Source: Pelagomonas calceolata | Lineage: Eukaryota > Sar > Pelagophyceae > Pelagomonadales > Pelagomonadaceae | Assembly: GCA_918797485.1 (NCBI GenBank) | Contig: CAKKNE010000002.1 | Coordinates: forward strand, 1,206,501-1,270,500 | Direction: 5' to 3' | DNA: 64,000 bases | Shown here: piece by piece, positions 1 to 64,000 of the stretch | Layout: each line of letters begins with the position of its first letter | How positions within the stretch are numbered: position 1 is the first letter of the stretch | The notes under the pieces: generated by a model | The model's input: the letters and a program-made list of their open reading frames with translations, nothing else | Told to the model about the DNA's origin: nothing | Databases searched by the model: none | Position numbers and translations under genes: made by a program

Positions 1-429
1 ATCATTCGGGGCTGGCTCGACGCTTATGACTTTGATCTCCGGGAGCGCCTCGGTGCGCGCCTGATGAACTCTGCCTATTGCGAGGGTAAAGCGGTGCCTC
101 TGTTCCGCATCTGTTTTCGGACTGGCCATTATGCGGGCCTCGTTGGCACGCCAATGACGCTGGAGAAAGTGTCGAAGTTGCTGCTTCCGGCGTCGCCGCA
201 AGACGCCAAGCCCACTCCCTCCGAGATAGACGCCGCCCTGCGGGATCGAGCCTTCACGCCGACTATGCTGGCGTGCCTCCACGCCTCGCTGGATTTGCCG
301 GCCGACGCGAGTACGACCGAGTTCCTCGGCGCCGTGTACGACGCGGCGGTCGAGGCGGGCGTCAACCCCATGCCCTCCATGACAGTCGGAGAATACATGA
401 ACTGGACGCCGCCGCCGCCGCGGGAGTAA
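1..429 (+). CDS. C-terminal part of an unknown protein (5' end outside window)
   Basis: The reading frame is open from the first base and ends at TAA 427-429, giving at least 142 residues with no in-frame stop. An internal ATG at 64 exists, but the frame upstream (IIRGWLDAYDFDLRERLGARL) looks coding, so I treat the gene as entering from the left. The C-terminal half is acidic and alanine-rich, predicted helical, and ends in a Pro run followed by Arg-Glu. I recognise no domain and assign no function. Its stop lies only 14 bp from the stop of the convergent SWIB gene, the tight tail-to-tail packing seen elsewhere in the window. Confidence 0.6.
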   Translation: MIRGWLDAYDFDLRERLGARLMNSAYCEGKAVPLFRICFRTGHYAGLVGTPMTLEKVSKLLLPASPQDAKPTPSEIDAALRDRAFTPTMLACLHASLDLPADASTTEFLGAVYDAAVEAGVNPMPSMTVGEYMNWTPPPPRE

Positions 430-442
430 ATTATATGTGAAC

Positions 443-1645
443 TTACTCCTCCTCCCCCCCCTCGAAGTGCTTCTTGATGTGCTTCGCCAGCTGGAACATT
501 TCGAACCGCTCGACCCCAAACAACGCTTTGAGCTTATCATCACAGACGATGATGCGCTTGTTCGACGGGTCGCTCTGCAAATTATTGGCCTTGATGTGCG
601 CCCAGAAGATTTTTGACAAAGTAAATCTATTGTTCGTCTCGACGCCCGCGAACTCCGCCAGCGCCGCCGACCCTTTGTACTGCGCCGCGGGTTTCGGATA
701 GGCCTTCTTCTTCTTCTTCTTCGGCTGCTCGTCACTCTCTTCATCGTCAGACGGCTCTCGTTGCTTCTTCTTTTTTTTGGGAGCTTTCGGCTTGGTCGCC
801 TCGCCATCTTTAAAAATATGTTGACCGAGTAACTTGGACATGCCAAAGCCCGTGACCTTATCCCTCTTGAAGACCTTTTTTAGTTTTTCATCGCACAGTA
901 TTTCATTTCTGTTGGCCGGGTTCTGGAGATCATGAGCTTTGATGTACTTCCACAGGAGCTTGACGAGTCGAAAATGGTTCGCTCGGGACACGCCCACGAC
1001 AGCAGACATGTCCTCCGATATGAATGGATGGCGCGGGTCCTCGTCCTCCTCGTCTGGAGCACTTCGCTCTTGGACGCGCTTCGTCACGTGCTCCTTGAAC
1101 CAGTCCTTGTCCTCGCCCGCAATTTCAATACTCAAATCGGAGGCGACCTTCTTGCGCAGCGACTTCATGTTCATCTCGTCGAGGTCGACCTCTTTGAGGA
1201 GGGCGTCGAGGTGCGTGGCGATGCGGGCGCGCAGGGTGGGCGCTTCTGCCGGCTCTGGTGCGGGCTCCGGTGCTTCGGGCGCCGGCGCGGCCGGTGCTTC
1301 CGGTGCCTCGGGCGCCGGCGCGGCGACGGGCGGCGGCGCGGCGGGCTCGGGCGGCGGCGCGGCGGGCTTGGGCGGCGCCGGCGGCGCCGTGTCCATGGGC
1401 GCGGCCGGTGGTGGGGGCGCCGGGGGCGCCGCGGCCGGAGGCTCGGGGTCGGCCGCGGGCGCGGGGGGCGCGGCCGGCGCCGGCGCCGGCGCGGCCGCCG
1501 GCGCCGCGGCCTCGGCCGCCGCGGCGAGCTCGGCCTTGCGCGCGCGCTTGGCCTCCTTCTTGGCCTTGCGTAATTGCTTCTGCTTCTCCTTCTCGTCCAT
1601 CTGGGCACTCTCGAGGCTCGCCTTCATGGCCAGGCGCATGGACAT
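443..1645 (-). CDS. DEK_C / double SWIB domain chromatin protein
   Basis: A 400-residue nuclear protein. Residues 1-40 are basic and helical. Residues about 40-135 are a low-complexity Ala/Pro linker. Residues about 138-200 (starting LRARIATHLDALL) match a DEK C-terminal domain, a small helical fold that binds structured DNA. Two SWIB/MDM2-type domains follow at about 205-285 and 320-396, each with the hydrophobic LxKLLWxYIKxxxLQ helix followed by an N.R.I.CDxKLKxxF strand-turn. Lysine-rich acidic linkers between them carry nuclear localisation-like KKKKK runs. SWIB proteins with this layout occur in plants and protists as SWI/SNF-associated or chromatin-binding factors; the exact partner cannot be read here. 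The start is the first ATG of the frame; a second Met five codons later is possible. Confidence 0.85.
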   Translation of the reverse strand: MSMRLAMKASLESAQMDEKEKQKQLRKAKKEAKRARKAELAAAAEAAAPAAAPAPAPAAPPAPAADPEPPAAAPPAPPPPAAPMDTAPPAPPKPAAPPPEPAAPPPVAAPAPEAPEAPAAPAPEAPEPAPEPAEAPTLRARIATHLDALLKEVDLDEMNMKSLRKKVASDLSIEIAGEDKDWFKEHVTKRVQERSAPDEEDEDPRHPFISEDMSAVVGVSRANHFRLVKLLWKYIKAHDLQNPANRNEILCDEKLKKVFKRDKVTGFGMSKLLGQHIFKDGEATKPKAPKKKKKQREPSDDEESDEQPKKKKKKAYPKPAAQYKGSAALAEFAGVETNNRFTLSKIFWAHIKANNLQSDPSNKRIIVCDDKLKALFGVERFEMFQLAKHIKKHFEGGEEE

Positions 1646-2105
1646 CTTTTTGCGTCGTGGTGCGTGACCCGCTATACGTCTAGATCAAAAAGCCGCGTCG
1701 CGCCGCCGCCGATTTCGGCTGGGAGAGCCTCCTGAGGAGGAACAGTGCGGAGCGCAACTAGTGCTTTCGGGACAGCGAGCACTGGCAGGCCTTGAACCAA
1801 GGAAGACTTGGAGGCCCTGAGAGGACTGTTACTTGCCCAGCGGTCCCGTGGAAACTATTACAGAGACGCCGACCTCCTCGGCCTCGAGCTTCCTAGTGTG
1901 TCTACGCAAACTAGCAAGCCTCGAACGCATTCCTCCACGCGAACCCCCAGACGACTAGCTCCGGACCACTACCAGAGCACGAGAAAAACGAGGCTGCCCC
2001 GCACGCAAACAGAGAGCCGCTGTGGAGGGCAGCAAATCGACGGCCTAAGGACGGCTACAATCGCACCGATCATGAACGCACGACGACGATGAGGCGACGC
2101 CGACG
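1646..2105. other. Divergent intergenic region, 460 bp
   Basis: Separates the divergent SWIB and EGF-like genes and must hold both promoters. It contains a CTAG-bounded element at 1893-1914 and a GAGGCTGCCCC box at 1990-2000. No convincing ORF or RNA gene seen. Confidence 0.5.
1893..1914 (+). promoter_or_regulatory. CTAG-bounded upstream element, copy 1
   Basis: A 22-bp copy of a recurring element: CTAG, then TGTGTCTACGC, a short spacer and a second CTAG. It ends 192 bp before the EGF-like gene's ATG at 2106, the same distance as copies 4 and 7 from their genes. Function is inferred from recurrence and position only. Confidence 0.5.
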
Positions 2106-4406
2106 ATGAGACCGCGGGCAGCCCTCCTCCTGCCACTGGCCGGGGCCATCTGCCCCGACTACGAGACCCTGCCCTACTGCAGCGGCCACGGCGACTGCTC
2201 GATTAGTGGGAGGTGCGACTGCTGGGCCGGCTGGCGAGGTGGAAGTTGTGCGGAGCGGACGTGTCCCATGGGCCGAGCTTGGAGTGATATCGCGACGGCG
2301 ACGGACACCGCGCATGCTATGGCCGAGTGCTCGAACCGAGGTTTGTGTGACCGCACGACGGGGAGATGTGTCTGCGGCGTCGGTTTTGAAGGATCGGCTT
2401 GTCAGAGGATGGGCTGCCAGGGCACGTCGGATGACGGCTTACCGCTGGGTTGTAGCGGCCACGGCGAATGTCTGTCGCTGCGAGATTTGGCGAGGTTTGA
2501 ATACGACAAGTGGTCGCAACGGTTTCTATATGAAACGCCCTGGGACGCCGAGGCGATCTACGGGTGTTTATGTACGTTTCCTTATACCGGTCCCGCGTGC
2601 ACGACGCGGACGTGCCCCGAGGGCGACGATCCACTGACCTCCGGACAGGTCAACGAAGTGCAATTATTGAGCTGTATCGGCTTCGAGGGCAAGATTGTTT
2701 TGAGGTTTGCCGGACAACCGTCCAAGGAAATCGCCTGGGACGCCTCACCAAAAGACGTAGAACGAGCAATAGAAGCCACGGGCACCGCTGTCGGAGACGT
2801 CGTCGTCACCTTCACCAAAAGTGACGCCACCAAACTGTGCTACGCGCCCGAAGCGGACGAGGCGGATATTAACGTGGCCCAGATCGAATTCCGGACGGTC
2901 TTCGGGGACGTGCCTCCCTTGACTTTTGACGAGGCGTCGTCGTCCTTCGAGGGCACGGTCGAGACGAGATCCGTCGCGACGCACGGCGAGCTGGCTGTGT
3001 TGCGAGCTACCGACGGGCAATATGCCGCAGCCGTGCAAGCGACGAAAGAACGAGCAGCGTGTGCCGGACGAGGTCTCTGCGAGGAAGAAGAGGGCGAATG
3101 CGCCTGCTTCACGTCGAACTTCGAGCTATTCACGTCGTCCGATCTCTATGGCGGTCCGGGCCTCCACGGGGACTGCGGCCATCCGATGTCCGTCGTGACG
3201 ATGTGCCCCGGCGCCGAGGACGCTCTCTGTTCGGGAAATGGGAACTGTTTGGGACGGTGTCGCGACGGCGACGCCGACGGGCGATGTGTGGAGAGCGAAT
3301 TCTCGAAAGATCTGTTCGACGACGACGCCACGCCTTTCCCGTCGTACCACGCGCCGCGAAAACGGTGGCAGGCGGAAAAGCCCTTCCAGTGCGCGTGCAA
3401 GCAGGGCTGGACGGGCGGCGACTGTTCGCTCATGCTGTGTCCTCGCGCGCCGGCTTGGTTCTCGTATCCCTCGCGAGATGATAAGGCCCACGACGCGCTT
3501 CAGGAGTGCGCGGGCATGGGCGTGTGTGACCGCACGACGGGCATGTGCATGTGTCCTCCTCACTTGACGGGTGCGGCGTGTGAGAGACTCCAGTGTCCCG
3601 GTGCTGATATAAGTGGAGGCTTCCCGTGCAACGGTGTCGGGCGGTGTATGAGTATGAGAGAACTAGCACTACGAGGAGACACCACTGAGGGAAGTCCAGC
3701 ACATCATTTACCGTTCCCGGGCCTAGACTACGGCTTCGCGTACGGGTCAGATAATGATAATGGCCTGACCTGGGACGCGGACCGCATGTACGGCTGCGTC
3801 TGCGACGAGGGCTATGCGGGGTATGACTGTACCGAAAAAGCCTGTCCCACGGGCGACGACCCCGGGACGAGGGATCAATTGAACGAGCTGCAATCGATAG
3901 CCTGCAAGTACACGTCATCTTCAACGGATTTCGCGGGACGGTTCCAGCTCGTTTTTCGGGAGCAGTCGACGGTCTGGTTACCTTATAATTCATCTGCTAC
4001 TCAAATTGAGAAAGCTCTTGAATCATTAACCACTGTGGGGACGCTGAGCGTGACCATCAAACACGCGTCTGGCTATGATAACCCGGGACCCTTGCAAGCG
4101 TGCTACCACAAAGATAACACGCCTACGATCATAGCCGTCCAGTTCGAGACGGAGCACAGCAACGTGCCTCGGATGATGTCTTTGACGGACAGCGTTTCTG
4201 TCAGAGTCTATGCCGACGGCGAGTCGGGCTTTGGGGGGGACGCCACGAGCCACGCGGGCACCACCGAAGAAGAACCCTGCTCGAACCGGGGCCTCTGCGA
4301 CAAGGTCACCGGCCAGTGCACGTGTTTTCATGGGTACGGCATGTCCAATGGACTGGGCGGGCGGGGGACGATCGCGGACTGCGGGTATAAGCTGGAGGTT
4401 GTTTAG
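2106..4406 (+). CDS. Secreted EGF-like repeat protein with internal duplication
   Basis: 766 residues beginning with a short signal peptide (MRPRAALLLPLAGAICPD). The protein is an internal duplication. Residues about 15-365 and 430-766 each hold a pair of EGF-like modules (for example GLCDRTTGRCVCGVGFEGSAC and GVCDRTTGMCMCPPHLTGAC), then a C.CxxGYxGxxC EGF ending in CP.GDDP, then a roughly 110-residue beta-rich segment (L..I.C....F.G...L.F), and a closing EGF-type Cys cluster ending G..ADCG. No transmembrane segment or GPI signal follows, so it is probably secreted to the extracellular matrix or cell covering. EGF/tenascin-like proteins of this layout are common in stramenopile algae and oomycetes, and most are uncharacterised. 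Ligand unknown. Confidence 0.85.
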   Translation: MRPRAALLLPLAGAICPDYETLPYCSGHGDCSISGRCDCWAGWRGGSCAERTCPMGRAWSDIATATDTAHAMAECSNRGLCDRTTGRCVCGVGFEGSACQRMGCQGTSDDGLPLGCSGHGECLSLRDLARFEYDKWSQRFLYETPWDAEAIYGCLCTFPYTGPACTTRTCPEGDDPLTSGQVNEVQLLSCIGFEGKIVLRFAGQPSKEIAWDASPKDVERAIEATGTAVGDVVVTFTKSDATKLCYAPEADEADINVAQIEFRTVFGDVPPLTFDEASSSFEGTVETRSVATHGELAVLRATDGQYAAAVQATKERAACAGRGLCEEEEGECACFTSNFELFTSSDLYGGPGLHGDCGHPMSVVTMCPGAEDALCSGNGNCLGRCRDGDADGRCVESEFSKDLFDDDATPFPSYHAPRKRWQAEKPFQCACKQGWTGGDCSLMLCPRAPAWFSYPSRDDKAHDALQECAGMGVCDRTTGMCMCPPHLTGAACERLQCPGADISGGFPCNGVGRCMSMRELALRGDTTEGSPAHHLPFPGLDYGFAYGSDNDNGLTWDADRMYGCVCDEGYAGYDCTEKACPTGDDPGTRDQLNELQSIACKYTSSSTDFAGRFQLVFREQSTVWLPYNSSATQIEKALESLTTVGTLSVTIKHASGYDNPGPLQACYHKDNTPTIIAVQFETEHSNVPRMMSLTDSVSVRVYADGESGFGGDATSHAGTTEEEPCSNRGLCDKVTGQCTCFHGYGMSNGLGGRGTIADCGYKLEVV

Positions 4407-4543
4407 TCTTCGAGTGCTTTCTTTGCGACCGTGGGGGCGTAGTCGTTGCGAGCCTGAGTGCTCACGTGCCTGAGCTGATCTCTAGAGCTGATCGGGTTTT
4501 TCATTTTTTTCATAGTTATCACAGGGAGGGATGGGCGAGTGCT

Positions 4544-6379
4544 TTAGCCGTGCTCGGCCTTGACCTCAGTCTTGACGCGAGCGCGCCGCGGCCGCTTCCG
4601 CGGCGGCGGCTCCGGGCTCGGCTCGCGCTCCGGCTCTTCTTCTTCCTCTTCCTCGTCGTCGTCGGACTGGATCTCGATGACCTCGTGGTGGCGCGTGATG
4701 CTGTCGAACGCCACGCCTCCTAAATGAGCGACGGCGTAGCCATTAATCAGCACGCGCCGCCCCGGCCGCGGCTCGACCCGCGTCACGCGTAACTTCCTCG
4801 ATCTACCGGTCACACAGAGCATGAACACGCGGACCCCAAACGCATCAGCAAAAGCTTGCAGGAAGATCGTGTGCTGCATCTCGACCACAGCCGCGCCGCG
4901 CCGCGTCGCGAGGCCGCCGCCGCCGAGGCGCCAATCTTTTCGCGACAGCATCACTTCGGCGGCGCCCAGCCGCTTCAATACGACGTTCGGTGATGATGAG
5001 TCGGAGGACTGCTGGACGGATGCCTCGTAGCCCTCCTCGCCGTCCTCTCCTAGACCGCCTACCTCGTCCGGCTCGACCGCCTCGACCTGGACCAGATCTC
5101 CGGCCACGAGCGGCGGCGGATCGTCCTTCAGCGCGAGTGCGTCGTCGTACTTGGCACCAATGCGGACCGATCCCTTGGCCGCGCGGCGGCTCGCCACGAA
5201 GTCGCGCCAGTCCTCATACTCGCGCAGCGGCGATTTGGAGGGCCGGAACAGCTTGCCGTATTCGTCTCCGCACCACTCACCACCGGGGTAAAGCCTCTTG
5301 TCGTTTCCATCCCCGGCCTCGCGCCGCTCGATCTCCTCGATAACAACGTGCTCTACATATTTCGAGAGCTGGTGAGTCCCACAAAGCTGGTGAGATAACG
5401 CGTCGAAAAGACCGCGAGCCTCGCCACATAGCTTGAAGCCCTCGCTCCGGAGCTTGCTGTCGAGCTCAGCCGTCGCCGCCACCGCTCGCGGGGCCCGCGC
5501 GCCGCCGAGGGGCGAGAGCTCGGTGGTCCAGAGGTATGTTGGCGGCTCGGTGATGGCGTAGCCGGCGCGTAGCGCGCTACGCATCTCGCGCGACCGTAAG
5601 CGCGTCGCGTCAATCTCAGCAGTCTGGCCGTCTAGCCAAACCTTCGGCGTCGTCTTAGCGAGATGCAACGCTTCGATCGCCGCGTAGCGGAAGCTGTACG
5701 TCGCAATGGGCGTCGGATCCTTCTCGGTGACGTAGACGTGCCGCGTCGTTGCTCTTTGAGGCGCATCAAATGCCGCGCCCATGCCAAATACGTTCTTCTT
5801 GCCGCCGCCGGCCGCGGCGGCCGTGGTCATGGAACCGGCGTGTCTCGAGACCGTGGCCTGCTTTTGGCGGGGCGGAGCGATCTGCCGGTATACAACAACG
5901 TCGATGCGCCCTTGTTGCGACTGTGGCTCCGCGGCGCCGTAATCGACCACGGCCGGGGCGCCCGGGTCGCGCGCGGCGATGGGCGCGAAACGCATCTTCT
6001 GCTTGTAGCCCGTCCGGCGAGCATTGTCGTCGTAACTGCAGCTGGTGATGCCGGTGGAGGCGTTTACTGCGGGCGGGCTAGGACGATCGATGATTTTTTT
6101 GGAGACCAGGGCGCCGTCCACGTATACTCGGGTCGAGATGTCGTCGCTGCGCGCATTGCCGATGTAGATCTCAAAGTACTGCCCCGCCTCGACGGCAATG
6201 AGGCATTTGGTCTGGCGCGAGCACGCCGTGGTCCGCTCGACCATGTCGGACTTCTCCCGCGGCCGCCGCCGCAGCCACTCCCAGTCCCTCGGCGCCGCGT
6301 CGGCGTCCTGCATTTCCATCACCTTCCGCCCGTCTACGAGAACGTAGCACGAGGTCTGGGAGGCCTGGTCGGCCGGCAT
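4544..6379 (-). CDS. Degenerate OTU-fold protein with tandem SUMO-type motifs
   Basis: 611 residues. Residues about 1-110 are a beta-rich N-terminal module (VEAGQYFEIYIGNA, VYVDGALVSKK) resembling the DUF7918 class, a weak assignment. Residues about 313-555 follow the order of an OTU deubiquitinase: GEARGLFDALSHQLCG aligns with the usual GDGNCLFRALSDQL, VEMQHTIFLQAFADAFGVRV with the mid-domain helix, and AHLGGVAFDSI with the terminal HYxSV strand. The catalytic Cys position is Gly and the terminal His position is Phe, so the fold would be a pseudo-OTU. The C-terminus has a Glu run, a basic nuclear signal (PPPRKRPRRARVK) and two adjacent psi-K-x-E sites (VKTE, VKAE). A nuclear ubiquitin- or SUMO-linked scaffold is an inference. 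Confidence 0.6.
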   Translation of the reverse strand: MPADQASQTSCYVLVDGRKVMEMQDADAAPRDWEWLRRRPREKSDMVERTTACSRQTKCLIAVEAGQYFEIYIGNARSDDISTRVYVDGALVSKKIIDRPSPPAVNASTGITSCSYDDNARRTGYKQKMRFAPIAARDPGAPAVVDYGAAEPQSQQGRIDVVVYRQIAPPRQKQATVSRHAGSMTTAAAAGGGKKNVFGMGAAFDAPQRATTRHVYVTEKDPTPIATYSFRYAAIEALHLAKTTPKVWLDGQTAEIDATRLRSREMRSALRAGYAITEPPTYLWTTELSPLGGARAPRAVAATAELDSKLRSEGFKLCGEARGLFDALSHQLCGTHQLSKYVEHVVIEEIERREAGDGNDKRLYPGGEWCGDEYGKLFRPSKSPLREYEDWRDFVASRRAAKGSVRIGAKYDDALALKDDPPPLVAGDLVQVEAVEPDEVGGLGEDGEEGYEASVQQSSDSSSPNVVLKRLGAAEVMLSRKDWRLGGGGLATRRGAAVVEMQHTIFLQAFADAFGVRVFMLCVTGRSRKLRVTRVEPRPGRRVLINGYAVAHLGGVAFDSITRHHEVIEIQSDDDEEEEEEEPEREPSPEPPPRKRPRRARVKTEVKAEHG

Positions 6380-6756
6380 CTTGAGATCTCGTTGCTCTCT
6401 TGTTCGGTCGCGTCGACGCGGCGGATGTTAATTGGCTCTCACAGGCTCGCAGACTATTTGTTGTCTGCGGCACGACAGGCGATTTGCTTCGCTGCAGCGT
6501 CTCCCACAGCAGATCTGTGGTGACTGCGGGCACCGGCGCACGCTTCCTCGTCCACGCGCAGGCACACAGAGCTTCGCAAAAGCCAAGGCGCAGCCGAGCT
6601 AGCGGCCTGTAACACACTAGGAAAGCAGACCAAAAGCAGCTATACTCGTCGCACGGGTGCTTCCGAGTCCCATTCGTGTGTCTTGGTACGAGAAACGCTT
6701 GCTCTCGTAGTCCTGCGACAGTTGGTTGCGATTACGACAGCTGGTATCCGTGCGAC
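6380..6756. other. Divergent intergenic region, 377 bp
   Basis: Lies between the pseudo-OTU and pseudokinase genes. It carries a CTAG-bounded element at 6599-6620. The ORF of the downstream gene can be extended to 6676, but I place the start at 6757. Otherwise nothing recognisable. Confidence 0.4.
6599..6620 (-). promoter_or_regulatory. CTAG-bounded upstream element, copy 2
   Basis: 22 bp in the inverse orientation to copy 1: CTAGCGGCCTGTAA, CACA, CTAG. It lies 220 bp from the minus-strand start at 6379 and 136 bp from the plus-strand start at 6757. Recurrence is the only evidence of function. Confidence 0.55.
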
Positions 6757-7959
6757 ATGGCTGAGCACTGGGCTGTAACCTACCAGATAGCAGGAGAGGA
6801 GGCGCACGGACTCAATTACGTAGAATTCACCACTAGCACAAGAACACTGCACGCAGCACAGCTTGCACAAAAACTACCGCCACCCCCAGAAAACGCGACT
6901 TGGCATCTCGCGCTGGTCTCGAACGACGCCGGAGACGCGAGGGCGCTCGCACCGACCGACGAACTGTTCTGGTCGCCGGAGCCCCTGCGTGTCGTCGTGG
7001 CCGCTGTCGCGCCCGCGGGCAACGGAGGCGACGACGACGACCGCGCTCTGCCCCCGCCACCGACGACGTCTTCGCCGCAAAAGAACCGGCGAGCGTCGCG
7101 GTGGCTCGCCAAGGGCATAAGCGCGGCCAAGAGCGCGACGGCCGCGGCGGCACGAGTCGTCGACGCGGCCGCCGCGGCGACGGGCGGGACCTTAACTGTC
7201 GGTACGCGCAAGGTGCGCGTCGGAGCTCTGCTTGACGACTCGACGCGACGACGGACCTTCGTCGCACGCGACGTCAAGGCTGCAGAGGAGTTCTCCCTTA
7301 CGTTAGTCGTGTGCGATGGCAAGGACGCACTGCGCGACGTGCGACGGGAGGTGGAGCTGCTAGCGGCGGTCGGGCGCGAGTGCCGGCACTGTCCGATCCT
7401 TGTTGGGCAGAGCATACAGAGGGATGGTCCAAAGATCAGCGTCGCGCTGCTCGGCCGCCCATTCGTCGCGCTAGCGACGGAACGCCTGCCGGGGGCCAGG
7501 ATACCTGTCGTGCTACGGGGCGTCGCGGCGGCGCTCGCACACATGCATAGCCGGGACGTGGCCCTCGGCGACGTCGGCCCGCGCTCGGTAGGCCTCAACC
7601 GCGACGGCGAGGCGCTGCTCGCCGACTTCTCGTGCGCGCGCTCGCCGTGCGCCCACGACACGGCCACGCGCGAGGCGTGCATGGCACTCGCCGCGACGCT
7701 CGTCGACGCGAAGAACCGCCAGTGCCAGGCGCCCGAGGTCGCGTCGTTGAAGCCTGGGGGTCCGCCGGTAGACGCGAGGGCCGACGTGTACGCGTTCGGG
7801 AGCTGGGCGCATCTTGTGGCGACGGGCGCGCCGCCGCGGAACGGCGTCGACAGCGCTCTCCCGGGTCGCCTCGCCGCACTACTCCGGGAGGCGCTCGCGT
7901 CGGACGTCGACGCCCGGCCCGACGCGGCGACGCTTCTCGCGAAGTGCCAGTTGCTGTAA
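6757..7959 (+). CDS. Divergent protein pseudokinase
   Basis: 400 residues from the ATG at 6757 (MAEHWAV). The frame is open to an ATG at 6676, but the extra 27 Cys-rich residues look unnatural. Residues about 1-75 are a compact N-terminal module (SNDAGDARALAPTDELFW). A basic Ala-rich linker follows, then a kinase-like fold from about 145 to 400. The kinase landmarks are eroded: the Ala-x-Lys of strand 3 is absent (FSLTLVVC), HRDLKPEN is replaced by LGDVGPRSV, and DFG reads DFS. The APE (QAPEV), the DVYAFG of helix F and the closing R-P-DA-L helix are preserved. The REVELLAAVG helix resembles the AAK/GAK group. I infer a scaffold pseudokinase without phosphotransfer. Its stop is 13 bp from the convergent WW gene's stop. 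Confidence 0.75.
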   Translation: MAEHWAVTYQIAGEEAHGLNYVEFTTSTRTLHAAQLAQKLPPPPENATWHLALVSNDAGDARALAPTDELFWSPEPLRVVVAAVAPAGNGGDDDDRALPPPPTTSSPQKNRRASRWLAKGISAAKSATAAAARVVDAAAAATGGTLTVGTRKVRVGALLDDSTRRRTFVARDVKAAEEFSLTLVVCDGKDALRDVRREVELLAAVGRECRHCPILVGQSIQRDGPKISVALLGRPFVALATERLPGARIPVVLRGVAAALAHMHSRDVALGDVGPRSVGLNRDGEALLADFSCARSPCAHDTATREACMALAATLVDAKNRQCQAPEVASLKPGGPPVDARADVYAFGSWAHLVATGAPPRNGVDSALPGRLAALLREALASDVDARPDAATLLAKCQLL

Positions 7960-7972
7960 TGTATGTGTCTAG

Positions 7973-9085
7973 TTAGTGCGTCCGCCCCCCGCCCGTGACG
8001 CGGATGGACACGCTCGTCGCCTTGACGAACTCCGCGGACTCCTTCGGCTCGACGAGGAACCGCTCGCCCGTCGTCGACGCCACTTTGCCGTCCCTATACC
8101 GCGTCTGCTTCCGCAGCTCCCGCTTGCCGCCATCCGAGTGGACGATGGGATGGTGCTCCTTGACCTCCTTCTCCATATGGTACTCCTCGAACAGCCGCCG
8201 GCGCTCGTCCTTGGACAGGACGTGGTCGAAGAAGGCGTCGCGCGTGATGACGCGGCCCTTGCGCTCGGACTCCTCGCCGCGCTTCAACGCGTCCAAAGAA
8301 GCTTGGACGAGCGTCTCGGCCGCGACGTTCGCGTCGCCCTTGGCTCGGCGCACGTGCTCCTCGACCAACTCGACGCGCACCGCGGGGAAGACCTCGCGCA
8401 GCGCCGTGACGGCGTCGTCCTGCTTACTCCGCTGCACGGACACGCCGCCCCGCAACGCAACCAAAGCCTTCACGAGGGCTCTCGCTAGCGGCTCCGTCGC
8501 GTCCGCCTCATTCTCATCGTCCGCGAGGAAGGGCGCCGCGGCCTCGACGGCCGTCGCGACCGCGGTCTTCGCGTCGCCGTCACACAATAACTCGGAGAGC
8601 GCCAGCCGCGCGAGGTAGGCGCCCGCGTCCTCGTCCAGATTGAGCGTCTTCTCCAAATCTCGGGCGGCGGCCGCGACGCCGGCGTCCACCGCCGAATCGT
8701 CGTCGCCGTCGCTCGCGTTGTCGAGGGCCTGGGCTTCCGCCGCGAGGCGGTCGACCCACGGCGTGCCGTCGTCGTCGTCGTCGGTTTCCTCGTCCTTTGC
8801 GTTTGGATCGTCCCACTGCGTCACGCCGGACGTGCAGTCGTGCCAGTAGGGTCTTCCGGACTTGGCGTCGATGTAGCGGACCCAGTGGGCGGGCGGCGGC
8901 GGCCGGTCGTCCTTGCCTTCATGGATGCTGCGGGGTTTTGCGTCTTTTGGTTGTGCTGATTGATCTTCTCGGCGCCGTCCGCGGCGGTGCTTCGGTTTCG
9001 AGCTGGCTACTGTCTTTTGTGCTGTGGCTTCCGTCGTCGACGGTCCGGCGTCCGCTGGTTTCGCACGAGCGGTGAGTTCCGCCAT
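7973..9085 (-). CDS. WW domain and CUE-like domain protein
   Basis: 370 residues. The first 60 residues are basic and low complexity. Residues about 66-98 are a WW domain (HWVRYIDAKSGRPYWHDCTSG then VTQWDDPN) with both signature Trp residues and the Pro, expected to bind Pro-rich peptides. An acidic linker with DDDDD and a helical segment follow. At roughly residues 225-260, LREVFPAVRVELVEEHVRRA followed by GDANVAAETLV fits a CUE/UBA-type ubiquitin-binding helix bundle. The C-terminal 90 residues (HHPIVHSDGGKRELRKQTRYRD) are conserved-looking but unassigned. A link to splicing, transcription or ubiquitin signalling is plausible from the domain pair, but no ortholog is recognised. Confidence 0.75.
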   Translation of the reverse strand: MAELTARAKPADAGPSTTEATAQKTVASSKPKHRRGRRREDQSAQPKDAKPRSIHEGKDDRPPPPAHWVRYIDAKSGRPYWHDCTSGVTQWDDPNAKDEETDDDDDGTPWVDRLAAEAQALDNASDGDDDSAVDAGVAAAARDLEKTLNLDEDAGAYLARLALSELLCDGDAKTAVATAVEAAAPFLADDENEADATEPLARALVKALVALRGGVSVQRSKQDDAVTALREVFPAVRVELVEEHVRRAKGDANVAAETLVQASLDALKRGEESERKGRVITRDAFFDHVLSKDERRRLFEEYHMEKEVKEHHPIVHSDGGKRELRKQTRYRDGKVASTTGERFLVEPKESAEFVKATSVSIRVTGGGRTH

Positions 9086-9147
9086 GCTTTAACCTTCGTT
9101 TGCGCTCTTATATGTGGCGGACGCGAGCGCCGCTTTTTGTGGATTAT

Positions 9148-9169
9148 CTAGCGGCCTGTAAGACACTAG
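9148..9169 (-). promoter_or_regulatory. CTAG-bounded upstream element, copy 3
   Basis: 22 bp: CTAGCGGCCTGTAAGACA then CTAG. It sits in a 166-bp divergent promoter, 63 bp from the minus start at 9085 and 83 bp from the plus start at 9252. It differs from copy 2 at one base. A GGCTGCCCCG box follows at 9191-9200. Confidence 0.6.
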
Positions 9170-9251
9170 GAATAACGCAGCGCAAGCCAGGGCTGCCCCG
9201 ATTATCACGCTTGAACGCGCATTGCTGCCAAACGGATAAGAGCGGCGCGCC

Positions 9252-10481
9252 ATGGGCTGCAGCACCTCCCGAATCAGCCCGGACCTCCCGGCGGCCAACA
9301 ACTGGAAACAATGGCCGGCGGGCTCTTACCCGACGCGCTTCGTCGAGCTTGCGTCGCCGGAGGACGCGGACGACACGGCGGGCAACGGCTTCCTTTTTGT
9401 GGAGTCGTGCGCCTACAATAAAATATTTGACGCCGATAATTTCTACGTGCCCGTGCAGCACACCGACAGCTCGTGCCACATCTACAAGGTGAGCGTATCG
9501 GACGGGTCTAAGAAGGCGGAGCGCGTCCATCAGGTCGTCAAAAAGTCGGACGGCGAGAAGATGATCTCGCCGTTCGGCAGCGCGCTCTCCGACGAGGGCG
9601 TGCTGTGGCTGTGCTGCTTCAACGAGAACATGGTGTGTGGCGTCGATCTGCGCTCGGGCGAGATGGTCGTGGAGGCCACCGTACCGGCGCCGAATGACAT
9701 CTGCGTGAGCGACGACGGCAAGTACGTCTACGCTGGCTGCGGGTCGTGGCTGGGCAAGGTCCCTCTCGCGCCGGCGGGCACGATCTGGCGCGTGACGACG
9801 GCGGCGCCATACACGTGCAAGAAGGTGGTCGGCGGGGCGCAGGGCGCGATGGCTGGGATCGCAGAGGTCAAGGGCAAGCTCTTCTGCGCGCACTTGCAGC
9901 GGATGAGCGTGTACGGCGCCAAGCGCAAAATATACACGCTGTCGGGGCTGAGGAAGCAGATCTGGACCGGATTGTGCAGCCAAGACGCGGATCCGGAGAA
10001 GGTGGATAAGTTCTACCTCGCCGACAACCTGGCCTGGTGGGACGCGGAGAGGCCCCGCAAGGTGATCCTGACGCCGGCCTACCGCTCCCTGCCTGCGCCG
10101 CTCGGCCATATCTTGGACAGGTCGATCGGGGTGAACGCCGTCGGCTGGTCGGCGGCGCGCGCGGCGACGACGCTATTGCGCCTGAAGGACGGTGGCATCG
10201 AGGAGGTCGCAAAGGTGAACGACGACGGCCTGAGCCCGGAAGTCGACCTAAAATTTTCCAAAGGCGACGACTTCCCCCACGTCCATCTCTGCCTGTACAA
10301 CACCGAAACGGGCGCCACCGCGAACCATGTCTTCCTCCTCGACCAGGCGGTGCAAGGGGCCAACTTTGACGGCCACGTGACGCACGCGGAGCACGTCGGC
10401 GACGGCAAGGTCGCGTGCGTCAACTTCCTGAAGCGGAAGGTGCTCATCATCGACACGAAGGGCCTCATCACGCTGCCGTGA
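9252..10481 (+). CDS. N-myristoylated SMP-30/strictosidine-synthase-like beta-propeller protein
   Basis: 409 residues. The N-terminus MGCSTSRIS is a strong N-myristoylation signal (Gly2, Ser5/6) with a neighbouring Cys3 for palmitoylation, so the protein is probably held on the cytosolic face of a membrane. The body has the repeated beta-blade pattern of the SMP-30/gluconolactonase and strictosidine-synthase-like six-bladed propellers, most clearly NDICVSDDGKYVYAGCGSW, which is the typical metal-site strand N-D-x-x-x-x-x-D-G, and GVLWLCCFNENMVCGVDLRSG. This family hydrolyses lactones or esters with a divalent metal; substrate unknown. Membrane anchoring by dual acylation is unusual for the family. 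Start chosen because the Gly-Cys follows the first ATG. Confidence 0.7.
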   Translation: MGCSTSRISPDLPAANNWKQWPAGSYPTRFVELASPEDADDTAGNGFLFVESCAYNKIFDADNFYVPVQHTDSSCHIYKVSVSDGSKKAERVHQVVKKSDGEKMISPFGSALSDEGVLWLCCFNENMVCGVDLRSGEMVVEATVPAPNDICVSDDGKYVYAGCGSWLGKVPLAPAGTIWRVTTAAPYTCKKVVGGAQGAMAGIAEVKGKLFCAHLQRMSVYGAKRKIYTLSGLRKQIWTGLCSQDADPEKVDKFYLADNLAWWDAERPRKVILTPAYRSLPAPLGHILDRSIGVNAVGWSAARAATTLLRLKDGGIEEVAKVNDDGLSPEVDLKFSKGDDFPHVHLCLYNTETGATANHVFLLDQAVQGANFDGHVTHAEHVGDGKVACVNFLKRKVLIIDTKGLITLP

Positions 10482-10591
10482 GTACTGTGTGTGGTGTGCG
10501 TATGTTGCTCGGCGACGCATACCTCCCGACCAATATCTACTCCTTTGTTTTTGGAGACGTTATCCTCGTGAAGAAGAAGAAATAATCACTA

Positions 10592-11500
10592 TTAAAGATC
10601 TCGTCGCGCCTTAGCAGGCATGGGCCGCTCCTTGACGCGGCACGTCTCGAAGCGCGCGAGCTCGGGGAAGTCGCGGTGTAACATATCGTAGCCGCCCCGC
10701 TCGTAAATCTTCTGCGGGTCCGGCCCGCCGCCCCATGGCGGCATGTCCCCGTACGAATTCACGAGCATGGGCAGCACACTGCGAATAGCATCGTCATCCG
10801 CGACCGCAAAAGGCGTCTCCCACGGGTTCTCCCCGAAGGCGTTCAGTTGATGTCGAGAGGTCTCGGGCATGACGACGAACATCTCCGTGGAACGCGAGTT
10901 CGGTCCACTTCCAGCAAAGGCCACGTAGCCCGGCTTGAAGGGGATCGACTGCGGCGGGTCGTCCTCTATCGTTCGCATGCGCCACCAGGTCCTCGCTTCG
11001 TAGTCCGCCGCTATCCCAAACTGCGCCAGAAACTGCGGCACGACCCTGTTAATAGCACAGTCGTCAAAGAAGTGCTTCCTCACGAGCTCTAGGAACCGTC
11101 CCGCCCCGCGAGGAGACCAGTCGGGATACACGGTAAATCCAATTTTCCCCCTCCCCTTTGCACCGTACTTCCCACCGGCCACGACGCACTCGACTCTACA
11201 TCTTCCATTCTTCGTAAGTGAGTAATAGGTCCTGTCGGCTCTTATAACTATATCCTCGACGCCGACGCTGTGCCCGCCCTCATAATGGAACTGGTGGCCT
11301 ACATGCGTGTTCTGCGGCAGCTCGCCCCCATACGCCCTCGCGACGCCGACTTTCGTCTTTTGTTTCGTCGCGGGGTCGACCCAGTACAGAGTAGCGTCTT
11401 CGTCCATCTCGTTCCGGAAAATAACGGAGTGCGCGGCCGCTATTATTGAATAGGATTGGCCGGCGGCCGCGGCGAGGAGGAGCGCGCGGAGCATCCTCAT
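10592..11500 (-). CDS. Secretory-pathway VHL-like / cyclophilin-like fusion protein
   Basis: 302 residues from the ATG at 11500, chosen because it gives a clean signal peptide (MRMLRALLLAAAAGQSYS); the frame is open 33 codons further up without one. Residues about 25-75 (SVIFRNEMDEDATLYWVDP, HVGHQFHYEGGH) resemble the beta domain of VHL-type proteins. Residues about 110-270 are a divergent cyclophilin-type prolyl isomerase domain: INRVVPQFLAQFG corresponds to the catalytic FHRxIPxFMxQGG strand with the Arg and Gln kept, and GYVAFAGSGPNSRSTEMFVVM to the second active-site strand. The usual active-site Trp and His are not obvious, so activity is uncertain. Similar VHL-cyclophilin combinations occur in stramenopile gene sets; the role is probably in luminal protein folding. 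Confidence 0.7.
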   Translation of the reverse strand: MRMLRALLLAAAAGQSYSIIAAAHSVIFRNEMDEDATLYWVDPATKQKTKVGVARAYGGELPQNTHVGHQFHYEGGHSVGVEDIVIRADRTYYSLTKNGRCRVECVVAGGKYGAKGRGKIGFTVYPDWSPRGAGRFLELVRKHFFDDCAINRVVPQFLAQFGIAADYEARTWWRMRTIEDDPPQSIPFKPGYVAFAGSGPNSRSTEMFVVMPETSRHQLNAFGENPWETPFAVADDDAIRSVLPMLVNSYGDMPPWGGGPDPQKIYERGGYDMLHRDFPELARFETCRVKERPMPAKARRDL

Positions 11501-11855
11501 CCGTAGTTGACGCCTCTCGCGCTGCCAAGTGCTTAGCAGTGCGCTGTCTGGCTGGGTTTCGTGCCGCGCCCGGGACGTGCAGCCGTTGTAAGCGTGCAAT
11601 CTGCACGATTCCTAACAAGCACACGATCCGTGCGATACGCGCTTCGCGCAGCGTCGGCCGTTCGCGACTCAGCCCGTGCCAAAAACTGCTGCTGCAGAGG
11701 CAAGAGGAGGCAATTTGGCACGTCGCTAGCGCGCGCGAGCGGACGACTGCGCGCGTTTGCGCGCTGCAGTGGTCAAACGCGGTCGCAGAGGAGCCAAATC
11801 TAACAGCTCAAAACGCCGACGACGCGCACAGACACAGAGCAACACACTGCTCTCA

Positions 11856-13655
11856 ATGGCGGCGATGGACCTTGTTACCGCGCTCCCGATAGAACGCAAC
11901 GCGACCGAGTGCTCCTGGACGCAGCGAAGTAGCTACGCCCAGGGCGACCTGCACGAGGACCTCGTCGCTGATATCAGTGACGCGGTGCCGATCAACGCGG
12001 CCCCGGACGTGGAAGTACGTACTATTGCGATCGTCGGGGACCGAAATGCGGGAAAAACGACGCTGCTCCACGCGTTGATCAACGAGCACGACCGCGACTG
12101 GCTGCGCGTGTCCTCGTTGCTACCGATCGTGGCTGGCGTGTTCGAGAATAGGAGGTACGGCGGTGGCCCTTGCTCTCCAGAAAGACCGCCCGTCGCCGAG
12201 CCGCCGTATCTCGATACGGACGTCGCGTCGTGTACGGCTCTGCTATCCGCAGAAGATTTTAGATTTCTATGTTCGGAGTTTGAAGGAATTGAGCCCTGTT
12301 CTGCTACTTCCGCATATGTGGCGTTGAGACTTGTGGAGGTCGGCGGCGACCACCTCGAGGCTCTCGTTGGTCAGGCGACGCCGACGCAGTTACCGCTCCT
12401 CGAAGCGGCGCTAGAACGGTCGAAGAGTGTACTCGCGAAAGCCGACGCCCATGCGTATTTCTTGAACGCCAAATCACTAGTTGAGGAAGGTGATGCTCCT
12501 GCTAAACTAGCGCAACGAATCGACTGGCTGCGGGCCTTGTCGGGGGACGCGAAGGTGTCCCTGTACGTCTCGAGGGAGCCCGATCAGGTGGATATCGCGA
12601 AGATCATCGACGCGCTGCCTCCCTGTTCCGTGGAAGAGGCCGAGGAGGTTCGGTTTGAGGATAACGATGATGACGACGACGACGCGGAGAGGCGCGCGGT
12701 CCTCGCGGCGCTGCGGAGGGATACGCAGGCGACGCCGCTGTGTCGAGCGCTGAAAGAGCGGTTGCCGGTCGTGTCCGCGCGGTCGGTGCACCACGTGCGC
12801 CCGGGCCACGGCGCCTCCAGTAAAGTCGACGCGGCGGGGCTCGTGGCGTTGGTCGTCAGTCTACTGAGACGACGACGCCAGGTCCCGGACGAGGACGCTT
12901 CACAACGCTACTTCGCGCGCCACGTGACGGAGTGCTGCGCGATGGCGGCGACCACGGTCGAGGACGGCGTCAACGACCCGTGGGTCGACGCGCGGCGGTT
13001 TGGGGACTTTGTGGGGGCTCGTGATGGCGGCAATAGTTGTTGCGGCAACGCGAGCGTGGCTGTGGCCGCGGCGCCGGCGTCGCGGCGCTTCGGGGACGTG
13101 GCCGCGGGATTATGTGAGCGCGGCGTCCTCGTGCGCCACGCGAAGCACGGCCACGCCGCCGTGGTCGTTTGTGGAGAGGGTTTTACATTAGTACCGCCCT
13201 CGCAAGGCTGCAAACGGGCGGCTTCGGCCATGGACGTGGATCAGCCGATGGAGATTCCCGGCGTCGCGGCCCCGGCCGCGTCTGATACGTTGTTCTGCCG
13301 CGCGCCGTTTTCTCCATCATTAAGACGCGTCGTTCGCAAGGCGACGGAGCACGGCCTCGTCGCGGGTCCTTCTGATGACTTGCCGGCGGCTTTGAGACCC
13401 GCGCTCGCCGACGCGATCGCCGCGCTCGACCGCGACCTCGCGGGCGCGTTGGCTGCGCTGGACGCGTCGAGGCCGGCGTCGCTGCGTCGGGTGTTGTGGT
13501 ACGCTGAAGAAAGGCTAGCGGCGGCGCGCCTCGCCGGGCATAGTGGTGACGTGGAGGTAGCCGTTGGCGCTTTGCCGGTGCAGGCGTTGGCGCACTATTC
13601 TTCCGCTGGTGTTTCCGATTCGGCTTGGGGGGTGGTCAGGGTTAAGAGTTGTTAG
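11856..13655 (+). CDS. P-loop NTPase-like protein of unknown family
   Basis: 599 residues from the ATG at 11856 (MAAMDLVTALPIERN); an in-frame ATG at 11757 adds a very basic stretch I consider 5' UTR. Residues about 54-70 contain a strand and Walker A loop, TIAIVGDRNAGKTTLLHALI, of the small-GTPase/TRAFAC or AAA type. A clear Walker B, NKxD or SAK motif is not visible, and the protein then runs through helical segments, an acidic DNDDDDDDAE linker near 270, and a C-terminal helical region. It may be a divergent GTPase or a scaffold retaining only the P-loop. No family name is justified. Confidence 0.6.
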   Translation: MAAMDLVTALPIERNATECSWTQRSSYAQGDLHEDLVADISDAVPINAAPDVEVRTIAIVGDRNAGKTTLLHALINEHDRDWLRVSSLLPIVAGVFENRRYGGGPCSPERPPVAEPPYLDTDVASCTALLSAEDFRFLCSEFEGIEPCSATSAYVALRLVEVGGDHLEALVGQATPTQLPLLEAALERSKSVLAKADAHAYFLNAKSLVEEGDAPAKLAQRIDWLRALSGDAKVSLYVSREPDQVDIAKIIDALPPCSVEEAEEVRFEDNDDDDDDAERRAVLAALRRDTQATPLCRALKERLPVVSARSVHHVRPGHGASSKVDAAGLVALVVSLLRRRRQVPDEDASQRYFARHVTECCAMAATTVEDGVNDPWVDARRFGDFVGARDGGNSCCGNASVAVAAAPASRRFGDVAAGLCERGVLVRHAKHGHAAVVVCGEGFTLVPPSQGCKRAASAMDVDQPMEIPGVAAPAASDTLFCRAPFSPSLRRVVRKATEHGLVAGPSDDLPAALRPALADAIAALDRDLAGALAALDASRPASLRRVLWYAEERLAAARLAGHSGDVEVAVGALPVQALAHYSSAGVSDSAWGVVRVKSC

Positions 13656-13671
13656 ATTGTTACTTCTTGGG

Positions 13672-13930
13672 TCAGAGGGCGCGGAGCGCGGCTCGCGCGC
13701 TTTGCAAGTACTTCTCAATTGCCAACGTGAGCGGGTGCGCGCCACCGAGCACGCGCCGCGCGATCCGTGTCGTCTCCTCGAGTGTTGTCACGGCCTCTCG
13801 GACATCGTCGCCCGTGGCGCCGGGGTCCTCCGTGGACGACGGTGCGGAGACGGAGGGCGGGAAAGGCCCCAGACCGGTGGTTTGTACAATAAATTTGCGT
13901 TTCGGGCGCTTCGGTTGTGGGACGGGCCAG
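13672..13930 (-). pseudogene. Orphan kinesin-light-chain-like TPR fragment
   Basis: A minus-strand frame closed by a stop at 13931-13933 and ending at TGA 13672-13674 encodes 85 residues. Its last 45 residues (EAVTTLEETTRIARRVLGGA, then HPLTLAIEKYLQSARAALRAL) are the last TPR helix pair of the kinesin-light-chain-like proteins that are abundant in pelagophytes. There is no start codon for a sensible protein and no upstream TPR repeats, so this is a broken 3' end or an unlinked last exon. It ends only 17 bp from the P-loop gene's stop at 13655. Confidence 0.55.
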
Positions 13931-14947
13931 CTAACCGGCCTGACTGTCTACTACATTGCTCCGAGACCCCGAGAAGCTCGGCGCTGGTCGTCGGACTCGA
14001 GACCCCACTATCTCGCCAATTCGAGCGCCAGACCCAAATGTGCGACCATCAGCCCGTGTACCTTCACCATGGACCATAACGCGATCATTTGTTTCATGAC
14101 CGACCGACTTGCGCGAGGTCCAGATCAAGATGTTCATGTCCGGAGCGTGGGCAGCCAAAAGTACCCTTCTTATAATGTAGATGCCATATACTTGTATTTG
14201 ACTATCGGTGGGGTAGTATAGGGTCCAACGAGACCGCTACGGCGACTACTGGGGGCCCTCGGGTGATTGACGTTTTTGACGGGAACGGGGCGCCATCGGG
14301 TCCAAATTATTTACTTTTTTCGGATGCAGATCGGCTCGCAGACGCCCTCTAGGATAGGTTTGGGGTCAGGTAGTCGCCTACGCCGCATGCGCCGGTTCTT
14401 GGGGCTCCCCAGAGAGCTCTGGATCGAAATCTTTGGCAAATCATGGCCAATAGAGGTATAGCGCAAAGGACCATGGGAGATGTATCTTACACTAGAAGCG
14501 GCGGCGTAGGCGCTTGCACGTGTATAGTTCCGACCCTACGCGACCTCCGGGAGACCTCCGGGCCGCAAATCGACAGGATTCCATCGACGCGGCCGTCATG
14601 GCGGGACTCATCAATATCGCGAATAAAAAAAATATTTTTTTCGCCCCCCAGGAAGTGTCCCATTGATCTCTTTGGACCAGTAGCGAACAGAACGATACTC
14701 AAACGGCTGCATGACGCGTCTGCTGGTTTGCATGCTAGTGTCTTACAAGGCCGCTAGCTCGATCGGTCTTGGGAGGACGCGTCGCGCTTGCTGCCATACG
14801 CGCACACCGGTGCCTGGCGCTGCAATACTGGCCGCAGTGGTTACGTGTTAGCCGCACCGAGCAGTCAGAGGACAAGAAACGCCACTGTGCGGCCGTAACA
14901 GTCCTGCTGAAGGGCGGACGCGTTTTCACACCAAAAGCTCATAAACC
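13931..14947. other. Gene-poor region, about 1 kb
   Basis: Less GC-rich than its surroundings, with AT tracts (for example around 14620-14645) and several unconnected short ORFs but none with a recognisable domain. One ORF at 14267-14461 ends in an F-box-like LPRELWIEIF, too short to call. A CTAG-bounded element lies at 14735-14757. Confidence 0.4.
14735..14757 (+). promoter_or_regulatory. CTAG-bounded upstream element, copy 4
   Basis: 23 bp: CTAG, TGTCTTACAAGGCCG, CTAG. It ends 191 bp before the ATG at 14948. The central TGTCTTACA is shared with copies 6 and, with one inserted T, 7. Confidence 0.6.
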
Positions 14948-15439
14948 ATGGCCACCTCGCCCGCCGTCGCGGAGGTCATGAGCGGTGCCGCCACCAAGGG
15001 CGCCTGGTGCGGCCACGAGCTCGCCCCCGACTTCTACGTGCCGCGCGTCGAGCCCGAGAGGATGAAACCGACGGTGGTTGCCCGGCGCAGCGACGCGACC
15101 GTCTGCCAGGAGTGCGCAGAGGCGTGTGTCGGAACCGTCGCATGCGCGTGGTGCAAAAAGAAGTTTTGTGCGTCGTGTCGGAGCTTCTCGTTTGTGGGCT
15201 ACGCCTACGCTACTCCCGGAGACTTCATCTGCTACAAGTGTCACCCGCACGACTGCTCGCCGCCCTGCCGGCCGAAGCGATCGCGGAGCACATTTCACGG
15301 CCCCATCCCGAAGGCTCTGCGGGACTTCAACGGCGCCGGCGCCAAGGATGACACCGCCGCGAGCAAAACCGCGCTCACGCGGAAGAGAGAAAGGGCGCCG
15401 ACGCGGCGCTTCGCCGAGTACCTCATCGCGGACCACTAG
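14948..15439 (+). CDS. Cys-rich zinc-binding protein, unknown
   Basis: 163 residues; the start context ACCATGG is good. Residues about 50-110 contain an ordered set of Cys pairs (VCQECAEAC, ACAWCKKKFCASC, ICYKCHPHDCSPPC) consistent with two or three bound zinc ions in a FYVE/PHD/B-box-like treble-clef arrangement, although spacing does not match one family exactly. The C-terminal 50 residues are basic (PKRSRSTF, TRKRERAPTRRF), suggesting nucleic-acid binding or nuclear localisation. No catalytic motif is seen. It could be a small regulatory finger protein. The gene is single-exon. Confidence 0.6.
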   Translation: MATSPAVAEVMSGAATKGAWCGHELAPDFYVPRVEPERMKPTVVARRSDATVCQECAEACVGTVACAWCKKKFCASCRSFSFVGYAYATPGDFICYKCHPHDCSPPCRPKRSRSTFHGPIPKALRDFNGAGAKDDTAASKTALTRKRERAPTRRFAEYLIADH

Positions 15440-15769
15440 AGCCGACGGGCGGTGAGGCGCAGGCCTCGCGTCGTCGACCACAAGGGACGACCTCGCGAGC
15501 GACCTCGCGTGCGCGCGGCGCCGGAGTCGAAGGAGCCGGGGCGGCTTTGATCTAGGCGTCGCGGCGACGCAACAAGAACTAAGAAGGACTATGTGTAGAG
15601 GTGTGGCGCCTGGGAAAACGGCGCAAAACCCGATCCAGCCTCTCGAGCTCGAGCCATCGGCTTGTAAATCGCTTTACGTCCTAACGCGCGCCTCGCTCGT
15701 GCACGCGAGATATCATAACAATCAACCTTCGCCTCACTGCTCGCCGTCACGCGGTTAAATTTGCAAACT
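15440..15769. other. Intergenic, 330 bp
   Basis: Between the Cys-rich gene and the truncated decarboxylase. I looked here for the missing decarboxylase N-terminus and saw none. A minus-strand 114-codon ORF (15589-15933) with one hydrophobic stretch overlaps the next gene's intron and is probably fortuitous. Confidence 0.4.
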
Positions 15770-16614
15770 ATGGCCAAGAAGAGAAAGAGTGAAACCCCTG
15801 CTGTCGCGAGCGGTGCGAGAATCCATGTTTCACGGCGCCTTACCGCGCGCGGATCGTCGCGCCGACCTCCACGCCATCGACGCGTCGTCTCCTCGGTGGG
15901 CTGGCGGTACTGGTCTTCACTGCTCGACGACAAGCCGAGGGCCGACGTCCAGTTCTACAAGTTCCTCCGTCTCGGCACGACGGGCTACCGCCGCGTCTGC
16001 GACAACATGATGGCTGTGGCCGCCCGCATCCGCAAGGGTCTGAAGGAGCTGAAGCGCGCGGACGGCACGCCCTACGTCCAGCTCCTCGACGCGGGCGACA
16101 CGAAGTGCCTCCCGGTGGTCGCCCCCTGAGTCCACGTGACCGTGTCTGCTCGATGGCGTGACGCTCTACTATCACGCAGGTCACGGCGCGCGTCAACCCG
16201 GCCCTGAACGCGCCCTACGACGACATCGACCTCCAGCACGCCATCGCCCAGGAGCACTGGTACGTCTGCGGCTACAAGATGAACATGAAGTGAGTGCGGC
16301 CGCGCGGATCACGGCGCCTTCGCGCTGGACCATCGTGTCCTCCCGGACGCCTCCACGCCGTCGCCGAGACGGCTTGATTCACCGGTCGCGTTCCACGCAG
16401 GCACCCGATCACCGAGGAGACGCACCACCTCTTCCACGACGCGGACCCGTCGACGCCCATGTTCCGCGTCGTCGTCAAGGCGAACCTGTCCATGCCCATG
16501 GCCGACAACCTCGTCGCGTCCATCAAGAAGTCCTTCGCGTTCCTCGACGCGCACGGCGCCGGCTTCAACAGCCACCCGCACCACGCGCACCAGCCGCACC
16601 ACAAGGCGTGCTAG
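15770..16614 (+). CDS. Truncated glutamate decarboxylase-like protein, four exons
   Basis: My exon model is 15770-15802, 15953-16117, 16180-16289 and 16401-16614: 173 residues, frame kept throughout. The product FYKFLRLGTTGYRRVCDNMM, CLPVVTARVNPALNAPYDDI and WYVCGYKM matches only the C-terminal third of type II PLP-dependent glutamate decarboxylase (the ..FIRLGxEGYRxVMxN.. and LPVVxF segments). The PLP-lysine domain, substrate-binding residues and about 300 N-terminal residues are absent. The first exon has 11 codons (MAKKRKSETPA) and is uncertain. As it stands it cannot be a decarboxylase. It could be a partial duplicate or a decaying copy, although all remaining introns still splice in frame. 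The His-rich tail (HPHHAHQPHHKAC) is unusual. Confidence 0.55.
15803..15952 (+). mobile_element. Introner-derived intron (GAD-like gene, intron 1)
   Basis: 150-bp proposed intron, donor GTCGCG, acceptor GTCCAG. It contains the introner core CCTCCACGCCATCGACGCG at about 15868. Ends are degenerate, and the upstream exon is inferred. Confidence 0.45.
16118..16179 (+). mobile_element. Short introner-derived intron (GAD-like gene, intron 2)
   Basis: 62-bp intron. Donor GTCGCCCC, acceptor ATCACGCAG, then GTCACGGC, a partial match to the donor octamer. Retains one core arm (GCTCGATGGCGTG, about 16148-16160). Phase 0; splicing gives LPV-VTARVN and removes an in-frame TGA. Confidence 0.65.
16290..16400 (+). 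mobile_element. Introner-derived intron (GAD-like gene, intron 3)
   Basis: 111-bp intron with donor GTGAGT and acceptor TTCCACGCAG. It contains a decayed core (GCCTCCACGCCGTCGCCGAG). Phase 2; the joined codon restores MNMKHPITEE. Confidence 0.7.
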
Positions 16615-16936
16615 GACGGCGTTGGACTCGTCTCTCGCCTTCCCCCTTCCCCTCGCCAGAGACCTAAGCTCAGTTCAACTTCGCGACCTAGCGTACTGTA
16701 AAGACACTAGACAGCGAGCGCTGGGACAAGACGGAATTGTCGCTGTTCCTCTGGGTTTAGTCCATTGCAGTCTTCTTAGAGCTGCCGCATGGACGCCTAA
16801 GAACGGCGGTACGCGCTGAGAACATTCGCTGGGCCAGGGGAGCTATCAGCAAGCCCTTCAGAGCGATAGTGCACCAACAGCTGCCAGCGCGGGAGCAGCC
16901 ACGCCGCCCTCAAACCAGAGCCGCCAAAGCTCCACA
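16615..16936. other. Intergenic, 322 bp
   Basis: Promoter-side region of the helicase gene. It contains the CTAG-bounded element at 16687-16709; nothing else recognised. Confidence 0.4.
16687..16709 (-). promoter_or_regulatory. CTAG-bounded upstream element, copy 5
   Basis: 23 bp: CTAGCGTACTGTAAAGACA then CTAG, in the inverse orientation. It lies 227 bp before the helicase ATG; the other neighbour presents its 3' end, so the element goes with the helicase gene. Confidence 0.55.
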
Positions 16937-19816
16937 ATGCGCGCCATCACGCTGCTGGCCTGCGCGGCGGCGCTCGTGCCGCAGAACAAGCCGCCCATCG
17001 CGCCCCTCGCCGTCCCCAAGACGACGCCCGCGCGCCTCCCGGCGTACGAGCCGCCCAATCTCGCGCCCCAGACCGAAGTCTGCGCCGAGCACGGCGAGCC
17101 GGTAGCGACCAAGACCGTGCTGAAGGGCACCAATGCAGGGCGAGAGTACTACTGCTGCAGCAACGCCATTCCCTGCGGCCACTTCCGGTGGGTGCCTGCT
17201 AAAGTGCCCCTCCCGACGGGTCGACTCGCCGGCGACGCCAACCAGATGAATCGAGTGACGGAACAACGCAAAGTTACGTCAAAGCGACCGGCGGACGTCG
17301 CCGAGGAGTGGTTGAACGGGACGCTCACGCGAGTGGTATATAGGGGAGACACGGGCTTTACGATCGCTCGCGTCTTGCCGGACGGCGAGAAGTCTTCTTT
17401 TGAAGAAGAAGGCTATGCCAATCCAGCACGGCCTACGAAGAGGAAGGCCCAAAAGACACTTGGGGTGCGGGCGGACGCGTGTTTAGTTTCTTCGCGTGTG
17501 GGAGACCACGTCCGACTAAAAGGATGGTGGTCCACCCACCCGCGCTTCGGCAAGCAGTTCAACGCTGATGAACTAGAAGAAGAGCAAAGGGAAGTGCTGC
17601 CTCGGAGTCGAGCCGCTTCGTTTGGCGCGTGGCTGGCTTCTGGTGCGGTGCCCGGCGTTGGTGTTAAAACAGCTCAAAAGGTGGTGGACGCTCTCGGTGA
17701 TGACGCCGAGGCGTTGTTGTCGAGATATGGTGATTCCCAGGGCACGGATAAGGAAGCCGAAGCGGCTTTGGCTGATGCTCTCGGCTGGGACGCGACGCCT
17801 ACCATAATAGGAAGGGCGGCCACCAAAAGACTGGCTACTGGAGTGGCCCGCGACGCCGCGTCTCGCGGTGCTATCTTAGCGTGCTTGGAGCTAGGACTGC
17901 CGGTCGACGCGGCCGCCGCGTTAGAACGGCAGCACGGGCCCCAAGCTGCCGGTACTTTTATGAAGGACCCCTACCACGCGCTGACGCAGTGCAAGGGCTG
18001 GGGCTTCCTAAGGACCGACGCCGCCGTCTGCCCGGGCCACCGGCCGCCTGATGACGCTTCCCGATTAAAACACGGCGTCGCGCACGCCCTCGCGGAGAAC
18101 GCCGCGCGGGGCGGCCACTGCTGCCTGACCGCTTCGGAGTTGCTCGAGGTCTTGGAGAAGCCGAGTGGCCCCTTGCACGTGCCTGGTAGCTTTACGCCCT
18201 CGAAGGCGCACGCCCTGTCGGCGATCGACGGCTGCCTGTCGTCGGGATCGATCCGAGGGCTGCGAACGGGCGACGGCGATTTAGATGATTTGCTGCTGTT
18301 TGCGCCGTGGCTGGATGCGGCGGAACGGAGCATTTCAAATGCTGTTGAGATGAGGATCCCGCCCGAAGGCGCGAGAGAGGCCGAGGCGAAGGCTGCTAAT
18401 GATGATCAATTACCAGGCGAGCACCGCTTGTCGGATGAACAGCGGACGATTGTGGCGTTGGCAGCAAAGCAGCCTCTCTCCATACTGGCGGGCGGGCCGG
18501 GCACGGGAAAAACTTTCGCGGCGAGATTTGTGGTCGAGAGGTGGCGCGCGGAGGGCGTCGAAGATGTCGCGTTGGCGGCGCCCACCGCAAGGGGCGCCGC
18601 GGCTCTCGGCGCCGCCATCGGCGCCAAGGCCTCGACGTTGCACCGGTTGCTCGAGTGGCAGCCGAGGGAAGGCGAGTTTGCGAGGAATGCGAGAAATCCC
18701 CTGGACTGCGACGCGATCATCGTCGACGAATTAAGCATGTTGGAGGCGCCGCTGGCTGCGAAGCTGTTCGCGGCCTTGCCACCTCATTGCAAAGTACTAT
18801 TAGTGGGTGATCCTGACCAGTTACCACCAGTTGGGCCTGGTGCGGTGTTGAGAGATCTACTCGCATGCCGGGACGCCGTGCCTCGCATCACACTCACTCG
18901 TATTTTCAGGACGGGCACGTTACTAGAACCTTCCGATGAGGACCCGGCGCAGAACGACGCCTCGGACGTTGCTAGAGATGCCAAAGCGATAAACCAGGGC
19001 ATCCCTCCGAAATTATCTCGTTCTACATTGCGACGGGACGGCTCCATCCCCGACGGCGTTGTTTTATTAGAGGAGGATCCCAGTGACGGCGCCAAGGTCC
19101 GCGACAAAATAGTGGAGGTTGTCAGTGACCTGTTCGAATTTTACGACCCCTGGAGTGATGTGCAAGTCCTGGCGCCCATGAAACGGGGCGCCACGGGGAC
19201 GCGGGCCCTGAACGCCGCTTTACAGGACCTGCTGAATCCATCAGCAGAGAAAGTAGAGGACCCCGAAGAGCGGAAAGTGTTTGCGAGGACCGGCGATCGA
19301 GTGATGCAACTGAGCAATGATTATGAGGTCGGCGTCTTCAACGGCGACGTTGGACTTGTTGATGATGTCATGCGCAACGGCAGTTTCGTCGGGAGGTTTG
19401 TTACTGGAGTAGATAAACAGACGAGGGTGATGTACAGTTCGAAGGATGTGGGAGATACGGTATCCTTAGCCTATGCGTTGACCGTGCACAAGGCCCAGGG
19501 CGCCGAGTACCCTGTGGTCGTGTTGCCTTTGGTCAAAGATCACTTTCCTATGTTAAGAAGGGCCTTGCTGTATACGGCCGTGTCTCGCGCCAAAAGACTG
19601 TTAGTATTGGTGGGTTCGTCCGAGTTGCTGGCCGAGGCCGTGCGGCGGCCTCTCGCACAAAAGCGGCGGACGGCCATCTCGTCTCGGATCATCTCTGAGG
19701 AAAGGGCCGACGGCGTCTCCGCTTTGCCGGCGCACGTCCAGCAGGACTACGCCGCGGCCTTATTGCCCGCGCCGGCATCGGCGCCGGCCAACGCCACCTC
19801 CGTAGTGTCTCGCTGA
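16937..19816 (+). CDS. RecD-type SF1B DNA helicase with N-terminal GRF zinc finger
   Basis: 959 residues. Residues 1-30 (MRAITLLACAAALVPQNKPP) look like an organelle presequence, possibly signal-plus-transit for a secondary plastid. Residues about 53-92 form a GRF-type zinc finger (CAEHGEPV, NAGREYYCCS, CGHFRWVPA). A RecD2/TraA-like OB and helix-hairpin region follows (GFTIARVLPDGEK, HPRFGKQF, AVPGVGVKTAQKVVDALG). The motor has Walker A GGPGTGKT at about 518, Walker B IIVDELSML at about 594, GDPDQLPPVGPG, and the C-terminal motifs TVHKAQGAEYPVVV at about 850 and YTAVSRAK. This predicts an ATP-dependent 5'-3' DNA helicase. RecD2 is bacterial; nuclear genes of this type with a GRF finger are unusual, and organelle DNA repair is my inference. 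Single exon of 2.9 kb. Confidence 0.85.
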   Translation: MRAITLLACAAALVPQNKPPIAPLAVPKTTPARLPAYEPPNLAPQTEVCAEHGEPVATKTVLKGTNAGREYYCCSNAIPCGHFRWVPAKVPLPTGRLAGDANQMNRVTEQRKVTSKRPADVAEEWLNGTLTRVVYRGDTGFTIARVLPDGEKSSFEEEGYANPARPTKRKAQKTLGVRADACLVSSRVGDHVRLKGWWSTHPRFGKQFNADELEEEQREVLPRSRAASFGAWLASGAVPGVGVKTAQKVVDALGDDAEALLSRYGDSQGTDKEAEAALADALGWDATPTIIGRAATKRLATGVARDAASRGAILACLELGLPVDAAAALERQHGPQAAGTFMKDPYHALTQCKGWGFLRTDAAVCPGHRPPDDASRLKHGVAHALAENAARGGHCCLTASELLEVLEKPSGPLHVPGSFTPSKAHALSAIDGCLSSGSIRGLRTGDGDLDDLLLFAPWLDAAERSISNAVEMRIPPEGAREAEAKAANDDQLPGEHRLSDEQRTIVALAAKQPLSILAGGPGTGKTFAARFVVERWRAEGVEDVALAAPTARGAAALGAAIGAKASTLHRLLEWQPREGEFARNARNPLDCDAIIVDELSMLEAPLAAKLFAALPPHCKVLLVGDPDQLPPVGPGAVLRDLLACRDAVPRITLTRIFRTGTLLEPSDEDPAQNDASDVARDAKAINQGIPPKLSRSTLRRDGSIPDGVVLLEEDPSDGAKVRDKIVEVVSDLFEFYDPWSDVQVLAPMKRGATGTRALNAALQDLLNPSAEKVEDPEERKVFARTGDRVMQLSNDYEVGVFNGDVGLVDDVMRNGSFVGRFVTGVDKQTRVMYSSKDVGDTVSLAYALTVHKAQGAEYPVVVLPLVKDHFPMLRRALLYTAVSRAKRLLVLVGSSELLAEAVRRPLAQKRRTAISSRIISEERADGVSALPAHVQQDYAAALLPAPASAPANATSVVSR

Positions 19817-20075
19817 TACACTGCTCTCCTGGTGGCACTCCTTAACACTTACCTATCTGTCTTTTAGAGTACTCATTCGCGCGTTTTGATTTTCTCGAAA
19901 AACCCGACCCCCTTCCTGATTTTGCGCAATTGCGGAGTCCAGGGAGTTTGTGCCCGGGAGTGAGGCGTCCAAGTTGTCTTCAGCTGCCCCTGGCGCACCT
20001 TGGGTCCCTCTGCTCCGTCCCCAAGCTGCTGCACGTCGCGGCGCAGCGATAGCCTCATCATATCCAGGCATAAGA

Positions 20076-22412
20076 ATGAAGGCAGCCCTTTTGACGGTGC
20101 TTCTCGCGTGGGCCTCGACCGCCGAGGCGGCGGCGCCCTGCAACGGAGATAACAGCGACGCCGAGCGCATCCTAAAGTGTATCAAGCAGTTCTCGGCGTC
20201 GGAGTGGAAGGGCTGTACGCACGATGAGAAATACGAGTGCTATTGCAGCAACGACGACGGCGTGAACTACTGCTGCGGCAGTGACGACCAAGCGGAGGCG
20301 ATAGATATCTGGTCCCAGTGCCTCGGCGTCGAAGACAAGGGCTGCGACCGGAGCAAGTGTTCTTCGGCTTGGGACGACTGCTGCGCCCCGGACGGCGAGG
20401 CCGCGACCTGTCGAGACGGCTACAGTACGGTGTATACCGGCGGCGGCTGCGCGTGGTTCAACAACGGCGACTACACCTGTTGTCCGCCGGACGGCTCCTC
20501 GTCGCCCTCCGATGGGCTCTTCGTCGCTGGGCCCTCGACGGGCAATTATTATGAAGCCGTGGCGTACTGCTCAAGTATAAATGCCGAAGTCGCGGTTATC
20601 CGCAGCTCGCAAGAGAATGAAAAAGCGCGCCAGGCCTGCGGAACCAGTTCCTGCTGGATAGGACTCGTAGAAGAAGGCGGCAGCGTGGGTACTAGCCCGG
20701 GTAGTCAGGTATGGAAGTGGCCGGACGGCACCGGGCCGGCGTATGTTAACTGGCAAACCGGCGAGCCGAACAACTATGATGGCACCGACGAGCGCAACGC
20801 GATGATAAATTGCTTCGTTGAGGGCCTCTGCGGCGATGGCGGTGGCAAGTGGTACGACGCGCCAGACACTTGGGACGGAGCGAAGCCCCTCTGCCGCACG
20901 GACGACGGCTCGGGCAGCGGGGACGGTGGCATTTTTACGATCACAAGCTCAAACGGGGTCTGGGACGACTGTCCAAGCGAGTGTGCCGCCATCGGGGGCA
21001 CCTTCACTTGCATTGCCGACGAGGCGCAGAACATCCAAGCCTTGGCGGCGTTCCGGGGTCACTGTCCCGGCGGGGCGGACGATTGTGGAGCCTGGATCGC
21101 GGTGAGCGACGAGGCGTCGGAGGGCAACTGGGTCTGCACGGCCGACGGCAGCCCGCAAACCTATCAGCCTTGGTCCGCCATCGGCAATGAACCGAATGGC
21201 GGCCCCGGCGAGAACTGCGTGAATATGTGGGGCCCGAACTCGGGAAGAAACGACGGCGCGTGGAACGACTACGGCTGTACCGACGCTCGCATGCCGTGCA
21301 TCTGCAAGGGCGGCGACGCCGGCGCGGGCGCCACCTCTACTACTACGACCGGTACGAACTGCCGGAGTGACATATGCACTGTGCGTTGTCCGAGTCCGAG
21401 CCTCGTCGCGCCAATCCCACGCCATCGATGTCGGCTCGATGGGACCGAGATTTGATCGTCGACTGTCACACAGGACTACGCGGGCGACTGCTGCGCGCCG
21501 GGCTCGGAGCCGCGCGGGTGCAGCATGGCGGGGTACGAGGTCGAGTCGGACCCGTACGGCGCGTCGGGCTGGGGACCCTGCGTGAGCACCTACGGCCAGC
21601 AGAGCGTGTACCAGTGTTGCTCCGAGGAAGGCGGCTCCTCGTCGCCCTCCGAGGATCTCTTCGTCGCGGGCCCCAACGGTGGCAACTACTACGACGCGGC
21701 CGCCTACTGTTCCAGCATCGGTGCGGAAATCGCCACCATCTATAGCTCGGCGGAAAACGAAGCGGCGCGCATTGCCTGCGGGGGCAGTAGCTGCTGGATC
21801 GGACTGAGTGAGCAGGGCGGTACGGTCGGCACGGCCCCGAGCAGTCAGGTGTGGACCTGGCCGGACGGCAACGGCGCGTCGTATTTTAACTGGCAGCAGG
21901 GCGAGCCGAACAACTGGGCCGGACGGGACGAAAAGAACGCCATCATGAACTGCTGCGGCACGTGGGGCCAGGAGTCGTCGGGCAAGTGGTACGACGCGCC
22001 CTACGACTACGACGAACCGCGGCCCCTCTGCCGCACGGCCGCGGCGGGTTCGAGCTCGAGCTCGAAGAAGGGGAGCGACGACGAGCCGGATTCGGCGTCG
22101 GCGGGCTTCATCGTGGCGATCCTGCTCCTCCTGCTCGTCGTCGTTTTGGTCGGTGGGATCTATGTATTGTACAAGAAGGTCCTGAATCTCGAGGCCCAGC
22201 GCCGGCCACCGACGAATCCCGGGGCGTTCTTCGAGGTCGGCGCCGTCGAGCTGGAGACGACGAGTCACATGGCGCATCCGCCCAAGCCGGGCTACGTACC
22301 GCAATATCCCCAGACCGCCGCCGTGGAGGTGCCGGCGGCTCCGTACTCGCCGCCACGAGCCCAGGTCTTGACGGTCGAGCCGTCCGCGCCAGAACGGGGG
22401 ACCATGGTCTAG
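20076..22412 (+). CDS. Type I membrane receptor with three C-type lectin domains
   Basis: Two exons, 20076-21380 and 21474-22412, 747 residues; the start was chosen for its signal peptide (MKAALLTVLLAWASTAEA). Order: Cys-rich module; C-type lectin 1 (about 141-278) with the Ca/mannose-type motif GEPNN and WYDAP; lectin 2 (about 292-411) with GNEPNG; a second Cys-rich module split by the intron, whose C-x3-xC-x5-DCC spacing (RSDICT joined to DYAGDCC) matches module 1 and supports the splice; lectin 3 (about 490-625), again GEPNN; transmembrane helix about 645-668 (AGFIVAILLLLLVVVLVGGI); and an 80-residue cytoplasmic tail rich in Pro. Lectins 1 and 3 with their Cys modules are a duplication. 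A surface sugar-binding receptor, perhaps for prey or cell recognition, is inferred. Confidence 0.85.
21381..21473 (+). mobile_element. Introner-derived intron (lectin receptor)
   Basis: 93 bp, phase 0, donor GTGCGT, acceptor GTCACACAG. Left end CTGTGCGTTG is a decayed copy of CTGTGTGGAA. Core arms CCACGCCATCGATG and GGCTCGATGGG are present at about 21419-21442. Confidence 0.75.
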
Positions 22413-22841
22413 GCGCGGTCCGGTCGTCGCGCGAAGCCTTCCTCTGGCCCTTTCCCAGGTGTTTATAGTACTTTCCTTACAAAAACCTTTACAAATAGCC
22501 CGCAAACCCGTCTCAAACCTGTCGACGAGACTCGTTTGGCCCGGCTACCGCTCGTTATTAATTTTCCTAGTGTCTTACACCGCTAGTTTTGAGTCACTCT
22601 GATCAACGACAGCGTCGATAGGGAACCGCTACAGGTTACCAGCTGGGCGCTGAGCTCATTTCCGCGTCACTTATTTGCGGCGATACCAAGAGAAGCTCCG
22701 CCTGCGGCTGCGGAGCCTGGACAGCTTTGCAAGGTCAGGGCTAGCTGCAAGCCTTTGTGAGCCGCGCGCCGCACACGAATCGCCGCGCGCGCTGCACACG
22801 AGCCGCACGACTGCGCCGCCGCGCCGCAGCGCACCAACACG
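22413..22841. other. Intergenic, 429 bp
   Basis: Tandem-oriented spacer with a CTAG-bounded element at 22567-22586. No ORF or RNA recognised. Confidence 0.4.
22567..22586 (+). promoter_or_regulatory. CTAG-bounded upstream element, copy 6
   Basis: 20 bp, shortest copy: CTAG, TGTCTTACACCG, CTAG. It ends 255 bp before the glycosyltransferase ATG at 22842. Confidence 0.55.
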
Positions 22842-25695
22842 ATGCGCCGCGTCGCCAGCGCCCCGTCGGGCAACCTGCGGAGCGGCTCGTTGCTCCCTTT
22901 GCAGAGACGCGACTCGCCGCGGATGAAGGCAACACCAAGCAGGTGGGCGCGGCTCTCGCGCCAGGCGCCGCGGTTGTGTGGTTTCCTGATTGTCTTATTA
23001 GTGATAGCGCGGACCTTCGTGCTCCCGCAAGCCGTGCGCAGCGAGCGGAGCGAGCACCCCGATGCCTTCCACAATGCGGACAAAGTGAGCTGCCCCCGCT
23101 GGTACGACCAGTCCTCCGGCGCGACCATCAAATTACCAAGAGGCGACTGGAAGGTCGGCAAGCACCACCGGCCGCGCGTGTTTTTGTACAGCGTCTTTGG
23201 TTCTTCGTTGGAATCCACTCGACTCGCGAAGCACTTCCTCGACTTTTATGTGAGGAGGGCGGGCATCGCACCGGAGCGGATCCACGTCACGGTCCACGCG
23301 TCGCACGAGCACGACGAGCACGCCCAGACCCTACAGAATCTATTAGATAAGAATAGAGTGCACTACGACTTGTGGATCGGCACGTTCACGTCCGAAACCA
23401 AAGCGTGGCATCGGGACAAGCTCACGCAGAAGACGCTCGACAAGGACGACTGGTTAATAGTCGCGGACGTCGACGAGTTGCACCAGTTCCCTGGAGTTCG
23501 AGCACATGACGGCTCCGCGACGATAGACACGCCGTCGGACGGCACGGCGCCCGTCGACGCCTTTTTGGCTCATGTGGCCGAACGGGGCGCGAATTACGTA
23601 TTGGCGGCGTGGGAGGACCGCGTCGCCGAGGGCGGCCACCTGAACCACATCCAGGACAAAGTACCTCTAGAAAGGCAGTTTCCGTTGCGGTGCCGCATGA
23701 CGGAGTGGACGACGCCGGAAAAGACGTCGCTGATCACGTCGTTTTTGCCGAAGGCCGAGGACCACAAGGTCATCGCGTCGCGGAATTACCTGAAGGTTCA
23801 CAGGAGCGCGCATAAAATACGGTGGGCGTCGTACTGGGAGGCGATCTTCACGTTCGGGCGCGTGTCGTGGCCGACCGTCTACGTACCTCGAAGTCACGGA
23901 GGGCCTTTTACCGCACCCGTCAGTGAATCGGAGCCGAAAATGATCTTGAACTTGATGCGGTCGCCTCGACGTCGTCGATGCGGCCGCCAGAGAGCCCACG
24001 CGTCGTGTCGCGACGGCTTCTGCTCGCGGACGTCTTCGTGAAACGTGGGTCCACGCAGGTCAAGTCGCAGCACTACAAGTGGATCGCTGGTTTAGTACCT
24101 TATCTAGATAGACGAGTGAGAGTATATGAGAAGTGCGGCCTGCTGTGGTCCTACGAGTCCGCTGCTGTTGTAGATAGGTTAGAATCGTACGGTGGTCGCG
24201 TGTGTGTGACGTGTGGCGAGTTGGCCTGTGCCCACGCTTCACCCGTAGAACGGAGGCGTGTCGCCATCGTCACGTCCGTGTGGGACGAGCATATCGATGG
24301 CGTGTCGATCACGATGAATCGCGTCGCGACCTATTTAGAACAGTCTCCCGTCGAGGATGTATTAGTATTGACGCCGCACGACCCGCAAGTGCCCGAGCCC
24401 GCCGTGAAAGGTTTAGACAGAATACCGAAATTTAGTACCGGAAGTATACCGGTCTTCGCTTTGATTGGAAGGAACGACTACGTCATGGGCGCGCCTCTCG
24501 CCAAGGCGTCGTCCGATGTTCTGACGTCGTACGACCCCGACGTGGTGCATCTCGTGTCACCGGACATCCTTGGGTTCTCGGCGCAAAGGTGGGCGCGCGA
24601 CAACGGGGTCTGCGCCGTATGTACCTACCATACGCAGATCGACCGGTATGTGCGCTTTTATACCGCCAAGCATTCCTTGTTGGACAAATTACGGCCTAGA
24701 ATAGCCGTCCAGAAGCTGTTCTCGACGTTCTACGGCGGCTGTGACGTGGTAGCAGTCCCAAATTCGGCCATCGCCGATAAGCTAGTGCTGAAGATGGGCA
24801 TCCCCCGCGCGAAGATCGGGCTGTTTCCGTATTGTCGCGGCGTCTTGTTTTTGCTTCCGTGCGCGGCGATGCCGTCGACGCGACGCCGCCGCGGTGGCGT
24901 AGGAGTACTCGATCGTGACGATCGCGGCGATGGCGTGCGGTGGGCTTTACACCACCTCGACGCCATCGATGCGGCGGTGCGCAGAGAGAGGCGGGACTCG
25001 AACACAAAACCACCTCCACGCCATCGTCGTGACGCCATAAATCACACAGGCGCGGCGTCAACGCGACGCAGTACAACCCCGGGAAGCGCTCGAAGGCACT
25101 AAGAGCGAAGTTCGGCGCGGACGACAGTAATGTGGTCGTGCTCTGGGCCGCGCGCTTAGTTCCCGAGAAGGGCGCGGACCTCTTCGCGGACGCGTTCGTC
25201 GCCTTGTTCAACAACAAGACGCTGCTCGAGCACTACCCGGGCGTGATAGATAGGATTCGGATCGTGGTCGTCGGCTCGGGCCCGTCGCGGGCCCAGATGG
25301 AGGCGGCGCTGCCGCCGGACCGGACGGTGTTCTTCGGGCATCTCGTGGGCGACGAGCTGCGGGCCGCGTACGCGTCGTCGGACGTCTACTTCTTCCCGTC
25401 GCACACGGAGGCCTTCCCGAATACGTTGCTCGAGGCCCAGGCGTCCGGATTAGCTGTCTTGGCGCCGGCCTACTCCGTGAACCGAGCTCTGGTGCCGGCG
25501 GGCTCGGGCCATCTGGTGGACGAGCACGCGGGGGCCGAGGAGTTCGCCGACGGGCTCTTCACGTTGTTGCGCGACCCGCGGTATCGGAGGGCCATCGGCA
25601 AGGAGGCCGTGCGGGTGGCGCGGAACCGGACGTGGGCGAAGGCTTTCGACGGGCTTACGACGTGCTACGATCGGTGCAAGGCGCTGCGGCGGTAG
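22842..25695 (+). CDS. Two-domain Golgi glycosyltransferase (GT92-like plus GT4-like)
   Basis: Three exons (22842-23918, 24059-24828, 25050-25695), 830 residues. A signal anchor near residues 45-65 (LCGFLIVLLVIARTFVLP) makes it a type II membrane protein, probably Golgi. Residues about 100-360 form a GT-A fold of the GT92/GT2-like type: RVFLYSVFGSSLESTRLAKH, then DDWLIVADVDELHQFPG, whose DVDE is the metal/nucleotide-sugar motif. Residues about 425-830 form a GT-B fold of family GT4: VAIVTSVWDEHIDGVSITMN, VVHLVSPDILG, CTYHTQID, VVLWAARLVPEKGADLF, and HTEAFPNTLLEAQASG with the E-x7-E donor site. The GT4 half resembles SQD2/mannosyltransferases. Joining exons 2 and 3 restores LFPRGVNATQYNP, the usual GVD/GVN loop. 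Two catalytic folds in one chain suggest sequential sugar addition. Confidence 0.8.
23919..24058 (+). mobile_element. Introner-derived intron (glycosyltransferase, intron 1)
   Basis: 140 bp, phase 0, donor GTCAGTGA, acceptor TCCACGCAG followed by GTCAAGTC (4-5 of 8 match to the donor octamer). Decayed core CCTCGACGTCGTCGATGCGG is 45 bp from the donor, the spacing seen in intact copies. Confidence 0.6.
24829..25049 (+). mobile_element. Long composite introner-derived intron (glycosyltransferase, intron 2)
   Basis: 221 bp, phase 2, donor GTATTG, acceptor ATCACACAG. Contains at least three core-like arms: GATGCCGTCGACGCGACG near 24868, CTCGACGCCATCGATGCGG near 24956 and CTCCACGCCATCGTCGTG near 25014, suggesting insertion of one element into another or internal duplication. 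Confidence 0.65.
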
Positions 25696-25924
25696 CGTGT
25701 TCGCTTGGCGCGCCCCGCGAACTAATTACTATGATTGTGAGGAATTTTGGACCCCTTTCAGTTGCCGGCGCCGCGGGACGACGCGCGTTGTCTTCGGTTC
25801 CTACCCCCCTCTCGTTTTTCGCTTTCTGAGAGAGCGTGGCTTATCTTTGCTAACAAAACGGCGGATGCACGGAGCGATCTGTCAATACCCGCGCGCGGTT
25901 TTGCTCATTGTGGGCTTTGTCTAG

Positions 25925-26167
25925 CGGCTCCGGCCTGAGGTCTGTCAGGAGCAGAACTGGCTCGAGTGCCGCGACATGTTCGAATGCCTCCGGGCGTTGG
26001 GGTCGTGGAAGGCGGTTGCGCGACGCCCGCACGTAAAAATGCTCGTCCTGCGGGCCCTCGTCGTCCGCGACCGGGCGACGACGCGCGACGTGACTCTACG
26101 CCGACTCGTGACGCTGCCCGACGTGGTCCTCTGGCGCGTGCTGAGCTTCTGGCGCGCGACGGAGTAG
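25925..26167 (+). pseudogene. Orphan ankyrin-protein C-terminal tail
   Basis: An 80-codon frame opens directly after TAG (25922-25924) and ends at TAG 26165-26167. Its end, RRLVTLPDVVLWRVLSFWRATE, closely parallels the C-terminus of the ankyrin gene at 42090-43034 (SDRLPDVLFWKVLSFWRTER). No ankyrin repeats lie upstream. The in-frame Met at 25976 would give a 63-residue protein. It is more likely a relic or last exon of a lost ankyrin gene than an independent gene. Confidence 0.5.
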
Positions 26168-26256
26168 TCCACATGTGAAGCCAAATGTGACTAACGTACT
26201 AGTAGTATGACTCGGAAAGTCTAGAACTGGGGAACCCACACTTTAGCGCGGACCCC

Positions 26257-27941
26257 CTAGATGCCCCCCTTCTTCGCGCGGTAGAACTGGAGGTATGACA
26301 TGTGCTCATCCCCACCACCCTTCAGGCCCTGGACGAACTCCCAGGACGACTCCGAGACGAGGTCGTCGTCAAAAACGAGCCACGACCCATCTTCCCTTTT
26401 GACCCAGCCCATGTAGTGGCCGCCGTCCGCCGACCTTCCTTTGTGTGTGACAATAGCAAAGAGCTCGTAGTGGCCCTGGAAGTCCTTGTCGAGGCCGCAC
26501 GATTCTAGTAATTCCCGGTTCTTCACGGCACTATCGTCCTCCATGGACAACGCGAGAGCGGCAGCTAAATCTTCATCGGGCTCCTCGACGTCCATCTTCG
26601 CCTTTTTTTCCTCGGGCTCGTCCTCAGTCTTCTTGATGTCGACGCGCTCGCCGAATTTGTCGCGGTTCGCCTTGATCGCTTTTTGGAGGTCCGCGTTGCA
26701 GTAGGGGAACACGTCCAACGTGTCCGTGAAGGACACAGGACGCATGATCTTGCACTTGACGCCCGTGTGGTCGGCGCTGTCGGGCGTCGCCTTCCAGAAG
26801 AAGCGCATGTACTGCACACATAAGTACGGCGAGAGCTTGGCTACTGATGAAGTCTTCGTCCAGACCGCGTCCCTGCCCAGGATCTGGGAGCGCTTTTCTA
26901 AAGAGCCGACGAGTCCTAATTTCAAACCCTCGAACAAGTGCGACACATTTTCTCCCACGGTGCCTCCTTGAATGTTGCACACGAGCTTGCGCGCCGTGTC
27001 CTTGCGCACCACTTCGGGCTCCTCCGTGCATTCCGGGCAACTAAGACGTTCTTCCAACTCCAAGCCAAAGAGCTTATCCACAATATTGGAATCGCCGTCC
27101 TTTAATGAAGACGCTAAGGTAGCTAACAACGACGAGTACAACTCCTCCGCATCCTGCTGCGCGAAGCCTCCCCCTCGGCCCCGCTGCGCGAACTGCGGGA
27201 AGGCACTTCTCAGGGTGGCAACGAACGTCGCCGGCTCGACGGGCTTCGTCGAGGCATCTAGCTGCGCGTAGGTCGAGTTGAGGGCACCGGCCAAATCTTG
27301 AGATTGCGTCTGTTTGAGGGAATCGCGGAGCTCAGGGACCGCTCTTAAACATTGTAAGGTCGAGTTCATGTAGCACGTGTTCCCCAAATTGGCGAAGCCC
27401 GCCGGTAGGACTAATCCACTTTTAGCTTGGTCCTCCTCCTGCGCGGAACCGAGACACTGTTGTGAGACGCGGCGCGTCGACGGCGTGGCATCGCGTCGAC
27501 GCCATCGACGCGACCACGGCCTCTCTCGCGGGGCGCGTCGGCCCGACGCGGTTCGAAACAGCTCAAAATTGGGAAAAAAAACACCCACGACCTCGTCTCA
27601 TGAAGAAGACGCGCGCCGATGGCGTCAAGGCCCCATGGAAGACGCGGACTCCGTACCTTCATGTCCTCCAAAAACTTCGTCTCGACCTTGGGCTTGAGTA
27701 AGACGTCGGCCGTGCCCATGAGCGTCACGTTCTGGCCGTCCTTCAAATCCATGGCCATGCCACTCTTCAAAACGCCGCGCCAGGCCCCGCGGGCCATGAG
27801 CTTCTGGCGCGCGACCGGGACGCCCGTTTTTGATTGGAGGTCGTTAAATAATTCATCTGGCGTTTGATTGGGCTTGATCTCGCAGGGCACGTTCTCCTTG
27901 CCCCACTTCACGTTAATTTTTATGGTCGCCATGGCGGACAT
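26257..27941 (-). CDS. USP14: Ubiquitin carboxyl-terminal hydrolase 14 (Ubp6-type deubiquitinase)
   Basis: Two exons on the minus strand, 27941-27657 and 27456-26257, 494 residues, the usual length for USP14. The N-terminal ubiquitin-like domain (TIKINVKWGKENVPCEI) docks on the proteasome. The catalytic USP domain starts at about 105 with the Cys box LGNTCYMNSTLQCL and ends with the His box GGHYMGWVKREDGSWLVFDDD. The CxxC of the finger (CPECTEEPEVV) and a UIM-like acidic helix (DLAAALALSMED) near residue 390 are visible. It trims ubiquitin from substrates at the 19S particle. The single introner-type intron separates the ubiquitin-like domain from the catalytic domain (FLEDMK joined to CLGSAQ). 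The start may be Met1 or Met4. Confidence 0.92.
27457..27656 (-). mobile_element. Introner-derived intron (USP14)
   Basis: 200 bp, phase 0 on the minus strand, donor GTACGG, acceptor TCACAACAG. It contains opposed core arms around 27476-27512 (GTCGACGGCGTGGC and GTCGACGCCATCGACGCG). Terminal repeats have decayed. Confidence 0.65.
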
Positions 27942-28340
27942 CGAGCGCTGGCGTGTCTTGTGGAAAGGCGACCGGTGTCTCTGTTGCGCTTGTCGCTCGG
28001 CACAGCTGTGCAGAAGCAGCGGAGCGGTGCGTCGACAGCGTCACGAGATGTCGGAGCGACTAGGACGTGTGCTCTAGGCAGGCGCGGCTCGACGATGACT
28101 TTCGAGTTTGACCCCAACCGCTAGTATGTCTATTCTAGGGTTGCTTGGCGGAAGCTCAGGGAGACATGCCGCGGAAGCTTAGCTCGAAGACTGTTGCGCG
28201 GCGGTCAGAATTTGAAACGTAGAGTACCCGCACCTCGATCAGCGCAGCTCCATCTCCCACAGACTGAGTTTTGAGCTGCGGAACGCACGCGTCGCCTCGG
28301 CGGGACAAAGATGGGGCTGCCTCGGGACGCCAAGTAAACG
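27942..28340. other. Divergent intergenic region, 399 bp
   Basis: Between USP14 and the giant protease gene. A weak CTAG-TATGTCTATT-CTAG match lies at 28120-28137, and a GGGCTGCCTCG box about 25 bp before the ATG at 28341. Short ORFs here overlap both strands and look spurious. Confidence 0.35.
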
Positions 28341-31300
28341 ATGCGTCGAGGGCTGCTGCTGGGGCTGCTGCTGCGCGCGGCCGCGGATGACCGCGTCGTG
28401 CCAAGGAGGCTGGACACCGCGGTGCCGCCGTGGCTTGTACGCGGCGCGGACCTCGAGGCGGTGCCCCTGGACGTGACGCGGGCGCTGCCACTCGAACCCG
28501 GCGGCGGCAGCGCGCATCGGGGCCTGCAATCCTCCTCCGACGCCTGCGACTACGTCTCCGTGTCGGGCTCCACCGGTTGGTCCTCCTATCACGGCCTGTA
28601 CAATTCGACCGGAACCTGCGACTCCAAGCCCTCGTACGAGTGCCTCGACTGCAGCGGCTCGGGTCGAAAGATTTGGCATCACCCTTATGGTTATTGGTTC
28701 ATGGGCACGGACGGCTGCGACTCGACCGCTTCGGGCATAAACATCATCTCAAACGACGATCTCGAGGACGTGTCCGGAGATTGGAGGGAGTGGGACGGGT
28801 CCGCGTGGTCGGCCAACTCCGCCATCGCAGTCACGTGCTACTCGTATTGTAAGGAGATTCCCGGCTCGACGGACAAGTATAGGTGCTTCGACTGCGCCGA
28901 CGCGAGCGCCCCGGCGAGCGTCGGCGACGGCCAGTGTGATGCCGCGAACAACGTCGATCCGTGCTACGACGGCGGCGATTGCTGCGAAACGACTTGCGTC
29001 GACGGCAGCTCCACGTGCGGCTCCTACGACTGCAAAGACCCCGACGCGCCCCCGGTGCCGGACCCGTACTACCCCGACGCCGCGTGGTACCTCGAAGCGA
29101 TCCGCGCGCCCGAGGCGTGGGCCGCGGGCTACACCGGCGATGGCGTCCAGATCCTCATCAACGACGACGGCGTCGACAACACGCACCCGGATCTTGCGAA
29201 GCTCGACGTGGCCAACTCGTGCGCCGTTTATGCCCCGTGCACGGGAAGTGACGGCACATATGATACTCACGGGACAAACTGTGCGGCGATTGCGGCTGGC
29301 GACTCGAACTCGGCTTGCGGGGTCGGCGCCGCGCCGGACGCCGGCATCGCGTCGTGCGTCCAAAGCTTTAGCAATTGCCCCAGCCCCTCAAGTGAGGACA
29401 CCCTCACGCACAACTACAATGTGAACGATATATCGTCGAACAGCTGGATTATCTACAGGTGCGCGGAATACTCAACCTCGGCGACGGACTGCCCGTTCGC
29501 GTGTCCGTCGGTGAGCTCGGCCGACTGCCCGTGCGACGCGTGCGATGGCGACGACTGGGCGTCAGGGAACCTCTCGTCAACGTGCAAGGATGCTGTCGTG
29601 GATTACTGCACGACCTACTTCGACGACGACGTGACGCCCTGCTTGGAATTGGACCACTACTTCGTCGAGTGCGGCTACAGCCAGATATCGACCAGCGGGC
29701 ACAACAGTCTTGTCGATGGCACGACAAACGGTCGGGGCGGCCTGGGCACGGTGTACGTGTTCGCCGCGGGCAACGAGTACGACCGCGGCGAAGACGTCAA
29801 CTACGCGGGCTACCAGAACAGCCGGTTCACGATAACTGTCGGCGCCGTCTACGCCGATCTCACGCACTCCGACTACTCGCAGAGTGGCGCCCCGGTCTTC
29901 ATCGCCGCGCCCGGCGGCGACGGGGGCGACATGGCCGTCGCGAAGCCCGTCGGGAACGGCGTGACCGATGATTGCGCCGACGCGGGCCAGGGCACGTCCT
30001 TCGCGGCCCCGCTCGTCTCCGGCGTCGCGGCCATGGTCCTGGAAGCGAACCCCAATTTGACGTGGCGCGACGTCCAGGGGGTGCTCGCCGCGACCGCGCG
30101 GACCGACTTCAACGACGAGGACGACGAGACCGGCCAGTGGACCACGAACCAGGCCGGCGTCAAACACAGCTACAAGTACGGTTTCGGGCTCGTCGACGCG
30201 CTGGCCGCGACGGCAGCGGCGACGACCTGGACGACCCTCGGCGCCGAGATCACGCTCGTGACGGCGACGACGAGCGGCGCGGCCCTGCTCGACTTCGACG
30301 GCACCGAGCACTGGGTCGAGTCGGAAGCGGCGGAGTTCGGTTCGTCCGACTTTGTCATCGAAGGCGTCTCGGTCTACGTGACCATCGAGCATCCAAGGAG
30401 AGGCGATTTGCGGATCGAACTCGAGCGAAACGGCGTCACTTCGCTCTTGACGGACGACAAGCTCGAGCTCGGTACAGACTACACGAACTGGAAGTTCACC
30501 ACGCTTCGGCACTGGGGAGAGACCGCCGACAGCGGCGCGTTCACGCTCCGCGTCGCCGACCAGCGTGCGGGCTCGGGCGACGACGACGACCTCGGATCGC
30601 GGCGACGGCTCGACGACGACGACGGCGTACTGGTATCGTGGACGCTGCAGCTCTACGGTCATGATAGCGACACGTCGACGCCGTGGACGCCGCAGCCGAC
30701 ACCTCGGGGGGGTTGTGATTCCGTCGCCGTGTCGGGCTCCACCTCTCAATCCAGCAGGCACGGAACGTACTTACCTGACGGCAGATGCGAGGATAACGAG
30801 GATAATGTCTACTACAAATGCTCCGACTGCAGCAGCACGAATTACCTCTGGTATCACGACTCTTACGGCAGATGGTACATGGGCCCAGACGCAGTGGGCG
30901 AAGACGGAGTCGTCTGCAGCTCGTCCCTTTCGGGCATTTACATCATATCAGACGAAGACCTCGAGGACGTGTCCGGAGATTGGAGCGAGTATACTAGCTC
31001 TGGGTGGTCGGCCAACTCGAACATCGTTGTTCAATGTAGCTCATCGCCGTCGCCGTCCACGATGCCGACGGGGCAGCCCACGGCTCTGCCGACGGCGACG
31101 CCCATGCCGACGGGGCAGCCCACGGCTCTGCCGACGGCGACGCCCACCGCGATCCCGTCGTCCGCGCCAACGGCCGTGCCCTTGTCTGGGCCGACATCCC
31201 CGCCTTCGGCTACTCAAGAGACCTACGAGCCGACGGTCGAGGAGACCGCGGCGCCGAGCTACGTACCATCGAGCGCGCCTACATATCCGCCGACGGTCGA

Positions 31301-34300
31301 GGAGACCGCGGCGCCGAGCTACGAGACGTGGGTCCCCACGACTGCGCCGCCGAGTTATGTGCCGTCCAGCGCCCCGACCGCGGCGCCGGCGGCCCCCACG
31401 ACTCCGCTGCCGAGTTATGTGCCGTCGAGCGCCCCGACCGCGGCGCCGGCGGCCCCCACGACTCCACCGCCGCCGAGCTACGTGCCGTCGAGCGCCCCGA
31501 CCGCGGCGCCGTGGGACTCACCGACTCCGCCGCCAAGTTACAAGCCGACGCCCTCGCCGACGGTAACACCCGGAAATCCCACGGCGGCTCCCGTATTTGC
31601 GCCGACGCCGCGGCCTTCGTCGCCGCCTTCTAGCGCCCCGACCGCGGCGCCGACAGTGACCGCGGCGCCGACCCTTGTCTTCAGCCCTACGTTCCAAGAG
31701 ACCTACAAGCCGACGGTCGAGGAGACCGCGGCGCCGAGCTACGAGACGTGGGTCCCCACGACTGCGCCGCCGAGTTATGTGCCGTCCAGCGCCCCGACCG
31801 CGGCGCCGGCGGCCCCCACGACTCCGCTGCCGAGTTATGTGCCGTCGAGCGCCCCGACCGCGGCGCCGGCGGCCCCCACGACTCCGCTGCCTACGTTCCA
31901 AGAGACCTACAAGCCGACTTATGTGCCATCAAGCGCCCCGACCGCGGCGCCGGCGGCCCCCACGACTCCGCTGCCTACGTTCCAAGAGACCTACAAGCCG
32001 ACTTATGTGCCATCAAGCGCCCCGACCGCGGCGCCGGCGGCCCCCACGACTCCGCTGCCTACGTTCCAAGAGACCTACAAGCCGACTTATGTGCCATCAA
32101 GCGCCCCGACCGCGGCGCCGGCGGCCCCCACGACTCCGCTGCCCTCGACGCGGCCGACGCCCGCGCCGAGTTATAGACCGACGCCCTCGCCATCGCCGTC
32201 GCCGTCCACGGGGCAGCCCACGATTCTGCCGACGGCGTCGCCCGGGCCCTCGCCAGGCCCCACGGCAGTGCCGACGGCCGAGCCTACTTTTGAGCCGACC
32301 GCCGCGCCCAGCGCGGCGCCCTCGGCCGCGCCAACGGTCACGCCGACGCTGGCGCCGACGCCCGTTCCCAGCCCGGTGCCGACACAAGCTCCAACGCCCA
32401 GCCCGACAAATGCGCCGTCAACTGGACCCTCGCCAGCTCCGACGCTAGCGCCGACGGTCGAACCTACTTTGGAGCCAACCGCCTCTCCGACCGCGGCGCC
32501 CTCGGCCGCACCAACGGTCACCCCGACGCTTGCGCCGACGCCGGCTCCGAGCGTGGTGCCGTCGTTGGCTCCAAGCCCTAGCCCGACGGTCGCGCCGTCG
32601 CCCGGGCCGTCGCCAGGTCCCACGGCCGCGCCAACGCCGGGGCCTTCGCCTGAGCCGACCATAGCGCCCAGCGCGGCACCCTCGGCCGCCCCAACGGTCA
32701 CACCGACGCTCGCGCCGACGCCGGCTCCCAGCGCGGTGCCGTCGCTGGCGCCGACGCTGAGCCCAACCACGGAGCCTACTCAGGAGCCGACCGCCGCGCC
32801 GACGGCCGAGCCCACGGGCATACCCACGACGCCATCTCCAAGCGCGGTTCCGTCGATGGCTCCGACGCCTCTCCCGAGCGCGGCGCCGAGCTCTGGGCCG
32901 ACGCGAGCTCCGACCGCGCTGCCGACGCTGCGCCCGACGGCCTCGCCAACTTCTCAGCCGACGCTCACGCCGACGGCCACCCCCACGAGTATGCCTACGA
33001 CACCAGCTCCGAGTGCGGTACCCACGCTCGAACCTACGAGCGAGCCCACGATCGAGCCTACGGCGGAGCCCTCTGTGGAGCCGACGAGCGAGCCGACGGC
33101 CGGACCAACTCCGGAGCCGACCGCGGGGCCTACTCAGGAGCCGACGGCCGAGCCGACGTTGGAGCCCACTGCGGTGCCGACGGCCGAGCCCACGAGCGAG
33201 CCTACGGCCAAGCCTACTCGGGAGCCGACGGCTCTTCCGACCACCGAGCCGACCTCGTTGCCCACTTCCTGGCCAACGCACAGACCGACGCCGCGGCCCA
33301 GCCAGCGGCCGACGCCCTGGCCCTCGCCAGCTCCGGCGCCCGCGCCTACCTTTCTGCCGACGCCGCGGCCGTCGCCGGGGCCATCCCCGAAACCGACCCG
33401 AAGTCCCACGCTCAAGCCGACGCCCGAGCCGACGGTGACACCCGGAAATCCCACGGCGGCTCCCGTATTTTCGCCGACGCCGCGGCCTTCGTTTCCGCCG
33501 ACCTCGATGCCGACCAAAATTCCGACGTCTGCACCGAGCCCCCGGCCGACGCCGCTGCCCACGCCGCGACCGACACCGAGTCCCTCTCCGGAGCCGTCGC
33601 ACAAGCCGACGCCCAGCCCGACGACGGCGATGCCGACGACGGCGCTCCCGTCGCCCGCGCCCACGAGCGTGCCCACGATTTCGCCGCCGCCGTCGCCGGT
33701 GCCGTCTCTGGCGCCAACGACCATAAACTACCGCCTCGCGGACTTCTCGGTGGCGGCGCCGCCCGAGCTGGCCGAGGCCGCCTTCACGGGGACGGGTCTC
33801 AAAGTAGAGCATCTGGTCGTCAACCTCACGGTCCCAGCAACCAAGCCCGTGAGGGTGACGCTGCGCGGCGGCGGTCGGAGCGGCGGTAACCTCCGCTTCT
33901 ACGACGAGGACTCAGATAACCCGGGCTACGCGCTCACGTCGGACGCCGGAAGCGCCTCCGTCTCGAAATGGATCCCCGCCGGCGACACCAATTGTACGGT
34001 CGCCGCCGGCGCGCTCCGTGATCGCGTCGACAACGGGGACAGCGTCGCCCAGAGCGTCACGGTCCTCCTCTCGTCGACGGACCCGATCTATGGCCGCGCG
34101 CGCGGCTTTGAGAAGACGGTTTCCGTACATGTGCTGGACGTCGACGAGTCGCTGATCGCGGTGAACAAATTCCTGGCGACGACGGACCCCGTCACGTCTG
34201 GCGCAATAACGGCGAAAGCAAAGGAGAACGCCGCGACCTTCGTCTTCACGGCGGCGCTGACGAGCCTACCGTTTTCCGCCGTGCGCCTCGAGGTCGAGGG

Positions 34301-37300
34301 CGACGTCGACGCGTTCGAGAGCATCTCCGTCGACGGCGCCGACGGAATGAACCGCACCGTCGAGCCCGCCGACTGGGCCTCGCTCGCGACGTACGAGTTC
34401 CGCGTCGCCGACGACGCTGTATTATCCGGCGACCGCAACTACTCCGTCTGGTTCGTGGCGCGCTCGGCCGACGCCAACTACGACGGCGTTCGTTCTCCCA
34501 ATATGACGTGCCAAGTCATCGAGGACGACGTCGCCTTCGCCACCGTGAGCGGCAAGGCGCTGACGGTCGGGGCCGGCATCAACGGCCCGACGTTCGGCGA
34601 CGGCTACTGGATCACGCTGTCCGCGCCGCCAAAGGCCGACGTCGTCGTGTCGCTCGGCTGCGCCGACACGAGCGTGTTCTACACGAAGCAGCTCTTGTTT
34701 ACGCCGGACGACTGGGATCGGAAGTACGTGGCCGTCAACGCCTCTCTCGCAGACCCAAACATCTTGGAGGGCAGGACGGCCATGCTCACGCACTCCGTCG
34801 CCTCCGCTGACGCCTTCTTCGACGGTCTCGCTGTCTCAGACGTCGAGATCGCTGTCGAATTCTCTGTAGATAGTGTGCCGCCGCCCAAGCTGGAGCTCGT
34901 GCGGTTCCTGGACGGCGGCAACGGCCTCGACGTGCTCTTCGACAGCGCGACAAACATGGTCGACGGCGAGTGGGATATTGATTGCGCCACGCTCTTCGAG
35001 TACGCGGCGCAGCAATTCGGCGCAGATGGTACGTGCTCCTGGACGAACTCGAGCGCGCTGCGCGTGACGTTCGGCGCGGGCGCCCAGATCGTGCCGTTCG
35101 ACTACGTGGCCGCGACGGACCTCAACAGCGCGTATCTCAAGGGCGACCTGCTGAAGAACGACCTCGACGGCGCGACGCTCACGAGCGCCGCCCAGTACGC
35201 CGAGGCCCAAAAGCCGCTGCACCCCGTGGCGCCGGCGATCTCGATCACGGCGCCGGAGAGCGTCGGCGTCTGCGACGGCGTCGTCCTCGACGCGCGCGGC
35301 GCCACGGGCGGCGGCTCGCGAGCTCTGACGTACAACTGGGGCGTGCTGACGACCTGGGACGCCGAGACGGACGCCGACATGGCCAGCTTGGCGGCGCTCG
35401 AGACCAAGCTCGCGGCAGCCGACGCTGCCGGCGCCGTGACCTTGAGCCTCGGCTTCGACGACCTCCTCGCGGGCCGGGCCTACGACTTCCTCATTGCCGC
35501 GACGAACTTTCTCGGCGTGACGACCACGGCCTACGCGACCGTCGGCAAGCTTGGGTCGCCGTCGCCGCGGGTCCAGTTCCAGGGCGCGGCGACGCAGACC
35601 ATGGTCCGGTCCGACCGCAAGACGCTCAAGCTCGACGTGGCCCTGCCGAACCTGACCTGCACGGACATGAACGTGTCGAGCGCCGCGCTGGGCTTCGCCT
35701 GGCGCGCCTGGCGCCTCGAGGGCGCCGAGTGGGGCGACGCGTCGCCCGAGCTCTCGCGCGCGGCCATGGAGGAGTACGCTGCGAACCCCGTGTCCTGCCG
35801 CCTGCCCGTCGACGCGCTGCGCGCGGGCGCGACCTACATGTTCCGCGCGACCGTGGGCTTCGCGGACACCATGACCATCAACAGCTCCGCGACGGCGACG
35901 GTCGTCGTCAGGTCTCAGGACTTGATCGCCTCGATATCGGGCGGCGTTGAGCAGACCGTCGCGATCGGCACCGCCGTCGAGTTGGACGGGTCCGAGTCGT
36001 ACGACCCCGACGACAACGACGCCGAGGGCGCGATGGCATACGCGTGGACCGTGGCGCGCGTGCTGGACGACGGGGGCCGGGAGGACCTTTCGACCGCACT
36101 CCTCGACAACGCGACGCAACCCGTCCTCGCGTTCACGCCGACGACGGCCGCGGGCTGGGCGAGCGACACTTCGTACGAATTCACGCTGACCGTCTCGCGC
36201 GGCACGCGGAGCGCGGCCTACAGCGTGCTGGTGTCGGTCTCGTCGGACCAGTACATGCCCCGCGCGACGATCACGGGCTTCGACGAGAGCGTCAAGTACA
36301 ATCCCACGGAGGGCGCGTTCACGGCGATCTACTTCAAGGCGACGTCACCCGATCCTGACAGAACGATCGAGCAAACCGCCTGGTCCGTCGGCGACGGGCA
36401 GTCCGCGGGCCTCCTCGGCAAGCCCAGCGGGGCGCCGTCTCCCATGCTCGTCGACCTCGGCAAGACGCGGCCCAACGCCGTGTACCGGCTGAAACTTACG
36501 GTCACGGACAGCATCGGGTCGACGTCCTCGACCGTCGTTTCCCTGACGACGAACGGCCCGCCCACCTCGGGCACGTTCGCCGTCTCGCCGTACCGGGGCA
36601 CCGCGCTGACGACGGAGTTCGAATTCCTGCTCGACGGCTGGTCCGACGACGTCGACGACTACCCCCTCACGTACACGTACAGCTACCGCCAGCGGGTAAG
36701 CAGGGGCGGCGCCGGTCGCTTCACAAGCTTCGCGGACCGTCGGGCCGCGATCTCGGCCCTGACGCCGCTCGTCGCGGACCAGTACGCGAGCTCGTGGTTC
36801 GTCACGACGCTGCCGCAGGCGGACAACGTCAACCTCACCTGCGTCGGCCGCGTCTTCGACCGCTACCTGTCGTACGCGCAAGCCTTCACGCCCGTGCGAG
36901 TGGACGCGCTCGAGATCTCGACCGAGGACCTCTCGGCGTTCGCCGGCGATCTGTTGTCGGCGTCGGCGGACACGGGCGACGGCGAGGCGTCGCTGTCTTT
37001 GGTCTCGAACGTGGCGAGCGTCATAGGCGGGACCGACGCGAGTCGCCGGAGGCTTTCCTCCGAGCAGGAACTCATCGACGACCTGATGGGCCACACGATC
37101 AGCGCCGCGAGCCTGGTGGGCACGGACTCGTCCGCGGCGGCGGCGACTCAAGTCCTGTTCACCGTCTCGACGCTGACCGGGGACCCCGACTCTCTCTCTG
37201 AAAGCGCGCAGACGGGCGCGATCGGACTGCTGCGCGAGGTCGTCGGCGACGCCGCGACACATGGGATCGACGACGACACGGCGGCGTCGGCGGCGGATGC

Positions 37301-38342
37301 CGTCTCGAGCCTCCTGGATGCGAGCCTGTTCGCGTCGGGCGCGTCGAACAGCTCCCTGGACGGGCAGATGACCGGCACGGTGGGGGCCCTCGCGACCGGC
37401 ATGATCGTGGGCGCCTACGGCGGCCAGAACAAGAGCGTCGTCACTGACAACCTGGAGCTGCGCGCCTTCCGGACCGACTGCGGGACGCGGGACGCGGCGT
37501 TTCGACTGTCCTCGGGGGCTGGCGTGACGGACCTGCCCGCCGCGGCCCTCGACGCAGCCGCCGGAGGCGGCAGCTGCGACGCCGACGCGACGGAAGCGCC
37601 GGCCGACGTGGACGTGAAAGTGGCTCAATTGAAGAACGTCCGTGCCTCTGAGGGCGACGGGACCGTCTCGGACCTGGTGCAGATCGAGCTCGGCGGCGAA
37701 GGCGCCACGGTCAAGGTTGACAGTCTCGCCGAACCCATCGTGTTCGACATCCCGTTCGACGACGACCCGACGCTCGCGGCCGGCTACGACCCGGGCAACC
37801 GCACGGGCACGTGTTATAATCGGTCCCAGGTCCTGAGCTTCGACTGCGACGTGCCCACGACCTTTGACTGCGGGGAATCTCACGAAGTGACGCTCCCCGA
37901 CGGGTCAACGACAACCGTGACGGGAGCTAACCTTCCGCTCGAAATCACGGTGAGCTGTCCCGCCAGGACGGCCGCGTGCTCGTTCTGGGACAACGCGACG
38001 ACAAGCTGGTCGTCCGACGGCTGTGCCGCCGTCGCGTCCACGGCGTCCGGCGTGACGTGCGCGTGTACGCACCTGACCGAGTTCACCGCCTCGACGAACG
38101 AGACGGACGCGGCATTTTCCGCGGACGCTCAGCCGTCGCCGGCGCCGACGCCGGAGCCCACGACCGGTCAGCCGTCGCTGGCCCCGACGTCGCAGCCGTC
38201 GCCGGGGCCGACCACGACGGCGCAGCCGACCACAAATAAGGGAACCTGCGAGTGCTTGGCCGCCGCGCCGACGAAAACAATTACACCGGCCGCGAAGTCG
38301 GCAATATACGGCTGCCCGCGCATTTGCAGCCTGTCGGATTGA
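28341..38342 (+). CDS. Giant secreted kexin-like protease with Pro/Thr spacer, REJ and GPS modules
   Basis: 3333 residues in one uninterrupted exon. Signal peptide 1-16. A Cys-rich module at about 70-170 recurs at about 795-895 (both contain EDVSGDW). An LNR-like element lies near 190-220. The subtilase domain (about 240-610) has Asp near 275 (NDDGVDNTHPD), His near 310 (HGTNCAA) and Ser near 553 (GTSFAAPLVSG), with SSNSW at the oxyanion position, and is followed by a P/Homo B domain (about 635-780), the kexin/furin signature. Residues about 902-1793 are a Pro/Thr/Ser/Ala spacer. Then come beta-rich and REJ-like domains (about 2299-2850, GVVLDARGATGGGSRALTYNW) and a GPS motif (about 3200-3250, CSFWDN to CACTHLTEF) with the HL-T autoproteolysis site. 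No transmembrane helix follows. Role unknown; a cell-surface or matrix processing protease is inferred. Confidence 0.85.
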   Translation: MRRGLLLGLLLRAAADDRVVPRRLDTAVPPWLVRGADLEAVPLDVTRALPLEPGGGSAHRGLQSSSDACDYVSVSGSTGWSSYHGLYNSTGTCDSKPSYECLDCSGSGRKIWHHPYGYWFMGTDGCDSTASGINIISNDDLEDVSGDWREWDGSAWSANSAIAVTCYSYCKEIPGSTDKYRCFDCADASAPASVGDGQCDAANNVDPCYDGGDCCETTCVDGSSTCGSYDCKDPDAPPVPDPYYPDAAWYLEAIRAPEAWAAGYTGDGVQILINDDGVDNTHPDLAKLDVANSCAVYAPCTGSDGTYDTHGTNCAAIAAGDSNSACGVGAAPDAGIASCVQSFSNCPSPSSEDTLTHNYNVNDISSNSWIIYRCAEYSTSATDCPFACPSVSSADCPCDACDGDDWASGNLSSTCKDAVVDYCTTYFDDDVTPCLELDHYFVECGYSQISTSGHNSLVDGTTNGRGGLGTVYVFAAGNEYDRGEDVNYAGYQNSRFTITVGAVYADLTHSDYSQSGAPVFIAAPGGDGGDMAVAKPVGNGVTDDCADAGQGTSFAAPLVSGVAAMVLEANPNLTWRDVQGVLAATARTDFNDEDDETGQWTTNQAGVKHSYKYGFGLVDALAATAAATTWTTLGAEITLVTATTSGAALLDFDGTEHWVESEAAEFGSSDFVIEGVSVYVTIEHPRRGDLRIELERNGVTSLLTDDKLELGTDYTNWKFTTLRHWGETADSGAFTLRVADQRAGSGDDDDLGSRRRLDDDDGVLVSWTLQLYGHDSDTSTPWTPQPTPRGGCDSVAVSGSTSQSSRHGTYLPDGRCEDNEDNVYYKCSDCSSTNYLWYHDSYGRWYMGPDAVGEDGVVCSSSLSGIYIISDEDLEDVSGDWSEYTSSGWSANSNIVVQCSSSPSPSTMPTGQPTALPTATPMPTGQPTALPTATPTAIPSSAPTAVPLSGPTSPPSATQETYEPTVEETAAPSYVPSSAPTYPPTVEETAAPSYETWVPTTAPPSYVPSSAPTAAPAAPTTPLPSYVPSSAPTAAPAAPTTPPPPSYVPSSAPTAAPWDSPTPPPSYKPTPSPTVTPGNPTAAPVFAPTPRPSSPPSSAPTAAPTVTAAPTLVFSPTFQETYKPTVEETAAPSYETWVPTTAPPSYVPSSAPTAAPAAPTTPLPSYVPSSAPTAAPAAPTTPLPTFQETYKPTYVPSSAPTAAPAAPTTPLPTFQETYKPTYVPSSAPTAAPAAPTTPLPTFQETYKPTYVPSSAPTAAPAAPTTPLPSTRPTPAPSYRPTPSPSPSPSTGQPTILPTASPGPSPGPTAVPTAEPTFEPTAAPSAAPSAAPTVTPTLAPTPVPSPVPTQAPTPSPTNAPSTGPSPAPTLAPTVEPTLEPTASPTAAPSAAPTVTPTLAPTPAPSVVPSLAPSPSPTVAPSPGPSPGPTAAPTPGPSPEPTIAPSAAPSAAPTVTPTLAPTPAPSAVPSLAPTLSPTTEPTQEPTAAPTAEPTGIPTTPSPSAVPSMAPTPLPSAAPSSGPTRAPTALPTLRPTASPTSQPTLTPTATPTSMPTTPAPSAVPTLEPTSEPTIEPTAEPSVEPTSEPTAGPTPEPTAGPTQEPTAEPTLEPTAVPTAEPTSEPTAKPTREPTALPTTEPTSLPTSWPTHRPTPRPSQRPTPWPSPAPAPAPTFLPTPRPSPGPSPKPTRSPTLKPTPEPTVTPGNPTAAPVFSPTPRPSFPPTSMPTKIPTSAPSPRPTPLPTPRPTPSPSPEPSHKPTPSPTTAMPTTALPSPAPTSVPTISPPPSPVPSLAPTTINYRLADFSVAAPPELAEAAFTGTGLKVEHLVVNLTVPATKPVRVTLRGGGRSGGNLRFYDEDSDNPGYALTSDAGSASVSKWIPAGDTNCTVAAGALRDRVDNGDSVAQSVTVLLSSTDPIYGRARGFEKTVSVHVLDVDESLIAVNKFLATTDPVTSGAITAKAKENAATFVFTAALTSLPFSAVRLEVEGDVDAFESISVDGADGMNRTVEPADWASLATYEFRVADDAVLSGDRNYSVWFVARSADANYDGVRSPNMTCQVIEDDVAFATVSGKALTVGAGINGPTFGDGYWITLSAPPKADVVVSLGCADTSVFYTKQLLFTPDDWDRKYVAVNASLADPNILEGRTAMLTHSVASADAFFDGLAVSDVEIAVEFSVDSVPPPKLELVRFLDGGNGLDVLFDSATNMVDGEWDIDCATLFEYAAQQFGADGTCSWTNSSALRVTFGAGAQIVPFDYVAATDLNSAYLKGDLLKNDLDGATLTSAAQYAEAQKPLHPVAPAISITAPESVGVCDGVVLDARGATGGGSRALTYNWGVLTTWDAETDADMASLAALETKLAAADAAGAVTLSLGFDDLLAGRAYDFLIAATNFLGVTTTAYATVGKLGSPSPRVQFQGAATQTMVRSDRKTLKLDVALPNLTCTDMNVSSAALGFAWRAWRLEGAEWGDASPELSRAAMEEYAANPVSCRLPVDALRAGATYMFRATVGFADTMTINSSATATVVVRSQDLIASISGGVEQTVAIGTAVELDGSESYDPDDNDAEGAMAYAWTVARVLDDGGREDLSTALLDNATQPVLAFTPTTAAGWASDTSYEFTLTVSRGTRSAAYSVLVSVSSDQYMPRATITGFDESVKYNPTEGAFTAIYFKATSPDPDRTIEQTAWSVGDGQSAGLLGKPSGAPSPMLVDLGKTRPNAVYRLKLTVTDSIGSTSSTVVSLTTNGPPTSGTFAVSPYRGTALTTEFEFLLDGWSDDVDDYPLTYTYSYRQRVSRGGAGRFTSFADRRAAISALTPLVADQYASSWFVTTLPQADNVNLTCVGRVFDRYLSYAQAFTPVRVDALEISTEDLSAFAGDLLSASADTGDGEASLSLVSNVASVIGGTDASRRRLSSEQELIDDLMGHTISAASLVGTDSSAAAATQVLFTVSTLTGDPDSLSESAQTGAIGLLREVVGDAATHGIDDDTAASAADAVSSLLDASLFASGASNSSLDGQMTGTVGALATGMIVGAYGGQNKSVVTDNLELRAFRTDCGTRDAAFRLSSGAGVTDLPAAALDAAAGGGSCDADATEAPADVDVKVAQLKNVRASEGDGTVSDLVQIELGGEGATVKVDSLAEPIVFDIPFDDDPTLAAGYDPGNRTGTCYNRSQVLSFDCDVPTTFDCGESHEVTLPDGSTTTVTGANLPLEITVSCPARTAACSFWDNATTSWSSDGCAAVASTASGVTCACTHLTEFTASTNETDAAFSADAQPSPAPTPEPTTGQPSLAPTSQPSPGPTTTAQPTTNKGTCECLAAAPTKTITPAAKSAIYGCPRICSLSD
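31047..33720 (+). repeat. Pro/Thr-rich coding repeat region
   Basis: About 2.7 kb encoding PTAAP/PTPAPS-type repeats inside the giant protease. The clearest array is three copies of an 84-bp, 28-residue unit at 31891-32142 (unit includes TFQETYKPTYVPSSAPTAAP). A larger unit of about 175 bp at 31291-31466 is nearly identical to 31711-31886. Near identity of copies implies recent expansion or conversion. Likely an extended O-glycosylated stalk. Confidence 0.85.
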
Positions 38343-38449
38343 CCTCTTCTGTACATTCGATTCCTCTAATAGCTAATTATTAAGACCACAACAACTTATC
38401 ACGTCCTCATATGCATCTCCAGGAAGCGTAGAGCGTCGCAAGCGACCGC

Positions 38450-40601
38450 TTATTGTCCCAGGTACACCAGCAGATCCCGGGGGATCCGGAACGGCGGCTC
38501 CGCGCGGCCCTTCTCGCGGCGCACGGCCTCCTCGCGCATCGCGCGCGCCTCGGCGAGCCGCTCCGCGCCGGTCCGGCGGCCGTCGACGAGCGTCGGCGCG
38601 ATGCGCGGGCTCCTGCAGCTATTGTCGGCGGCGAGGCGCTCGGCCGCGTTCGCCGCCGCGTCGGCCGCGGCCAGGCTCTCCGCCCGGAGCATCGCTTGCT
38701 CCGCCGCCTCGGCGCGGTCGCCGGCCTTGTTGGCGCGGTCGCGGACGCGCCGCGCCTTCTCCAACACAGCCTCGCGCGGGTCCGGCGTCGGCGGCGGCAG
38801 CGGGTCGACGCGCGTGTAGCCCTTGGCGACCATGTCCTCGTGGATCGCCTCGGCGAGCGTCGTCGGTGATTTCGGAGCCGGCACGGGCGCCGACGCGTCG
38901 TCGCGCATGTCCGGAGGGACCAAGAGTTCCAGCACTGGGTCGCCGGTGAGCACGCGCACGAAATCGTCGTCCTTGTAAATCTCGGCCTGGTTCTGGTTCT
39001 GTAATAGCAGCGACGCGACCGCTTGCAAGGCTTTGTCCTTGGTCTCGAAGTCGGGCGCGTGGTCGACGGCGGCCAAGAGAGCGTGGCGGGCGCCGCGGTG
39101 GACCCAGACGGCCCGCCGCAGGGGCGGCGGCTGCGACAGGAGGTAGAGGGTCTCTATGACCGCGTACCGCGTGCCGGCGTCGCGGCCCGCGAGCCCGCCC
39201 GCCGCCGCGAGGTCCAGCGCGTCGCCGAGGGCCTTTTGGTCCAGCACAACCGTCGCCCCCTTCATGAGCCCGGCAAAGTCGCCCAGCGGCGCCGCGGCGT
39301 CGGCGTCGGCTTTTGCCCGGGCCTGCCGCGCGAGCGTCGCGGCGAGCGGCCCGAGCTTGGCCAGGAGCGTCGCGTCAGGTAATAGAGTTAGGAGGCGCTC
39401 CTTCGCGCGATTCACGAGGGGCCCCGGCGCGAGGCGCTCGAAGGCCGTCGCGTACAAGAGCCGCCTCAGGGGCCGGTGGGCCCAGAACTGCCTCTTGTTC
39501 GCCTCGTAGCCGGCCAGGCGGATCAGGCAATCTAAGGCGAGCGCGCGCGCGCGTGTCTCGACGCCACACTGCGACGCTACGAGTAATGCCTCGCGGACGA
39601 TTTTGCGCGGCCAGAGGTTCGCCTCGCGAGACAAAGAGCTCAGGACCATGAGCGACCGTCGTAGAGCGGCAGTCTCGACGGACGCGCCCTCGGTGTTTGT
39701 GGACGCGTCCTGCTTGACGAGGAGGCATGCGCCATTATCCAAGGCCGCCTTGCGGGACGCGGCCGTCTCGGGCGCGCGCGCCTTTTCCGTCGCTGCTTTG
39801 TGCTTTTCCGCGTCGGCGGACCAGGGTGCCTCCCGCAGCTCGCAGCCGTACTCGTAGTTCGCCCGCGCGTGTTCGACGTAGGGGATGGTCCCGCCGCCGA
39901 TGTCTTTATAGTAGTGGCGCCGGTCCCTCTCGTTGAGTCTCGCGCGTGTCCCAGCCTGCGTGGAGATCAAACAGTGAGTTGGGTCACGGGCACGACGTCG
40001 CGTCGATGGCGTCGGGCGTCCGAAATTTGAGTTCCACACAGGTCCCCACCAGATCTATTTCCAGGCGCTCGACCTGCTCCTCCAACAACTCATTCCGCTC
40101 CCGTAGCGAATTCAGGGTCGACAGCAGCGCGTCGCGGTCGTGCTTCACTCGCATGGTCAATGCTTCGATCTGGCTTTGCTTGGATCTCATATTGCCCAGC
40201 AGCCGCCTTTCCAGCTCTTCAGAGACGTATTTGAAGTGGTCGCGCTCGTCCGCCATCGCCGTGACGGTGCGGTGCAACCCGGTAGCCGTCGCTTCGATCT
40301 TTTTCAGAGCCGCTTGCGCGGCGACGGGCTGGCCCTTCTGGAGGCCGCAGCGCGCGGCGTGCGCCGCGAAGTCGAGCTTTTTGAGAGCGGCTTTCGCGCG
40401 CGTCGGGTCCGTCTTCAGTACTTTTTGGGAGGCAGCGTCGAGCACGGGATTGACGCCGCAGCCCTCGATCAATGCGAGCAGTTCCTCGCGCTTGGCGTCG
40501 CGTCGCTTCGCTTCGGTCCACGCGTGCGCCGAGCCGGGCCGCTTGGTTGGGATCGGTGCGACGCGTCTTGCCGCTGGGGCGGACCGCGGCCTGCGCTCCA
40601 T
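38450..40601 (-). CDS. Coiled-coil / helical-repeat protein, two exons
   Basis: Minus strand, exons 40601-40050 and 39955-38450, 685 residues. Residues about 30-110 are helical and Lys/Ala-rich. A long coiled coil spans about 95-215 ([50 protein letters not shown]). Residues about 270-530 form an Ala/Leu-rich armadillo/HEAT-like helical array ([34 protein letters not shown]). The C-terminus is another charged helix ([20 protein letters not shown]). The layout resembles ciliary or centrosomal structural proteins, but I cannot name an ortholog. The splice joins EIDL to AGTRARL in phase and preserves the coiled-coil heptads, which supports the model. Confidence 0.75.
39956..40049 (-). mobile_element. 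Introner with near-intact ends (coiled-coil gene)
   Basis: 94 bp, phase 0. In gene sense: donor octamer GTGGGGAC, then CTGTGTGGAACTCAAATTT, core GACGCCATCGACGCGACG, ending TTTGATCTCCACGCAG, then GCTGGGAC. The two octamers match 6 of 8, consistent with an 8-bp target duplication whose left copy provides the GT. Confidence 0.85.
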
Positions 40602-41048
40602 GTTGCTGGTGGCAGCCCGCCCTCGTGTCTTGTGCCTTTACTGCTGGGTCGAAGGGCTGCCGCCCGGATTTCTGTGTCGCGCGGCTCGTGTGCGACGACG
40701 GGCAGCCTTTGTCTGGCGTTGCGCACGTCGTCTGCAGCTCCGCTCTCCGGCTGTCGTGAGAGCGCGAGTGCCACCCCGCGTAACAGCCAAACAGCCGTCG
40801 GGACGCGTTCCCCGACTCTTGCTGGACCTTCTGACGATTGCTTTGCCCCGTTTTGCGACGGCTCATTTTCAAACCCGTCCTTTAGCTCTCAAATCAGCTT
40901 GGCCGCGCCTCGCATTTTACGGCCACACAAATCACCGCGGGACGCCGTCGACGCGTCCTCGCAGTTCTCCAGTAGCGCCCGGAGCCCCAGCGCGCTGCGC
41001 GGCACGGATAAAGCCGCGCCCGCCGAGCTCAAGGCCGCACCGAGCACG
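40602..41048. other. Divergent intergenic region, 447 bp
   Basis: Between the coiled-coil gene and RFC2. The RFC2 frame is open upstream to 40140, but the extra sequence overlaps the other gene's first exon and has no domain. No CTAG element found here. Confidence 0.4.
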
Positions 41049-42008
41049 ATGTCGACGCAGCCCTGGGTCGAGAAGTACCGCCCCCAGCTTTTGAAGGATG
41101 TCGTCGGCAACGAGGAGACGGTGGCCAAGCTCCAGGCCGTCGTGAACGGCGGAAATATGCCGAATATTATCCTGTCGGGCCCGCCGGGCACCGGTAAAAC
41201 GACGACGATGCTCTGTCTGGCCCGCCAGTTGCTGGGCCCGCTCGCGAAGGACGCGGTCATGGAGCTCAACGCGAGTGATGAAAGGGGCATCGCCGTCGTG
41301 CGCGACAAGATCAAGATGTTCGCCAAAAAACGCGTCAATTTACCAGCCGGGCAACATAAATTAGTTATTCTCGATGAGGCCGACTCCATGACGGCCGCCG
41401 CGCAACAAGCGATGAGAAGGACGATGGAGCTGTTTTCTTCCACTACTCGCTTCGCGCTCGCTTGCAACACCTCGAACAAAATAACGGAGCCGATTCAATC
41501 CAGGTGTGCTATTTTGCGCTTTACTAGGTTGTCCGACGAACAGTTGTTGAGGAGATTACAGTACGTCTGCAAGGAGGAGGGCGTGTCCTACGAACCGGAG
41601 GGCTTGGAGGCGCTCATCTTCACGGCCGAGGGCGACATGCGCAACGCTCTCAATAACTTACAGTCTACTCATAGCGGTTTCTCGGTCGTGAACCAGGACA
41701 CGGTGTTCAAGGTGTGCGACCAGCCGCATCCCCACATCGCGCGCGGCATCCTCGAGGCGTGTCTGGAGGGGCGATTAGATGACGCCCTAGCGGGGTTGCG
41801 CGGACTGTCTGAGTCAGGATACGCTCCGGTAGATATCGTCGGCACCTTATTCAAGGTCGTCAAGTCGCACAAGATGCCCGAGGCGCGCCAGTTGGAAGTG
41901 ATAAAGGAGGTCGGCTTCTGCCATACTCGTATTGCTGATGGCTGCGCGTCGCTCGTGCAGCTGACGGGCATGGTCGCGCGGCTCTGCCAGCTGGCCGAGG
42001 AGAAGTGA
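41049..42008 (+). CDS. RFC2: Replication factor C subunit 2 (yeast Rfc4 type)
   Basis: 319 residues from the ATG at 41049, which gives the canonical start [20 protein letters not shown]. The clamp-loader AAA+ boxes are all present: WVEKYRP, Walker [10 protein letters not shown] (about 44-52), NASDERGI, Walker B LDEADSM (about 107-112), RRTME, and sensor/[23 protein letters not shown]. The mid-protein segment [13 protein letters not shown] and [10 protein letters not shown] match the RFC2 subunit rather than RFC3/4/5. As part of the RFC pentamer it loads PCNA at primer-template junctions during replication and repair. Length and motifs are complete; single exon. Confidence 0.93.
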
Positions 42009-42089
42009 GTGGGGTGTGCGTAAGAGAACTAGCTTATTCTATGGTTCGCGCGGAGTTGCTTACAAGTCCTTACTCACATGTCACAGCGA

Positions 42090-43034
42090 CTAGACGGGAC
42101 CGTCGCGCTCCGTCCTCCAGAACGACAGGACCTTCCAGAACAGCACGTCGGGCAGGCGGTCCGACGCGATCCCCGAGGCTACACGGCGACGCGGCGACGG
42201 GAACAGGCGCGCGAGGAGGCCGCGGCGCGGCGCCGTCGCGCGGCCGCGCTCGCATAGCTTCAGGAGGACGAGCAGCCGCTTCCTCGGCTCGTTGACATAA
42301 CGTTTATACGTGCCGGCCTCGGTCACATTCAACAGGAAAGCCAAGATGGCTCGCTTGTCCGCGGCAGATGTGATGGATCCTGAATCATAATCTTCGTCAG
42401 CCGCCATCATCGCATAAAGCAGAGCATCATCGCCTTCCTCGTTCGTCGCAGCCAGGTCCGCGCCGTGACGCAGCAGCTCTCGCAGAAAAACCACCGGCGC
42501 CGAGTAACACGCGGCGGCCATCAGAGGCGTAGTTCCCACTGAAAAGCGCCCGCCGCCCCCAGTTACCCGGAGGTCGACCGGAATGCCCTTTTCTACGAAC
42601 AGAGGAATCAAAAGCGCACACTTTTCTGCGGCCGGATTCTCAGGAAGGTAGTAATCATCGGCGGTCATCATTACCGACAATTTGTGGAGAACGGACCAGG
42701 AGGTGTCATCATTACTAGGCGCGCCGCTCCTCGGGTCGGCTCCGTGCTCTATGAGAAGTCGCGCGACATTGACGTGGTCGGGGCTGGGATGCATTGAAAG
42801 GACTTGGTCGACGAGGTAAAACAGGTCGGCTTCGCCGCACCGCGCGCCGCGCTCGAGTAGGAACTCGTACATCTGCGTCTGAGACCCTAAGATTGCATTT
42901 GACAGTAAGCTACCATCCCAATCTCCGTCCTGGTTTACGTCGCCGCCACCAGAGAGCCACGCCTCGACGGCGCTCACGTCGCCGGCGAACGCCGCGCGTA
43001 GGTGAGCGGGTGTGTCTTCGTCAATGTGCGACAT
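42090..43034 (-). CDS. Ankyrin-repeat protein
   Basis: 314 residues. From residue 10 (DTPAHLRAAFAGDVSAVEAWL) the protein runs through about five ankyrin repeats: GGDVNQDGDWDGSLLSNAIL, HVNVARLLIEHGADPRSG, TTPLMAAACYSAPVVFLREL and RHGADLAATNEEGDDALLYA. The C-terminal 60 residues are basic and end in SDRLPDVLFWKVLSFWRTER, a tail found on many ankyrin proteins of this lineage and on the relic at 25925-26167. Ankyrin repeats mediate protein binding; the tail may be an F-box-like or SOCS-like helix, but that is a guess. Target unknown. Its 5' side abuts an intergenic region shared with the seven-repeat secreted protein. Confidence 0.85.
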   Translation of the reverse strand: MSHIDEDTPAHLRAAFAGDVSAVEAWLSGGGDVNQDGDWDGSLLSNAILGSQTQMYEFLLERGARCGEADLFYLVDQVLSMHPSPDHVNVARLLIEHGADPRSGAPSNDDTSWSVLHKLSVMMTADDYYLPENPAAEKCALLIPLFVEKGIPVDLRVTGGGGRFSVGTTPLMAAACYSAPVVFLRELLRHGADLAATNEEGDDALLYAMMAADEDYDSGSITSAADKRAILAFLLNVTEAGTYKRYVNEPRKRLLVLLKLCERGRATAPRRGLLARLFPSPRRRVASGIASDRLPDVLFWKVLSFWRTERDGPV

Positions 43035-43498
43035 GGCGAGCAGCGATGCGCGGCGAGGGCGTCAAATTAGCCCGAGGAGTCTGAGGTCCAGCCCACCTAG
43101 GTGAGCGGGTTGCTGGGCAAATGGCTTGAACTTTGAGCGCAGTTGAAGCTCGCGGCAGCGCAGCACAGCGAACAACACGACAGTCCAACGCTAAGGACCA
43201 CACAGCTCGCAAAAGCCAACCAAACTTGACCTAAATTGCTCAAAACCCGACCAGTTTTTGAGTCGGACCTACGATGCCTCTCGTAGCGCCAGCAATCCAA
43301 CTCCCCGCCACGCCATCGCCGCGACGCGTCCGAGTAGGCGCCGTCGGGAGGGAGAGCCATGGAAGCCTCACAGCGTCCAGCGGACCAATAGACGGGCAGC
43401 CCAGCCGCGCTCGCAGGCAACGCGATCGCGCAGCGAAGAAACGGATCCCCAGCCGTCGTACCGCGGCGCTCCGAACCGCTCCCGGGCAGCCAGCGACG
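43035..43498. other. Divergent intergenic region / 5' UTR, 464 bp
   Basis: The downstream gene's frame is open from 43274, but its signal peptide starts at 43499. A solitary introner-like core, CCACGCCATCGCCGCGACG, sits at 43308-43326, so an introner may lie in the 5' UTR. Nothing else recognised. Confidence 0.4.
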
Positions 43499-45004
43499 AT
43501 GCTAAAGCTCCTCCTCCTCCTCGCGACAGCATGGGCGCAGATGACCATCAACCGCGTGCCTATTGGGAATGCACAAAGACGCAGCGGCGCCGGTTCCCTA
43601 GTACTGGAAGTCCAGGGCGTGGGCAACCTTACCGTGCCGGCGAACGAAGATCCCGCGACGGCCGTCGAGCGCTTCGCGGCGAGAGCCACGGAGGCGGGTT
43701 TCCGGATGAACAACGTGACCATGCTGAACATGATGGAGTGGCTCTGCGAGAGAAGGCAGTGCACGCGACCTTTGACCGGTCCGGTCATGCTCGAAGTGAC
43801 GGGAGCGGGAAATTTAACGGTCCTGATGCACGAAGAACCGGCGGCCAAAGTCGAGGAGTTCGCGGCCATGGCCGTGGCGAACGGCATCCCGTTCAACGTC
43901 GAGACGATGCGGAGTATGCTCAAAAGTCTATGTAATTCTCGCTCTTGTTTTAGGGATATTGCCGGTCCTCTCACACTCAATGTGACAGATGTGGGGGAAT
44001 TTACGGTGCTGCCCTGGGAGGAGCCGGCTGATAGAGTGGAATATTTCTCAGGATTGGTTGTCGAGGCTGGTTTAGGCATGACCCGTCAAAGCGCTCAACA
44101 GATGCTCGAGTGGTTCTGTCAGCGACGCGTCTGTCGGAGGGGTCTGACGAGGCCGTTGACTTTATCAATAGGAGAAGTGGGCAACGTGACGGTGCGACCC
44201 TTCGAGGAGCCCGCTTATGTGATTGAACGATTCTCGTCCGCCGCGACGGCTGCCGGTTTACAAATGAACGTCGAGACGATGCTCGCGGCCTTGGAGTGGT
44301 TCTGTGCCCGACGATCGTGCCACCGACCGATCACGGGGCCCCACCGCTTGGTCGTGAATGGGGTGGGCAATATTACGGTGCGGCCCTTCCAGGACCCGGC
44401 GGCCGTCGTCGAGCGGTTCTCGGCGCAAGCGTCGGAGATGGGCTATGGGATTACCGCAGATGCTATGCTCCAGATGCTCTCGTACTTCTGCGAGAGGAGG
44501 TCCTGCCATCGGCGATTGACGGGGCCCTGGACTTTGCAGTTGGATGTCGCCAACGTGACGGTGCGACCCTTCGAAGAGCCGGCGGCCATCGTCGAGGTGT
44601 TTGGAGCGAAGGCCCAGCAGGCGGGCTTGGAAGTCGACGAGGAGATGCTCCAACAAATATTAAACTTCTTCTGCGAGCGGCGGTCGTGTCATCGACCTTT
44701 GAATCCAGCATTGGAGATCAACGTGCCCGATCTCGGTACATTGAAAGTCGCGCCGCACGAGGACCCCGCCGACGCCGTGGAACAGTTCGCTTTGGTAGCG
44801 ATGCAGAAGGGCCTGGACATGACTGGTAAACAGATGGTCGAGATGTTGACACTGATCTGCGAGCAGCGCGTCTGTCGCAGATTGGGCGTGCGGCCGCCGT
44901 CGGAGCTGAACCAGACTTCCACTGAGTCTCTGATGCCGCCCGAGGCGGAGGCGGCCGTCCCGGAGGCGCCCCTCCCCGCCGCCGAGACGAGCACTACCGA
45001 GTAA
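43499..45004 (+). CDS. Secreted protein of seven tandem C-x4-C repeats, unknown family
   Basis: 501 residues from the ATG at 43499, which supplies a signal peptide (MLKLLLLLATAWAQ). From about residue 33 the chain is seven tandem repeats of 57-60 residues with the consensus P-hydrophobic strand (L.LEV.GVGNLTV), P.EEPA..VE.F...A...G, a helix ending M...L..FC, then C.RRSCHR.LTGP. Each unit has a conserved Cys pair four residues apart (for example CERRSC, CQRRVC), probably one disulfide per repeat, and an N-glycosylation-type NLT/NVT in most units. The tail is an acidic Pro/Ala stretch (MPPEAEAAVPEAPLPA). No transmembrane segment. I do not recognise the repeat. An extracellular binding or structural role is likely. 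Confidence 0.75.
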   Translation: MLKLLLLLATAWAQMTINRVPIGNAQRRSGAGSLVLEVQGVGNLTVPANEDPATAVERFAARATEAGFRMNNVTMLNMMEWLCERRQCTRPLTGPVMLEVTGAGNLTVLMHEEPAAKVEEFAAMAVANGIPFNVETMRSMLKSLCNSRSCFRDIAGPLTLNVTDVGEFTVLPWEEPADRVEYFSGLVVEAGLGMTRQSAQQMLEWFCQRRVCRRGLTRPLTLSIGEVGNVTVRPFEEPAYVIERFSSAATAAGLQMNVETMLAALEWFCARRSCHRPITGPHRLVVNGVGNITVRPFQDPAAVVERFSAQASEMGYGITADAMLQMLSYFCERRSCHRRLTGPWTLQLDVANVTVRPFEEPAAIVEVFGAKAQQAGLEVDEEMLQQILNFFCERRSCHRPLNPALEINVPDLGTLKVAPHEDPADAVEQFALVAMQKGLDMTGKQMVEMLTLICEQRVCRRLGVRPPSELNQTSTESLMPPEAEAAVPEAPLPAAETSTTE

Positions 45005-45073
45005 CTAGACCTCCCTTCTGCTCAAGTTCCTGCTCGACGGCGTACCCGGGGAGGTTGCCTTTAGAAATAGGAA

Positions 45074-46003
45074 TTACCCCCCGCTCAGCACCATGGCCGC
45101 CTCCTCGACATCTCCATCGGTCGCCACGAGCGCGACGGCCGCCCTCTGCCGGTCAAACCCCATGGCCACCAACTGCGCACACAAATCGTCCTCGGAGTGG
45201 AGCTCCTCACGCAATGGCGCCGATGACGTCACGGGCGTCGCCACGGGCAGGTCCCGCTCCGTGACCGTCGCATCTTTCTTCACTCTTCCGGAAAACTCCT
45301 CGGCGTCGTCGTCGACACCCAAGGCAAATAAACCGTCGACCCAGCGTTTCTTGGCCAGATCGACGACGATGGCTCGGTCCGAATCGTAGAGCACGACGCA
45401 GGGCCGGCCCGTTTCTTCCGCTAGTGAAAGTAATTCAGAATCATTGGCATCAAAGGCTTCATGCGGCGCCTCATCTATAGAAAGGGAGTACCTCCACTTC
45501 TTCACGGAATCCGGGTTCGCCACGCGTCTCACTGGTAATGCTGGAGGTAATGGCTCGGTCGCGGACGCGAAATCGGGAAGGACCGGATCCACAACCAACA
45601 TCCGATCCAAATCAACGACGCACTTCTCAACAATATTATGGCCCGCCGGCACCTTGACGAGGCGTTGCTTGTCTCGAGTAAAGGTTTTTTCGATGACCTC
45701 GCACTGCCGCGGGCCGAACTCCGTCCACCCTTCACTTGTGAGAAAGTACCAGCCTCGTCCGTTTGGAGCGGCTTTCGTGGTCCTATCGCGGAACCAGGTG
45801 AAGGCGTCGGCCGAGCCTTGGAGTGTCGGGGCTAAGGCCCTCAGCTCAAGACGCGTTTTGGCCCTGCCCGGCGTTGAGTTTTTTGCGGGGGTGTCGCCGC
45901 GGCGCTCGGCGAGCTCTTTCAGCGTGCGGCGCTGCTGGTTCCTCGCTTCGATCTTCGCGTTCTTCCGGCGCGTCGTGAGGCGCTTGTAGGCCAGGTAGGT
46001 CAT
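45074..46003 (-). CDS. WWE-like and UBA domain protein
   Basis: 309 residues. The N-terminal 60 are basic and helical. Residues about 66-135 (FTWFRDRTTKAAPNGRGWYF, GWTEFGPRQCEVIEKTF) resemble a WWE domain, with its ordered W, W and E positions, a fold that binds poly-ADP-ribose or partners in ubiquitin ligases. A similar beta segment follows (KWRYSLSIDEAPHEAF, CVVLYDSDRAIVVDL) and could be a second WWE-like unit. The C-terminus is a UBA domain (LCAQLVAMGFDRQRAAVALV, then DGDVEEAAMVLSG). This suggests a link between ADP-ribose or WWE signals and ubiquitin, but no RING, HECT or PARP catalytic domain is present. Confidence 0.7.
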   Translation of the reverse strand: MTYLAYKRLTTRRKNAKIEARNQQRRTLKELAERRGDTPAKNSTPGRAKTRLELRALAPTLQGSADAFTWFRDRTTKAAPNGRGWYFLTSEGWTEFGPRQCEVIEKTFTRDKQRLVKVPAGHNIVEKCVVDLDRMLVVDPVLPDFASATEPLPPALPVRRVANPDSVKKWRYSLSIDEAPHEAFDANDSELLSLAEETGRPCVVLYDSDRAIVVDLAKKRWVDGLFALGVDDDAEEFSGRVKKDATVTERDLPVATPVTSSAPLREELHSEDDLCAQLVAMGFDRQRAAVALVATDGDVEEAAMVLSGG

Positions 46004-46259
46004 ACTGGTGTGATGGTGCTGCCCTTCCGGGGCGCGCTCGTCACCGTGGAATCGATGCGCGGCGATATATGCTCTTCCCGTATGGTCCTTTAACCCGTTT
46101 GGGGGCGCCGGGGCAGCGGTGCTCTCCGACCCAGCCTGGCTGCTCTCAGCTCCATGCGCCGCGAATTTGCCGTGCTGAGGCTGCCAAACTCAGGCGAGGC
46201 TGCCCCTATTCGTCGTTTCGAGGCAGGCCACAGCCCAATACCGAGGTCACGATGCTGCC

Positions 46260-47990
46260 ATGATGCGTGCACTGCTGCTCGTCGTCGTCGTGCACGGCAA
46301 GCGGGCGCCGCCGCTGGGTGGCCGCCACGGGGCGCGCCTCAGGACGTACGCGCAGCTCGGGCGGCGCCGCGTGCCGCCGCCGGGGAGCACGCCGGACCAC
46401 GTGAAGCGCGTCTACGACGAACTCGACCGCTCCGTGGCCTACTTCCCGCAGACGACGAACCGCAGCGATGCTGCAAATATTGTGAAAGAGATCCTCGCGC
46501 ACCCCTACGGCCTCGCGCTCCTGAACGGGCGTTTATTTGCCCATGAAGGGGTCGACCTGAAGACGATCCGGCAGTTCCGGTTGTTGTTGGAGGCTTCCGA
46601 GAGGCGGCGCGTCAGGAACGTCGTCGTCGCGCACAACTCGGCCTCGGATGGTAGGTGCGCCACCGTATGTAGGGACTGCGGCCACGGGAGCCACGAAAGA
46701 GATAGAGGAAGACGCCACTTACCTTCCACGCTGATAGCCAAGAAGGGCGGTTTCAAGGAAAGGTGCGGCGTTTTGGTGCCGAATCCCTACTTTGGGACCT
46801 ACAGAGAGCGCACGAACTCGACAAATTATGTCGTGAGGACGCCGTGGGTCCGGCGGCAGAACCAGGCCTTTTGGAGGGGAAGACTGATCGAGCCCGGCAA
46901 GGCGTGCATGAAGGAGAAGTGCGTGCCCGACCCGAATTTATGTGAGGGCAACCTCGCGCGCTTCGAGGGTTTGAGCCTGACGTTGCGCCACCCGGAGTTG
47001 TTTGATGTCAAGGCGTTACATATCAGCCCGAGCTGTCGTGCGCTGCGTAGAAACCAATTGCAACGCGCTAAACGCCATCGACGCGATGTTGCTCACTAGT
47101 TTATTTGCGCACAGGGACCGACAAGGCGGCGCTGCGGAACCGCTCCTGTCTTCCTACGTCCTTCGCGACGAAGATCGCGAAGCGGCTGCACAAGGTCACC
47201 GAACCGAAGCACCGTTCTCACTTGTGTGGAAATCAAATTTCGGGCGTCCCACGCCATCGACGCGACGCCGTTCCCGTGGCCACAGTCGGCTCGATGGCGT
47301 GGAGGTTCACGATTCCTAACTCACTGGTTGATTTCCACACAGGTCCTCACAACTACTATGCGAGGTTCAAGATGAACCTCCACTTTCCCGGATCGACGAC
47401 CGGTTCGTACAGTCGGAACCTCAACCGCGCGGCGCGGTGTCCTCGCCTTCACGCCATCGCCGCGACTTCCAACCAACGGCTGTTCTCGCGCAGACCTCTG
47501 GTCGACCGACGCCGTCGTGCTCATCTGGAAGCACGCCGCCGTGGAGCACTACTACCGCGGCCTGGCGCACGGCGCGACTCATTTAGACGTCGACCTCGCC
47601 TCGGCCGCGGCGACGGCGCGGGAAGTTCTTAAGAACCAGCCCCTCGTGGCGAAGCTCAAGGCCGGCGCGCAGGCCGTTGTTCGCGACCTCATTTGCCCTG
47701 ATTGTCTGGAAAAGTTCCTGGCGGCCGCGCTCGCCAAGATCCGCGCGCGGCACGCGCAGAACTTAATTCTAGACGACGCGGGATCGCTGCGCGCCGCGCT
47801 CCGCGGCGCCAACTGCACCGGCCTCGTCGAGTACCGGCAAGCGCATCCAACCCAAGACGACACGCAGCTCGGTCTGCACAAGGCGATCGAGCGGCGGGTC
47901 AGAGTCGTGCCCCTCCCCGCTGCGAAGGTGGTCGGCGACGGCGAGGACCCCGCGTGCGCGGCGCTCGTCAATACTGTATTTAACAACTAA
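46260..47990 (+). CDS. CAP10/POGLUT-family glycosyltransferase, four exons
   Basis: Exons 46260-47034, 47115-47213, 47343-47438 and 47494-47990, 488 residues with frame kept. Signal peptide MMRALLLVVVVHG. The CAP10 domain is recognised by VPNPYFGTYRER, RTPWVRRQNQAFWRGRL (the conserved PW..K...FWRG motif), and after splicing by YARFKMNLHFPGSTTGSYSR, VVLIWKHAAVEHYYRGL and HLDVDLASAA, matching the C-terminal donor-binding part of protein O-glucosyl/xylosyltransferases. It probably acts in the ER or Golgi on secreted EGF-like proteins; one is encoded at 2106-4406, a tempting but unproven substrate. All three introns derive from introners, at three stages of decay. Confidence 0.8.
47035..47114 (+). 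mobile_element. Introner-derived intron (CAP10 gene, intron 1)
   Basis: 80 bp, phase 1, donor GTCGTGCG, then CTGCGTAGAAACCAATTG (decayed left terminus), core AACGCCATCGACGCGATG, acceptor TTTGCGCACAG. Confidence 0.75.
47214..47342 (+). mobile_element. Introner with near-intact ends (CAP10 gene, intron 2)
   Basis: 129 bp, phase 1. Donor octamer GTTCTCAC, element from TTGTGTGGAAATCAAATTT to GGTTGATTTCCACACAG, then octamer GTCCTCAC (7 of 8 match). Internal arms CCACGCCATCGACG and GGCTCGATGGCGTGG can pair. Splicing restores KHR-PHNYYARF. Confidence 0.92.
47439..47493 (+). mobile_element. Shortest introner-derived intron (CAP10 gene, intron 3)
   Basis: 55 bp, phase 1, donor GTCCTC, acceptor CTCGCGCAG. 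Only one core arm remains (TTCACGCCATCGCCGCGAC). Restores RAARYLWSTDAV. Confidence 0.65.
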
Positions 47991-48012
47991 TGTACACAAG
48001 AATATTAACAAG

Positions 48013-48879
48013 CTAGGAGCCGCGGTAGGTCGAGAAGGTCCAGGGCGAGCAGAGCAGCGGCACGTGGTAGTGCTCCTCGGGGTTGTCGATGCCGAAGCGG
48101 ATCGGCACGTCCCCCAGAAAGGGCTGGGCCGCCGTCGCCACGCCCTTGGCGGCGAAGTACTCTCCAACATGAAAGGTCCACTCGTAGGCGCCCGCGCAGA
48201 AGTCCGGACCTTTCAAAGCTGGGCCGTCGAGGCGGCCGTCTTCATTGGTAGTGAAGGCGTAGGACGACGGGAGATCGCCATGATCACCTAAGCGCGTCAG
48301 CGTAACACTCATGCCCGCCGCCGGCGTGCCCGACGCGACGTCCAGCACGTGACAGGTCAGAAAACCTTTGCCGTTGCCTTCTACACTGTCTAATAACCGT
48401 AGCCAGGCGATCTTGTGGACCTGGGCCAACGCTTCCGCACGCTCCTCTACCAAATCGCCCGCCATGCGCCGCTCGAGCGCCGCAAAAATGACGCGCTTCG
48501 ACGCGTTGCGGACCGCGAGGATGAACGGAAACCCGAACTTGGCCGTGTAGCGCTCGTTGAGCGACGTGAGCTTTGAGAGCTCCGCTTCCGTTAACGAACC
48601 GAGGCCGGCTTTGGCTTGCTCGGCGGCGGATTCGGCCGTGACGTCGCCGCGCAGCGCGGCCTTGCCGGCCAGGTCGGGGTGCGCTCTCAGTAAAGACAGG
48701 ACCTCGTCGTCCGTCGCGTTGGCCAGCGTCTGCTTCATGGCCGCTGCGAGAGAGGTGACGCTCGCGAAGGGGCCCTGGGCGAAGGCGCGCTCGGCGACCC
48801 ACGGGCTTTTTTCGTAGCAGCCGCCTACCGCTGCGACAAACGCGTCTTTGGTTGCGATCGCGGAGAGGGGTACTGGCAT
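48013..48879 (-). CDS. Allantoin synthase: OHCU decarboxylase - HIU hydrolase fusion
   Basis: 288 residues combining the last two steps of uric acid to (S)-allantoin conversion. Residues 1-165 are the URAD domain (2-oxo-4-hydroxy-4-carboxy-5-ureidoimidazoline decarboxylase) with the catalytic LRAHPDLAGKAAL and the FGFPFILAVRNASK segment. Residues about 172-288 are the URAH/transthyretin-like 5-hydroxyisourate hydrolase domain with LTCHVLDVASGTPAAGMSV, FHVGEYFA, HYHVPLLCSPW and the diagnostic C-terminal YRGS. Plants carry the same order of domains (TTL/allantoin synthase). Purine-nitrogen salvage fits bloom-forming algae that live on organic nitrogen. No C-terminal PTS1 is possible because YRGS ends the protein; an internal or N-terminal peroxisomal signal is not evident. 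Confidence 0.93.
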   Translation of the reverse strand: MPVPLSAIATKDAFVAAVGGCYEKSPWVAERAFAQGPFASVTSLAAAMKQTLANATDDEVLSLLRAHPDLAGKAALRGDVTAESAAEQAKAGLGSLTEAELSKLTSLNERYTAKFGFPFILAVRNASKRVIFAALERRMAGDLVEERAEALAQVHKIAWLRLLDSVEGNGKGFLTCHVLDVASGTPAAGMSVTLTRLGDHGDLPSSYAFTTNEDGRLDGPALKGPDFCAGAYEWTFHVGEYFAAKGVATAAQPFLGDVPIRFGIDNPEEHYHVPLLCSPWTFSTYRGS

Positions 48880-49357
48880 GATTTTTGCTTCACGGCGACT
48901 TTAGGCTGCGTAGAACTGAGAGCACACTTGAGCAGGCTGTCTGAGAGTACTGCTTGCTTACAAGCTTGGGCTGCAAAAGCGGCGATTTTTCGGCCTGTTC
49001 GCAGCGCACGAGTTGTCTGAGTCGCGCGGTGGTATCTGTGCGACCGAGGACTACCTGTGCGTTGAGCTTGAGGCCTTTTGCGGGAGCTGGCGCTCGCTAG
49101 CTATTGCCACTAGGAGGGCAACAAGGCCTTGCTCGGGTTGAGACCGCGTGTGAGTGTTCGAAAGCGGTAAGGCGCCCTCTCGTCGCCCCAAGGACCCATG
49201 CGACCACGCCCGGCACCATCCGGTGCTTAATTCAATCGGCGCCGCGGAGACTGCCCCCCGCCAGGGGGTTTCGCCAACTAGTCCTAGCAACGTAACAAAA
49301 TATCTATCACAAGACGCCATCGCCGCGACAACAAAAAAAACTTCATGGGTCTTAGCT
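48880..49357. other. Intergenic, 478 bp
   Basis: Promoter side of the allantoin synthase gene and 3' side of the CSP41-like gene. A solitary introner-like core, GACGCCATCGCCGCGAC, lies at 49313-49329. A CTAG-N9-CTAG pair near 49097 is too different from the upstream element to count. Confidence 0.35.
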
Positions 49358-50775
49358 CTAGAGGTGGACGCCGCGCGTCCCGTAGTCCTGCTCGAGGTTC
49401 TGGCACAGCTCGAGCCCGTCCTTCGACGTGTCGAGGTCGCCCTGGTCCAGACCCAGCGCGAGGAAGTCCTTCGTGTAGAACCCGTCCGCGGCGATGTCCT
49501 CGAGGACGTTGTGCTTCGCGCCCTCCCAGCCAAGAGTGGACATGACCTTGCGCACGCGCACGGCGAAGCCCTCGGCGTTCGGCCGGAAGGGGAACGAGGA
49601 TTTGGTGTCCGGCGGTAATGCCGTAACTAACGCCTCCTTGCCGAGCGCGTTCGCCGCGGCGATGCACACGTCGTCGTAGGAACACATCTTGTTCGTGCCG
49701 CAGTTGAAGATCTCGCCGCCCGCTTCACTTTCTTTGCCGACGACGGAACCGATCAACGAAGCCACATCTTCACAATGAGTGACAGAGACGGGCTGCTGCG
49801 CGTCGGCCGGGACCGGCATCGGCAGGTCCCGCGCGGCTCGGTTCAGGAACCAATCCAAATAATCGCGCTTGTTCGTGTAGGGGCCGTAGATGTACTGCGG
49901 CCGGAAGGCCGTCCACCTTCCGGGTAACTCCTTCTCGAGGGTCATCTCGACCTGTGTGGAAATCAAATTTTACGGCGCGTTCGTGCTGAAGCATCGCGCC
50001 GTCCTCCACGCCATCGATGCGACGCCTGCTCGATGGCGTAGCGATGCCGGTTCCTCGCCGCTCGACGGAGCCAGCACGGCCGCGTCATTGTGCACCCGAC
50101 GCACTGGTTGATTTCCACACCGTTCTCGACCTCGCGCTGGCCGGTCGGCGGGTCCTTGACCTTCTTCTCCTCCTTCAACATCCCCTTGGCGGCGTACATG
50201 CCCGCCGATGAGACGAAGCTGTAGAACGCATCAGACTTCTTCGCCGCGGAGATGATGGGCGCGGCGTCGCCCGGTTTCTTCGAGTTGTTGTCGAAGACGT
50301 GCGTGGCCTTGTCGCCGCAGGCGGCTTCTACGGCCGACGCGTCGGACGTGTCGACCCACTCCACATTCACGGACGACGGGAGCTCGCCGTACTTGCTGAA
50401 CGGCAAAGCTTCTTTTTTGGCGGCGCTGTCCTGCACGATGGTCACGGTCAGGTCCTTGTCAGCCAGGTTCTTGGCCAGATGAAAACCGATCTCGCCGTGG
50501 CCGCCGCCCTTGTTTTGTACCTGCGAGCGGGACACGCCGTCGAACCGACACATTGGGCACAGCGTCGGCCGAAGTTTGACGACATTGAGCCGACATCCGC
50601 GTACAGCGTCGACGGCAGCGAGGCAACAACTCGAAGACTTCCGACGCCGCAACCGCACGATGACCGCATGGCCGGCGGCGTTGAGGGCCGTGCTGGATCT
50701 AGCAGTGGGGGCCGGGGCGAAGCACTCCGCGCCTAATGCGAGAGCGAGGACGACGGCGGCGGCACGCATGATCAC
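49358..50775 (-). CDS. Plastid CSP41-like NAD-dependent epimerase family protein
   Basis: Three minus-strand exons, 50775-50659, 50520-50131 and 49951-49358, 366 residues. The N-terminus MIMRAAAVVLALALGAECFA followed by PAPTARSSTALNA is a bipartite presequence for a complex plastid, with cleavage expected before the Phe. The body is an atypical short-chain dehydrogenase of the chloroplast stem-loop RNA-binding (CSP41) type: GHAVI joined to VQNKGGGHGEIGFHLAK (nucleotide loop), HVFDNNSK, FVSSAGMYA, RPQYIYGPYTNKRDYLDWF and VTHCEDVASLIGSV. The catalytic Tyr-x3-Lys is changed, as in CSP41. In plants this protein stabilises plastid transcripts and rRNA. Both introns are introners; removing them from the GT of the target duplication restores TGQREVEMTLEKE. 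Confidence 0.87.
49952..50130 (-). mobile_element. Intact introner, antisense orientation (CSP41-like gene, intron 2)
   Basis: 179 bp. In gene sense: octamer GTCGAGAA, element CGGTGTGGAAATCAACC to AAATTTGATTTCCACACAG, octamer GTCGAGAT (7 of 8). Core arms at about 50006-50040. The element body aligns to the intron at 55645-55810 when read on the plus strand, so it lies here in the opposite orientation to transcription. Confidence 0.93.
50521..50658 (-). mobile_element. Decayed introner-derived intron (CSP41-like gene, intron 1)
   Basis: 138 bp, phase 0, donor GTGCGG, acceptor CCCGCTCGCAG. Core arms reduced to GTCGACGCTG and TTCGACGGCGTG. Membership of the family is less certain. Confidence 0.5.
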
Positions 50776-51229
50776 TGGTGTAGTAGCAGAGAGCTGCGTT
50801 GCGTCGGTGCAACAGCGGCGCGTATAGCAGCAGGATCCCTGAGCTGCAGAGACACATCACAAAAATGAAGGCGATCTCCCGTCCATCGCAATCGCATCTG
50901 ATCCGTCTGTGACCGCTCCCTACCGTTGCGATGATGCGCTGGGAGGTTTGGCAACTCGTTTGTCTTCTAGCGTTTACGCCCACTAGAGTCCCGGGACCGG
51001 AATCGCAGTTTGATCATTGCCCGCGCGCCGCTGACCAAATTTGCACGCGCCGGACGTCACAAGCGACTCGTCAGTGTCCCGAGTACGCCACGCGAGCTCT
51101 GCGACCCCCGCGCGCCGCGGCTGTGAAGAAAACTGGTAAGCCTTCACTCACCTCTGCAGCGTGAAAAGCCCGCGCGCGCGGACGCGAGAGAGAGTACTTA
51201 AGCGGTCACGAACGCTAGACTAGCAAGCG
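50776..51229. other. Intergenic, 454 bp
   Basis: Divergent spacer between the CSP41-like gene and the small basic ORF. A CTAGACTAG sits just before the ATG at 51230. No RNA gene or further ORF recognised. Confidence 0.35.
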
Positions 51230-51896
51230 ATGGCGACGCCCGAGGTCGTCGCGCCCACGCCCGTGGAAGACGACGCTGCGGCGCCGGCAATCACCGGCTC
51301 GCGCCGACGAGGCGACACGCACTCGGTCGGGCGCCCGCCGCGCCGGCGTCCGTCCCGGCCGCGTGGGTCGCGGCCGCGATGGCGCTGGCGCCGCCGCGGC
51401 CGCCGGCGACGGCGCCGGTGGCCGCAGCTGCTTTGGTGCCGCGGGCCGCGGCGCTGGCTATCTCGAGCTGGCACGCGGGCACGTCCGACCCCGACGCCGA
51501 CCTCGAAGCCGGCGCCGTCGCGCCGCGCCGCTTCGGGGGCCCGGCGCCCGCGGCTCCTGTCCCTCAGAGATGGGGGCCGACAGGCAGCCGAAAGCCCCTC
51601 GAGATGAGGAGAATCGGCGACGCGGAGTGGCGGACGTCGTGCCCGCGACGTCGCCTCCCGTGACGCCGAGGCAGCCGTCGCCGTGGCTCAGTGTCGTCTG
51701 CGACTACTCGGGAGCGTCCGGCCCGCGCCTCGCCAAGCGCGTGCGCCGGCTCTCGCAATCGCGGAGCGGCTCGCCGGTGGGCGTCGAGTCGACGGGCGCC
51801 GCGCTCCTCGGCAAGCGCAAGGCGGAGCCTTCGCTGACGCCGGCGGAGAAGAAGCGCAACTACTCCTACCACCGAGGCGGGTGGCCGGGCCAGTGA
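51230..51896 (+). CDS. Putative small basic protein, exon structure unresolved
   Basis: The ATG at 51230 (MATPEVVAPTPVEDDAAAPA) opens a plausible acidic N-terminus, but natural-looking composition then moves to the frame containing 51379 (APVPQRWGPTGSR) and finally to a third frame that ends at 51896 (SPWLSVVCDYSGASGPRLAK, SGSPVGVESTGAALLGKRKA, NYSYHRGGWPGQ). Each single frame taken alone turns into Arg runs outside its segment. Either two small introns or two frame changes connect them; I could not place splice sites confidently. The C-terminal 80 residues, with KRVRRLSQSRSGSP and GKRKAEPSLTPAEKK, look like a nuclear basic tail. No domain recognised. Confidence 0.4.
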
Positions 51897-51907
51897 AGAC
51901 TAATTAT

Positions 51908-52552
51908 CTAACCGTTTACCTTAATCCCCGGCGGCTGCGCCCACGCGGGCAGCTCCCGCGGCTTCGCCGGGTCGAACTCGCCGCGCACGGGCGCGGAGCC
52001 GTCCGCGGGGTAGAAGACGGTGGCCGAGCCGTCGACGCAGTAGCGCTGGCCGGACAGCGCCGCCGGCGTGCCTGGGAATAAAGCACCATCAAGAAATCGA
52101 TCCCCCAGGTGCCCGCCGCAGCGGCCGCACCGGATCTCGGCGCCCGCGAGGAACTCGAGCGCGGAGGATTCGACGGCAACGGCGGGCAGCTGCGTCGCGA
52201 ACGACGGCCAGCCCGTCCCGCTGTCGAATTTCGCGCTCGAGGCGAAGAGCGGGACGCCGCAGCCGGCGCAGCGGAACTCGCCCGGGCGCTTCTCCTTGAC
52301 GAGCGGCGAACTGTTGGGCGGCTCCGTGCCACCGTTCCTCAGGACGAAGTACTCGACGCTACTCAGTTGCCGCTGCCACTCGGCCTCGGACTTTTGGACC
52401 TCGTAGCCCTCGGTGCGGCTCGCGGTCCCGCCGGGCGGCTTGGCTTGCGCGGCGGCCGGGACTCCCAACGCGGCGGCCGCTGGGAGCGCGCGGCGCGTGA
52501 CCCGCAGCGCGGATGCTGTTGCGAGAGTGGCAATTAAGAGCGTGCGCGGCAT
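51908..52552 (-). CDS. Methionine-R-sulfoxide reductase B, probably thylakoid-lumen targeted
   Basis: 214 residues from the ATG at 52552. The N-terminus has a hydrophobic signal (MPRTLLIATLATASAL), then RVTRRALPAAAALGVPAAAQA, a twin-arginine plus hydrophobic plus A-x-A cleavage pattern, suggesting Tat import into the thylakoid lumen after plastid entry. The catalytic domain (about 50-205) is MsrB: FRCAGCGVPLF and IRCGRCGGHLGD hold the four zinc Cys, KFDSGTGWPSF lines the substrate pocket, and RYCVDGSATVFYP carries the catalytic Cys. MsrB reduces methionine-R-sulfoxide in oxidised proteins, apt for light-stressed thylakoids. The start was moved from 52576 to the Met before the signal peptide. 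Confidence 0.87.
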   Translation of the reverse strand: MPRTLLIATLATASALRVTRRALPAAAALGVPAAAQAKPPGGTASRTEGYEVQKSEAEWQRQLSSVEYFVLRNGGTEPPNSSPLVKEKRPGEFRCAGCGVPLFASSAKFDSGTGWPSFATQLPAVAVESSALEFLAGAEIRCGRCGGHLGDRFLDGALFPGTPAALSGQRYCVDGSATVFYPADGSAPVRGEFDPAKPRELPAWAQPPGIKVNG

Positions 52553-52939
52553 GCTAGCTTGAGCGTGTGAGAGCAAAGTGGTCAGGAGACCGTTTTAAAC
52601 ACGGATTGCTTGCAGAGCTGGGTCAACGCCGACCACTGATGAGTCCTTCGAATCTCGGTTGTGTTCAACGCGATCGTAGAGAGGCGTATGCGCCGATAGA
52701 CGTGGTCCTGCTCGAGTGCTTGAGCTTGCTAGTGTCTTTACAGGACGCTAGCTCGGCTTTGCGGACGCGCGGCGGCTTTTTGACGCACTCCTGCGCGACG
52801 TCGTCAACGCATTACAAAATTTGAAAGCCCAGGAAGCGCTAGGACCAGTTGCCTGCGCCTTTGCCAGACAAGTGCATCCACCTGTCCAATTGCAGCAAGC
52901 TGCTTGCCTGTTGCAGCGCCCGCCCATCGCCGCGGCAGC
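52553..52939. other. Divergent intergenic region, 387 bp
   Basis: Between MsrB and the Pro/Gln-rich protein gene. Holds CTAG-bounded element copy 7. The downstream frame opens at 52904, but the signal-like start is at 52940. Confidence 0.4.
52729..52751 (+). promoter_or_regulatory. CTAG-bounded upstream element, copy 7
   Basis: 23 bp: CTAG, TGTCTTTACAGGACG, CTAG. It ends 189 bp before the ATG at 52940 and lies 177 bp from the divergent MsrB start. Confidence 0.6.
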
Positions 52940-54016
52940 ATGAAACGACGAAGAACCCTCAACGTTGCAGCGCTGCTGGCGACAGCAACGGCGAGCAGCG
53001 AGTGGGGCGAGTGGGGCCCGCCGCCGCCGCCGCCGCCGCCTCCGCAGCAGCAGCAGCCACCGCCACAATATGATCCGCAGCAGCAGGGCGGCTATTACGG
53101 TGAGCAACAGCCACAATACGACCAGCAACAACCGCAGCGCCCGCCGGGCCCGCCGCCGCCGAAGCCGCCCGCGGGGCCAATTCTCGCGCGCGTCTCGTCC
53201 GTCGTCTCGGGCGCGGGCGTCGGTTGTGGCATAGGAAAATGCATCACGGGCAACGCCTCTCCCCGATTCGCGGCGGCCGGCGCCGTATCCTGCTTCCTGA
53301 GCTGTTGCATCGGCGGGCGTTTTGGGGACGCGGCGCTGGCCTTGGGGCAGACGACGGTCGGCGCCGTCAAGAAGAGTCGCGCGCTGCGAGATGGGCGGTA
53401 TCCCGTCTTCCGCCAGTTCAAGGCGGGCCTGGGGTTGGTGCAGCGGGAGCCGTGGCCGCCGGGCGCGCCGAACCCCTGGAGATATAAAAGGCAATCCGCA
53501 ATAGACCCGCGCTTCTCCATGTACGAGGCGCTCGGGGCGGCGCTGCTGACGGGCGGCGTCGGCATCAACTTCGTGCCGCTGCCGCCGCTCGTGCCGCGGT
53601 CGCTGTGCGCGCTGGGCGCGTCGTTATTTTTCATGTCGCTGGTCGTCGTGAGGGACGCGCGGGGCGACGCGGCGCGGTGTCTGGCGGCGCGCGTCGTGGC
53701 CTCCATCCGAGTCATGCTGGCCGCCGCCTCGGAGCAGCAACTCGTGTCGAAGACCGCGCAGGCCTGGGGCCTCGGCGCGATGCGGCTCGGCGCCGTCGAC
53801 AAGAAGCTGGGCGTGTCGCGGACGATGGGCCGGCTCTTCTCGCGGGCCGCGTCGACGGCGCAGGCCGCGGCCGCGGAGGCCGCGGCCGCGCAGGCGGGCG
53901 GCCCCGACCGACGGCCACCGCCGCCGCCCCAGCAGCAGCATCCGGCCTGGGCGCCGGACTCGCAGAGCGACTGGGGCCACCCGGGCGCCGCGGGGCCGGG
54001 CGCGGGGCAGTGGTGA
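52940..54016 (+). CDS. Pro/Gln-rich membrane protein, unknown
   Basis: 358 residues from the ATG at 52940 (MKRRRTLNVAALLATATASS), which reads as a signal peptide; 12 more codons are open upstream. Residues about 22-85 are a Pro/Gln/Tyr-rich segment (QQQQPPPQYDPQQQGGYYGE). Residues about 90-150 contain a Gly/Cys-rich hydrophobic stretch (GAGVGCGIGKC, AGAVSCFLSCCIGGRFG) and residues about 205-250 further hydrophobic segments (ALGAALLTGGVGINFVPLPP, SLCALGASLFFMSLVVV), so one to three membrane spans are likely. The C-terminus returns to Pro/Gln/Gly-rich low complexity ending GAGQW. The central part resembles small organelle membrane proteins such as FUN14-like proteins in its Gly-rich helices, but I do not assert that. 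Confidence 0.6.
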   Translation: MKRRRTLNVAALLATATASSEWGEWGPPPPPPPPPQQQQPPPQYDPQQQGGYYGEQQPQYDQQQPQRPPGPPPPKPPAGPILARVSSVVSGAGVGCGIGKCITGNASPRFAAAGAVSCFLSCCIGGRFGDAALALGQTTVGAVKKSRALRDGRYPVFRQFKAGLGLVQREPWPPGAPNPWRYKRQSAIDPRFSMYEALGAALLTGGVGINFVPLPPLVPRSLCALGASLFFMSLVVVRDARGDAARCLAARVVASIRVMLAAASEQQLVSKTAQAWGLGAMRLGAVDKKLGVSRTMGRLFSRAASTAQAAAAEAAAAQAGGPDRRPPPPPQQQHPAWAPDSQSDWGHPGAAGPGAGQW

Positions 54017-54269
54017 CGCGTTCTGTCGCCATTAGCCCCGTGCGGCCACTCGTGCGGCCCCTCTTCGCCCATCATCGTGGACGGCGCAATGTCATAAAAA
54101 GTTATGAGTATGAGTATGCTTCTCCTCACGCGTCGTATCCCTGGCCTACGCGTGCACGCGCCGCCGCTTTCAAATGCCTCAACATGGGGTGTGTGATGTT
54201 TTTTGTTCGCCTGCTCGGACGTCGCATGCGCAGCGGCGGCGGCGCCAGCGGTTAAACCGCTCGATACAA

Positions 54270-56274
54270 ATGGCGGTGCCGTTGCGGCGAAGCCGCTGTA
54301 GACGCAGCATCCTTGGCCGAGCCGTAGTCGCTGCGATTTTGCTCTCGGAAGCGGTGCAGTGTATTCAGTTCAAACGTAAGCGCGCGGGCGTGAGCCATCG
54401 TGCGGTGCGGCCAGCGGTGTCGACAGCTACGCCAGCGGCTCCATCAAAGGCCAAACCGTCGAATACGGCCGCGGTGACAGGAAAAAATAACATCCTACCG
54501 CTGTCGGCGCCGCAGAACAAAATCGACGCGGCCACGCTGACGGCCCTGGTCGCCGCGGACCCCGGAGACGAGCTGGACGAGCCTCTGCGCCTCGTTTCCG
54601 GCGCGATTCCGAAGGACCTGCGCGGCACGCTCTACGTGAACGGCCCGGCGCGGGTCATCGACGGCCGCGGCCGCGCGGCGCACCCGCTCGACGGCCACGG
54701 TTTTGTAAGGGCGTTTTCATTTGGCGCACGGACGGATGCGGCGAAGCTCGCGGCCGCCGCCTCCACCAACGCTAATGACGCGTCGACGTCCATTGGTGGC
54801 AGCACAGTGGCGGCAGACGGTCGCTCGGGCGTGACGGTCCGCGGGCGCTTCGTGCGGACGTGGGCGTACGAGATCGAGAACTTCTTCGACCGCAACCTGT
54901 TCCGGGGCTTCTTCTCGCTGCCCTTCGCGCCGTCGACGCCGCTGCGCCTCTTCAACGCGCTGTCGCTCTGGCGGAAGAACGTGGCCAACACGGCCGTCGT
55001 CGCCTGGGCGGGGCGGCTTCTCTGCCTCTGGGAGCAGGGCCCGCCGCACGCGCTGGATGTGGAGACGCTCGAGACGGCGGCCGGCTGGGACCACCTTAAT
55101 TATTTAGAGACGCCGGCGTGCGCCGTGTCGCGATTGCGGCCGCTGCTGGCGCACACCAAGGTCTGGGTCGAGAATGATGGAAGGGAGCGCCTCGTCGGCC
55201 TGTCGGTCGTGGGCTCACATTTTACATTTTACGAGTTCGACGAACGCGGCGATCGCGTCGCGACCGTCGCCACGGAGCTGCCGTTCGCGAACCCGCTCAC
55301 CCACGACTTCAGCCTCACGGAGCACTATTACATTGTCGCGGAGAACCCGGTGCGGTACGAACCGGACGTCGCCGGGGCGCTGGACGGGTCGCAGCCCGCG
55401 CTAGGGCCATCCTTTGTCGCTTCCGCCGACGACCGGCCTGGCCTGCTCGCGCTCGTGCCCCGCGACGGGTCCGAGCCGATCGTCCTCGACGCCGGCGACG
55501 CGTCGATCGTCTTCCACTACGCGAACGCGTGGGAGGAAGGATCGCGTATCAAAATCGCGGCGTGCGCGTTCGACCGTTATGAATTGGGCGCCGAGTACGG
55601 CTTCGACGCGGCGGGCGGCCGTTTCGATCCGAACTTGCTACTCCGTGACGATCTGTGTGGAAATCAAAATTTCACGTCGCGTCCTGCTGAATCGGCGGGT
55701 CGACCTCCACGCCATCGACGCTGCGCCTGCTCGATGGCGTGGCGATGCCGGTTCCTCACCACTCGACAGAGCCAGCACGGCAACCCGACACACTCTTGGT
55801 TTCCACACAGGCCACGACAACGCCTGGGGCCCGTTCCTCCGCGTGTCAACAATTAATCTCGCGGCGGCAACGGTGTCGCACACTACGGTGGAACACGTTC
55901 ATCGGGACTTTCCCCGAGTCCATCCGCGAAGGGAGGGCCGGCCGACGAAGTACGCTTATGTCGCGGCGTCGCCCCATCTCCAGGAAGGCGAGCCGTTCTT
56001 CCCCTTCCAGTGCATTCAGAAGGTGGCGCTGGACGGCTCCGACGAAGTCATCACGTGGAGGCCCGCGCGCCCGGGCTGCTTCGTCGGCGAGCCGGTCGTG
56101 GCGCCGCGTCCCGGCGAAGTCAACGAGGACCACGCGTGGCTGCTGATAGTCGTCCACGACGTCCACGCCGCGGCGACGGACCTCGTGGTCCTCGACGCAC
56201 GGACGCTCGCCGTCGCCGCAGAGCTGCGCGTCGACCGGCTCCTGCCGCTCGGCCTCCACGGCACGTGGGCCTGA
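54270..56274 (+). CDS. Carotenoid cleavage oxygenase (RPE65/CCD family)
   Basis: Two exons, 54270-55644 and 55811-56274, 612 residues. The ATG at 54270 begins an N-terminal signal/anchor (SILGRAVVAAILLSEAVQC) consistent with plastid or endomembrane targeting. The seven-bladed propeller shows the family landmarks: GTLYVNGPARV and HPLDGHGFVRAFSF near the N-terminus, and the four iron-ligand His contexts LAHTKV, THDFSLTEHYYI, FHYANAWEE and C-terminal LHGTWA. The substrate would be a carotenoid or apocarotenoid; the cleavage position cannot be read from sequence. Splicing out the introner from the GT of its target duplication gives LLLRHDNAWGPF in frame. The protein ends two residues after the HGTW, as usual. 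Confidence 0.9.
55645..55810 (+). mobile_element. Intact introner, sense orientation (carotenoid oxygenase gene)
   Basis: 166 bp, phase 1. Octamer GTGACGAT, element CTGTGTGGAAATCAAAATTT to TTGGTTTCCACACAG, octamer GCCACGAC (5 of 8; the three differences are consistent with decay). Core arms CCTCCACGCCATCGACG and GCTCGATGGCGTGG at about 55702-55742. Body clearly homologous to 49952-50130 on the plus strand. Confidence 0.92.
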
Positions 56275-56804
56275 TTGTTGTTGAAAACACCCCCCTATAT
56301 GTATAAAGTCTAACTCACTTATGCCGTGCGTGTTGCATCGCATCGGCCTAGAGCATCGGCCCTCGCTACGACTCGCTGCTAGGAGTTGGGCGGAGAGCTT
56401 GAAGACTCGGAAGGCCTCTCAATCCAGGCGCACACGTATCGTTGAGGCCGATGGTGCAGCTAGGCCCTTCTGCTGCTTTTGCGGTTTTGCAATTCAAACA
56501 AGCAGCGCCGCTCATAAGACACTTGCGTGGCAACAGAGACCAAGAAAAGACACACGCCGCGCCTCCAGCGTCATAATCGTCACCTCGAAATCTCGCCTTC
56601 ATTGGCCCTCGGCGCATCGCAAATCCGCTGCCGTCCGTCGACCGTAGCTCGCATCACACACACGCTAGCGCTATGTAGCGCTAGCTGTGACGCGAGACGG
56701 CAGCGCGGCGCTGCGAGACCGTCTCGCGCCACACAAAAAACGCGGCCACCGCCGCCGCCACACATTTTCATCACCTTTAACCATGGCTACACGCAGCGCG
56801 CAGC
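56275..56804. other. Intergenic, 530 bp
   Basis: Promoter side of the large unknown gene. It holds the perfect 10-bp-arm palindrome at 56664-56685. No ORF with a recognisable domain. Confidence 0.4.
56664..56685. repeat. Perfect inverted repeat containing CTAG
   Basis: Arms GCTAGCGCTA and TAGCGCTAGC flank the dinucleotide TG. It lies 119 bp upstream of the ATG at 56805. It could be a dimeric regulator site or a hairpin. Confidence 0.7.
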
Positions 56805-59800
56805 ATGCTACGGCGCGCCGCCTGGCTGACGAGCCGCCGCGCGGCCGCCGCGCTCCGCACGCACAAGCCAAGCACTACTCATGTGACCGCCGACGGCATC
56901 GACGGCGCGTCCGTCGGCATCTCGTTACCGGAGGAGACGATCGTGCCCGAGGCCGGCGCCTTCCGCCCGATGACCTACCTCAACGCGTCCACGGTCGTCG
57001 AGGTCAACCCGGCCACCGCCTTCGGCTCCTCTAGCCTTGCGGTCAAGCCAATTTTGGTGGAGCCGCCCAAAACCTTAATTCGCCCACCGTCCATCGGCAC
57101 GAACCTCGTCGGCGGCTCAAGACTCCTGGACTTTGTCAGCGCTTCGTCGACGGCGTCCATCGAGTCCATCCCTAGCCAGTCGCCCATCAAGGCATCGCTC
57201 GACGTCGTGCCCATCAAGACATCGCTCGACGTCGTGCCCATCAAGACGCCCCTCGACGTCGTGGCGACGCTCGAGCTCCCCAAGGCCGACGAAGCAGACC
57301 TCGTCGGCATCTCAAGCCTCCTGAACATCAGCAGCACTTCGCCGACGGCGTCCATCCCCAGCCAGTCACCCATCAAGACGTCGCTCGACGTCGTGACGAC
57401 GCTCGAGCACTCCTACGATGACCAGTCCTCGTCCTGGCGCCCGCCGTCGAAGGCGTTGGCAGTTCTGGTGGCTCTCGGTGTTGTTGGCACTTTGGGCGAG
57501 ATTCAGCCCGACGCCGACTGCGCACGGCTTAAGCAGGGCTTGCGTGGCCCTTCTACCGAGTGTGACTGCCTCAACTTCGCCCAATTTCCCGACGGCGTCG
57601 GCGTCGACGCCTATCCGGACTGGGTGCAGCCGTGTGGTGCTAGGGTTAACGGGAAAAAGGCTCCTGGTAGTGCTGGGCCAGGTGCAGTTGGAGAATCGCG
57701 CCACGGCGTGGCGAAAAACTGCCCCAACTTTCTAGCGCACGAGGAGCTGTTTCTAGGACAGCCCGTCTTTGGCGGCGTCCATAAGGGCACGTCAAGCAAG
57801 TCGTGCGGCGTGCTCGGCAAGCCTACCGATTGTGACTGCATCAACTTCGTGCAACTGCCCGAAGGCGTCGGCCTCGACGCCTATCCGGACTGGAAGCAAC
57901 CGTGTCGTGCTAGAGTGCAGGGGAAAAAGCCTCCTAAAGGCGCTCCCCCTGGGACGATTGGAGAATCACCGCACGGCGTGGCGACGACCTGCTCCAACTA
58001 TTTAGCGTACAAGGATCTGTTCCCACGGGAGAAAGTTTTTGCCGGCGTCTGTAAGAGCACCCACTCGGGCCCGTCGGGCAAGCAAGCCAAGACGCCGCTG
58101 CCACTATCCCAGGAGATCATGAACGGCGTGGACGCGGGCCTCCCTCGCATCAAGACGCTGTTCAACGTCCTCGAGCGCTACCGGCCCATCCTCTCGACGA
58201 TCATCCCGGCCGTCGACGAGAGCCCTAATGTCCGCTCCGCGCGCGAGGCCTGGATCAAGCTGCTGCAGGGCGCGAAGAGTTGCGAGGGCTCGACGCCGAT
58301 AGAGTACAAGATGTTCGACATCGAGAAAATGCAGAAGACGCCGTGGGGGCAGGCGTTGCGCGAGGCTGCGCCCAACTCAACTTTCACGACGCTTGCGTTC
58401 TTTATTTATTTTAACACAGGCGCGACGAGGGCAAGGAGGGCGAGGCCGTCGCGCGCGAGGCGGTCCAGCTCGGCATCGTCACGGCGACGTTGAAACGGGG
58501 CCTGGCCTTCGGCGACCTCAAGGTGGTGCTGGATGATGCGGAGACGAGAGGCCTCGGCGAAGACCGTGTCCGCAACGACCTGACGAGGACGCTGGGCCAC
58601 GGCGACAAGCTGTGCGTCTACGGCCTTTACCCGGAGCGTGATTTGTTGGAGTACTGCAAGTGCCTCGACGGCGTGGACTACATCAACGTCCACGGGGCCG
58701 TGTGTCACGCGATGGGCATGGACCCGCATGGCTATCACCGGAGGCCCGGCTTCGTGGCGCCCTGCCCGATCGCAAGCAGCGGGGAAATGATGGAGCAGCT
58801 GCGGAACGGCGTGTACGCTGAGGTCGTAAAGGACTGGAACGTCACGAGCTACCCGCACGTGGCGGCGCGCTCGCGCCTCGTGGACAAAAAAAAGGGCAAG
58901 GTCGACGACCCGTCGTTCATGGCGTTGCTGGCGGCGGATTTCGCCAATGCCGGTTTGGACGGGTTGCGGGCGGCCTGGACGGGGACCGACGCGTTCCTGG
59001 AGGGCAAGGTCGTGACGCTGCCGCCGCGGCCCACGGATCTCAAGAGCTGGTACGTGGACAACCCCTCGTACGACGTGCCTCGGGAGCAGCGCCCCGACTA
59101 CCAGGAACCGAAGAAGCCCTCCAAGAAGAAGGAGGTGAAGACGGCGGCCATCCCCGACGTCGCTTTCAACGAGTCGACCTTTGTCTTCGAGGGCTGCGAG
59201 CATTACATCCGCGACGTGGTCTCCGTGGACGGCGTGATCTGCGTGGACCACTATCAGAAGGCCCTCGACAAAGGGGACTTCATTACGTTGGTCCGGACGC
59301 CGTTGGAAGAGCTCATGTCCAACGGGACGACGTCGGCGCCGGCGCCTGGCGCCATGCAGGCGCCGCCGAACTTCGGGAAGGACATCCGCAGCTATTTCGC
59401 GCCCGCCGCCACCGCTTCGGCCGCAGCGCCGACGGCGGGCGAGGCGCTCCCTGCCGCTGGCACGGATTTTCCGAAGATCCCGTTCAACCCGCGGGACTTC
59501 GACCTCAAGCCCGGTGCAACGGTCCCGACCACGCAGCCCACGAAGAATATTAGATGGGCGTTGCGATTGACGGAGTTACAAATGGACGAGGATGGCGACG
59601 CCAAAAACATGTGGAGACCGAGACAGAGACAGTCCGCACTCCGGCAGGCCGCCGCGGCGACGGCGCGGCGCGTCGTCGCACCGGTCGTCGAACCGGCCTC
59701 GCCGCCCGGCTCGCCGCAGCACGAGTCGTCTTCGACGCCGACGCCGTTCCAGCCCGAGGTCACGGACCTCACCTACTCGCCGCCGCCGCCGCGGACGCCG

Positions 59801-60334
59801 TCCCAGGAGCGCGAGGTCATCGACGTCACGGCCGACTCGCAGCCGTCGCCGAAGCTGTCGCCGACGCTGCCGCCGTCGCTGTCGCCCTCTGAGCCCATGG
59901 TCACGGACTCGCCGCCGTCGCCGACGCCGTCGCCGGCGCTGTCGCCGACGCTGCCGCCGTCGCTGCCGCCGTCGCTGCCGCCCTCTGAGCCCATGGTCAC
60001 GGACTCGCAGCCGTCGCCGACGCTGTCGCCGATGCTGCCGCGCCGAGTGCTGTCGCCGCCGACGACGTTGTCGCCGACGCCGCCGCTGCCGCCGTCGCCC
60101 CCCCAGTCCATCACGGACCTCACCTACTCGCCGCCGCCGTCGCCGACGCTCTCGCCGACGCCGCGCTCGCCGCCGCCGCGCGCGCCCGCGGCGCGCGCGC
60201 CGCGGGCGGAGTCCGTCGCGCCGCCGGGGCTGGCCACGAAGAGACACCGCCCACCCCAGCGCACGACGAAGGTGCCGCGCAAGCGGGTGCGCCTCAACCC
60301 CGCCGAGGAGCCCGACCCGGTGGCCCTGGCGTGA
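56805..60334 (+). CDS. Large protein with duplicated Cys domain and Ser/Pro/Thr tail, unknown
   Basis: Two exons; I favour 56805-58342 and 58420-60334, 1150 residues. The N-terminus MLRRAAWLTSRRAAAALRTH looks like a mitochondrial-type presequence. Residues about 115-200 hold short PIKTSLDVVP repeats and 222-236 a hydrophobic stretch (KALAVLVALGVVGTLG). Two tandem 95-residue units follow (about 250-345 and 350-445) with CDCLNFAQFPDGVGVDAYPD / CDCINFVQLPEGVGLDAYPD and matching HGVAxxC; I do not recognise them. A conserved-looking region spans about 520-800 across the intron (RGLAFGDLKVVLDDAETRGL, KLCVYGLYPERDLLEYCKCL, YINVHGAVCHAMGMDPHGYH). The last 230 residues are Ser/Pro/Thr repeats and end in a basic patch (KVPRKRVRLNP). 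No function proposed. Confidence 0.6.
58343..58419 (+). other. Proposed intron joining the two halves of the large unknown gene
   Basis: A frame change is needed between 58340 and 58420. Donor GTGGGG at 58343 with acceptor TTTTAACACAG at 58409-58419 gives a 77-bp intron, phase 2. The alternative donor GTTCTT at 58397 would make a 23-bp intron. No introner core is visible. Confidence 0.5.
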
Positions 60335-60547
60335 GGGCGCTTCTCCCTTCCCCGACGTTCCTCTCTCATTCCCCGCCCCTTGATCCCCCGGCCTCCCGTT
60401 ATCTCTCGGGTAAGGCTTTCGTGTGAATACCGGTTACTTAGCTTGATATCTAGTCGCGTCGACAGCGGCTCGCGGACGTAGCAAGCGCGCAGAGCCGCCC
60501 GGGCGAGGCCGCCAGGGGGTCGACGACAGGGGCATAAGTATGTTAAA

Positions 60548-61051
60548 CTACTTATGCCTCGACGTCCCCCGTTGCGCGGCCTCGCACATGATTCGGTGGA
60601 AGCACTCATAATCATCCATGGCCTGGATCCGCTCGACGAACTCCGAGTAGTTGTCGTCTTCGAACAGGAAGCCCTCGCCGCCGGCCAAGGCGCACTGCAC
60701 GTCCTTCATGAAGGCCTCGATCGTCCCATTATTCTTTTTGACCAACGCCTCGAGGATCTCCTCCATGATCTCGTTGTACTCGGCATGAGCGCTCCGCCAC
60801 CGCTCCGCCTGCTTGATGGGCGTGCCCGCGCCCGTCCGATCCCCATCCAGCGCCGTTTCGAAATCGGCCGCGTGGGCATTGACGAACTGCGTCAGCTCCG
60901 ATTTCTCCCCGAAGAGGTGCTCGTTCGCGTCGGCGGCCACGTACATGAGCAATTCGTTTTCATCGAAATCCTGCTTCTCCTCGGTCTTCGTCTCGGCGCT
61001 CTGAGCACTGCTGGCCGCGCTGTCCATCGACTTGGACTCGGCGCGCGGCAT
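60548..61051 (-). CDS. BART (ARL2-binding) domain protein
   Basis: 167 residues. After a polar N-terminus (ESKSMDSAASSAQSAETKTE) the protein is all-helical: ELTQFVNAHAADFETALDGD, then AEYNEIMEEILEALVKKNNG and TIEAFMKDVQCAL, the order of the BART domain found in ARL2BP and CFAP36. The C-terminal FLFEDDNYSEFVERIQAMDD, YECFHRIMCEAA is also helical. BART proteins bind GTP-loaded ARL2/ARL3 and act in ciliary or mitochondrial trafficking. Length is close to human ARL2BP (about 160). The closing residues RGTSRHK are basic. Single exon. Confidence 0.65.
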   Translation of the reverse strand: MPRAESKSMDSAASSAQSAETKTEEKQDFDENELLMYVAADANEHLFGEKSELTQFVNAHAADFETALDGDRTGAGTPIKQAERWRSAHAEYNEIMEEILEALVKKNNGTIEAFMKDVQCALAGGEGFLFEDDNYSEFVERIQAMDDYECFHRIMCEAAQRGTSRHK

Positions 61052-61536
61052 CCTTGCTAGGCAGTGGCAAGGTGCCCTCCCAGGGGTGTGGTGTTATGGC
61101 TCGTTACTGCGTCGATGCGCTGCCCCGCGCAGGAATTCTGCGCCTTGGCTCCTGTACGACGGCTGGCAAATGTGTCTGGCGTGCCGCACGTCGCGTGTTC
61201 CAGCAGGTGCTCTTTGCAACGCGAGAGTGGCTCTCACGCAGCAACCCCGCACCCATTTTACGACCACAAGCCATCCAGGGAGCCTGTGTGGGAAAGCCTG
61301 CGTTGGAACGCCGCGTCCCACGCGTCGCGTCAAACCCGAACCCGAACCCAATTGGCCAAAAGTTTGTGTCATCACCTCATCGATAATAATTGCAAAAGCA
61401 CTGCCCTTCGTGCGCTGCACGCTCAGGACATCGTTGCTGAGGCTGCCCATTCGAAGACAGCGTCGCCCATCGTTGCTGAGGCTGCCCGACCGGTGCAATA
61501 ACCACCACGGCTATCCGCCGGCGCAGCGCGCGCCTC
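61052..61536. other. Divergent intergenic region, 485 bp
   Basis: Carries an exact 20-bp direct repeat (61429-61448 and 61468-61487). Short ORFs on both strands lack any domain. Confidence 0.45.
61429..61487 (+). promoter_or_regulatory. Direct repeat upstream of the transporter
   Basis: CATCGTTGCTGAGGCTGCCC occurs exactly twice with a 39-bp period, the second ending 49 bp before the ATG at 61537. Its TGCTGAGGCTGCC also occurs at 46173-46185, 75 bp before the CAP10 gene start. Confidence 0.6.
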
Positions 61537-62556
61537 ATGGCCCGCGAGGCAAGCTACAAGCAAGTGCCCCAGCAGGAGGATGCATCCGAAAAAAAGCCCC
61601 ACGGCCTGAGCCCCGCCAGAGCTGCGGCGGCGACGGTCCTCTACTGCCTCGCCGGCCCGTCGCTCATCTTCCTGAACAAACACATACTCGTGGAAGTAGA
61701 ATTTCCCTATGGTTCCGCGTTATCTTTATTGGGTGTGACGATGTCCACCTTGCTCTCGATAATTGCATTGATGCTGGGCTGGTTCCCCTGCGACCAGACT
61801 CGGTCGTTGACGCCGCAGACGTACTGCACGCGCGTGCTGCCGATTGGCATCGCGCTCGGGCTGTGTCTGACTACTGGTAATGTGGCCTACCTCTATAACA
61901 GTGTAGCATTCATCCAAATACTAAAAGCCTTTGCGCCGGTCGTGTTGTTATTGGTATTATTTGCGGCTAGATTGGAAAAGCCGTCAGCCACGCTCATAGC
62001 CTCGATCATGATTATTTCGGGAGGGACCGCAGTAGCTGTGAGGGGGGAAGTGGAGCTTTCCTTGATCGGCGTCGCCTACATGCTCGCGTCCGAATTTTTC
62101 GAGGCCGTCAAGCTCGTCATGACGCAAATACTGTTGGTAGATCGGAAATTTGGTTCCGTGGAAGGACTAGCAGTTGTAGGACCGGCAGCAATGGCGGCGT
62201 TGTGCGTCTGCACGATTCTGGGAGAGGACTGGCGGGACGCGATGGAGAAGGTCGGGGAACGGCCGCTGCTGTTCCTGGCAGCTTCATTAGGTGGTGTGGT
62301 CGTAAACTTGGCCACAAACATGATGGTCGCGGCGACGTCGGCGCTGACTTTGAGGGTTACGTCGCTACTGCGGAACATCGGCATCGTCTTCGTCTCTACC
62401 GCTATTCTGAGAGATTCGACCCTCACATTGCTGGAAGGCGTCGGTTTTTGTATTGCGTTGACAGGATTCGTTTTGTATCAGCACGCGCGGCGGAACCCGA
62501 CGCACTCCTTCGCCGACATCTGGAGAGATCTCACGACGTTCTGCGGGGGACGGTAA
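61537..62556 (+). CDS. Triose-phosphate / nucleotide-sugar transporter family protein
   Basis: 339 residues, about ten transmembrane helices of the DMT/TPT fold: ATVLYCLAGPSLIFLNKHIL (helix 1, with the family NK), SALSLLGVTMSTLLSIIALM, IGIALGLCLTTGNVAYLYNS, VAFIQILKAFAPVVLLLVLF (the conserved helix 4 FxQxLKAxxPV), then a second half including YMLASEFFEAVKLVMTQILL and LTLRVTSLLRNIGIVFVSTA. The N-terminus is cytosolic and polar, with no plastid presequence, favouring a Golgi or ER nucleotide-sugar antiporter or an outer plastid membrane over the inner envelope. The KT/KR helix 9 substrate motif is not clear enough to name the substrate. Its stop is 16 bp from the convergent MORN gene. Confidence 0.85.
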   Translation: MAREASYKQVPQQEDASEKKPHGLSPARAAAATVLYCLAGPSLIFLNKHILVEVEFPYGSALSLLGVTMSTLLSIIALMLGWFPCDQTRSLTPQTYCTRVLPIGIALGLCLTTGNVAYLYNSVAFIQILKAFAPVVLLLVLFAARLEKPSATLIASIMIISGGTAVAVRGEVELSLIGVAYMLASEFFEAVKLVMTQILLVDRKFGSVEGLAVVGPAAMAALCVCTILGEDWRDAMEKVGERPLLFLAASLGGVVVNLATNMMVAATSALTLRVTSLLRNIGIVFVSTAILRDSTLTLLEGVGFCIALTGFVLYQHARRNPTHSFADIWRDLTTFCGGR

Positions 62557-62572
62557 CCTTACGCAACATAGC

Positions 62573-63277
62573 CTATTTCACGGGCACGCCGACCCACTTC
62601 CGGGGCGGCAGCTCCGCCTCCTCGCCCTCGGCGGCCTCGGGCACCTCGCCGTCCGGCTCGTACGCGCCCTCCTGCGTGATCAAGTCGCCGGTGGCCGTCA
62701 GGAAGTTGTACTTGCCCGGCCCGATGGGCTGGCCGTCCTTGGCGAAGGTGCCGACGTAGGACCCGGCGTCCTTGAACTGCCACTCGCCCTCCTTGAACGT
62801 GCCGCCCTCCCACGTCCCGTCGAGCTTCGACTTGCACTTGCCGAACTCGTACGTGCCCGCGCCCTCCTTCAAGCCTTCGACGTAGGCGCCCGAATAAATA
62901 TCGTCCGAGGCCTTGTACTTGTACGTGCCGACCCCATGCATCTTCGACTCCTTCCACTCGCCCGTATACACATCACCATTAGGATAGGTCATGGTCCCGA
63001 CGCCGTCGCGCTTCCCGTCCTTGTACTCGCCCTCATACGTCGCGGAGACGACCTGTTCTTCCACACCTTCTTCCTCGCTGGCCGCCATCCACGTGTACTT
63101 GCCCTGGCCGTGCTTCATCTTCTCATCATTAAACTCTCCTTCATACACGGCGCCGGAGTTGTACGTCACTCGGGCCTTGCCCGCGCGCGCGATCCAGGTG
63201 AAGACGCGCTCCTCCTCGGGCGCGTCCTCGGCGCAGTCGAGGTACTCGACCTTGTAATTGGACTCCTCGTCGGCCAT
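62573..63277 (-). CDS. MORN-repeat protein
   Basis: 234 residues built mainly of MORN repeats: YEGEFNDEKMKHGQGKYTW, YEGEYKDGKRDGVGTMTY, YTGEWKESKMHGVGTYKY, YSGAYVEGLKEGAGTYEF, LDGTWEGGTFKEGEW and YVGTFAKDGQPIGPGKYNF, about seven units forming an elongated beta sheet. An acidic N-terminus (MADEESNYKVEYLDCAEDAP) and a short Pro/Glu-rich tail bracket them. MORN proteins act as phospholipid or cytoskeleton-linked scaffolds; radial-spoke and flagellar proteins of this size are common. No kinase or SET domain is attached. Confidence 0.88.
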   Translation of the reverse strand: MADEESNYKVEYLDCAEDAPEEERVFTWIARAGKARVTYNSGAVYEGEFNDEKMKHGQGKYTWMAASEEEGVEEQVVSATYEGEYKDGKRDGVGTMTYPNGDVYTGEWKESKMHGVGTYKYKASDDIYSGAYVEGLKEGAGTYEFGKCKSKLDGTWEGGTFKEGEWQFKDAGSYVGTFAKDGQPIGPGKYNFLTATGDLITQEGAYEPDGEVPEAAEGEEAELPPRKWVGVPVK

Positions 63278-63565
63278 GGCTGCCTCTCCCTTTGGCCCTT
63301 TGGAACTGGTTGGAGCCGTGCGTCCGGGCTGCCCCGGGTGCCTCTTTTGGCCGCCCTTTTCGGCTGCCTTTTGAGCGCGCCGGACAGGCCGCTGTCCATG
63401 TACGCTAGTTACATCTAGGCCTTGTGGCGGGCCTCAGAGGCGCCGATTTGCCCGTCATCTAGTCCTCCAGAGCTCTCGGCGGCGAGTCCGGCCGCTGGAG
63501 TCGGAGACGAGCCCGCGCGCGGCACGCGGGGTGCGCAGGCGTACTAGAGGACAGACAACACACAC

Positions 63566-64000
63566 TTAGACACGCGCTCGCTTCGCCGGGACGTCTTCGC
63601 CCTCGTCGGCAAGCGCCAATAGCCGCTGGCGCAACCGCAGGGACGCGGCGTCGCCCGCGTCGGCTAAAGACGCCGCCACCGCGTCGACGTTCGAGCCGTC
63701 CACGAAATTCGTCGCGATGCCGACCGTCACGCCGTCGTTGTCGACGGCGTGCGGGCAGTCCGACGGCACAAATACAATATCACCAGGTTTCTGGCAGACG
63801 ACCCAGCGCGGTTGCGCCGCGCCCGCCCTCGCGGCGTCGAACAGCACATCATCGGCGGACACAGCGAACCGTGGGTAGAGGAAGGCCGCGTCCTCGCGCC
63901 GCCAGACGCGCCACTTCTTCGCGCCGCCGTGGACGAGGGCCATGGCGAAGTGCAGCGACCCGCTGTCGACGTGGCACGTCGACCGCGTGCCCGGCGCGCC
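63566..64000 (-). CDS. JmjC/cupin-type Fe(II)/2-oxoglutarate oxygenase (C-terminal part)
   Basis: The minus-strand frame is open to the window edge (starting APGTRSTCHVDSGSLHF), so the 5' end is missing; about 144 residues are seen. The H-x-D pair in CHVDSG is the first half of the 2-His-1-carboxylate iron site, KKWRVW is the usual strand and possible 2-oxoglutarate contact, and KPGDIVFVPSDCPHAVDN gives the distal His. This matches JmjC/cupin-8 hydroxylases of the JMJD6/FIH kind. The C-terminal 60 residues are Ala-rich and helical, ending with basic PAKRARV. Substrate (protein, histone or RNA) cannot be judged. Confidence 0.75.
   Translation of the reverse strand, partial: GAPGTRSTCHVDSGSLHFAMALVHGGAKKWRVWRREDAAFLYPRFAVSADDVLFDAARAGAAQPRWVVCQKPGDIVFVPSDCPHAVDNDGVTVGIATNFVDGSNVDAVAASLADAGDAASLRLRQRLLALADEGEDVPAKRARV

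Follow-up and report, generated by a model that had tools for sequence, protein, structure and literature searches.

How does a mobile element that lands in an exon come to behave as an intron? The question is raised by four introns in a 64,000-nucleotide stretch of the Pelagomonas calceolata genome (C2:1206501-1270500; hereafter the window), which an initial annotation read as introners: elements bounded by inverted repeats and flanked by octamers, the upstream one of which would provide the 5′ splice site. DNA-transposon introners are known from Aureococcus and Micromonas. From the sequence evidence presented here, the introners of P. calceolata are very probably copies of a 203-bp non-autonomous transposon with terminal inverted repeats, together with its deletion derivatives, that duplicate 8 bp of target on entering an exon and are spliced out.

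Anatomy and protein context of the window introns

All four introns share one layout, in which the upstream octamer and the element make up the intron and the second octamer copy belongs to the exon. The element ends are in every case close to the inverted repeats CTGTGTGGAAATCAA and TTGATTTCCACACAG. Intron 1 (39956-40049, minus strand) holds an 86-bp deletion derivative (39956-40041); its intronic octamer, GTGGGGAC on the minus strand (40042-40049), agrees with the exonic copy GCTGGGAC (39948-39955) at 6/8 positions. Intron 2 (47214-47342, plus strand) holds a 121-bp element (47222-47342) between GTTCTCAC (47214-47221, intronic) and GTCCTCAC (47343-47350, exonic), which match at 7/8. For intron 3 (49952-50130, minus strand; 171-bp element at 49952-50122), the intronic octamer is GTCGAGAA on the minus strand (50123-50130) and the exonic one GTCGAGAT (49944-49951), again 7/8. 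Intron 4 (55645-55810, plus strand; 158-bp element at 55653-55810) has the most divergent pair, 5/8, with GTGACGAT in the intron (55645-55652) and GCCACGAC in the exon (55811-55818). The repeats and coordinates are those of the initial annotation, and a recount of the octamers returned its four match values. Matches to the 15-mer repeat with at most three mismatches number 11 in the window against 0.62 expected, and none of 100 shuffles reached 11.

Removing the octamer and the element reopens the reading frame at 4/4 window introns, and the peptides that had been listed as restored by excision were recovered at all four, in an order that differs from that of their listed coordinates. In three hosts a single octamer copy then remains, and the resulting protein aligns with close relatives without a gap. 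We aligned listed relatives across 7-8 residues on each side of the junction (120 of 405 for intron 3, 120 of 168 for intron 2 and 64 of 64 for intron 4); these are database proteins, some of which may not be transcripts, and they may lack the insertion. Every relative with at least 75% identity was ungapped at the junction (22/22 for the three hosts together): 10/10 of those listed for intron 3 (QRE/VEM, within TGQREVEM), 8/8 of those listed for intron 2 (KH/RPHNYY, within EPKHRPHN) and 4/4 for intron 4 (LLLR/HDNAWGPF, within DPNLLLRHDN). Across all listed relatives covering the junction, the ungapped fractions were 50/116, 52/117 and 18/62 for introns 3, 2 and 4, respectively; the gapped ones amount to 66/116 for intron 3 and 44/62 for intron 4, and most gaps that we inspected lie in distant relatives.

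The host genes are of different kinds. That of intron 4 is of the carotenoid cleavage dioxygenase type (PF03055, E = 9.7e-53), and solved apocarotenoid oxygenases are gapped exactly at its junction and so are uninformative about it. The host of intron 3 is of the NAD-dependent epimerase type, with PF01370 found in its relatives. Some relatives of the intron 2 host contain PF05686 (CAP10-type glycosyltransferase), and the host itself has no Pfam match; a search of solved structures returned nothing for this host or for that of intron 3. For the intron 1 host we obtained a single sub-threshold Pfam match (CC149, 19.9 bits against a cut-off of 30).

Because introns frequently house MITEs, one could suppose that ordinary MITEs simply inserted within introns that already existed. 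We consider this extremely unlikely: the inferred intron is exactly the octamer plus the element (a 203-bp copy gives 211 bp), the downstream octamer is where the flanking frame picks up again, the octamer is itself a donor when read on the coding strand, and the examined sites bear no trace of an older intron. A different alternative has both splice sites inside the element, with the donor in the repeat (CTGT/GTGGAA), and would lengthen the mRNA by 12 nt (four from the element and eight from the duplication), that is, by four residues. The GT is present in the repeat, the frame would survive, and one introner family of an Aureococcus sp. offers a precedent (legend to Fig. 2F of Gozashti 2022, PMC9860276). 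Moreover, 37/117 listed relatives covering the intron 2 junction have four extra residues beside it. Those inspected from this group (which includes P0129-P0161) are about 47% identical to the intron 2 host and near-identical to one another, and they read YARY or FARY; FARY-type letters differ from the SHLC that the 12-nt-longer product predicts for the intron 2 gene. We take the four residues as a feature of another lineage, in which an old insertion is possible. In the 22/22 relatives of introns 2, 3 and 4 with at least 75% identity, which possibly are themselves insertion-free, the four extra residues are missing. This evidence, together with the strand test described below, makes a donor within the repeat very unlikely, and the preferred reading remains that the octamer would provide it.

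The gene that hosts intron 2 contains two further introns. Just upstream of intron 2 lies a probable older, degenerate introner (47035-47114, plus strand; element at 47043-47114), with three mismatches in each repeat end and octamers matching at 2/8. Its junction, ISPS/WTDK, is ungapped in 7/7 covering relatives with at least 75% identity. One protein from a jgi source (P0163, 96% over a third of the query) is plainly unspliced, because its sequence continues into this intron with one residue changed; a second source, perhaps of the same species, thus has the degenerate intron as well. The remaining intron of the gene (47427-47493, plus strand) is a GC-AG intron with no recognisable repeats, whose removal gives NLNHLWSTDA. 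Among the three readings that we tried, only this removal yields NLNHLW, a junction that is ungapped in 5/6 relatives with at least 75% identity; the sixth, P0127, reads into the intron, and another relative, P0124, loses frame there. GC donors may be common in P. calceolata.

Other traces of the family are scattered over the window. A lone right end with three mismatches lies at 58405 and, like the degenerate introner, is additional to the four introns of the initial annotation. The internal motif CACGCCATCGACGCGAC occurs 10 times forward and 4 times in reverse at up to two mismatches, elements counted in, and its occurrences outside recognisable repeat pairs (at 15870, 25017, 27498, 43309, 47450, 49313 and other positions) are perhaps remnants of older copies.

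Family size, target duplications and target preference

A search of the whole genome (32,445,274 bp in 8 contigs) with the two repeat ends, which the initial annotation had proposed along with a tabulation of the flanking octamers, returned 790 + 772 exact ends (1,562 in total) and 0 + 0 for the reversed pattern. Allowing up to two mismatches raised the counts to 1,653 + 1,597 against 14 + 8 for the reversed pattern, an excess that excludes chance genome-wide. At two ends per element, this suggests about 1,600 recognisable elements; ends that fall in duplicated contig ends (Guerin 2022, PMC9481584) are counted twice, and the 200-kb tile of contig C1 used below may sit in one of these. The published assembly comprises six nuclear contigs (32.4 Mb), a 90-kb plastid and a 39-kb mitochondrial contig, with 16,667 genes carrying 0.45 intron each (Guerin 2022, PMC9481584), so that roughly one annotated intron in five would be an introner. 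At full length the element measures 203 bp and gives an intron of 211 bp; shorter elements retain the ends.

We assembled a full-length set from the best 40 of 900 candidates (96-99% identical to the consensus), which is skewed toward young copies, and analysed 39 of them, leaving out L104 for want of a recognised repeat pair. The copies have inverted ends of 15 bp, near-perfect, and are flanked by direct duplications of 8 bp. Their octamers match at 8/8 positions in 31 copies, 7/8 in four, 6/8 in three and 1/8 in one, and mispaired octamers from the same 39 copies peak at 3/8 with none at 8. Including the window and tile elements, the duplication is perfect at 36/58 sites. The octamers are identical in 29/36 copies in which both repeats are exact and in 7/22 of the remainder; the decay of the duplication tracks that of the repeats, as age would predict.

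Some sites depart from the simple layout. Two of the 58 are flanked by inverted rather than direct octamers: L102 (7/8) and the tile site L013 (C1:6044209-6044345; 8/8). Another locus, L081 (C5:4673774-4674141), holds two elements, one full-length and one a deletion derivative, separated by about 60 bp, a pair that perhaps splits one gene twice. Unpaired ends at up to three mismatches, which lie outside the strand test, comprise four left and three right ends in the C1 tile and one right end in the window; two of the unpaired right ends of the tile match a left end with four mismatches, with octamers at 7/8 and 8/8.

The element sites lie in coding sequence more often than random positions do (49/58 confidently coding compared with 3,888/6,000; p = 0.0008). 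Read along the element, the left octamer of the 39 full-length copies has G at position 1 in 26, a pyrimidine at position 2 in 33, a purine at position 7 in 36 and C at position 8 in 25. The resulting consensus, GYNNNNRC, is palindromic and reads the same on both strands. Genome-wide, a GT-octamer (GTNNNNNN) precedes 645/1,562 exact ends and a GC-octamer (GCNNNNNN) precedes 342/1,562, together 63%, close to the 66% that the sample of the strand test predicts ((48 + 17)/98). With a transposase that favours GYNNNNRC-like targets, many sites would offer a usable donor, on one strand or on both.

A coding-strand test of the splice model

We reasoned that if the donor lies in the octamer, its first two bases must be a donor on the coding strand, and the other strand is free. 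The coding strand was called by a codon model, for which the window and the 200-kb C1 tile supplied 57 long training frames, retained from 62 by filtering; when trained on half of these frames, the model assigned the correct strand to 142/145 held-out 282-base pieces. The test covered 58 sites (39 full-length, 5 in the window and 14 in the tile), some of whose flanks overlap the training DNA, and 49 were called with confidence. On the coding strand of the confident sites the octamer starts with GT at 33, GC at 15 and GA at 1, that is, with GY at 48/49. On the other strand it starts with GT at 13 and GC at 4 (GY at 17/49), and the difference between the strands is highly significant (Fisher p = 4.9e-12). 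Background frequencies at coding positions of the gene strand are 4.6% for GT and 11.5% for GC. The nine low-confidence sites, which include intron 2 (score 6.2; plus strand favoured by 40), start with GT at six, GC at two and TC at one.

On the host strand, then, the upstream octamer starts with GY and the element ends with AG, the latter at 49/49 confident sites (ACACAG at 45/49), as the initial annotation had stated for its four introns. A donor within the repeat predicts no link between the GY of the octamer and the coding strand, contrary to the 48/49 and 17/49 found. The proposal that the octamer supplies the 5′ splice site is therefore strengthened, and the accompanying claim that it always starts with GT does not stand. 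About one third of co-opted donors seem to be GC (15 of the 48 confident GY sites), and the use of GC is supported by the full-length copies that have GC on one strand only and GT on neither, because GC lies on the model's best strand in 12/12 of them (one, L076, falls below the confidence cut). There are two exceptions to the rule: the confident site L098 has GA on its called coding strand and GT on the opposite one, and a low-confidence site reads TC whichever strand is taken.

Selection for splicing is not the sole source of the GY signal. The unused strand is also enriched (17/49 against a background of 18%; p = 0.005), so that part of the signal reflects target preference. Selection would then retain those insertions that place GY on the coding strand. 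Intron phases 0, 1 and 2 are represented by 24, 15 and 10 of the confident sites.

Orientation was balanced, with 22 elements in sense, 26 in antisense and 1 undecided among the confident sites; given that elements of both orientations all end in AG, either end can serve at the acceptor position. This bears on a further alternative, in which introns spread at the RNA level: a spliced intron reverse-splices into other transcripts and is then copied back, a mechanism put forward for fungal introners (discussed in Gozashti 2022, PMC9860276). Such a route would account for near-identical introns at many sites. It would yield sense copies only, in conflict with the 22 and 26 observed, and the perfect 8-bp duplications (31/39 full-length copies) and inverted repeats also count against it; we give it almost no credence. 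Under the transposon reading that we prefer, the splice sites actually used would be the GY of the octamer and the AG of the element end. The repeat end TTGATTTCCACACAG may combine a branch point, for which TTGAT is the candidate, with a pyrimidine tract and the AG, and its presence at both ends would permit splicing in either orientation.

Insertion may be followed by further change. At the 18 sites with octamers matching at 5-7 of 8 positions, position 3 differs most (9 times), and relative to GTRAGT the intronic octamer is closer than the exonic one at 6 sites, worse at 2 and equal at 10. This is no more than suggestive of donor maturation after insertion, in which the intronic octamer would drift, leaning slightly toward an improved donor. 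Introns 1 and 4 show GC-to-GT differences, which may have arisen once the element was in place.

We also asked whether the repeats might act in the pre-mRNA. The one intron that was folded, at 47214, has a strong predicted structure (z = -5.6; 0/200 shuffles as good). Among the repeat changes in 58 elements, 36 affect one side and 2 affect both; of these two, the first preserves Watson-Crick pairing and the second leaves a G-U pair. There is little sign of compensating changes, and the hairpin idea accordingly remains speculative. As an unlikely elaboration, pairing of the repeats would create a long stem containing the acceptor, with the donor fixed 8 nt outside it; any GY, GC included, would be accepted with no further donor consensus, and, given the palindromic target preference, an insertion into an exon would nearly always come ready to be spliced as an intron, whichever the strand.

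Strand concordance, together with protein continuity at 3/4 introns, supports the core of the initial annotation, namely that the intron is the product of a non-autonomous DNA transposon, with the donor provided by its 8-bp duplication and the AG by its end. That reading was right in substance; it is refined here in that the donor is GT or GC, part of the GY signal is target preference, and the acceptor is at both ends, which allows either orientation.

Candidate transposases and comparison with known systems

An 8-bp target duplication is characteristic of the hAT superfamily, and the duplication of the introner fits; a hAT transposase bearing introner repeats was not encountered. Profile searches of the genome for six families (hAT (PF05699), KDZ, MULE, DDE_Tnp_4, P-type RNase H (PF21787) and IS1595/Merlin), which ignore introns, returned one match only, to hAT. 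These intron-blind searches gave no Mutator-like, Harbinger-type or Merlin-type match in the genome; KDZ and P-type profiles likewise matched nothing in it, and nothing in control genomes either, which makes the outcome for these two families uninformative. The hAT match belongs to an apparently whole transposon (C4:4499549-4503199) with a frame of 721 codons (C4:4499880-4502042) that matches PF05699, inverted repeats starting CAGGGCAGCAG and CAGGGCAGCAGAAGGGCAAG, and the perfect 8-bp duplication TTGCTCGC on both sides. We rejected it as the autonomous partner, given that its repeats (CAGGGCAGCAG) differ from those of the introner; the surrounding 9.1 kb contains the introner repeat just once, with four mismatches and outside the hAT element.

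Longer elements with introner ends were sought directly. In the window and the C1 tile, no end pair 1-10 kb apart had octamers matching at 7/8 or 8/8; one pair spans 4.3 kb, with octamers at 6/8 and one end with four mismatches. Inspection by eye of 100 of the 1,562 exact ends gave a sole unpaired couple 0.3-10 kb apart (C1:549074, plus, and C1:552510, minus), which was discarded, its octamers not being common to both ends. Viruses were considered as carriers and dismissed: the 15-mer occurs once each in 43 viral stretches, with no inward-facing partner within 5 kb, and we read these occurrences as chance.

Introners have been mentioned in P. calceolata before, together with a peak of introns at about 210 bp (Guerin 2022, PMC9481584), and these are probably the very introns described here, at 211 bp. 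The passages of that paper that concern introners treat length alone, without the repeat, duplication or splice-site anatomy; it was the only publication found by a literature search on introners and Pelagomonas, from whose scope most subscription journals fell out. To this we add the family's size and copy number, the coding-strand analysis, the GC donors, the orientation-independence and the recognition of target preference as a separate cause. With many young copies and perfect duplications in a chromosome-scale alga genome, P. calceolata offers a clear case of intron birth, in which the coding-strand test disentangles two things that usually look alike, the target preference of the transposase and selection for splicing. 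The minimal donor sequence that a spliceosome needs, the pace of donor maturation and the transposase responsible become testable questions.

Similar anatomies are known from other lineages. Amoebophrya introners also have direct repeats at the exon-intron edges and inverted repeats able to pair in RNA, but with non-canonical splice sites and direct repeats of 3-5 nt, compared with GY-AG and 8 bp in P. calceolata (as described in Farhat 2021, PMC7789003). The introners of Symbiodinium microadriaticum, an unrelated host, have inverted repeats as here and a duplication of 4 bp rather than 8 bp (Gozashti 2022, PMC9860276). The same survey also covers introners with a 3′ site of their own whose 5′ site comes from the duplication, GC donors making up 0 to 50% depending on the family.

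A close likeness is to another pelagophyte. The introners of Aureococcus anophagefferens are, like those of P. calceolata, short non-autonomous transposons with inverted repeats and a target duplication. Huff, Zilberman and Roy (2016) reportedly found that they take one splice site from the duplication and carry the other. Their length is near 210 bp, as cited in Guerin 2022 (PMC9481584). The likeness drawn here is one of description; orientation-independence and the GY palindrome were measured in P. calceolata. The mechanism is already known from relatives, and P. calceolata appears to present it in a clean, two-way form.
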